27,957 nucleotides of DNA, taken from positions 1 to 27,957 of IMG/VR virus record IMGVR_UViG_3300047497_000264; one strand, 5' to 3'. Below, piece after piece: positions 1 to 27,957 of this stretch. Position numbers and translations under genes: made by a program. Origin of the DNA: a virus. Numbering within the stretch: the first letter of the stretch is position 1; each line of letters opens with the position of its first letter. The notes below the pieces were generated by a model, which saw nothing but the letters and a program-made list of their open reading frames with translations, searched no databases and had not been told where the DNA came from.

Positions 1-921
1 ATGCCGCGCCGCGCTCGCAGACGCCCGAATCAGACCTCCAGCGACTGTCCCGAACTGGTTAACTTTCTGAATTATCTCCTGGTGGAGCGCGGCTTGGCCG
101 CCAACACCGTTATCGGCTATCGCGCCCACCTGGAGGCGGCGGATCGGTTCTTCACCGGGCTCGGCACGACCCTGACTTTGGCCGACGAGGACGATTACCG
201 GAGCTTCATTCGCGATCGGTCAGCCCAGGGAAAATCAGCGGGCACGCTCAACTGCATTCTGACCGCCATCGGCAGTTTTCTGCGGTTTTTGCCGTCAGTC
301 GGCTTCGATCGCTCGGTGGTTCTGTATTCCCTCGAGCATCCGGCGCCTGATCGCAAACTGCCGCGCGTGCCGAGCAAATCGCAGGTGATCCGCTTGATCG
401 ATTCGCTGCCCAAAGATGATCCCATGCACCTGCGCGATCTGGCAATGCTGGAACTTTTGTACGCCAGCGGTTTGCGCGCGTTTGAGATCTGCCGTGTGAA
501 GGTTTGTGATATAAACCTTTCGACGCGGTGGATCCGCGTGGTGGGAAAAGGCGTCAAAGAGCGGATCGTTCCCTTCGGAGTGCCGGCAAAAATGGCGATC
601 GAGCAGTATCTGCGGGATCTTCGGCCGGCGTTGGATTGCAACGCCTCCCCGGTGCTTCTGCTCTCCCAAACGGGCCGGCCGCTGCCGCCGCAGTCGCTCT
701 GGGCGATCGTCTGTGCCCACGCCGAGCGGGCGGGACTGCCGCGGTTTGGGCCGCACGCCCTGCGTCACAGCTTCGCGACGCACCTGCTCAACGGCGGAGC
801 CGATCTGCGGGTCATCCAGGAGCTGCTCGGGCACGTCAGCATCAACACCACGCAGATCTACACCCACGTTGACCAGGCGAGGCTGCGATCGATCCACCAG
901 CAGTTTCATCCGCGGGGATGA
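1..921 (+). CDS. Tyrosine recombinase, XerC/XerD type
   Basis: Site-specific DNA strand-exchange enzyme of the XerC/D branch of the phage integrase family. An N-terminal SAM-like core-binding domain covers about residues 15-110 and the catalytic domain about 125-300. The catalytic set is complete: R159 in ASGLR, K183 in VGKGVKER, H252 and R255 in HALRHSFATHLL, H278 in LLGHVS, and nucleophile Y287 in QIYTHV. The length of 306 aa is normal for Xer proteins and shorter than lambda-type integrases, because the arm-binding domain is absent. The ATG is the first base of the window, so an upstream start cannot be excluded. It is transcribed toward a dif-like sequence 120 bp downstream and convergently with the late phage genes. 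It may be the integrase of this element or a chromosomal Xer recombinase beside it. The fold and activity are secure; the role is inferred. Confidence 0.93.
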   Translation: MPRRARRRPNQTSSDCPELVNFLNYLLVERGLAANTVIGYRAHLEAADRFFTGLGTTLTLADEDDYRSFIRDRSAQGKSAGTLNCILTAIGSFLRFLPSVGFDRSVVLYSLEHPAPDRKLPRVPSKSQVIRLIDSLPKDDPMHLRDLAMLELLYASGLRAFEICRVKVCDINLSTRWIRVVGKGVKERIVPFGVPAKMAIEQYLRDLRPALDCNASPVLLLSQTGRPLPPQSLWAIVCAHAERAGLPRFGPHALRHSFATHLLNGGADLRVIQELLGHVSINTTQIYTHVDQARLRSIHQQFHPRG

Positions 922-1039
922 GATCCTGTCGAATCACGGGGCAAAATGAGCGAACGCGCGAAAATCCGGTTAAAGTGCCGGCACGGGCGAGCCGATAAGA
1001 TCACCTGCATTTCCTCAGTTTTGGGCATTCCCGGCCGCA

Positions 1040-1067
1040 ACGTCCCATTAGAACTATTATGTTAAGC
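1040..1067 (+). other. dif-like Xer recombination site, candidate attachment site
   Basis: An 11-6-11 arrangement like a chromosomal dif site. The right arm TTATGTTAAGC matches the usual XerD arm TTATGTTAAAT at 9 of 11 positions. The left arm ACGTCCCATTA keeps only the inner part of the usual XerC arm (C..CAT.A). The central hexamer is GAACTA. A good XerD arm with a degenerate XerC arm is what integrated Xer-exploiting phages often leave. It lies 120 bp after a Xer-type recombinase gene. A chance match is possible. Confidence 0.4.
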
Positions 1068-1072
1068 CTGAG

Positions 1073-1090
1073 AAGCCGCCCGGCGGCTTT
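1073..1090 (+). terminator. Possible hairpin terminator after the recombinase gene
   Basis: AAGCCG and CGGCTT pair around a five-base loop CCCGG, followed by only TTTA. The stem is GC-rich but the T-run is very short, so it may be a weak terminator. It abuts the dif-like sequence and could also be a structural part of that site. Confidence 0.3.
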
Positions 1091-1210
1091 AGAGAGGCGA
1101 TTGGGTTTGCCGATGATCTGAGCGTCGGACGAAGGGCTTAAAATCGATCCTGAGCGGGCCGCGTGAGCCGCGCGCGGCATTTGGAAGGGATGGTGGTATA
1201 AGTTGGACCC

Positions 1211-1561
1211 ATGCCAGGCGTGGAGCTGATCCGATCTTTTCTAAATCAAGCGTCTGCGCAAGGGTCTCGATCAACTGCCTTGGCGCCGCTGGGATGGCTT
1301 GCGGCAATCCTTGTGTCGGCACTGATCAGCACGTTTTTGGTGCATGCGCCGCCGTGGGCCCCGATCTGCATTGGGATTCTTCTGGCGATGTGCGTTGCCG
1401 GCTATTTCGGCGCTTATGGTTATTTCATGTTCAAGGATCCCGACGCGCTCAGGTCGCAACGCGTTCGAGCATCCATAAAGCGCGGCGGCAGCCCCCGCAT
1501 TGACCGACCCAGAACGCCCACCGCCGGGTTCGGCTCTGGAAGAGGTGTGGCTGAAGGATGA
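1211..1561 (+). CDS. Small membrane protein, two transmembrane helices
   Basis: Predicted inner-membrane protein of 116 aa. The first 25 residues are polar. Two hydrophobic helices follow (about residues 27-45 and 49-72, split by a short HAPPWAP turn), then YFMFKDPDALRS and a basic, low-complexity tail. The block 'GYFMFKDPDALRS' resembles the cytoplasmic end of short membrane proteins found next to phage and secretion genes, but I cannot name a family. There is no clear Shine-Dalgarno at the normal distance. A TATAAG at 1197-1202 ends 8 bases before the ATG, so the transcript could be nearly leaderless. The tail after residue 85 looks unstructured and could reflect a frameshift, though no better alternative frame is visible. 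Function unknown. Confidence 0.55.
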   Translation: MPGVELIRSFLNQASAQGSRSTALAPLGWLAAILVSALISTFLVHAPPWAPICIGILLAMCVAGYFGAYGYFMFKDPDALRSQRVRASIKRGGSPRIDRPRTPTAGFGSGRGVAEG

Positions 1562-1761
1562 CGTGCGAGATTCTCATCGGCCTGAGAACACTGAGAACGG
1601 GATCAAATGTGAGCGATCGGCGACGGCCGTGATCGCATAAAAATGCCCTCGGGCCACTGTGTAGGAAATCAATCCTGCCCGCGTACACCCAGATCGGGAC
1701 AAGAACGAGGCCGAACCGATTGGGCTCTTTCCAGATGCACGAAAGAATGTGGTCGGGCGGT
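1562..1761. other. Intergenic stretch without a supported gene
   Basis: About 200 bases between convergent genes. The only structure noticed is GCCCGAGGGC at 1645-1654, which on the minus strand is followed by ATTTTTA and could be a weak terminator for the zinc-ribbon gene. Open frames that cross it look like shadows. Confidence 0.4.
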
Positions 1762-2235
1762 TCACGCGTTTCCACGGATCCACCGTCCGATGCAATCGAT
1801 GAGGACAATCGGCCACGCGCGCAGATCATCGAACAAGCACTCGAGAACGGATCGACTGACGAACCCGTCGCGGGTTCGCCGGCCGCACCGCGGACAGAAA
1901 TTCGCCCGCTTCCTGAGGATCTGACAGACGCCGCACCAGCCGAAAAAGGGTTGTTCGTAAACCACAGTTCCGGGAGCGAGTTTCACGCCGGCGTTGATGA
2001 CCTGGTATTGCACTCCCTCAAGTCGCCTGATTTCCTCGGCGTTGTAAAAGCCAAGTTCGAGGAGCGTCTTTGCAACCGGCGAGGAAAACGGGCTCGTCTC
2101 GCGCATGTCTATCACCTCGTGATGGACTTGCCGGATCAGATCTTCAGCGGCTCGCGCGCGTTGGTATTGCTCGTTGGCAAAAACTGCCATCCGCGCCGGG
2201 CTGTAGTTCGCTGGAGGCATCTTGGGCGCTGCCAT
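1762..2235 (-). CDS. Zinc-ribbon protein, hypothetical
   Basis: A 157-aa soluble protein. The N-terminal half (residues 10-75) is helical and charged. The C-terminal half carries a treble-clef or zinc-ribbon pattern, C101-x2-C104 and C114-x2-C117 (CGVC, then CPRC), typical of a structural zinc site that binds DNA, RNA or protein. A hydrophobic tail around residues 130-150 (LFDDLRAWPIVLIDCIG) is amphipathic. It lies 12 bases behind the gene at 2248-2487 on the same strand and probably shares its transcript from the promoter near 2520. No enzyme motif is visible. The position beside the regulatory switch suggests an accessory or lysogeny-expressed gene, but this is inference. Confidence 0.7.
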   Translation of the reverse strand: MAAPKMPPANYSPARMAVFANEQYQRARAAEDLIRQVHHEVIDMRETSPFSSPVAKTLLELGFYNAEEIRRLEGVQYQVINAGVKLAPGTVVYEQPFFGWCGVCQILRKRANFCPRCGRRTRDGFVSRSVLECLFDDLRAWPIVLIDCIGRWIRGNA

Positions 2236-2247
2236 CGCCCGCGGATC

Positions 2248-2487
2248 TTACACCGCCGCCGACAGCCGGCGAAGATCAATCACCCGCCAGACGTTTAGCT
2301 CGAGAATTTTCGAGTGCCGGCGGTGGAACTGGCGGGCGGCCTGCCGGCTTGCCCATCGATGAGCATCGCGGAGGTTTGGCATCGGATTCCGCACCGACGG
2401 CTTGCCGTCGATCGACGTGCCAACCATGTGCAGTTGCAGCCGGCCGTCGATCCAGGTGAAACGGCCGATGACGAAGGGGTCTGTCAT
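2248..2487 (-). CDS. Hypothetical small protein, first gene of the leftward accessory operon
   Basis: A 79-aa basic protein. The N-terminal part looks beta-rich (FVIGRFTWIDGRLQLHMVG), followed by a helix rich in Arg and His (RWASRQAARQFHRRH) and a second strand-rich end. I recognise no family. The ATG at 2487 lies about 8 bases after a predicted -10 box (2495-2500), so the message would start almost on the start codon, and no Shine-Dalgarno is seen. The zinc-ribbon gene follows after 12 bases. It is divergent from the toxin-antitoxin pair and shares the 2488-2616 control region with it. Confidence 0.6.
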   Translation of the reverse strand: MTDPFVIGRFTWIDGRLQLHMVGTSIDGKPSVRNPMPNLRDAHRWASRQAARQFHRRHSKILELNVWRVIDLRRLSAAV

Positions 2488-2494
2488 GCGGGGT

Positions 2495-2522
2495 ATTTTG
2501 GATCCTACGGAGTTGTTGTCAA
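2495..2522 (-). promoter_or_regulatory. Leftward promoter of the control region
   Basis: Read on the minus strand: a perfect -35 TTGACA (2522-2517), a 16-base spacer and a -10 CAAAAT (2500-2495). The expected start, about 7 bases on, falls at 2488, next to the ATG at 2487. This predicts a leaderless or nearly leaderless message. The -10 matches the consensus at four of six positions. Confidence 0.5.
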
Positions 2523-2538
2523 AAGGGAAACATCTTCA

Positions 2539-2580
2539 ATTTTCGAGCAATTCCGCAAAGTTGTATTTTCGTGCAACTTT
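2539..2580. promoter_or_regulatory. Candidate operator: direct repeats plus inverted repeat
   Basis: Two 12-base copies, ATTTTCGAGCAA (2539-2550) and ATTTTCGTGCAA (2565-2576), lie 26 bp apart and match at 11 of 12 positions. A perfect 7-bp inverted repeat, AAAGTTG (2557-2563) and CAACTTT (2574-2580), overlaps the second copy and touches the rightward -35 box. The site sits between two divergent promoters and beside an XRE repressor gene, the expected place for its operator. That the XRE protein binds here is inferred. Confidence 0.5.
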
Positions 2581-2581
2581 A

Positions 2582-2609
2582 TTGACTTCTAGTGCATATC
2601 CGATACAAT
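2582..2609 (+). promoter_or_regulatory. Rightward promoter of the toxin-antitoxin pair
   Basis: TTGACT (2582-2587), a 16-base spacer, then TACAAT (2604-2609). Each box matches five of six consensus bases. The expected start lies about 7 bases on, at 2616-2617, which is the GTG start codon of the toxin gene, so the message would be leaderless. Confidence 0.6.
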
Positions 2610-2616
2610 CCTTCGC

Positions 2617-2874
2617 GTGGCAACAGTGAACATCACCGATGAAGCCCTCAAAGAACTGAGTGATGTTCCCCGACCGATTCAGAAGAGAATTTACGACATT
2701 GTAGCGCGGCTGGAGAAGTGGCCAGCGGTGAGTGGAGCAAAGCCTCTGCGCGGCGATCTGCAAGGCAGCTTTCGCATTCGCACCGGCGATTACCGCGTGG
2801 TGTTCAACGTGTCGGTCGATGGTCAGACGGTCAAGGTGTGGAAGATCGGTTACCGCGGCTCGGTGTATGAATGA
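2617..2874 (+). CDS. RelE/HigB-family toxin
   Basis: An 85-aa protein of the RelE/ParE superfamily. The family signature is in the second half: KPLRGDLQGSFRIRTGDYRV, then a strand (VVFNV), and a C-terminal KIGYRGSVYE. In RelE-type toxins this fold makes a ribosome-dependent mRNA interferase using basic residues on those strands; activity here is by family. It starts with GTG at 2617, directly at the predicted transcription start, with no leader for a ribosome binding site. The toxin precedes its antitoxin, as in higBA modules. It may instead be a host-inhibition gene of the phage lysogeny switch, because its promoter is back-to-back with another phage promoter. Confidence 0.85.
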   Translation: MATVNITDEALKELSDVPRPIQKRIYDIVARLEKWPAVSGAKPLRGDLQGSFRIRTGDYRVVFNVSVDGQTVKVWKIGYRGSVYE

Positions 2875-2885
2875 CAGGAGCAATC

Positions 2886-3212
2886 ATGGCACACGCAACG
2901 ATGACGATGAACGATGAAGTGTTCGTGCTGGTTCCCCAGCGCGAGTATGCGAAATTGACTGCGCAGCTTCCCGAGATGCCCCCTGCCAATGCGGACGGCA
3001 CATATCCGGCGCTGCCGGCGATGCGCGTGACGATGGCCCGCTCGATCATGAAGGACCGGCTGTCGGCCGGCATGACTCAGCGGCAACTGGCCGATGCGGC
3101 GGGTGTGCGGATCGAAACGATCAACAGGATTGAAAAGGGAAAGGTGATGCCCGATACGCGCACCATCCTGAAGATCGACAAGGCACTGAAGCTCGCGAGC
3201 AATCGCAAATGA
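2886..3212 (+). CDS. XRE-family antitoxin or repressor
   Basis: A 108-aa DNA-binding protein. Residues about 1-45 form a small beta-rich arm (EVFVLVPQREYAKL) typical of antitoxins placed behind RelE-type toxins. Residues about 53-105 are a lambda-repressor-type helix-turn-helix (MTQRQLADAAGVRIETINRIEKG). The start at 2886 is chosen because AGGAG at 2876-2880 stands five bases before it. An in-frame ATG at 2871 overlaps the toxin stop as ATGA and would add five residues. Coupled to the toxin, it should neutralise it and repress the shared promoter, probably through the repeats at 2539-2580. It could also act as the prophage repressor, since no other repressor candidate is in the window. Confidence 0.85.
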   Translation: MAHATMTMNDEVFVLVPQREYAKLTAQLPEMPPANADGTYPALPAMRVTMARSIMKDRLSAGMTQRQLADAAGVRIETINRIEKGKVMPDTRTILKIDKALKLASNRK

Positions 3213-3241
3213 AACCGAGGTTGGAATCCGGCGTGCAGATC

Positions 3242-4000
3242 TCAACTCACGATCGGCGCGCCATATCCTGCCGCCGGCGTGGGCGACAAGTGAACCGAGG
3301 TCGCCGTCTCGCCGACTTCCCAGATGTACGGGTAGCCGGCCTGATTGATCGCAGCCAGGCAAACAAATCCGGAAAGTCCGTATTCGCTCACGGGCGTGGT
3401 GTCGGTGACCATCCCGAACGGGCGCGGCCTGACAGGGGTCAGGTTTGTTGCCAGGAGCGTTCCCCCGCTCAAACTATGCAAATCATAAGTGAACCTGCAG
3501 CGCACGCCGGCGTTTCCGTTGGTTGAGCTATCGTTGAGGGCCGCGCCGCAGATAATGAGGCTGTTGTACGATCCGATCTCGCGCCACATCACTTGCGTCC
3601 CCGTCGAACCATTGGAAAAAAAGCCCGTCCCTCCCTTGACCGGCGCCGCCCAGAGAAGCTCGCCTGGGCCGTGCGGGACGACCATTGCGATGCTGACATT
3701 TTGAGACCCGATCACAGGGCCACCGCTGCTGGAGTCGGGCGGATTCGTGTAGGTCTTGCACGTTGCGACGGGCGGCACGTAGGTCTGAGCGCCGGAGGTA
3801 ACCGGCGCCAGCAGCGAGATGACCTCGAAACAGGTTGCGCCCTGCGCGTTGATGAGCGGCGAGTTAACCGCCGGCGATCCAATGCAGATGTTGCTCGGCG
3901 TGTTGCGGACGTTGGGCCCGGCGAGCGTATCCAGCTTGTGGCGCATGCGATTGAACTCGCGTCGATCATCCTCCGTGAAGATGTAACCCTTCTCATTCAT
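3242..4000 (-). CDS. Hypothetical tail-tip or virion structural protein
   Basis: Last gene of the late operon, 252 aa. A short charged N-terminal helix (residues 5-30, TEDDRREFNRMRHKLDTL) leads into a long Gly/Ser/Thr-rich beta region with no signal peptide, typical of receptor-binding or tip proteins. It begins inside TGATG, coupled to the stop of the preceding 324-aa gene. Four or five cysteines are scattered without a metal-site pattern. No homology can be named. The position distal to the tape measure supports a tail-tip or fibre role only by context. Confidence 0.65.
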   Translation of the reverse strand: MNEKGYIFTEDDRREFNRMRHKLDTLAGPNVRNTPSNICIGSPAVNSPLINAQGATCFEVISLLAPVTSGAQTYVPPVATCKTYTNPPDSSSGGPVIGSQNVSIAMVVPHGPGELLWAAPVKGGTGFFSNGSTGTQVMWREIGSYNSLIICGAALNDSSTNGNAGVRCRFTYDLHSLSGGTLLATNLTPVRPRPFGMVTDTTPVSEYGLSGFVCLAAINQAGYPYIWEVGETATSVHLSPTPAAGYGAPIVS

Positions 4001-4974
4001 CAGGATGGCTCCGTGAGAAGCGGCAGAAAAGGAACCGAGTTGTACCGCTTGTATTTCAGGTAATACGCGCCGGCGGTGGGGTTGAGCAGCGTCGCGCCCG
4101 GAGGCGAGGTGGAAAACGCCACCGGCGTCGAAAGTGCGAGGCCGACTTTCAGGCTCGTGTCGGTGGGAATGCCCAGACCGTTCAAATTCTGATCGGTGCT
4201 GACCTGTTCGCCCTGGCTGTTGTAGATATTGCCTCTCTGCGTGCTGCTGAAATATGCCATCGATCCCTGGTCGAGCAGTTGAAGCTGGAAGGGATCGGTC
4301 ACCGATGACGGCAGCAGCGACAGATCCCAGAGCTCGAAACTCCTGACCATCTGGAGGTAGTTGTCTTTGCCGGTGTAGGCGTTGCCCGGGTCGATCGACA
4401 CGCAGAAGATCGTCCCGGGTCCGAACTGCGTGCTGTTGCCGTTGGGCTGTTCAAGCGTGATGGTGTCGCTGTTGACGCAGTTTTCGTAGGTGCTGTAGAG
4501 CGAGTAATTGTAAAACGACTCATTGCTGGTGATTGTCAGCGACTTGTAGCTGATGCGTTTGGTGGGCTGAGTTCGAAACGGGCATCGCGCCGAGTTGACG
4601 ATCGGATTGCCGTTGATGTCCCGATCGAACGGCGGCTCGATCGTGACCGTCTTCCAGAGATATTTCCAGGGGAGCTTGGTGGGATCCGCCGGCGGGACAA
4701 AGTTGCCGATGGAATAAGTTGCGGTGACCTCATAGGCTCCAATGGTGATATCTCGCGCAGCGACGTTCGAGCAATAGAGGAATGACCCGGAGCTGTTGAA
4801 CGACTTTCCGACTGCCGCCGGCCACAGCGAACTGCCTGTCATGGCGGCGACCTGGTCCATCGCATCGTCTTCAGAGCTCGCGCCAACCACATCGAAAATC
4901 CGCAGCGCGGTGTCGCTGTTGTAGTTGCCGCGGCTCTTGGCTTTGCCGCTGAATCGTTCGGTAATCTGCCCCAT
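4000..4974 (-). CDS. Hypothetical virion protein downstream of the tape measure
   Basis: A 324-aa protein starting eleven bases after the tape-measure gene, with GGGGGG four bases before its ATG. After a short charged start (MGQITERFSGKAKSRGN) the sequence is beta-rich, with many aromatic and Asn/Ser/Thr residues through to a C-terminal YYLKYKRYNSVPFLPLL segment. The position matches that of distal tail or baseplate hub proteins (Dit and Tal, or gpM and gpL in lambda), but I see no motif proving it. No transmembrane segment or signal peptide. It is coupled to the following 252-aa gene through TGATG. Confidence 0.65.
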   Translation of the reverse strand: MGQITERFSGKAKSRGNYNSDTALRIFDVVGASSEDDAMDQVAAMTGSSLWPAAVGKSFNSSGSFLYCSNVAARDITIGAYEVTATYSIGNFVPPADPTKLPWKYLWKTVTIEPPFDRDINGNPIVNSARCPFRTQPTKRISYKSLTITSNESFYNYSLYSTYENCVNSDTITLEQPNGNSTQFGPGTIFCVSIDPGNAYTGKDNYLQMVRSFELWDLSLLPSSVTDPFQLQLLDQGSMAYFSSTQRGNIYNSQGEQVSTDQNLNGLGIPTDTSLKVGLALSTPVAFSTSPPGATLLNPTAGAYYLKYKRYNSVPFLPLLTEPS

Positions 4975-4985
4975 GACTCCCCCCG

Positions 4986-6932
4986 CTACCTTCCGTCAGA
5001 CACGCCAAACACCACCACCGGCCGGCGCGATTCCTGCTGTTTCTGCCAGGTGGCGAACTTTTCGAAGGCGGCGTTGGCTTCGCTTTGGAGCTTGACGGCT
5101 TCGTCGGAATTCCTGGCGATGCGCTCCTGCGGATCCGCCTTCGCCCGCGCCGCCGCGGCGACGCCGGTGACCAGCAGTCCGCGCTCCTGCAGATCGGCCG
5201 TTTTCTTGAGCGGATCGCGCTTGTCCAAACCAACGGATTTGTCGAACTCTTTGCCGAGCGTTGCCGCGTAGGCTTTGAGGTTTGCGGTCGCAGCGGCTTT
5301 GTCGGCGGCCGTCGCGTTGGGGTTGTTGATGATGTCCGCGGTCTTGCGCGCCTCTTGGTTGTATTTTTTCTTGAGCTCCAAAACCTCAAGCTGCTTTTGC
5401 GCATCCCGCCGTTCCTGGAACGTCGCGCCGTTTTCTGCCTCCGCCCGCAGCGCATCGCTCTTTTGATCCTCGAGTTGTTTCACGACGCCGGCATGATCGG
5501 CGGTTTTGAGCGCCGCCAGCTCGGCCAGGGCGACGGCCCGCTCAGCGGGCGTGAGCTGCTGTTTGAGCAGGTCCAGGAGTTTCTTCTGCTCATCGTTGTT
5601 CGCCCGCGCCGCTTCGAGGCGTTTGAGTTCGGCTTCGGCAGCCTCGTCGCCGGCGTCGGCCGCGTGTTTGAGCGCATCGACCTGGCCGTCCTGCAGCGTC
5701 TTTACGACCGATTCCTGCTGCGTTTTCCTCGCAAGCGCCGCCGCCTCTTTCGCGTCGGCGTCGATGGCGATGGATTGCTCGGCCGCAACGCGCCTGAAAT
5801 CAGCGGCATCCTTGTCGGATGCACCTTTGAGCTGTTCCTTCAGCGCCTTGGCGATCGCGTCTTTTTTGTCCTGGGCATTTTTCTCGATCAGCACCAGCTC
5901 CGCGCCGAGACTGTCCCCCAGATCCTTCAGCTCTTTCGCCCGCGCGTCCTTTTTTCGATCGGCGATCGCCCGGTCGGAATCGGCGTCGAATTCGGCCATC
6001 CGCTGGGAATGTTCTTTTTGAAACTGCAACTGTTCGGCGGCGTTCAGCTTTTTGGTGTCGGCCTGCTCTGTATCGAAATCCGCGTTGATCTTTTTCTTTT
6101 CTTCGTTCGCGGCTTTCTGAAGCTGCTGCTCGGCGCGGAATGCCATCGCCGGCGACATGTCTTTGTCGGCCCGGACCTTTGACAGCGCCTCATCGCGCTT
6201 TTTGTCCGATTCTTCCAGCGCGTCCCGTCGCTTCTTTTCCACCTCGGCCAGGCGATCGGCCTGCTGAGTTTTCTGCTCGTACGCCTTGGCCGCATCGCCC
6301 TCGAGTCCGACCTTGCCGGTTTCCTCGGCAATGTGATGGCGCTCATCGGCGATCTGTTTGAGAAGCGTCTTCTGCGTGGTGAGCGTGCCGGCGATGTAGT
6401 CATCGACGGCCTTGGTGACAGCCAGTTCTTTGTTGATCTTCTGCGCGTAGTTCAGATCATCGAGCCCGATCAGCTTGCCAAACCCGCTGTTTGCAAGCCC
6501 GTCGAAACTCGCCAGGAGGTCCTTGATGTCGCGGCCCGCAGAAATGAAACCGCCGATGACCGGGATCCCTTTAGCAAGGCTCTCGACCATCTCGCCGCCG
6601 GAGATCTTGCCGGCTTTCCACTGTTCGGTGAGGTCCTTCGCCTGCGCGGCGGCTTTGCCAAGTTCACCGGCGATGAGCGTCAGCCCCAGCACAGCGCCGC
6701 CGCCCTTGAGCGTTTTGCCGAGCTGACCCAGCGGTGATCGTGCGCCCAAACCCTCTTTGAGATCCTTGAGCACGCCGCCGCCGGCGTCTCCTTTTCCGCC
6801 GGATTCCTGAGCTTCCTTGAGCTCCTTCATTTTCTTTTTGATCTGGTCAATAGAAAACGAAGCATCCTTCGCAACGGCGGTGAATCCGCCGTCGCGCATG
6901 CGGATTTCGGTTTGAAGGACTTTAACGCCCAC
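4986..6932 (-). CDS. Tail tape measure protein (probable)
   Basis: At 648 aa this is the longest gene of the tail block. It is almost entirely helical. An N-terminal coiled coil (residues 25-45) is followed by a Gly/Ala-rich hydrophobic section (about 70-150, including VLGLTLIAGELGKAAAQ), then long Lys/Glu/Ala coiled coils to the C-terminus. That pattern, directly after the frameshifted chaperone pair, fits a tape measure, which sets tail length and passes into the cell envelope during DNA entry. By the usual 0.15 nm per residue it would specify a tail near 100 nm, if unprocessed. The start is GTG, with AGGGG a few bases upstream, and it overlaps the end of the chaperone extension by 11 bases. 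Identification rests on composition and position. Confidence 0.8.
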   Translation of the reverse strand: MGVKVLQTEIRMRDGGFTAVAKDASFSIDQIKKKMKELKEAQESGGKGDAGGGVLKDLKEGLGARSPLGQLGKTLKGGGAVLGLTLIAGELGKAAAQAKDLTEQWKAGKISGGEMVESLAKGIPVIGGFISAGRDIKDLLASFDGLANSGFGKLIGLDDLNYAQKINKELAVTKAVDDYIAGTLTTQKTLLKQIADERHHIAEETGKVGLEGDAAKAYEQKTQQADRLAEVEKKRRDALEESDKKRDEALSKVRADKDMSPAMAFRAEQQLQKAANEEKKKINADFDTEQADTKKLNAAEQLQFQKEHSQRMAEFDADSDRAIADRKKDARAKELKDLGDSLGAELVLIEKNAQDKKDAIAKALKEQLKGASDKDAADFRRVAAEQSIAIDADAKEAAALARKTQQESVVKTLQDGQVDALKHAADAGDEAAEAELKRLEAARANNDEQKKLLDLLKQQLTPAERAVALAELAALKTADHAGVVKQLEDQKSDALRAEAENGATFQERRDAQKQLEVLELKKKYNQEARKTADIINNPNATAADKAAATANLKAYAATLGKEFDKSVGLDKRDPLKKTADLQERGLLVTGVAAAARAKADPQERIARNSDEAVKLQSEANAAFEKFATWQKQQESRRPVVVFGVSDGR

Positions 6933-7643
6933 GTCCGCCCCTGTTGATTCCGAGCTTGGCTTCCCACCAGTTGATCTCGGCGGTGTAGAAGTCGATCGAG
7001 TCTAAAAAGGATTGAGTCTGCGAGAGGCCGCCGCCGTCTTCTGGCGCGATCCCCTGCTCGGTAAACCGCAAAACCCACCGCAGCATCTGCCACACTTCAG
7101 CGCCGATCATCTTGCGGGCGCAGCTGGTGATTTCGACGCGGCCGGTGTCATTGCATTCGTCGCAGCCCTGGCCGTTGCAGCCAACGCATTCGATGAGGTT
7201 GGGTTGGAGCGGCGTTCCGCAATCGGCTATGCACCTGCCGGTGCGTCGGCCTTCGGCGGAATCCCGCTTGCAGATTTGTCCGAAGTAGACAGCGACCGCA
7301 AGACGGATGCTTTTTTTTCGCGCTGGCTCAGCGTCATCGCGCTGCCGAGTTCGCGGACCAGTTCCATGATGTCCGCGCGGCTCAGCAGCGCATCGGCGGT
7401 CTGCAGATCGTCGGCGTAGCCGTTCCACGCGACCAGACCCAGCGAGATGCCCTTGCACGCCTCATCAATCAGCACGTCGACATTCTCGGCGGCCAGCGCG
7501 GCGTCGAAGTGCGTTTCCATCTTCGCGTGATCCCGCGCCGACAAATACCGAAACACCAGGTATCGCTGATCGGCCTCGGGCAAGGCGCGTTGATCTTCAA
7601 GAACGTATTTGAACATGTCAGAGGTGTTGACGGAGAGCCCCAT
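6922..7643 (-). CDS. Tail assembly chaperone, long form made by -1 frameshift
   Basis: Predicted fusion of about 240 aa: the first 111 residues of the short chaperone, then 129 residues read in the -1 frame from the slippery A-tract at 7311-7317. The downstream frame has no ATG, GTG or TTG before its conserved part; the first is an internal ATG at MIGAEVWQM, after the cysteine region. This matches the lambda G/GT arrangement, where a small share of ribosomes slip to make a second chaperone that recruits the tape measure. The extension holds a cysteine cluster (CIADC, then CVGCNGQGCDEC) like the zinc-binding repeats of DnaJ, followed by a helical, Trp-rich end. It overlaps the tape-measure start. 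Frame and context are visible; efficiency is unknown. Confidence 0.75.
7227..7643 (-). CDS. Tail assembly chaperone, short form (G-like)
   Basis: A 138-aa soluble protein between the tail tube and tape-measure genes, the standard place for the first tail chaperone. It is mostly helical and acidic, with a segment (YLVFRYLSARDHAKMETHFD) typical of phage tail assembly chaperones, which coat the tape measure before tube polymerisation. The ATG at 7643 has AAGGA eight bases upstream. Its codons GAA AAA AAA GCA contain the slippery heptamer A-AAA-AAA. Most ribosomes should continue in this frame to the stop at 7227, giving a short Ala/Pro/Lys-rich tail. Confident from context plus frameshift signal. 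Confidence 0.8.
   Translation of the reverse strand: MGLSVNTSDMFKYVLEDQRALPEADQRYLVFRYLSARDHAKMETHFDAALAAENVDVLIDEACKGISLGLVAWNGYADDLQTADALLSRADIMELVRELGSAMTLSQREKKASVLRSLSTSDKSASGIPPKADAPAGA
7311..7317 (-). promoter_or_regulatory. -1 programmed ribosomal frameshift site
   Basis: On the minus strand a run of eight As (7318-7311) gives A-AAA-AAA in the reading frame of the short chaperone, followed by G. Tandem tRNA-Lys can slip back one base, after which the next codon is AGC in the long frame. A small GC hairpin (GCGG, loop AATC, CCGC, at about 7257-7268) lies downstream and could assist, but its spacing of about 45 bases is long. Confidence 0.75.
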
Positions 7644-7655
7644 CGGAAAAGTCCT

Positions 7656-8570
7656 TTAACTGAATGCGATCGACATTTCGTTGTCGCCGGCACTGGTGGC
7701 GGTGGCGAGGAAATCCAGGTCATCGGTGACCAGCAGCTCGCGCTGCGCTTCCTGGACGTTGGTGGTCTGGCACTGAGGCGCGTTGATCGTGATGGTGTTG
7801 TTGGTAACCGACCCGATAACGGCGTTGAGATTGGCGGTGCCCCCGGCGATCCACAGACCGTAGGCATCCCACGTTGAAACCAGCTCGCCGGCGGGATCGA
7901 TTTTCCCCTTGCAGTTGCGATCGGTGATGATCGCGCGGCTGTATGCCGACGCCTGGGTGATGTCTTCGATGAGCTTGGTGGTGTTGCCGGCTTCGACGCT
8001 GAACTTGCTGATTTTCGGCGTGAACGATCCCAGCGCGAAGGTTGCGGCCGCGAACCGGGGCGGTGTGACGGCGTAGGACGGCAGCGCGACCATCGCGGTG
8101 GTGGTCGGAGGCTGCCAGATCCCCTCCAGGTCGAACTTGATCATTGCCGGCTTGCCGTATTCGCCTTCGATCCCGAACGTCCCCTGACAGCCGGCCAGAG
8201 ACTTGTACCGGCCGTCTTCGTAGATCCCGACCGTTACCGTGGAAAGATTGCTTTGATTGCTGGTGAAGTTGTAGGTGTTGCCGGTGGCAACCATTCCGCA
8301 GGCGTTGAGCAGCGGCGCCCAGCCTGGCTGAGGCGTTGTGCCGCCGCCGGCGAGCTCGAAGGAAACAGTCAGCTTCCCCTTCCGGGCACCGGGGACGGCC
8401 GGCAGCTTGGAAAGCGATCCCGTCGCCACGCGATCGTGCATCGGGATCTCGGCCTGGATCATCGGATCAAAGCAGAACAGGCTCTGCGCAGAGGTGAGCG
8501 CCATCGGCGTTCCGGGCGTTGCTTCGGCCTCGAACGCAAAAACCCGGCGCTTGTAGAGAATAGTGCCCAT
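7656..8570 (-). CDS. Major tail tube protein
   Basis: A 304-aa beta-rich protein. The opening (RRVFAFEAEATPGTP) resembles the N-terminal strand of gpV-like siphovirus tube subunits, where an 'E..ETTYGT'-type loop follows the first strand. The remainder alternates short strands with Gly, Thr and Asn loops and has no transmembrane segment. Its place after the tail terminator and before the chaperones is the lambda order for gpV. The length is above the 250-aa average, so a C-terminal Ig-like extension is possible (residues about 200-300). GGGGG precedes the ATG by four bases. A hairpin 20 bases upstream may control its separate expression. Confidence 0.8.
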   Translation of the reverse strand: MGTILYKRRVFAFEAEATPGTPMALTSAQSLFCFDPMIQAEIPMHDRVATGSLSKLPAVPGARKGKLTVSFELAGGGTTPQPGWAPLLNACGMVATGNTYNFTSNQSNLSTVTVGIYEDGRYKSLAGCQGTFGIEGEYGKPAMIKFDLEGIWQPPTTTAMVALPSYAVTPPRFAAATFALGSFTPKISKFSVEAGNTTKLIEDITQASAYSRAIITDRNCKGKIDPAGELVSTWDAYGLWIAGGTANLNAVIGSVTNNTITINAPQCQTTNVQEAQRELLVTDDLDFLATATSAGDNEMSIAFS

Positions 8571-8590
8571 GCCGCCCCCGAAAAAGTGAA

Positions 8591-8614
8591 CCGTCCACAG
8601 TTCTAAGTGGACGG
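8591..8614 (-). terminator. Hairpin upstream of the tail tube gene
   Basis: Perfect 8-bp stem CCGTCCAC and GTGGACGG around an eight-base loop. On the minus strand it is followed by TTCACTTTTT and then by the GGGGG-containing start of the tube gene. The T-run begins five bases late, so it may be a partial terminator, an mRNA-processing or stabilising structure, or an attenuator that sets tube stoichiometry. Confidence 0.45.
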
Positions 8615-8636
8615 ATCGCCGGGTTTGTTGACTCGG
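8602..8636 (-). repeat. Bipartite 35-bp repeat, copy 1
   Basis: On the minus strand: CCGAGTCAAC, 12 unrelated bases, then CCGTCCACTTAGA. The same two blocks at the same spacing occur at the end of the large terminase gene. Here it lies between the tail terminator and tube genes. Read in the equivalent frame it encodes RVNKPGDPST and a stop, but that frame is not part of a recognised gene. Confidence 0.7.
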
Positions 8637-8657
8637 CGTTTGCCGGTTCGGTTCTGC

Positions 8658-9119
8658 TCAGCCGCCGGGCGTAATCGCGATGAACGGTTTATCCAGGGCG
8701 GTTCGATAATGAACATCAAACAGGAACGTGATGCCGGCCACGTCGCCGGCGATCGGCGGGAAGTAGAGGGTCGGAACGATGATGGTGTTGAGTGCGAGGC
8801 CTCCGCACTGGTAATCGGCCATCAGCGCGGTCCGAAGCGCGGCGGCGATGTCATTGTTGTAGGTGTCGATCGGCGTGGTGTCGTCTTCTGCCGGCATGAC
8901 GTGCATGACGATCGCGAATGCCTGTTTCTGTTCATCGGAGCCGATCATCGCGTCATTGATGTCTTCGGGCGAAAGCTGAAAGATGTACCCCTGCAGGTGC
9001 GCGGGCGGGTTGACCTGCCGCGCCCGGCAAATGCGGAGCTGGTATCCCGCCGGCGTGATCAGATTGGCCACCGTCGATTCACGGTTGAGTGCAATGCGTT
9101 CTAAAACCGACTTTCCCAT
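8658..9119 (-). CDS. Tail terminator or tail completion protein (gpU position)
   Basis: A 153-aa protein. The reading frame stays open upstream, but the start is placed at the ATG at 9119: it sits in TAATG with the stop of the preceding gene and has GGGGG four bases upstream. The protein mixes helices and strands (N-terminal helix MGKSVLERIALNREST, central strands RICRARQVNPP and YIFQLS, C-terminal FLFDVHYRTALDKPFIAI). Small alpha/beta proteins of this size just before the tube gene are normally tail terminators that cap the tube and join it to the head. Assigned by position and size. Confidence 0.6.
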   Translation of the reverse strand: MGKSVLERIALNRESTVANLITPAGYQLRICRARQVNPPAHLQGYIFQLSPEDINDAMIGSDEQKQAFAIVMHVMPAEDDTTPIDTYNNDIAAALRTALMADYQCGGLALNTIIVPTLYFPPIAGDVAGITFLFDVHYRTALDKPFIAITPGG

Positions 9120-9772
9120 TATTCCCCCTTTAACGCCCCGATCGCCGCGAACGTTGAGTCGATGGCGTCTTCCATGAATTCCTGGTGAACGGTTCCGGCC
9201 TTCTCCTGGGCTTCGTAGAAATCGAGCTTTTTTTTCTCGGTCACCGATCGGCGGAGAAAGCCGAGCACAATCTGATTGCCGCTGCCCTTTTTCACTTTCC
9301 CCTTTTTGGTCAGGCCGCCAGTTATCTGCACGACGATCGCGCCCGCCGGCGTCGGGATGAACCGCGCCTGTTTGGACGCGATCATGTTCCGTATCTGCGC
9401 GGGCGTGAATTTTCGCCTTCCGGATGCGGTGCGACCACCCGCGGTGATGATCGTCAGGTTTTTGCCCTTGCCGGCGATCGTCCCGCCCGTCTGGAAGATG
9501 TCGGCCGCGTTCCACCGCGTGTATTCGTCAACGAACAACTTGTTGAACTCCGTCGCCCGCGCGGCGTTGGTCGCTTTGAACCGAAAGCTGTTGGCTGCGC
9601 CCTGGCTGGTGACTTTGAATGACCCCTTCACCTGGTCGCGGATTCGGTCGGTGTCGTACCGACCGATCGCAGCGTAGGCGCCGGCTAGTTCCTTCAGCAG
9701 TGTCTTTGGCGCAAGGTCCATCGCTCGTTTGAATTCGGCCAGCGTCGCGCCGTCAATCGTGGTGGTGATCAT
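9119..9772 (-). CDS. Minor tail or head-tail joining protein (gpZ-like position)
   Basis: A 217-aa basic protein. The ATG at 9772 is preferred because it overlaps the upstream stop as ATGA; an earlier ATG at 9790 adds six residues inside the previous gene. A helical N-terminal part (EFKRAMDLAPKTLLKELAGA) is followed by RFKATNAARATEFNKLF, then a Lys/Gly/Thr-rich strand region (GRRKFTPAQIRNMIASKQ) and a C-terminal helix. The order, composition and length resemble gpZ or HK97 gp10-type tail completion proteins that act between connector and tail. The stop is TAATG-coupled to the next gene. Confidence 0.6.
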   Translation of the reverse strand: MITTTIDGATLAEFKRAMDLAPKTLLKELAGAYAAIGRYDTDRIRDQVKGSFKVTSQGAANSFRFKATNAARATEFNKLFVDEYTRWNAADIFQTGGTIAGKGKNLTIITAGGRTASGRRKFTPAQIRNMIASKQARFIPTPAGAIVVQITGGLTKKGKVKKGSGNQIVLGFLRRSVTEKKKLDFYEAQEKAGTVHQEFMEDAIDSTFAAIGALKGE

Positions 9773-10734
9773 TTGACCCTCAGCGTCCACATGCCGGCGT
9801 CGCCGCTGATCACCGTGGTCACCGTGTGCGGCTTCGCGGGTCCACCGTACCGGCCGGAGAGAATGACCTGGTCTTTTCGCCGGTTGATGCTCGGACGCCC
9901 CAGCGTGAGATCATTGGCGATGTTGATCTCGACGTCGTCGGTCAACGTTTTTCCGTTCTCTTCAATGACGGCCTGCGGATTGCGATTGACTACCGCGTTG
10001 ATGTAATAGCGCCCCGTGACGCTCCCGGTGTCGTCGCAGGCGAGATAGGTTATCGGCTCGGCAAAATCGGAAATGAATGCCAGGGCATCCACCTGCAGTT
10101 GATCGGGAAACTGGTCGACAGCGAGCCGCTGCGGATAAGTCCCCTGAGCCAGGGCCGCGTCGGTTTCCGCCGGCGTGGCACCCGACTGCAGATAAAGCGT
10201 GACGAGATATTCTCCGTCAGGCACCGGCGGGAACGATCCGCCCCAGACGCCGTTGGCAGCGTCGAGGAACATCGGCGTGGCGTAGGTCGACCAATCACCC
10301 AGGGCGTAACTTTCAAGGCCACTGCCGTTCCAATACAAATCGGTGTCGGATTGCGCGACCACGAAATAAACCGGTCCTGGTCCAGGGTAATCCAACGTTG
10401 AAAGCTGGATGTCTTCGTTCGCAGTCGCCGGCGAAAGGTTTTGCTGATACGCGCCGATCGCCAGGGCCGTGTCGGCAGGCGCAGGCGACCCGCCAACCTG
10501 CGCGTAGATCGTCAGGGCATATGTTCCGTTAGGCGCAGGGGGAAAATCCGCCTGCCAGAGTCGGGTTGTCGAATCTAGCGTCAGCGGGATCGCGTAGGAC
10601 ACCCAGTCGCCGGGGCTGTAGTTTTCCAGCGCGGCACCGTTCCAGAACTGACCGCCGAGATTTTGCGACAGAACCGCATACAGCGGAGCCGCGCCGGCGT
10701 GGTCGGAAGCGGAGATTTGAATCTCATTAGCCAT
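9769..10734 (-). CDS. Connector-like protein with a duplicated N-terminal domain
   Basis: A 321-aa protein with an obvious internal duplication. Residues about 5-97 and 107-202 align with conserved anchors: IQ(I/L)S, Y.V..Q, FWNG or YWNG, LE(N/S)Y, GDW, Y(A)(I/T)P, L(W/G)..(D/S)FPP.P(N/D)G, TYALTIY or EYLVTLY, and a closing G(A/T)Y. These look like small beta-sandwich modules. The last 110 residues are different: YLACDDTGSVTGRYYINAV and a strand-rich end GPAKPHTVTTVISGDAGMW, in the place of a head-tail stopper or completion protein. The repeats may bind the host surface or decorate the neck. Function is inferred; the duplication is visible. Confidence 0.65.
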   Translation of the reverse strand: MANEIQISASDHAGAAPLYAVLSQNLGGQFWNGAALENYSPGDWVSYAIPLTLDSTTRLWQADFPPAPNGTYALTIYAQVGGSPAPADTALAIGAYQQNLSPATANEDIQLSTLDYPGPGPVYFVVAQSDTDLYWNGSGLESYALGDWSTYATPMFLDAANGVWGGSFPPVPDGEYLVTLYLQSGATPAETDAALAQGTYPQRLAVDQFPDQLQVDALAFISDFAEPITYLACDDTGSVTGRYYINAVVNRNPQAVIEENGKTLTDDVEINIANDLTLGRPSINRRKDQVILSGRYGGPAKPHTVTTVISGDAGMWTLRVK

Positions 10735-10735
10735 G

Positions 10736-11422
10736 TTACAACGTCACCGGCGCGGACACAGCTGAGACGCCGGCGGGCGTCAATGCGTAAATTCGGTATT
10801 GAGTTCCGGCCGCAACGTCGTCGACGTCGATCCAGGACGTGGGTGCTGGTGAAATAACCACCTGACCGCCGCCCGTCGTTTTCAAAGCAACAATTGGCCT
10901 GCCGTGTACGACCTCCTGAAATGTCGAACCGCCATCCTGTGAGCGCTGAATCGTGTAGCCCAACGCGCCGGTGACGGGTAGCCACGACAGCGACGCTTGG
11001 CCGGGAAGCGTGGTCACAGCGGTAGCGGCCAGGTTGGCGGGCGTTATCGGTGGCGGCGGCGTGACGGTAATGGTCGCACCGTCAGTGCTGCTGTATGTCC
11101 AGCCGGCCGGGACCGGCGGCGCTACGATCGCACCCGTCTTGCCGGGGTAGATGTAGGATAAATCAACCCCAACAGAAGCTGATTCCGTTGCGATGAAGGT
11201 TGACAGGGTTGAATAGGCCGTGAAGGCTGTCACGCCACCGGTGCCGAGATTCGCACACGTCTGCGATGGCGTCAGAGTCGAATCTCCCCAGACCGAATTC
11301 CACAGCGCGTTGATGGAAGGCAGCATTACTTTTAGCAATGCCACAACTGCTGAAAAAACAGCGCGTTGAGTGGGGTTTCGGCTGTCTGCTGGCGGCGATG
11401 GCGGTGGTATAATGAGGCTCAT
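10736..11422 (-). CDS. Virion protein with C-terminal fibronectin III-like domain
   Basis: A 228-aa protein. A Pro-rich start (SLIIPPPSPPADSRN) precedes a helix (residues 20-50, AVFSAVVALLKVMLPSINALW) and a Thr/Ser-rich middle. A Pro linker (PPPPITPANL) leads into residues about 128-228. This part has the fn3 pattern: PANLAATAV...ASLSW, GY.IQRS.DGG, and Y.IYALTPAGVSA near the end. Such domains on tailed phages commonly give weak carbohydrate or cell-surface contact. AAAGGA stands before the ATG. It lies between the fibre-like gene and the duplicated-domain connector. Confidence 0.65.
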   Translation of the reverse strand: MSLIIPPPSPPADSRNPTQRAVFSAVVALLKVMLPSINALWNSVWGDSTLTPSQTCANLGTGGVTAFTAYSTLSTFIATESASVGVDLSYIYPGKTGAIVAPPVPAGWTYSSTDGATITVTPPPPITPANLAATAVTTLPGQASLSWLPVTGALGYTIQRSQDGGSTFQEVVHGRPIVALKTTGGGQVVISPAPTSWIDVDDVAAGTQYRIYALTPAGVSAVSAPVTL

Positions 11423-11431
11423 GATTTTCCT

Positions 11432-12538
11432 TTAATTTCCAGAGTAAGGCAGGTACTCGACGGTGTCCATTTTGGCGGTGACATCTCCGGCGGTCGCGCC
11501 TGTTCCGATCGTGGCCCCCAGGGCCAACGTCTGGGTTATCCCTAGATTCAATCCGCTGATGTCTGTCTCGGTTGGATTAGTTGTCCCGGCAGTCGTCGCG
11601 ATCGTCGGGTATACGATGCACCGAACGGCGGAGGCCGAGACCCGGATGATCAGACAATCGAGCACTATCATTCCGGCGGCGCTCACCGTTAGCGACTGTG
11701 TCCAGATCGTGGTTCCAAACGCTGATAAAGTGACCGATTTTGTGTGGGCGTTGTTGGCCGTAGTGAATGCAAATGTTGCGCGGACCTTATCCTTGTTGGT
11801 CACAAGCAAATTAGCGGGCAGCGTGTGCGTAACAAGCGTTTGGGCTGAGGTTGAGGTTGTGCTTTGGGCGTCGGCAAAGGTTTCAAAAAGCGATCCGCCA
11901 ATAGCTGCATTGTGGCTACTGCCGGCTGCGAAAATTATTGGTCGATCTGTAGAAAACGGTCCGTTAAAGACCGACACTCCGTGACCTGCCACCAGTGTGA
12001 TGGTTTGGTCCACGTCATCAACCAGCATCGTCGTATTGTTGCCGACACCATTCCAATCACCGATTGTGAGCGAAATCCCTTCGGTGTAGATCGAGGGGTT
12101 TATGAAATTGCCGTCGCCATCATCAATGGTGACATTCGACGTAAAAACAGATTTCGGGTTGTTATAAGTGGATTGCGACGAACAAACGCAGAAAAGAGCG
12201 CCGCCGATGTTGTCGTCCACGATAACCCAAGCGTTTCCAGAGTCGCCAAAATGCAGATTGGTGTTGTTATCAAAGTAGACCGCACCCTCATTTTCACTTC
12301 CTGACAGCTGACCGGCAAAAGCCATATTTCCAGAACCATCATCGAACGTGTTGCCACCTGGGCCGGTTAGCTGGCCGGTTAATGTTCCACCGGAGATAGG
12401 CAGGAATGCGCCGCCGGATTGTCCGTTGACCCAACGGCCCGAAGACGCCTGGTATTTCAACACGTCACCGTCCGTCGGCGAAGAAACCACCACGTCCAGC
12501 AGATCTTTCAGATATTTGAAGATTCTCGGGAACAACAT
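11432..12538 (-). CDS. Fibre-like structural protein
   Basis: A 368-aa protein. The start at 12538 is chosen because the frame upstream runs through a terminator and because GGGG precedes this ATG. The N-terminus (MLFPRIFKYLKDLLDVVV) is helical. Residues about 45-70 hold FLPISGGTLTGQLTGP, a motif of tail fibres and trimeric spikes. The rest is Asn/Gly/Thr/Asp-rich with short repeated strands, as in beta-helical fibres, ending in a Thr/Ala-rich domain. A gene like this is normally found beyond the tape measure; here it sits directly after the capsid gene. The local base composition looks somewhat more AT-rich than its neighbours, suggesting a transferred module. Confidence 0.7.
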   Translation of the reverse strand: MLFPRIFKYLKDLLDVVVSSPTDGDVLKYQASSGRWVNGQSGGAFLPISGGTLTGQLTGPGGNTFDDGSGNMAFAGQLSGSENEGAVYFDNNTNLHFGDSGNAWVIVDDNIGGALFCVCSSQSTYNNPKSVFTSNVTIDDGDGNFINPSIYTEGISLTIGDWNGVGNNTTMLVDDVDQTITLVAGHGVSVFNGPFSTDRPIIFAAGSSHNAAIGGSLFETFADAQSTTSTSAQTLVTHTLPANLLVTNKDKVRATFAFTTANNAHTKSVTLSAFGTTIWTQSLTVSAAGMIVLDCLIIRVSASAVRCIVYPTIATTAGTTNPTETDISGLNLGITQTLALGATIGTGATAGDVTAKMDTVEYLPYSGN

Positions 12539-12553
12539 GACGGCCCCAAAACG

Positions 12554-12588
12554 AAAAAGGGGACAGGGTTTTAAGTCCTGTTCCCCTT
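12554..12588 (-). terminator. Intrinsic terminator after the capsid gene
   Basis: On the minus strand AAGGGGAACAGG pairs with CCTGTCCCCTT (one bulged A), loop about ACTTAAAAC, followed by TTTTT. This is the best terminator in the window. It lies 30 bases after the capsid stop and ends just before the fibre-like gene, so it should lower fibre and tail expression relative to capsid. Confidence 0.8.
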
Positions 12589-12619
12589 CGGTCCCCACCT
12601 AAGAAGTTTGCCCTGTCGA

Positions 12620-13567
12620 TCAGGTCAACAGCGTTTCGGTGTTGCTGATCGAGTCCGTCGGGATGATCGGGATGTTGAACGCATCCTGCGGGAACGGCGC
12701 TGGCGCACCCGTCGGATTGGTTGCGGTCCGCGATGCCTGCAGTTGCTGAAGCGATCGACGGGACATCGCAATATGCGTCGGACCAAAGCCGGCTGGGAAA
12801 AGCGAAATCCCCTGCGAGATCAGTTTGTCGGTGACGGTATGGCCGGTCTCGGCCGTGATATTCCCGATCCGCACCGCGCTGTAGTTGCCGCCGACCTGCA
12901 GTGCCAGGTAAGCAGTGATTGGGGTCAGATACGCCGGAAAGTAATTCGCCGGCGTGGTGTCGTCGGGCTTGAGTGTGACGACCGTGTCACCGATCGCGAT
13001 CTCGCCCGAGTTCCCGATGATGGCAGTCACCCCCGTTTCATCAGGTGCGCTTCGAATGAGCCAGATGGACGACCCGGTCGACGCGGCCGTCCCGCCGGCG
13101 TTGACCACGAGCGAACCCGCGGCGGCGTTGTAGTTGGCCAGATCGGCAAATCCAACGAACCCGGCGGCGGCGCCCGCAGCCTGGCCGTACCAGATCTGCT
13201 GCTCGAACTGGAAGAACGCCTGTTTCAATTGGCTCAGGGATTCGCGCTCGACGAACGCCTCGGCGCCATATCGGTACGACTGCGCGAGAGGCACGTCCAC
13301 GACGAAGCTGGCGTCCATCAATGCCAGGGCGAGAGAGACTTCGCTATAACCCGAGGTGCTGTTGGCGCGGCCCGTATTGACGGCGCGGAAGCCGGGCGAC
13401 GGAGCGCCGGTTTGCTTGATGTACTTGTGATTCGTGCCGTTGCTGGCGGTGGTGGCATGGAGAGCGCCAATGACCGGCGCTGCGTTGAGCAGATCGGTGA
13501 TGCCGTTGTCACGGGCATTCATGTCGTTCAACAGAACCATCTCAGCAAGCGTTGCGTATGCAGGCAT
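12620..13567 (-). CDS. Major capsid protein (probable)
   Basis: A 315-aa protein directly after the protease/scaffold gene, with GGGGGG four bases before the ATG. It opens with helices (YATLAEMVLLNDMNARDNGI) and continues with alternating strands and helices. The central segment EAFVERESLSQLKQAFFQFE is a long, spine-like helix, followed by a Gly/Ala-rich peripheral section and a C-terminal AMSRRSLQQLQASRT helix. This is the layout of an HK97-fold capsid subunit. No long delta domain is seen, in keeping with a separate scaffold. It is followed by the strongest terminator of the window, consistent with a highly expressed gene. Assigned mainly by position and composition. Confidence 0.8.
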   Translation of the reverse strand: MPAYATLAEMVLLNDMNARDNGITDLLNAAPVIGALHATTASNGTNHKYIKQTGAPSPGFRAVNTGRANSTSGYSEVSLALALMDASFVVDVPLAQSYRYGAEAFVERESLSQLKQAFFQFEQQIWYGQAAGAAAGFVGFADLANYNAAAGSLVVNAGGTAASTGSSIWLIRSAPDETGVTAIIGNSGEIAIGDTVVTLKPDDTTPANYFPAYLTPITAYLALQVGGNYSAVRIGNITAETGHTVTDKLISQGISLFPAGFGPTHIAMSRRSLQQLQASRTATNPTGAPAPFPQDAFNIPIIPTDSISNTETLLT

Positions 13568-13600
13568 TTGTCCCCCCGGACGTGCGTGTTTTTCTTACGA

Positions 13601-13615
13601 CCAACTTCGCGTTGG
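13601..13615 (-). other. Short mRNA hairpin before the capsid gene
   Basis: CCAAC and GTTGG pair around a GCGAA-type loop three to six bases after the protease stop. There is no T-run on the minus strand, so it is not a terminator. It could stabilise or process the capsid message. Confidence 0.3.
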
Positions 13616-13618
13616 CTT

Positions 13619-14953
13619 TTAATTTCGGAACTTGATGAACGACTTCTTCTCAGCGCCGCCGTCGCGTTTCTCAGAGGAAGCGACGGCAAGAGCAGACTGG
13701 CCGCCCGCTGCCGGTGCGGGCTTCGCCGCGGCCGCTTTCGCATTCTTCAACTCGCCGGCCAGCACTTTCGTGAAGGCAACCGCGGCGGTTGCCTTGTCAG
13801 CGCCGGCTTTGAACTGCTCCAGGACAAAGCCCGGATGCTCGGGCGCGATCTCGGCGATCTGCGCGAGGCGAGTTCGCTCGGCTGTGATTCCTTCGGCGCG
13901 AGCCGCGGCAATCTGCGATTCGACCGTGGGAGTTTGCACGGCGGCTGTTTGGACGGCAGGCGGTTGGACAGGAGGCGTTTCAACAGCCGCGGCAGCGACC
14001 GGAGCGGCTGCTTCAGCGTGCTTGGCGCCTTCCGCCACTGCGGGATCGGCCGCGGCCTGAGGTTTGGGGTCCTCGACGACGGGCGCGGCCCCGGCGACCG
14101 GCGCCGGTTCGGCAACTTTCGCTACCGTGCCGGTTCGTGTTCCACTGAATGCGCTGATTTTTCCCGCCATCACGACCCCCGATAATTGTTCGAACACCTC
14201 TTCGATCGAGGCGATCCCGTCGACAAGTCCGAGACTGAGTACTTCGTTTCCCTGCCACACCTGGCCGGTTGCCAGCGCCATTGCCTGGTCGTTTGTCATT
14301 CCACGGCCTTCGGCGACGGCATCGACAAACATCGCGTAGATCGCGTCGATCCCCCTCTGCTGGTCATCGACCTGGGCCTGGGTGACCGGCAATCCATCCA
14401 CGCCCATTCCCTTGAAAGCGCCGGCTTTCACAAGCGTCACTTTCACGCCGTTCTGCGCGTAGAGTTCAGAGCGATCGAGCAAAACGCAGTAGGCTCCGAT
14501 CGATCCCACCCGCGCGGTGCTGTTGCAAAAAACCTTGTCGGCCTGAGCGGCGATCCAGTACGCCCCGCTGCAGCAGGTGTCGCTGATGTAAGCCCACACC
14601 GGCTTGCTGGAGCCGGCAACGACATCCGCCAGGTCCGCGGTCCCCGGGACTTCGCCCCCCGGCGAGTCCACAACTATCAGAGTGGCAAAAACGCTCGGAT
14701 CGTTGACCGCCTGCTGCAAATTTTGTTTCGCTGTGAGAGTGGAGGATCCACCGAACAGCCAGGAGTAGTAGTTGTCGTACTTCAGCAGCGGCCCGGTGAG
14801 ATAAATGATCGCGATGCCGTCCTGCACGTCGTAGGGTTTGGGATCATTCGGATCATCGGTGTCGGTGCTGAAAGCGGACGCGCGTTGCGCGATCGCCTGC
14901 AGCTTCGACTCTTCCATCGCCCAGTGATTGTTGGTGAGAAAGGGGTTAATCAT
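13619..14953 (-). CDS. S49-family prohead protease with scaffold-like C-terminus
   Basis: A 444-aa protein. The start at 14953 has GGAGG nine bases upstream and overlaps the portal stop by eight bases. Residues about 45-260 are a ClpP/SppA-fold serine protease of family S49. DSPGGEVPG forms the oxyanion segment, the nucleophile is S129 in CCSGAYW, and K181 in AGAFKGMG is the likely general base. The tail from about 270 is Ala/Pro/Val-rich and then helical (ITAERTRLAQIAEIAPEHPG), typical of a fused scaffold. By family it matures the prohead and removes the scaffold, as lambda gpC/Nu3 does. The Pro/Val/Gln repeats (PPVQPPAVQTAAVQTPTV) are a flexible linker. Confidence 0.9.
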   Translation of the reverse strand: MINPFLTNNHWAMEESKLQAIAQRASAFSTDTDDPNDPKPYDVQDGIAIIYLTGPLLKYDNYYSWLFGGSSTLTAKQNLQQAVNDPSVFATLIVVDSPGGEVPGTADLADVVAGSSKPVWAYISDTCCSGAYWIAAQADKVFCNSTARVGSIGAYCVLLDRSELYAQNGVKVTLVKAGAFKGMGVDGLPVTQAQVDDQQRGIDAIYAMFVDAVAEGRGMTNDQAMALATGQVWQGNEVLSLGLVDGIASIEEVFEQLSGVVMAGKISAFSGTRTGTVAKVAEPAPVAGAAPVVEDPKPQAAADPAVAEGAKHAEAAAPVAAAAVETPPVQPPAVQTAAVQTPTVESQIAAARAEGITAERTRLAQIAEIAPEHPGFVLEQFKAGADKATAAVAFTKVLAGELKNAKAAAAKPAPAAGGQSALAVASSEKRDGGAEKKSFIKFRN

Positions 14954-16571
14954 CGTCAACGTCCTCCGGGTCTGCGTCGGGATCGTCCGGGATCTCGTCA
15001 TCATCCTCTTCGTCGATGCTGTCGGATGGATCTGCCGGACTGGGCGTCGGCGCCGGAGCGTTGGGATCCTTCATCGCCGATGTCGGGTTCACGTACTGCA
15101 TGAGAGCCTGGCTGTGCAGGACCGGGATGCCGGCAGCGGCGAGCTTCTTGAGTTCCAGCGCACGCCGGGTGATCTGAACGTCGATGTCTTTGCCGTGCGC
15201 CTGCAGCAGGTCTTCGAGCGTGTCCATGTTGGTGTCCATCGCCATCTGGATCGCCTGCAGCTCCTTGATCGGATCGAGAAATGGCCAGGGCTGCGCAATC
15301 CACTTGTGGCTGAACGCGTCGGGATTTTCTTCCAGCAACCCTGCCTTGATGAATTTGCTGATGCGCCACTGGTAAACGCGCTTGAGGTAAGAATCGATGA
15401 AGAACTGCTGCCATCCCTGGAATTTCCGGTACGCCTGGAGCATCGCGGCGCGGCAACTCGCGTAGCTGGTCTTCGAGAAGTCCAGCAGTACGAGTTCCAG
15501 CGGCATTCCGAACGGCAGGCCGGCCAGGCGGACCATCGCCGTGAGATTCTGAGGGAAATTGTGCCCTGGATTGGCGGGATTGATTGGCGTGATCGTGTCG
15601 CCATCGTCCAGATACTGCACCATGCCTGGCTCGATGTTCACCTGCGCCTGGGTCTGGCCGGCCGCGTTGGCGGCGTTGTTGCCCCAGAGTCGTGATTTGT
15701 CTTTCTTGGTGATCGCCAGGCCAAAGCATGCGGCGATTCGAGCGGCCATCAGCGTGGCGATCTTCCAGCCGGCGATCTGGTCGAGTAGCTCGAAGATCGT
15801 GCTGTAAATGGTGACGCCGCGGATTTGCCCGAACCGCTGGCGAAGCGCAACGAAGATGAAATCTTTGGCGGCGACGCGGACCGACTTGGGTTGACCTTTG
15901 TCGGTCTGATCGTCTGATGCCGGCAGCACGTTGATCCAGAATGCGGTGGGCTTTCCGTAGGCGTCAGTCTCGACGCCGAACAGGATGTTGCCCGACTGAT
16001 CGGTTTTCTTATCGGGATCGGTGATGAGGTCCGATTCAATCCCCTGCAGGAAGCCGTCTTTGTCCAGGACAACGCCCACGTCGCCGTCACGGAGGGCCGA
16101 GCGCATGACGGTCTTTTGATGTTCCACCCAGCCAATGCCGGAGATGTCGGCGGATGGGAACCAGGTTTCCATCAGCTTTTTGGCCTGAGTTCGCCATGCA
16201 ACGTTCTTTGCTTTGGTCCACGCCGGGTTGTTTGCAGTGACCTGAAGCTGGAAGCCCTTGGGACCGACGATGTTCTCCACGCTCCGGGAAAGCAGCGCCT
16301 CGGCGATTTCGTTGTTTTTTTCGAGCGTGCGGGCGCGGTTGCGCATCGACTTGAGCGCAACGGCGGACGCATAGCGGAATGCGGGATTGGTTGGTGAAAT
16401 GAACCAGGGCGTGCTAGTGCGGGTGGACATCGCACCCGCGTAGGGTCCGTAGTAGGAACCCGTGCCCGTGCTGGAATCGTCGGCCAGAAACTTCGCGCGT
16501 TCGCGATTGAGCAGCCGGTCGAACCCGCGCTTGGGCGAGATCCAGGAGATTGCTTTGTCGAGCAGATTCAA
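14946..16571 (-). CDS. Portal protein, lambda gpB type
   Basis: A 541-aa protein forming the dodecameric DNA channel at the capsid vertex. The lambda-portal signature begins near residue 80: RARTLEKNNEIAEALLSRSV followed by ENIVGPKGF; then WRTQAKKLMETWF, VEHQKTVMRSALRDGDVGV and a C-terminal acidic tail of about 20 Asp/Glu. The length is close to lambda gpB (533). Upstream in-frame sequence overlaps the gpW gene and has no good signal, so the start is placed at TTG 16571, with GGGGGG ending eight bases before it. The 14-base palindrome containing that G-run is also present at the terminase start. It overlaps the protease gene by 8 bases. Confidence 0.9.
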   Translation of the reverse strand: MNLLDKAISWISPKRGFDRLLNRERAKFLADDSSTGTGSYYGPYAGAMSTRTSTPWFISPTNPAFRYASAVALKSMRNRARTLEKNNEIAEALLSRSVENIVGPKGFQLQVTANNPAWTKAKNVAWRTQAKKLMETWFPSADISGIGWVEHQKTVMRSALRDGDVGVVLDKDGFLQGIESDLITDPDKKTDQSGNILFGVETDAYGKPTAFWINVLPASDDQTDKGQPKSVRVAAKDFIFVALRQRFGQIRGVTIYSTIFELLDQIAGWKIATLMAARIAACFGLAITKKDKSRLWGNNAANAAGQTQAQVNIEPGMVQYLDDGDTITPINPANPGHNFPQNLTAMVRLAGLPFGMPLELVLLDFSKTSYASCRAAMLQAYRKFQGWQQFFIDSYLKRVYQWRISKFIKAGLLEENPDAFSHKWIAQPWPFLDPIKELQAIQMAMDTNMDTLEDLLQAHGKDIDVQITRRALELKKLAAAGIPVLHSQALMQYVNPTSAMKDPNAPAPTPSPADPSDSIDEEDDDEIPDDPDADPEDVDDD

Positions 16572-16573
16572 GA

Positions 16574-16587
16574 ATGCCCCCCGGCAT
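16574..16587 (-). repeat. 14-base palindromic block at the portal start
   Basis: ATGCCGGGGGGCAT on the minus strand, with ATGCC and GGCAT arms, two bases before the TTG start codon. An identical block lies one base before the GTG start of the large terminase. It contains the six-G ribosome-binding run. Confidence 0.7.
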
Positions 16588-16590
16588 CGG

Positions 16591-16812
16591 TTAGACAGGA
16601 TTGTTGAAGCTCGCCAATGCCAGCCCGGTTCCGGTTTGATCGCCCGCGGCCTGCGCGACGCGCTGCTCAAGCGCCAAGACCATCGTCCAGACGGTTTTCA
16701 GATCGGCGCGCGTCATCGTGCGGCCGTTGATGCTGTAACTTTGGCCCTCGGCGATCGCACCCATCGCGTTGCGGTACAGATCCAGGAGCTGCTGGTCAGA
16801 AAGCGACGCCAT
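16591..16812 (-). CDS. gpW-like head completion protein
   Basis: A 73-aa protein with a GGGGGGATGAGGT stretch before its ATG. The sequence LLDLYRNAMGAIAEGQSYSI, then NGRTMTRADLKTV, is the gpW pattern: a helix, a Gly turn, a beta hairpin around SYSINGRTM, and a second helix. In lambda, gpW (68 aa) is needed to add the connector and to let tails join filled heads. Here it sits between the large terminase and portal genes, the same order as A-W-B in lambda. There is a short gap to the terminase stop at 16830. Confidence 0.85.
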   Translation of the reverse strand: MASLSDQQLLDLYRNAMGAIAEGQSYSINGRTMTRADLKTVWTMVLALEQRVAQAAGDQTGTGLALASFNNPV

Positions 16813-16828
16813 ACCTCATCCCCCCTTG

Positions 16829-16863
16829 TCTAAGTGGACGGGTTGCTCGAACGGTTGACTCGG
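16829..16863 (-). repeat. Bipartite 35-bp repeat, copy 2
   Basis: On the minus strand: CCGAGTCAAC, 12 bases, CCGTCCACTTAGA. It forms the last codons and stop of the large terminase (RVNRSSNPST). The outer blocks are identical to the copy at 8602-8636; the middle 12 bases are unrelated. Confidence 0.7.
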
Positions 16864-18728
16864 AGCCACTTTTTGGTGTTGCCGAGCCAGGATGAACTGG
16901 GACGCAGCGCTTGGTTGCGGAGGTTTTTCCGCTGCGCCGCCGCGTCGTCTCTGATCTTCACAAGCGTGGCTTCATCAGGCAGAAGATTCGCCTGGACAAA
17001 GTCGGCCGCCGCGAGCTGGTAGACTTCGCAATCGAACCGATGGTTGGGTGTGCCCGATGAGATCTTCTGCCAGATCGACTTGCCGCTCTTGCGGTCAATC
17101 ACCTTGTGCTCCGATGCCATGTGGCGGAGGTATTCGGGACTCGCGCGGTTGTTGATCAGCCACTTGCCGGAGTGACGGAGCGTCGCCAGCTTGGTTTTGT
17201 AATACTGGGTGTCGATCGTGCCGACGTTGACGCCCAGTTCCTGACTGACCATCTTCCAGGTCATCACTTTCGACGGGAAATAGTCTCGCGCACCCAGCGT
17301 GGGCTTGATCCGCCCATCGCTTTTGCTGAATTCGTAAACCTCATCGGTTCGGTAGCCGGCGTCGATGAACAGCGTGTCAACGCTGAGAACCTCTTCAGAT
17401 GCTTCGATCTGAAAAACCGAATCCAGGCAAATCTTGGTGATGTCACCAAAGGTCGATGCCTCGCCTTCGTGAACAAGCTGGCTGCGGTCATCGCGGCCGT
17501 GGGCACGGATCACGAAATCCAGGTGCGTATCATGGACGTCGACGGTTGCCAGCAGCACACCGGCCCACTTGGGCACGATCCCGGCCGGCGGCGCTGCCGC
17601 CGCCAGTTCCGGTGTGAGCTCATCGAACTTCACCGCGCTGTCGAGGTTTTCAAACACCTCGCCGAGCCACTGATTTTTGAACTCCATCATCGCGCCGTAG
17701 TCGCCCAGCGACCTGACGAACTGGGCGGCCATTCGCGAGAACGAAACCCACGGCGAGTACATCGCACTGATTTGAAAGCCCACGCGCTTCGCCACCGGGC
17801 GGTTGCCGAGCACGCGGCCGGACTTGTCGATCGTCTGATTGTCGCTCAGCCAGACGCCCTGCCTGAGCATCTGAGGTTTTTGTTTTTCGAGGATCGCACC
17901 CTTGCAATGCCGGCATTCGTAAAACGCCGCGTCGGTCTCCAGGATGAAATCAGCTTTCCGCGCCCGGTCCTGGATCGCTTTGATCTCATCGCTGTCAAAA
18001 CGCAGTTGGCCAAACGCCAGCGTCTGGTATCCGTTGCAATAGGGGCAAGGAACGTGGAATTGCCGGTGATCGCCGCATTCGCTGTAGGCGACGGCGATCG
18101 CCCCGTCGGCGGTTGTGGGCGACGAACCCATGATCACCCGGGCCCGGTGCTGGAATGTGCTGGTGCGCTTCCTCGCCAATGGGATCGGAGCGGCATCCCG
18201 CCCGGAGAAGCTCTTGTATTTGTCGACCTCGTCGAGAATGACATATCGGCAGGCCCGCCGTGCCAGCGACTGCGCGGAGCCAGACCAGCCGAGATAAATC
18301 GGCATGGTGTCGAACAGGATGGCGTGTTTGGTGATCGCCTGGCCGTCGTCGCAGAGCAGCTCCTGCAGGCGCGGGCAGTTTTCGATGAGCGGCCGGAGTT
18401 GTTCTTCCACAATGTTGCCGGATTCATCCTCGCTGGGCATCACCAGCAGCATCGGGCCGGGTTCCTGATCTACGCACCAGCCGATCAGATTCTGGATCCC
18501 GGTGGTGAACGCGATCTGCGCGGCCTTGATGACCACGATTTCTTCAACGCAGTCTTCCAGGACCGCGTCGATAATGCCCGCCATGTAGGGAACGCGATCG
18601 CCGCGATACCTTCCAGGCTCTGCGGCAACGCTGCCTGGCAGATAACGGTTCTCATCCCCCCATTCTGAGGGCGTAACCCGCTTGCGCGGCGCGAGCGCCG
18701 CCGATTCCCGTTCGGTGAATACCCCCAC
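16830..18728 (-). CDS. Terminase large subunit, GpA family
   Basis: A 632-aa DNA packaging motor and nuclease. The ATPase domain carries a degenerate Walker A (KAAQIAFTTG, K68), as in lambda gpA, and a Walker B YVILDEVD at 162-169. A zinc site follows (C228/C231 in CPYC and C272/C275 in CRHC). The C-terminal RNase H-fold nuclease shows D397 in VDVH, D456 in FIDAGYRTDEVY and D566 in NHRFDCEVYQLAAAD. Start: GTG at 18728 with GGGGGG four to five bases upstream; an ATG at 18743 would add five residues without a ribosome site. Cos-type packaging is expected from the family. The last ten codons form the bipartite repeat. All key residues are present. Confidence 0.93.
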   Translation of the reverse strand: MGVFTERESAALAPRKRVTPSEWGDENRYLPGSVAAEPGRYRGDRVPYMAGIIDAVLEDCVEEIVVIKAAQIAFTTGIQNLIGWCVDQEPGPMLLVMPSEDESGNIVEEQLRPLIENCPRLQELLCDDGQAITKHAILFDTMPIYLGWSGSAQSLARRACRYVILDEVDKYKSFSGRDAAPIPLARKRTSTFQHRARVIMGSSPTTADGAIAVAYSECGDHRQFHVPCPYCNGYQTLAFGQLRFDSDEIKAIQDRARKADFILETDAAFYECRHCKGAILEKQKPQMLRQGVWLSDNQTIDKSGRVLGNRPVAKRVGFQISAMYSPWVSFSRMAAQFVRSLGDYGAMMEFKNQWLGEVFENLDSAVKFDELTPELAAAAPPAGIVPKWAGVLLATVDVHDTHLDFVIRAHGRDDRSQLVHEGEASTFGDITKICLDSVFQIEASEEVLSVDTLFIDAGYRTDEVYEFSKSDGRIKPTLGARDYFPSKVMTWKMVSQELGVNVGTIDTQYYKTKLATLRHSGKWLINNRASPEYLRHMASEHKVIDRKSGKSIWQKISSGTPNHRFDCEVYQLAAADFVQANLLPDEATLVKIRDDAAAQRKNLRNQALRPSSSWLGNTKKWLRVNRSSNPST

Positions 18729-18729
18729 G

Positions 18730-18743
18730 ATGCCCCCCGGCAT
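18730..18743 (-). repeat. 14-base palindromic block at the terminase start
   Basis: ATGCCGGGGGGCAT, identical to the block at 16574-16587. Its G-run is the likely ribosome-binding site for the GTG start at 18728. Confidence 0.7.
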
Positions 18744-18752
18744 TGGCCAGAA

Positions 18753-18992
18753 TCAAACGGTGGCGATCCGCTCAATGATGGAATCGAGCCGCCGGCACAT
18801 CTGATCGACGGCGATGGTCAGCCCTTCGGCATCGGGATGCCCCGTGATTTCTTCGAGCAGAAGCGTCAGCAGCTCAGTTACTGCAGGCCGGAGCTTCTCC
18901 TTGAGGGTCTGGGGCGCCGCGGCGGTCGCTGGCGACGCGGGTGCGTCGGTTTTTCCGATCGTCGCCACTTCAGTGTCTTTTTTCTTTGCCAT
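18753..18992 (-). CDS. Hypothetical small protein between small and large terminase
   Basis: A 79-aa protein. A basic start (MAKKKDTEVATIG) and an Ala/Pro/Thr linker (residues 15-30) lead to a helical, leucine-rich segment (TELLTLLLEEITGHPDAEG) and a second helix (QMCRRLDSIIERI). GGGAG lies six bases before the ATG. It lies just downstream of the tRNA gene, in the packaging block. A helical-bundle assembly or packaging accessory is possible; no family is recognised. Confidence 0.65.
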   Translation of the reverse strand: MAKKKDTEVATIGKTDAPASPATAAAPQTLKEKLRPAVTELLTLLLEEITGHPDAEGLTIAVDQMCRRLDSIIERIATV

Positions 18993-19012
18993 CTGGCTCT
19001 CCCTGGTAAAAA

Positions 19013-19083
19013 TGCAGGCGCGTGGATTCGAACCACGACCCCGACCTTGCCATGGCCGGATGCTACCGTTGCACTACGCCCGC
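19013..19083 (-). tRNA. tRNA-Ala, anticodon GGC
   Basis: A 71-base cloverleaf folded by eye on the minus strand. Acceptor GCGGGCG/CGCCTGC includes G3:U70, the alanine identity pair. D arm GTGC/GCAT with loop AACGGTA; anticodon arm CGGCC/GGTCG with loop ATGGCAA (anticodon GGC at positions 34-36); short variable loop GGGT; T arm CGTGG/CCACG with loop TTCGAAT; discriminator A; CCA not encoded. The first ten bases overlap the last codons and stop of the small terminase gene, whose TAG is bases 8-10 of the tRNA. It reads GCC and GCU codons and would be released by RNase P from the late transcript. Confidence 0.9.
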
Positions 19084-19550
19084 GATAACTCAGCCAACAC
19101 TTCAATGATCCTGGTCTGCAGCACCGCTTCGATCGTCGGAACGGTCAACCCAGCCAGGCTGGGCGCAACCGCGGCCGGCAGCGCCGCGAATTTGCTGCGA
19201 ATCAGCGCAAACTTCTTCACGTTGTTGCGCTCCTGTTCCTGCCGGTCGACCAGAAGCCCGCGTTCTTTCGCCGATCGCATCTCGTGGAGCTCAGCCATCG
19301 CTGTTTCTTTCCGCAGCTTGGCTTTCTGGAGCTGCTCGGTGATCGGACCGCCCGGCCGGCCGACAGCGCCGGTGATGTTCTTGGACTTCATCCAGGCGGC
19401 GACTTCGTTCTGATCGAACTTGTTTTGTTTGCCCTTCCCCTTTGTTTTCGGTTTGGTGCAGGGGCACCCCTTGCGCACCCAGCTCGCCAGCGTCTGGCGA
19501 TTGATCTCGAAGGCTTCGAGGATGTCGGCCGTTGTTTGTTCGCGCTTCAT
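19074..19550 (-). CDS. Terminase small subunit (probable)
   Basis: A 158-aa DNA-binding protein. The start at 19550 is chosen because its ATG overlaps the upstream stop as ATGA. Residues about 5-30 form a winged or MerR-like helix-turn-helix (TTADILEAFEINRQTLASWV), like lambda Nu1. A basic KPKTKGKGKQNKFDQNEVAA segment follows, then a long charged coiled coil (about 75-115, LQKAKLRKETAMAELHEMRS) and a C-terminal helix. This layout, next to the large terminase, fits cos recognition and motor loading. The stop codon TAG lies inside the tRNA-Ala gene on the same strand, so mRNA end and tRNA 5' end are shared. Confidence 0.8.
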   Translation of the reverse strand: MKREQTTADILEAFEINRQTLASWVRKGCPCTKPKTKGKGKQNKFDQNEVAAWMKSKNITGAVGRPGGPITEQLQKAKLRKETAMAELHEMRSAKERGLLVDRQEQERNNVKKFALIRSKFAALPAAVAPSLAGLTVPTIEAVLQTRIIEVLAELSRA

Positions 19551-19948
19551 CGCTTTGCCAGGTTGAAGAAAAAACGCTCGTTCACCACGACGCGCAGACC
19601 ACGGAATCTTGATGAAAACGGCACCCACGTTTTTTCGCTATCGTGGTATTTGAGAGACAGGCCAAAAGCGGAGATGCGCAAGAAGCCGGCCGATCGCGCG
19701 AACCATCGATTGGTCCAGGGCATTGCGGCCTGCGAATCTTTCCGCATTTGGTCGCAGACAAGCGAATAAAGCCGGGAGTTCCACATTGCATCCAGCATTT
19801 CCCCGAAGGACTTGGGCGGATCTCCCCACGTCCGCAGCGGGTCGGAAGGCGGCGCCACCGGCAGATCGATCCGCTTCCACGCAGAGTGATGCCCGCAGAG
19901 GATCCTGCAGTTGCGCGGGTTAATCCGTCCAAAGTCGATGGAGTTCAT
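19547..19948 (-). CDS. Hypothetical protein upstream of the small terminase
   Basis: A 133-aa protein. The frame is open further upstream but that part overlaps the 72-aa gene, so the ATG at 19948, coupled as ATGA, is preferred. The sequence NPRNCRILCGHHSAWKRIDL hints at a small metal site (Cys, Cys, His, His), but the spacing is not a known motif. The rest is aromatic and basic (AMPWTNRWFARSAGFLRISA, SSRFRGLRVVV). It is also ATGA-coupled to the small terminase. HNH nucleases commonly occupy this position in cos phages, but no complete HNH motif is visible here. Confidence 0.6.
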   Translation of the reverse strand: MNSIDFGRINPRNCRILCGHHSAWKRIDLPVAPPSDPLRTWGDPPKSFGEMLDAMWNSRLYSLVCDQMRKDSQAAMPWTNRWFARSAGFLRISAFGLSLKYHDSEKTWVPFSSRFRGLRVVVNERFFFNLAKR

Positions 19949-20163
19949 CGCCGTCTCGCTTCGGGTCTGAACTTGCCGCGCTTGCGCCAACACTTTTTGC
20001 CCGTGGATTGAGGTCCACGGGTTTCGATGCCGCGCCCCATGAAGGTGTGCAAGCTGTTGCTTGAAAGGCCGCCCGGCGCGTAGGCCGCCCAAGTGACGCC
20101 CAGAAGGCGGAAGAAAAGATCGGACAGCGGGTTCCGGTCAATGGCTCTTGGTTCTTGCGACAT
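19945..20163 (-). CDS. Hypothetical small basic protein
   Basis: A 72-aa protein with AAAGGA before the ATG. The N-terminal part contains DLFFRLLGVTWAAYAPGGLS, possibly amphipathic; the C-terminus is strongly basic (GKKCWRKRGKFRPEARRR), as in nucleic-acid-binding tails. It heads the packaging genes, and the next gene overlaps by four bases. No family recognised. Confidence 0.55.
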   Translation of the reverse strand: MSQEPRAIDRNPLSDLFFRLLGVTWAAYAPGGLSSNSLHTFMGRGIETRGPQSTGKKCWRKRGKFRPEARRR

Positions 20164-20172
20164 GGTGTTCCT

Positions 20173-20670
20173 TTAGGCGGATCGCGTGAGCGCTGTAACG
20201 CGGTAGCCGACAATTCCCGCCGAGGCGGCGAGTTGAAGGTTCTGCGCGGAGCCGCCGGTGACGGGCAGCCCGGCGCCGTTGAAGGTTTGAGCCCAGCTAT
20301 CGGTTGGTGTAATCGCGAGCTGCGAAGGCAGCGCTGCAAAAACAGGGTTTGACCCCCCACCTGGCGTGAGGGTTCCAGTTGAGAGATTCGTGTTTGTGTT
20401 GGTGATGATCAGTGCCGTGACATGCGCGACGGTGAGCGAGGCGCCCATCACATCCACCAGCGATGCAACGTTGATCACCACAGGCGTGCCCGCTGAGACG
20501 TTGCCCACCGTTGTGTATGACCCGTCCGACTGGCCGACCGCTGACCCGAAGGTCATAGACACGTTGTTCTGATCGGCGATGAAAGTGTTTCCACTCACAG
20601 TGGGCAACGATGACGCGATCGCAGCCTGAATCTTGAGGTTGCAGGAGATCGATGAGAGGATGCTGCCCAT
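20173..20670 (-). CDS. Hypothetical virion protein, first gene of the late structural run
   Basis: A 165-aa protein without a signal peptide. Ala/Ser/Thr/Val-rich, with beta-strand pattern throughout (SMTFGSAVGQSDGSYTTVG; NPVFAALPSQLAITPTDSWA; AGIVGYRVTALTRSA). The style resembles decoration or fibre proteins rather than a regulator. AAGGG precedes the ATG. A 133-base gap upstream could hold its promoter. Function unknown. Confidence 0.6.
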   Translation of the reverse strand: MGSILSSISCNLKIQAAIASSLPTVSGNTFIADQNNVSMTFGSAVGQSDGSYTTVGNVSAGTPVVINVASLVDVMGASLTVAHVTALIITNTNTNLSTGTLTPGGGSNPVFAALPSQLAITPTDSWAQTFNGAGLPVTGGSAQNLQLAASAGIVGYRVTALTRSA

Positions 20671-20803
20671 TTTTTGCCCTTGTTGATGTATTAATTAGCG
20701 CCGAATTCTTAAATCGGCCGACCAAATGGCTCGCCAACCGTTATGGTTTTTGCCTCGGGAGAGAACCTATGCCCCCTATGTCTCCGCGTCATGTTGTCAC
20801 ACG
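20671..20803 (-). promoter_or_regulatory. Intergenic gap, possible late promoter
   Basis: The largest gap inside the minus-strand run. On the minus strand TTGGCG and TTTAAG are separated by 18 bases, followed by an AT-rich stretch (CTAATTAATACATCAAC) before the structural gene. The match to a sigma-70 promoter is weak; a promoter for the nearby sigma-like protein is equally possible. No open frame is supported. Confidence 0.3.
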
Positions 20804-20968
20804 TCATTGTGGCAGCCTTTCGCGGCGTCCCGCATTGCGAATCTCGGCGACCAGAAAGTCAAATAGGACAGCGACTCCCGTTCCCACGAACACCGGATGA
20901 GGTGCTCCGCATGCGATCGCAATCACCGTGACGACGGCCGAAACCAACATGCTTTCGATGATCTTCAT
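20804..20968 (-). CDS. Small membrane protein, holin candidate
   Basis: A 54-aa protein. The ATG at 20968 overlaps the preceding stop as ATGA. A hydrophobic segment runs from about residue 7 to 43, with a small break (CGAPHPVFVG) in the middle that could make a tight two-helix hairpin. The C-terminus is short and basic (RNAGRRERLPQ). Size and topology fit a holin or other phage membrane protein; it sits two genes after the secreted hydrolase. No family can be named. Confidence 0.55.
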   Translation of the reverse strand: MKIIESMLVSAVVTVIAIACGAPHPVFVGTGVAVLFDFLVAEIRNAGRRERLPQ

Positions 20969-21438
20969 GGGCAACTCATCTCCAGACTGAGGCCGCGCAG
21001 ATGTGCGATTGCTTCGCGGATGCGCTTCCACACCGCATGCGTGGTGATTCCTTCGGCGGCCGCGATGACCGACGCGCTGTTGCCGGCAAGATGGAGGTCC
21101 ACGGTCCGGCGCTCCTTGGGTGACAGCGATGCCATGTGCGTGTGAAGAAAGTCAGCGCCATCGGGTTCACTTGGTGGCAACTGCGCTTCGCGCTCATCAG
21201 ACAGCTCACAAGGCATCGGACGTTTCTTCAGCAGGAGATTGAACACGGCGCGTTGCATGCAAGCGCGAAGAATGCGGCGCTTGGTGCGTCTGTTTTTGGC
21301 TTCAGCTTTTCTCAGCTCTGCGAGACCGGCGACGTACGCCTGCTGCACGCAGTCTTCGGCGCTTTCACTATCCCCGCGGTTGGGCTTGATTTCCGAAACC
21401 ACGTATTTCGCGAAGCCGATCAGCTCGATGTCATTCAT
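20965..21438 (-). CDS. Sigma-factor-like late regulator
   Basis: A 157-aa protein resembling a small ECF-like sigma factor. Residues 1-75 hold a sigma region 2-like helical part (GDSESAEDCVQQAYVAGLAE), RRILRACMQRAVFNLLLKKR being its second helix. After an acidic linker, residues about 100-150 form region 4 (SLSPKERRTVDLHLAGNSAS, then an HTH ending WKRIREAIAHL). It may activate late transcription, like RinA or other phage sigma-like activators. It is ATGA-coupled to genes on both sides. A second, split copy of the same type lies at 23700-24180. Confidence 0.7.
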   Translation of the reverse strand: MNDIELIGFAKYVVSEIKPNRGDSESAEDCVQQAYVAGLAELRKAEAKNRRTKRRILRACMQRAVFNLLLKKRPMPCELSDEREAQLPPSEPDGADFLHTHMASLSPKERRTVDLHLAGNSASVIAAAEGITTHAVWKRIREAIAHLRGLSLEMSCP

Positions 21439-22760
21439 TGGTTGCCTGACTTGAGCGCGGCGCCCATCATCACGTCGTGATATGGCTGTTGAACCGCGCC
21501 TTTTTCATCGAACGGGGACGCGGCATCACTCGGATCGCCTGGAAGGAAATAAAGTGGGAACGAAAGCGACATGATCGGCCGCTGACGAAGCAAACCAATC
21601 GCTTTGACCTGCTCGGCGGCCCAGATCGGGGGCGACTTGCTGGCCGGCCGCGTTCCCCATTCGGTCATCGCCAGCGGTTTGCCAACCGCTGTTGCAACCA
21701 GTTCGGCGGCGTGGGCCGCGGCCGCCACCTGCTCTGCAGAACCGACGTAGCTGTGAATGTTCACAAAATCGCAGAATTTATACGCGCCCAGAGTCTGGAG
21801 ATTGGTGACCCACGACAGGCTGTTCAGCGTCGAGGGCGCGATTACCAGGTAACCCTTGGCGTGGAGAATCGGATAGGCAACTTCCATCAGATGCGCGAGC
21901 TGCTGAACGTTGCCGGTGTAATAAGTGCCGGTGTTGACTTCGTTGCCGATCTCAACGTAGGCAGCGCCAGTGATAGATGGGGGCGGAATCGCCGAGCACC
22001 AGCCGGACCAATCCGCATCTGATGGCGCCGATCCGCGCGGCGTTGAGTTCTGGAAGTTCGCCACCAGGATCACTTTCACGCCGGCCTGATTCCAAGCAGG
22101 CAGATAGTGATAGTAACTCGCCGGCTGATGCGTTTTGAACGTGCCCTCCGTCCAGACGCGCAGCCTCGTGATTCCGGCCGCTTTGCAAAACGACAAATAT
22201 TGCGGATGCGTCGAAAGATCGATCAGCGGATCGCTGACGCCGGCAGCGTTGATTCCTATCACGCTCGGAGTGACCTGGATGAACGGGGATCCGCTGAAAG
22301 ACAAAAGCGAGATGTTGCAGAAGCCGCCTGCTGGCGAAAGATAACGAACATATCGAACCGGCGCCGTCGACGTCAGCGAATAGACACCAAATGCAGCCGG
22401 CGGTGAGTCGATTTTCAAAAGCGTGATCGCATCGGAGAAATCCGGCGAATTAGCGCCTTGAAAGATGCCGCCAGCCATGCGCTGGCTAAAACCCGGACGT
22501 GGCGCGAATGAAACCGCACCTGGCAGAAATTGCGAATGCAGGTCATACCCAACCCAAGCGCCGTCGGCCGTTGGCGCGTCGAAATAATCGCCTTTGATTC
22601 CGTCGACGGCCTTCGCGATCGTGTTGCCTTTGGATTGCCAGCTTCCGGGCGTGCCGATCAGATCACCGCTCAGGCGCGTCGTCGGCAGCGTTGCCGGCGC
22701 CGCCGCTGCGTGGGCCAGGTGAATCGTCAGGATGATCAGAATCGCGATCAATCGTCGCAT
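21435..22760 (-). CDS. Secreted glycoside hydrolase, clan A-type TIM barrel
   Basis: A 441-aa exported enzyme. The ATG at 22760 has GAGG nine bases upstream; an ATG at 22775 has none. MRRLIAILIILTIHLAHA is a clear signal peptide. Residues about 30-160 look like a beta-sandwich carbohydrate-binding domain (GYDLHSQFLP, VRYVRYLSP). The barrel from about 165 shows the clan GH-A acids: E274 in IGNEVN (acid/base, after strand 4) and E367 in AMTEWG (nucleophile, after strand 7). It cuts a polysaccharide, family and substrate unknown. In a lysis-like cassette it may degrade envelope or capsule glycans. Its first codons overlap the previous gene. Confidence 0.8.
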   Translation of the reverse strand: MRRLIAILIILTIHLAHAAAAPATLPTTRLSGDLIGTPGSWQSKGNTIAKAVDGIKGDYFDAPTADGAWVGYDLHSQFLPGAVSFAPRPGFSQRMAGGIFQGANSPDFSDAITLLKIDSPPAAFGVYSLTSTAPVRYVRYLSPAGGFCNISLLSFSGSPFIQVTPSVIGINAAGVSDPLIDLSTHPQYLSFCKAAGITRLRVWTEGTFKTHQPASYYHYLPAWNQAGVKVILVANFQNSTPRGSAPSDADWSGWCSAIPPPSITGAAYVEIGNEVNTGTYYTGNVQQLAHLMEVAYPILHAKGYLVIAPSTLNSLSWVTNLQTLGAYKFCDFVNIHSYVGSAEQVAAAAHAAELVATAVGKPLAMTEWGTRPASKSPPIWAAEQVKAIGLLRQRPIMSLSFPLYFLPGDPSDAASPFDEKGAVQQPYHDVMMGAALKSGNQ

Positions 22761-23133
22761 GGCGAATTTCCTCATGATGGTCGAAGTTGGGATCGATGCC
22801 GTGCATCCGAAGCAGCTCGCCGCGGAGAGCTGCTAAATTTTCCTGCTTGTTGCGCTCGTGTTTGAGCTCAATCACTTCGGTTTTCAGCCGGATGTTTTCA
22901 CTGGTGGCGATCTGCAAGGCGCTGGTTGCACTTGCAAGCTGTTCTTCCAGATGTTTGATGCGCTCTTCCTGCTCGGCATTCTGCACGCGCAGCGACCCGA
23001 CCGTGCTTTCGAGGTTGCGGATGCGTTGCAGCAAGCCTCGAATCTCCCCCATCAACGAAACAACCGCTTTAACCGCGGCAGCAAACGCCGTGAGAACGCC
23101 GATCGTCCAGTGAACCGCCTTGTTTTCAGACAT
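22663..23133 (-). CDS. Membrane-anchored coiled-coil protein, i-spanin-like candidate
   Basis: A 156-aa protein, with GGGGG four bases before the ATG. One N-terminal hydrophobic helix (about residues 9-30, TIGVLTAFAAAVKAVVSLM) is followed by a long coiled coil (31-105, LLQRIRNLESTVGSLRVQN...) and a Gly/Asp/Pro-rich tail. The layout fits an inner-membrane i-spanin or another membrane-tethered rod. The last 33 codons overlap the signal-peptide region of the hydrolase in another frame. The lipoprotein gene stands just upstream. Partnership with it is inferred. Confidence 0.7.
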   Translation of the reverse strand: MSENKAVHWTIGVLTAFAAAVKAVVSLMGEIRGLLQRIRNLESTVGSLRVQNAEQEERIKHLEEQLASATSALQIATSENIRLKTEVIELKHERNKQENLAALRGELLRMHGIDPNFDHHEEIRHATIDRDSDHPDDSPGPRSGGAGNAADDAPER

Positions 23134-23154
23134 CTCGCCCCCGCGGATCCCCGA

Positions 23155-23622
23155 TCAGCTTGCAGCCGGCTGATCGAGGCCCAGTTCGTTCAAAAGATCT
23201 CCCACGGCCTGCGACCACGGGACGGCGGGGTTTTTCCAGGACAGCGCATCGGTGAAGATTTCACGGATGCCCTGATGAGCGGTCAGAACTTTGTCAGCGG
23301 CGGCGTTGGCAACCGCTGTCATATTGGTGACAGCGTCGCTCTTTTTCTTCGCGAGCAGAGCAAGGCCGGCAGAGGTGAGTCCGAACAGCCCGACCAATGA
23401 TTCAAGTCCCACCTTCACCGCGCCGACGGCCGGAGCAGCACCGGGAATCAGTTCTTCAAGAATTCCCACCGCCGGCTGCGTGGTTGCATTCGCAACCTCC
23501 TGAGTTCCCTGCTGCAGCTTGGCGGCATCAGCCGATGCGGTCTGCAGTTGTGCCGACGTGCAGCCGGCGACCAGGCCAATAATCAAAATCGAGCAGGTGA
23601 GTAAAATGGATTTGATCCGCAT
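23155..23622 (-). CDS. Lipoprotein, o-spanin-like candidate
   Basis: A 155-aa exported lipoprotein. The ATG at 23622 has GAGG upstream. The signal MRIKSILLTCSILIIGLVAG ends in a lipobox (LVAGC, Cys about residue 21). A Gln/Ala/Thr-rich linker follows, then a hydrophobic Gly-rich section (about 70-92) and a helical C-terminus. It lies directly before a membrane coiled-coil gene, the two partners expected of a two-component spanin that joins inner and outer membranes during lysis. The order is the reverse of the lambda Rz/Rz1 order and the protein is larger than typical o-spanins, so other lipoprotein roles remain possible. Confidence 0.7.
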   Translation of the reverse strand: MRIKSILLTCSILIIGLVAGCTSAQLQTASADAAKLQQGTQEVANATTQPAVGILEELIPGAAPAVGAVKVGLESLVGLFGLTSAGLALLAKKKSDAVTNMTAVANAAADKVLTAHQGIREIFTDALSWKNPAVPWSQAVGDLLNELGLDQPAAS

Positions 23623-23699
23623 GCAGCGCCTCGGTTGGTGTGAATCCTGTTGCAAAAGCCCTCACTGCTTGGATAGCGGCAATGCGATTTGCATCGAAC

Positions 23700-23963
23700 T
23701 TAATTCTCCGTCAGGATCGATCTGATCTGCGCGATTCCAGCTGCGATCCACTTGCGCACCGCAGCTTCGGACACGCCGGCAGAATCGGCGATCTCCTGAT
23801 TCGTCTGCCCGTTGCTCCAGGCGATCAATGCGCTGCGAATCTTGGGTGAAAGCGCGGCGACGTGAACGTCGAGAAAATCGCGCTGCTCGATGACCGTCGT
23901 AAAATCGGGAGCCGCGGCCGCTGGCGCAGCGCGGTCAGATGGACTGGAGGACTTCGTAGCCAA
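23700..23963 (-). CDS. Sigma region 4-like C-terminal half of a split regulator
   Basis: An 87-aa protein, from a TTG at 23963 with GAGAGG upstream, overlapping the end of the preceding half by 29 bases in the +1 frame. Residues 35-85 form sigma region 4: LDVHVAALSPKIRSALIAW, NQEIADSAGVSEAAVRKWI, then a closing helix. It matches the C-terminal half of the intact sigma-like protein at 20965-21438 in layout. It may be translated separately, joined by a +1 frameshift, or be half of a broken gene. Confidence 0.6.
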   Translation of the reverse strand: MATKSSSPSDRAAPAAAAPDFTTVIEQRDFLDVHVAALSPKIRSALIAWSNGQTNQEIADSAGVSEAAVRKWIAAGIAQIRSILTEN

Positions 23964-24180
23964 TGTCCGCCTCTCTGATCGGACGCCGCTTGCAGACCAG
24001 GCGGTAAACGGCCGATCGCATTGCCAGAAAGAGTATGTCTGAAGAGGTGGGACGCTGACCGGCGCTGCGCGTGGCCAAAAGCCCGGCCAGATAGGCCGTT
24101 TGCCAACAATCATCCCGGTCGCTTCCATGCGGCCGCACCTGCGCAACCACGGCGCTTGCAAGCCTTCCAAGCCTGTCCAC
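23935..24180 (-). CDS. Sigma region 2-like N-terminal half of a split regulator
   Basis: An 81-aa protein. The GTG start at 24180 has GGAG six bases upstream and lines up with the first residue of the intact paralogue (LASAVVAQVRPHGSDRDDCW against GFAKYVVSEIKPNRGDSESA). The frame is open back to a TTG at 24240. It contains a region 2-like helical domain (CWQTAYLAGLLATRS, AMRSAVYRLVCKRRP) and ends TCC ATC TGA just where the paralogue's acidic linker begins. The promoter-like TATAAT and palindrome at 24230-24245 lie 50 bases upstream. Confidence 0.6.
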   Translation of the reverse strand: MDRLGRLASAVVAQVRPHGSDRDDCWQTAYLAGLLATRSAGQRPTSSDILFLAMRSAVYRLVCKRRPIREADIGYEVLQSI

Positions 24181-24229
24181 AGCAAACTCCGATTCACAAA
24201 ACTGCCCGGTCCCGATCGCTGAAGCTGCT

Positions 24230-24245
24230 AATTGCAGCAATTATA
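24230..24245 (-). promoter_or_regulatory. -10 element with overlapping palindrome
   Basis: A perfect TATAAT on the minus strand (24245-24240) overlaps the 13-base palindrome AATTGCTGCAATT (24242-24230). No good -35 lies at normal distance, so it may need an activator. It would begin a transcript about 50 bases before the split sigma-like genes; the palindrome could be an operator. Confidence 0.4.
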
Positions 24246-24249
24246 CGGT

Positions 24250-24738
24250 CTACGCGCCCAAGATGATCGAAACCGCATCCGCCGTGGCCACCGCCGGCGT
24301 CGCCGCGGTTACCTGGTCGTGATACAGATCTTCGTCAAAGGGCTCGTTTTTGATTTTTGCCAGCTCGGCCGCAAGGCGCGTCGCTTCGTCTTTCCACGCC
24401 GGCACGCGCCGATCGGAGCCCTTGAACACAATCACTGCGCTGCCTTGCTCAAAACGGCCCCCGGCGGCCTTGCGGCAGCGCATGGCGACTTTGATTTCAT
24501 TCCAGGCTTTATAGAGGTCGGTTTGCAGCGCTGAGAGAATGCCGGCGGCGTGGATCAGATCCTGAGGAAGGATGACAGTGACGGGCGTGTCCTGGATGGC
24601 GGTCTTGAGGCCGGCGAGGTAATCCCGCGCTCGCGATCGCAGCTCAGTGAAAGTGGTTGCGTTGGTGAGACCCGCCGGTGCTACGGCGATTGCGGTTTTG
24701 GGGCGGGGTTTGGCCGGTGGTCTTTTTGGAGTTGGCAC
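24250..24738 (-). CDS. Hypothetical early-region protein
   Basis: A 162-aa protein beginning with GTG at 24738. A basic Pro/Lys start (PTPKRPPAKPRPKT) leads to helical segments (TELRSRARDYLAGLKTAIQ; LIHAAGILSALQTDLYKAWN) and a Lys/Ala/Glu-rich section, then an acidic Ala/Thr-rich end. The start lies inside the preceding gene, which overlaps it by 58 bases. No enzymatic motif. Function unknown. Confidence 0.6.
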   Translation of the reverse strand: MPTPKRPPAKPRPKTAIAVAPAGLTNATTFTELRSRARDYLAGLKTAIQDTPVTVILPQDLIHAAGILSALQTDLYKAWNEIKVAMRCRKAAGGRFEQGSAVIVFKGSDRRVPAWKDEATRLAAELAKIKNEPFDEDLYHDQVTAATPAVATADAVSIILGA

Positions 24739-24953
24739 ATCGAAGTGGATAGCGGCGCGATGGCCAGGTTCGAACCGGGATTTTCCGGCGGGCGCCCTGC
24801 CGGTCGATCGTCAACAACCCGGATCTCCCAAAGCCGTGCAATTTCCCGCAATCCGTGAGCTGCATTTACCAGGCCGGCTTCGCCCACCATTTTGGCAATG
24901 TGACGAAGTTCGGTGACGGTCTCCCTGGCTAAAGCGGCGGTGTCGCGATTCAT
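24681..24953 (-). CDS. Hypothetical early-region protein
   Basis: A 90-aa protein, ATG at 24953 in ATGA with the preceding stop. The N-terminal 45 residues are helical (TAALARETVTELRHIAKMVG, AHGLREIARLWEIRV); the rest is Pro/Arg-rich and probably disordered, and overlaps the next gene in another frame. Family unknown. Confidence 0.5.
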   Translation of the reverse strand: MNRDTAALARETVTELRHIAKMVGEAGLVNAAHGLREIARLWEIRVVDDRPAGRPPENPGSNLAIAPLSTSMCQLQKDHRPNPAPKPQSP

Positions 24954-25588
24954 TGTTTCACCGATTGCATCGCGTGTCGGACGGCCGCCAGCTCCACCGG
25001 CGAAACGTCCCACTCAGCCAGGATCTCCATCAACGAGCCGGCGACGGGGCGCAGCAGGTAAGGATCGACCGGGGGCGACGGATGCCAGTTGGCTTCCCAG
25101 AGAAGAAAGTAATTTGAGAGATTGTGACGCGGACGAACCGGAAGCGGTATGAACGGAGTCAGCGCCTTGATCGAAAGCCTCGATAGTTTTCCGGTGAACG
25201 AGAGCGCTGGAAGCGTCCATCGGACGCGCTCATCTGTAACGCGGCGGCGCTCCGGATTGTAGATGTAATGACAACCGCCCGTTAATTGCCATTCGCCTTT
25301 GCCGGTAGCAACGTCCCACGTGTACGTTGTTTGGGCTTGCCAATGACACTCAGAAACATGCGCCCGCGAAATCGCCAGCTTGGGCTGGCCGGCGAGATTG
25401 AGGCCCGCGGCGACGATCGCCGCATTAACCTCCAGCAGTCGACCGCCCCGCGCGAGCACCTTATAGCCCCGCATCACGTCGAGATCGATCGTCGTCGCTG
25501 CTCTGGGGTTCGCCTCGATCGCCCGCTCGTAGGATTCCAGCTTTTCAAGTGCGGCCGACTGCGTCATCTCGATGGTTGTGCTGTTCAT
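24950..25588 (-). CDS. Hypothetical early-region protein, 212 aa
   Basis: One of the longest early genes here. A helical start (AALEKLESYERAIEANPRA) precedes a mixed alpha/beta part with many aromatic residues (ECHWQAQTTYTWDVATGKGE, FLLWEANWHPSPP) and a C-terminal helix (LMEILAEWDVSPVELAAVRH). AAGGA lies some way before the ATG. I recognise no fold or catalytic motif. It is soluble, without a signal peptide, and its stop overlaps the next start by four bases. Confidence 0.6.
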   Translation of the reverse strand: MNSTTIEMTQSAALEKLESYERAIEANPRAATTIDLDVMRGYKVLARGGRLLEVNAAIVAAGLNLAGQPKLAISRAHVSECHWQAQTTYTWDVATGKGEWQLTGGCHYIYNPERRRVTDERVRWTLPALSFTGKLSRLSIKALTPFIPLPVRPRHNLSNYFLLWEANWHPSPPVDPYLLRPVAGSLMEILAEWDVSPVELAAVRHAMQSVKQ

Positions 25589-25649
25589 CTGTCACCAATT
25601 CCTTTTTTTGTTGCTTCATCGGCCGTTTCTGAGATACTTCGCTTCTCCG

Positions 25650-25684
25650 CCGGTTTCCCCGGATGAGGTTCCCCCCCTCCTCAT
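25650..25684 (-). other. Paired hairpins in the 25589-25684 gap
   Basis: Directly after the stop at 25685, ATGAGG and CCTCAT pair around a G-rich ten-base loop (25684-25663), then CCGG and CCGG pair around a five-base loop (25662-25650). No T-run follows, so this is more likely a processing or stability element than a terminator. The G-run might also be exposed to ribosomes. Confidence 0.35.
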
Positions 25685-25990
25685 TCACCCGGCGGATTTT
25701 TCTTGCGCCGCGGGAGCGAAGGCCTCGTCCGCGGCAACCGATTGCTTGATCTGAATCAACTTGGCCTTAATGAGGATCGCCCGATCAGACCGAAGTACCT
25801 GAGCTTTGTTGAGCTGACTTATTCGATCCTGCATTTTCTCCAAGGAGCCGTTGGCCTTTTCTTTTGTGGGTTGCATCATGATTTCCAGCATCGAGATGCA
25901 CGAATTTTCCATGAGGGGCCTTTGCAGCCATGCGTCCACCGCGTCCAAAAGTAAATCAAGTTCCTGAGTTGTGAGTTCCGCGCTTTGCAT
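25685..25990 (-). CDS. Hypothetical helical protein
   Basis: A 101-aa protein with AAGG before its ATG. It is almost all helix: TTQELDLLLDAVDAWLQRPL, then a Met-rich stretch (SMLEIMMQPTKEKANGSLEK) and a coiled coil (RISQLNKAQVLRSDRAILIK). The C-terminus is Ala/Pro-rich. Paired hairpins follow. No family identified. Confidence 0.6.
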   Translation of the reverse strand: MQSAELTTQELDLLLDAVDAWLQRPLMENSCISMLEIMMQPTKEKANGSLEKMQDRISQLNKAQVLRSDRAILIKAKLIQIKQSVAADEAFAPAAQEKSAG

Positions 25991-26010
25991 TGTGTTGCCT
26001 TGGTGAATGG

Positions 26011-26430
26011 TTAAACGGTGGTGACTGCAATTCCAGGATAAAGCGATCGCACCAGATGCTCGGCGACTTTCGCCGCGGCGTCCCTGTTCGCCGGCGTGTC
26101 GGCCGTGTTGAGAATGTGAAGCATTTCTCCCACGTCGATATGCAGACTCTCATCTTCCGCATCATAAGCCGCAGGAGCGATCCGCCGGCAACCCGGGAAA
26201 TGTAAGGTCGTCACCATTAGCGCTTTCATCGCGTTTGAAAACGCCTGCTCGTAGCCTTTTCCGACGCGCTGATACAGACTCACGCCGATCGCCGGCTTGA
26301 GCTGGGCCCAGCAAGGCCGGCAGAGTGTCTGGCCGCTTTGCTTGCCTCTGCTGCATGACGGGCACACCGTCGATCGCAGACTCGTCACCAGCAGCTTCAT
26401 GGGGATTTTTGAAAAGTCGTCAGTGATCAT
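26011..26430 (-). CDS. Hypothetical protein with zinc-finger N-terminus
   Basis: A 139-aa protein. C23-x2-C26 (CPSC) and C37-x2-C40 (CRPC) form a compact zinc ribbon. The middle is helical with a second Cys at GCRR; the C-terminal half (about 95-139, GEMLHILNTADTPANRDAAA) is helical. The start is TGATG-coupled to the preceding gene. It may bind nucleic acid; no more specific role can be supported. Confidence 0.65.
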   Translation of the reverse strand: MITDDFSKIPMKLLVTSLRSTVCPSCSRGKQSGQTLCRPCWAQLKPAIGVSLYQRVGKGYEQAFSNAMKALMVTTLHFPGCRRIAPAAYDAEDESLHIDVGEMLHILNTADTPANRDAAAKVAEHLVRSLYPGIAVTTV

Positions 26431-26657
26431 CAGTTTCTTTCCTCAGGTAAAAAGCTCCGTGTGAAAAGAGCCGCTCGCAGCGGCATTCCCATTTCGTTGG
26501 CCATCGCACGTGCCTCGCTGGCGAAGATCTCGAGTCGATCGCGGCTGTCGGCGATCATGGGCTGAGTTCCACCAGGCACAACGCGGCGCAGCACGCCCTC
26601 ATCTCCATCGGGATCCACGACGACCCACGCCCATAGCTCGGCGACCTTGCGGCTCAT
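26430..26657 (-). CDS. Hypothetical small protein
   Basis: A 75-aa protein. Strands at the start (VAELWAWVVVDPDGDEGVLR) and a helix (RLEIFASEARAMANEMGMPL), then RAALFTRSFLPEERN: a compact alpha/beta layout common for phage early proteins. Couples upstream by ATGA and downstream by TGATG. Function not recognised. Confidence 0.6.
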   Translation of the reverse strand: MSRKVAELWAWVVVDPDGDEGVLRRVVPGGTQPMIADSRDRLEIFASEARAMANEMGMPLRAALFTRSFLPEERN

Positions 26658-26941
26658 TCTCCGTGCTCCTGGATGATCACCCGGGCAGATCCCGGGATTT
26701 GATTTGCCATTACTCCGGCGACGTGGCGCAGTCCGCCAGCCGACATTCCCTGCGCCACGATGACAATCATTTCGTTATTTGCCATCGAGAGAAAAGGACC
26801 ATCGTCTCGGACCTCCAGATGAGAAGCTCTCTGCTTTTCCATCAGCTTTCCCGCCATGAAGAACAGCGCCCTGCAGGCGTCGCGGGCGCTCAGGTGGTCG
26901 AGCAGGACGCCAATCGTCAACTTTGCTTCATCGATCGTCAT
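26654..26941 (-). CDS. Hypothetical small protein
   Basis: A 95-aa protein beginning TIDEAKLTIGVLLDHLSARD, with helices and a short strand region (GPFLSMANNEMIVIVAQGMS), ending in a VMANQIPGSARVIIQEHGE segment. Four-base ATGA overlaps on both sides. No family recognised. Confidence 0.6.
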   Translation of the reverse strand: MTIDEAKLTIGVLLDHLSARDACRALFFMAGKLMEKQRASHLEVRDDGPFLSMANNEMIVIVAQGMSAGGLRHVAGVMANQIPGSARVIIQEHGE

Positions 26942-27192
26942 GAGCGCCTCCGTTTTGGTTTGGTGGCCAGCGCCAACTGGCCGGCCTTCATCTTCGACAT
27001 TTCGAGCAGATCAATATTTCCCTGGATCGACGCGGCGATCTCATTCAGATTCTGCAGCATCGGCGGATTCTGATCGGCGAGTTCCCGGCAGCGGTTGATC
27101 CAGATCTGGCTGTACTTCAAACAGCCGAACATGGCAGCGCGGCGCTCTCGCGGGGCCATCGGCTGCGGTGGTTTAGCGAGTTTCATGCTCAT
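26938..27192 (-). CDS. Hypothetical small basic protein
   Basis: An 84-aa protein with a Pro/Lys start (KLAKPPQPMAPRERRAA), a central helical region (KYSQIWINRCRELADQN, NEIAASIQGNIDLLEMSK) and a strongly basic end (KPKRRRS). It may bind DNA or RNA. ATGA-coupled on both sides. Confidence 0.6.
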   Translation of the reverse strand: MSMKLAKPPQPMAPRERRAAMFGCLKYSQIWINRCRELADQNPPMLQNLNEIAASIQGNIDLLEMSKMKAGQLALATKPKRRRS

Positions 27193-27533
27193 GCGGCTCT
27201 TCCGCGATAGCGTTTGGACTCCGGTGCCGCTTCCCAGCTCGGCATTCTCATCCCCTGGCCATCGGAGCGGTGCATCGCCGGCATCAGTCCCCGCACGTCG
27301 GCGAGACTCTCAGCCAGGTCGAGCATCTCGCGAGATTGAAGGATCGCACCGATCAAAGGTTCGCCGCCATGACTCTGCATCAGCACCAGGGCACAGCCCA
27401 CGCAGTTCATCAGGCGCGTCACCGCGGCGATCGCACGCCGCCGATCGACGGCGCAGCTCGCCGGCTCCCAGCCGATTCGCACCACGTTGCCGGCTTCATC
27501 AAGCTCGTGAATCACTCGCGCTCCCTGGTCCAT
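27189..27533 (-). CDS. Hypothetical protein
   Basis: A 114-aa protein. Start at 27533, with GGGG five bases before the ATG; earlier in-frame ATGs overlap the preceding gene. It opens with a beta hairpin (ARVIHELDEAGNVVRIGW), then a helix with AVTRLMNCVGCALVLMQSHG and a further helix (REMLDLAESLADVRGL). Two closely spaced cysteines (CVGC) do not make a full metal site. Function unknown. Confidence 0.6.
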   Translation of the reverse strand: MDQGARVIHELDEAGNVVRIGWEPASCAVDRRRAIAAVTRLMNCVGCALVLMQSHGGEPLIGAILQSREMLDLAESLADVRGLMPAMHRSDGQGMRMPSWEAAPESKRYRGRAA

Positions 27534-27546
27534 TATCGCCCCTTTG

Positions 27547-27957
27547 TTAGTTCCGCTCCGACAGCGGCCGCGGCTTGGCGCCGCGTTTAAGTTGATCCTC
27601 CATCGACGGCACCCATTCATCGGCACGCGCTCTGCAAAACAAATGATCGAATCGTTTGAACTTTGTCCTTACGTCCACCGATGCCGGCAGCGAGAGCGTC
27701 ATGGCAATCACCTGGTTAACCACGCCAATAGCCTCAAGCTCGTTCTCCTGATGGCCGCTATCAGAGGTCCATCCGCTGCCGCCGCTCTTTAGGGTGAGAG
27801 TCAGCGCGTCGAGGTTGGTGTGAAATGCCCGGAGGTGAGCGCCTTTTGGCTTGACGTATTTAACCGGACCGTCTCTGCTCCCGATCGAAAAGAATTCGAT
27901 CTCGCAGATCATGAGATGCGCCAGCTTTTGAATTTCGTCGATTCGTTTAAGGTCCAT
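27547..27957 (-). CDS. Hypothetical protein at the right edge
   Basis: A 136-aa protein whose ATG is the last base of the window, so the start and its signals cannot be judged. An N-terminal helix (DLKRIDEIQKLAHLMICEIE) is followed by a mixed middle with Gly/Ser loop (LKSGGSGWTSDSGHQENELE) and a helix (GVVNQVIAMTLSLPA), then basic segments. No family is recognised. It is the most upstream gene of the leftward transcript seen here. Confidence 0.55.
   Translation of the reverse strand: MDLKRIDEIQKLAHLMICEIEFFSIGSRDGPVKYVKPKGAHLRAFHTNLDALTLTLKSGGSGWTSDSGHQENELEAIGVVNQVIAMTLSLPASVDVRTKFKRFDHLFCRARADEWVPSMEDQLKRGAKPRPLSERN

Follow-up and report, generated by a model that had tools for sequence, protein, structure and literature searches.

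We analysed a virus record of 27,957 bases (the window, meaning this whole stretch of DNA), which probably encodes a tail-assembly chaperone of the lambda G/GT type with a structural zinc domain as its T part. The chaperone locus is read on the minus strand (Table 1). The mechanism of the frameshifted tail chaperone is already known, and it is the cysteine-rich T domain that, judged from its sequence, appears to be new. The T half of frameshifted chaperones is poorly understood, and a zinc domain for T is absent from the libraries searched. Four alternatives rank below the reading of a G/GT chaperone with a zinc domain: slippage of the RNA polymerase, a T gene of its own, disulfide formation and a clamp on the tape measure.

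Table 1. Coordinates of the chaperone locus and its neighbours in the window.
Feature	Position	Strand	Remark
Tail tube protein (Phage_tube_2)	7656..8570	-	PF18906, E 4.8e-9; likely partner of T
Short tail-assembly chaperone, G form, 138 aa	7227..7643	-	ATG start, 0 frame
Slip heptamer A_AAA_AAA	7311..7317	-	within A8 run 7318-7311, GAA AAA AAA GCA
Possible stimulatory hairpin, 4 nt past slip	7263..7307	-	weak in window; enriched in family at this place only
T extension, -1 frame, 129 aa, 8 Cys	6922..7311	-	with G codons 1-111 gives the 240-aa GT fusion
Second Cys set C14, C27, C31, C64, flanking the knuckle	7120..7272	-	probable second metal site, assignment inferred
CVGCNGQGCDEC knuckle, C42, C45, C50, C53	7153..7188	-	DnaJ/PheRS-like Cys4, probable zinc site
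PEDGGGLSQTQSF, conserved P..GG...Q...F turn	7006..7044	-	links the C-terminal helix pair of T
Presumed tape-measure protein, 648 aa	4986..6932	-	GTG start; from position and length; likely partner of G

Gene order, slip site and the -1 frame

The G reading frame occupies the slot taken by lambda G/GT-type chaperones between the tail tube gene, assigned here by Pfam, and the tape-measure gene, assigned by position and length only. The G frame contains an in-frame -1 slip heptamer close to its end. Behind this heptamer, the -1 frame is coding, stays open to the tape-measure start and has no conserved start of its own; its end overlaps the tape-measure GTG at 6932. Neither G nor T matched a curated chaperone family in Pfam or NCBIfam, or significantly in PHROGs (for the G ORF, PHROGs were searched at E<=0.001), and the presumed tape-measure ORF had no Pfam match. 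Such a match is not a defining feature of the G/GT type, as G-T ORFs share low sequence similarity (review, PMC5009743).

The original prediction had described an in-frame A-AAA-AAA in the short chaperone, followed by a -1 frame open for 129 codons to the tape-measure start. Both were confirmed: the heptamer lies at 7317-7311 of the minus strand, and reading in -1 from it gives SIRLAVAVYFGQICKRDSAEGRRTGRCIADCGTPLQPNLIECVGCNGQGCDECNDTGRVEITSCARK... for 129 aa, from 7311 to the stop at 6922. The 240-aa length of the fusion was likewise confirmed by reading the sequence. The prediction also stated that the extension has no usable start. In the window, the first in-frame ATG, GTG or TTG past the slip is found at codon 68, downstream of all cysteines. 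Two -1-frame starts lie upstream within G (e.g., GTG 7458), a region where the frame is closed in the closest relative.

This relative is the one contig found by a tail-tube search (L003; tube 52% identical), and it presents the same order as the window, i.e., tube, G, slip, -1 extension and tape measure. Its slip reads GAT AAA AAA AAA TCC (A9), and a TAA shuts the -1 frame immediately upstream. Identity reaches 47% for T, with 8/8 cysteines kept, 34% for G and 43% for the ORF in the tape-measure slot. The conserved N-terminal T stretch IRLAVA precedes any possible start codon in this contig and, the frame being closed by the TAA, a frameshift fusion is the sole plausible route to it. A single-sequence peptide search of the viral contigs with T, followed by a two-sequence profile, gave nothing beyond this contig.

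An open frame as long as that of T was obtained in 958 of 20,000 random sequences with the nearest-neighbour base statistics of the window (about 5%). The length of the open -1 frame is by itself weak evidence; it is the cysteine motif and above all the conservation that are remarkable, and conservation is the decisive evidence that T is beyond chance. Strong purifying selection acts on the T extension frame: when close relatives were compared in 28 independent pairs, 190/114/721 substitutions were counted at its codon positions 1/2/3, with a pN/pS of 0.05. One could still propose that T is a separate protein made from its own internal start, or that the -1 frame is not expressed, in view of the frequency of such open frames in random sequences of the same composition and of the two possible starts within G. 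This is extremely unlikely, considering that IRLAVA lies ahead of any start in the closest relative, with a TAA just upstream, that all cysteines of the window extension precede the first start past the slip, that pN/pS is so low and that dozens of relatives retain the slip site.

Elsewhere in the window, ARAGORN predicted a tRNA-Ala (GGC) at 19013-19083 (-), flanked by the presumed genes for the small and the large terminase and overlapping the end of an ORF at 19628-19074. At 2617-3212 (+), a gene for a ParE-type toxin overlaps the helix-turn-helix gene behind it; the two lie on the other strand from the phage structural genes and likely form a toxin-antitoxin pair. At 21435-22775 (-), a 446-aa ORF with a signal-peptide-like start has the look of a secreted glycoside hydrolase, with no match in Pfam.

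Cysteines and predicted fold of the extension

The T extension harbors cysteines at positions 14, 27, 31, 42, 45, 50, 53 and 64, which make up 6.2% of its residues; among seven further structural proteins encoded in the window, the share is 0-1.9%. The DnaJ-like zinc pattern previously noticed is indeed present as CVGCNGQGCDEC, and zinc binding is suggested by this sequence and by the predicted fold; the two further nearby cysteines mentioned with it have to be corrected to four. The motif C..C.G.GC..C occurred in 5 of 200,000 shuffles of the extension. The knuckle is present in 56/56 aligned members, partly through how members were selected, and across the same alignment C14, C27 and C64 are conserved or almost so, G93, G94 and Q98 are invariant, and P90 and F102 almost invariant. 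As the second site opens in the window with the lone C14 and not with a CxxC, its ligands are uncertain. On the basis of the sequence and the predicted fold, the T cysteines most likely coordinate one or two zinc ions with a structural role.

AlphaFold2 was run on the window extension with the 56 aligned sequences and yielded a mean pLDDT of 83.5 and a pTM of 0.75, with a pLDDT over 90 in the knuckle region. The predicted model comprises a helix at residues 2-9, two helices at 71-86 and 96-120, and two short strands either side of the knuckle. Fold searches with T gave no significant match: the best one in the PDB was the Cys4 knuckle of PheRS alpha (2rhq; rmsd 1.0 over 25 columns), whose E of 1.0 is not significant alone, and anti-TRAP (RtpA) was also found, weakly. 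In profile comparisons, T matched PheRS with an E of 0.0017 and RtpA with an E of 0.72. The central zinc domain of DnaJ is formed by four CxxCxGxG repeats after a J domain; T contains a single CxxCxGxG and a single CxxCxxxG, lacks a J domain and matches nothing in Pfam.

The cysteines might alternatively form disulfides or fulfil a redox role instead of binding metal, and the even number of eight in the window would suit such pairing, some members of the family carrying 9-11. This appears very improbable to us, since the spacing CxxC-x4-CxxC with conserved glycines is that of the classical zinc knuckle and matches PheRS and anti-TRAP, and since two members (L213 and L254) each encode two complete CxxCxGxG units of the DnaJ type. 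Moreover, a tail-assembly chaperone is expected in the cytoplasm, which is a reducing compartment.

Distribution of the family

Viral contigs were scanned for relatives with a degenerate DNA pattern encoding C..CNG.GC..C; filtering the matches by a profile built from the extensions of the window and of its closest relative left more than 40 relatives. Wherever the region is intact, an upstream ORF in the 0 frame ends on an A-run and the -1 frame encodes the extension. For most of these relatives, the 0 frame stops 0-3 codons from the slip and the run is A8-A9, compared to A8 in the window. Because this search relied on cysteines, a second one was done with the Cys-free motif GG.LDQ..WF, drawn from the other end of T on the P..GG...Q...F stretch. 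It retrieved at least 86 extensions behind a canonical -1 heptamer, at least 50 of which are non-redundant at 80%. Among the 50 non-redundant extensions listed, 44 have at least 8 cysteines, two have 4 and four have 0-3, and the idea that the cysteine domain is a rare peculiarity of one phage was rejected on this basis. The original prediction did not regard a zinc-binding T-type domain as a known common feature; a cysteine-rich T is in fact the usual state in a large family, with a 4-Cys form in isolates.

A long ORF lies downstream of T in the relatives. Upstream of G, a homologue of the window tube (E <= 1.5e-8) was found in 51 of the 65 relatives examined, the upstream sequence being too short in about half of the other 14. 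A long upstream ORF that does not match the tube precedes the four extensions with 0-3 cysteines and one with 4. That the four former lack a homologue of the window tube is consistent with what a pairing of T with the tube would allow.

The heptamers of the extensions listed are A_AAA_AAA (36), A_AAA_AAC (5), A_AAA_AAG (4), G_GGA_AAC (2), G_GGA_AAG (2) and G_GGA_AAA (1). The check for conservation of the A-tract and the cysteines among relatives thus supported the prediction: the heptamer is kept or swapped for other canonical -1 sites throughout the family, and a loss of the A-tract with the second frame retained behind its own start, which would have spoken against a frameshift, is not what was observed. 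The exception is one contig (L197, about 5540-5580) with an A10 run, where the +1/-2 frame with respect to G encodes the cysteine-rich extension; this probably reflects either a homopolymer sequencing error or polymerase slippage.

RNA structure was scored against shuffles preserving the protein. Over the family, an excess was detected in the first 60 nt past the slip only (mean z -1.27, 29% below -2), compared to a mean z of -0.4 to 0.0 in eight stretches farther downstream. The hairpin of the window itself has a z of -1.1 (second estimate z -1.3, 9/100 protein-preserving shuffles). These data bear on the proposal that the RNA polymerase slips on the A8 run, producing mRNAs with an altered number of A and leading to the same protein without a ribosomal -1 shift. 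The runs of the window and of most relatives are long enough for such slippage, and the A10 contig with its extension in another frame would fit as well. We nevertheless regard it as unlikely, because the relatives with A_AAA_AAC, A_AAA_AAG, G_GGA_AAC, G_GGA_AAG or G_GGA_AAA use ribosomal tandem-slip sites devoid of long homopolymers, and because RNA structure beyond coding is found downstream of the slip.

The same slot was also read in annotated phages carrying a homologous tail tube. Extensions with four cysteines in the -1 frame (CxxC...C...CP, no second knuckle) are encoded by Alteromonas phage P24, Rhodobacter phages RcTiptonus and RcZahn, Rhizobium phages RHph_TM16, RHph_I4 and P11VFA, and Microcystis phage Mae-JY22. 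They share with the window T the slot, a canonical -1 heptamer, a KK(L/I).. start, CxxC...C...CP and a C-terminal G.LP..GG...Q, but lack the CxxCxGxGCxxC knuckle; those of P24 and RcTiptonus were picked up by the profile of the 8-Cys family. A plausible history is that a core 4-Cys domain later gained the CxGxG knuckle, the correspondence of the cysteines being left unsettled by the alignment. In P24 (MK241539, L124), an unannotated -1 extension at 6128-6433 (about 102 aa, five cysteines) separates the short chaperone from the tape measure. In RcZahn (MW677529, L155), the region 6404-6826 contains an in-frame A_AAA_AAC at 6407-6413 and an open -1 frame (KKLRLGVMAIRLMPERSCAGC...) that runs into annotated gene 28; the authors of this genome reported no clear frameshift evidence in the tail chaperone genes (PMC8601537).

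Cysteine-poor extensions are found in Synechococcus phages S-CBS1 and S-LBS1, Rhodobacter phage RC1, Thiobacimonas phage P1 and Pelagibaca phage P1. That of S-CBS1 served as a positive control and matches DUF1799 (PF08809) with an E of 2.6e-14. It lies, as in the window, in the same slot, with a homologous tail tube ahead and an in-frame A_AAA_AAC, but it is a different domain without conserved cysteines, and the window T does not match DUF1799 in Pfam. Since isolates with a homologous tube can carry such an extension, cysteines are not required by the Phage_tube_2-type tube fold.

In bacterial genomes, relatives behind -1 heptamers were present in 4 of 392 genomes of the phylum of a Planctomycetaceae MAG (L170-L173), three of them with about 8 or more cysteines, and the 4-Cys form in 3 of 399 genomes of the phylum of Novacetimonas. 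One prophage extension of the Planctomycetota phylum (L173, 1252-1758) exhibits an A8 slip, a long insert and rearranged cysteines (CVGC...CEHC), and is possibly an intermediate form. Samples of 297 genomes each of Acidobacteriota and Bacteroidota gave no match at 1e-6, which does not imply absence from these phyla, and a scan of genome contigs with the T family profile gave no confirmed relative. Several candidates were rejected: MT121966 is a phenylalanyl-tRNA synthetase gene sharing the Cys4 knuckle alone, matches that span about 30 residues within long frames of Planctomycetota genomes were read as the bare Cys4 knuckle, and those in Bacillus phages cover little beyond it (E 0.1-0.3).

Proposed assembly model and known systems

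In the proposed mechanism, most ribosomes would make the G form, while a minority would slip -1 on A_AAA_AAA and produce the GT form, both forms being expected to be absent from the virion. T would be a small domain composed of an N-terminal helix, the cysteine region and two helices linked by the P..GG...Q...F turn. The cysteine region probably folds on two structural zinc ions, bound by C42/C45/C50/C53 in a DnaJ/PheRS-like manner and by C14/C27/C31/C64, the zinc most likely being structural and keeping a short domain together. G would coat the tape-measure protein, and a few T parts would dock the adjacent tail tube protein (Phage_tube_2), starting the polymerisation of the tube around the tape measure.

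The G protein of lambda binds the tape measure and its -1-encoded T binds the major tail subunit, which links both and starts polymerisation, and neither G nor T remains in the virion (review, PMC5009743). Position and frameshift place the window gene in this class of machines, so that the most likely contact of the cysteine domain is the tube protein rather than the tape measure. The metal domain had been imagined as a metal-dependent clamp holding the tape-measure protein, an idea that could draw on the translation of T beside and overlapping the tape-measure start and on GT as a whole contacting the tape measure via G. It is an unlikely one, as the G part binds the tape measure in lambda, and T the major tail protein (PMC5009743), so that the partner proposed is probably wrong.

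A further proposal, quite unlikely in our opinion, is that the zinc or the redox state of the T cysteines acts as a switch, GT holding a tube subunit when zinc-bound and releasing it upon loss of metal or oxidation. If true, tail initiation in a large group of uncultured siphophages would depend on host zinc. Because a conserved domain is hidden in the -1 frame, gene callers miss or misplace half of the protein in many uncultured phages as well as in the isolates P24 and RcZahn. Thanks to the 4-Cys versions in Rhodobacter, Rhizobium and Alteromonas phages, the action and the partner of T are testable with simple mutants and metal assays.

We found no Pfam or NCBIfam entry for a cysteine-rich T, nothing significant in PHROGs beyond the bare knuckle, and, in a search of open papers, no text joining a tail assembly chaperone with cysteine and zinc-binding. 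The Cys4 knuckles of DnaJ, anti-TRAP and PheRS alpha share with T the spacing C-x2-C-x-G-x-G-(C)-x2-C, but this likeness is local (about 25 residues), with no homology beyond it. Lambda gpG/gpGT differs from the window by its slip site (G_GGA_AAG), the lack of detectable sequence similarity and a T devoid of cysteines. The architecture is the same, with the order major tail/tube, G, T and tape measure, T produced via a -1 shift late in G, and a T frame reaching the tape-measure start (PMC5009743).
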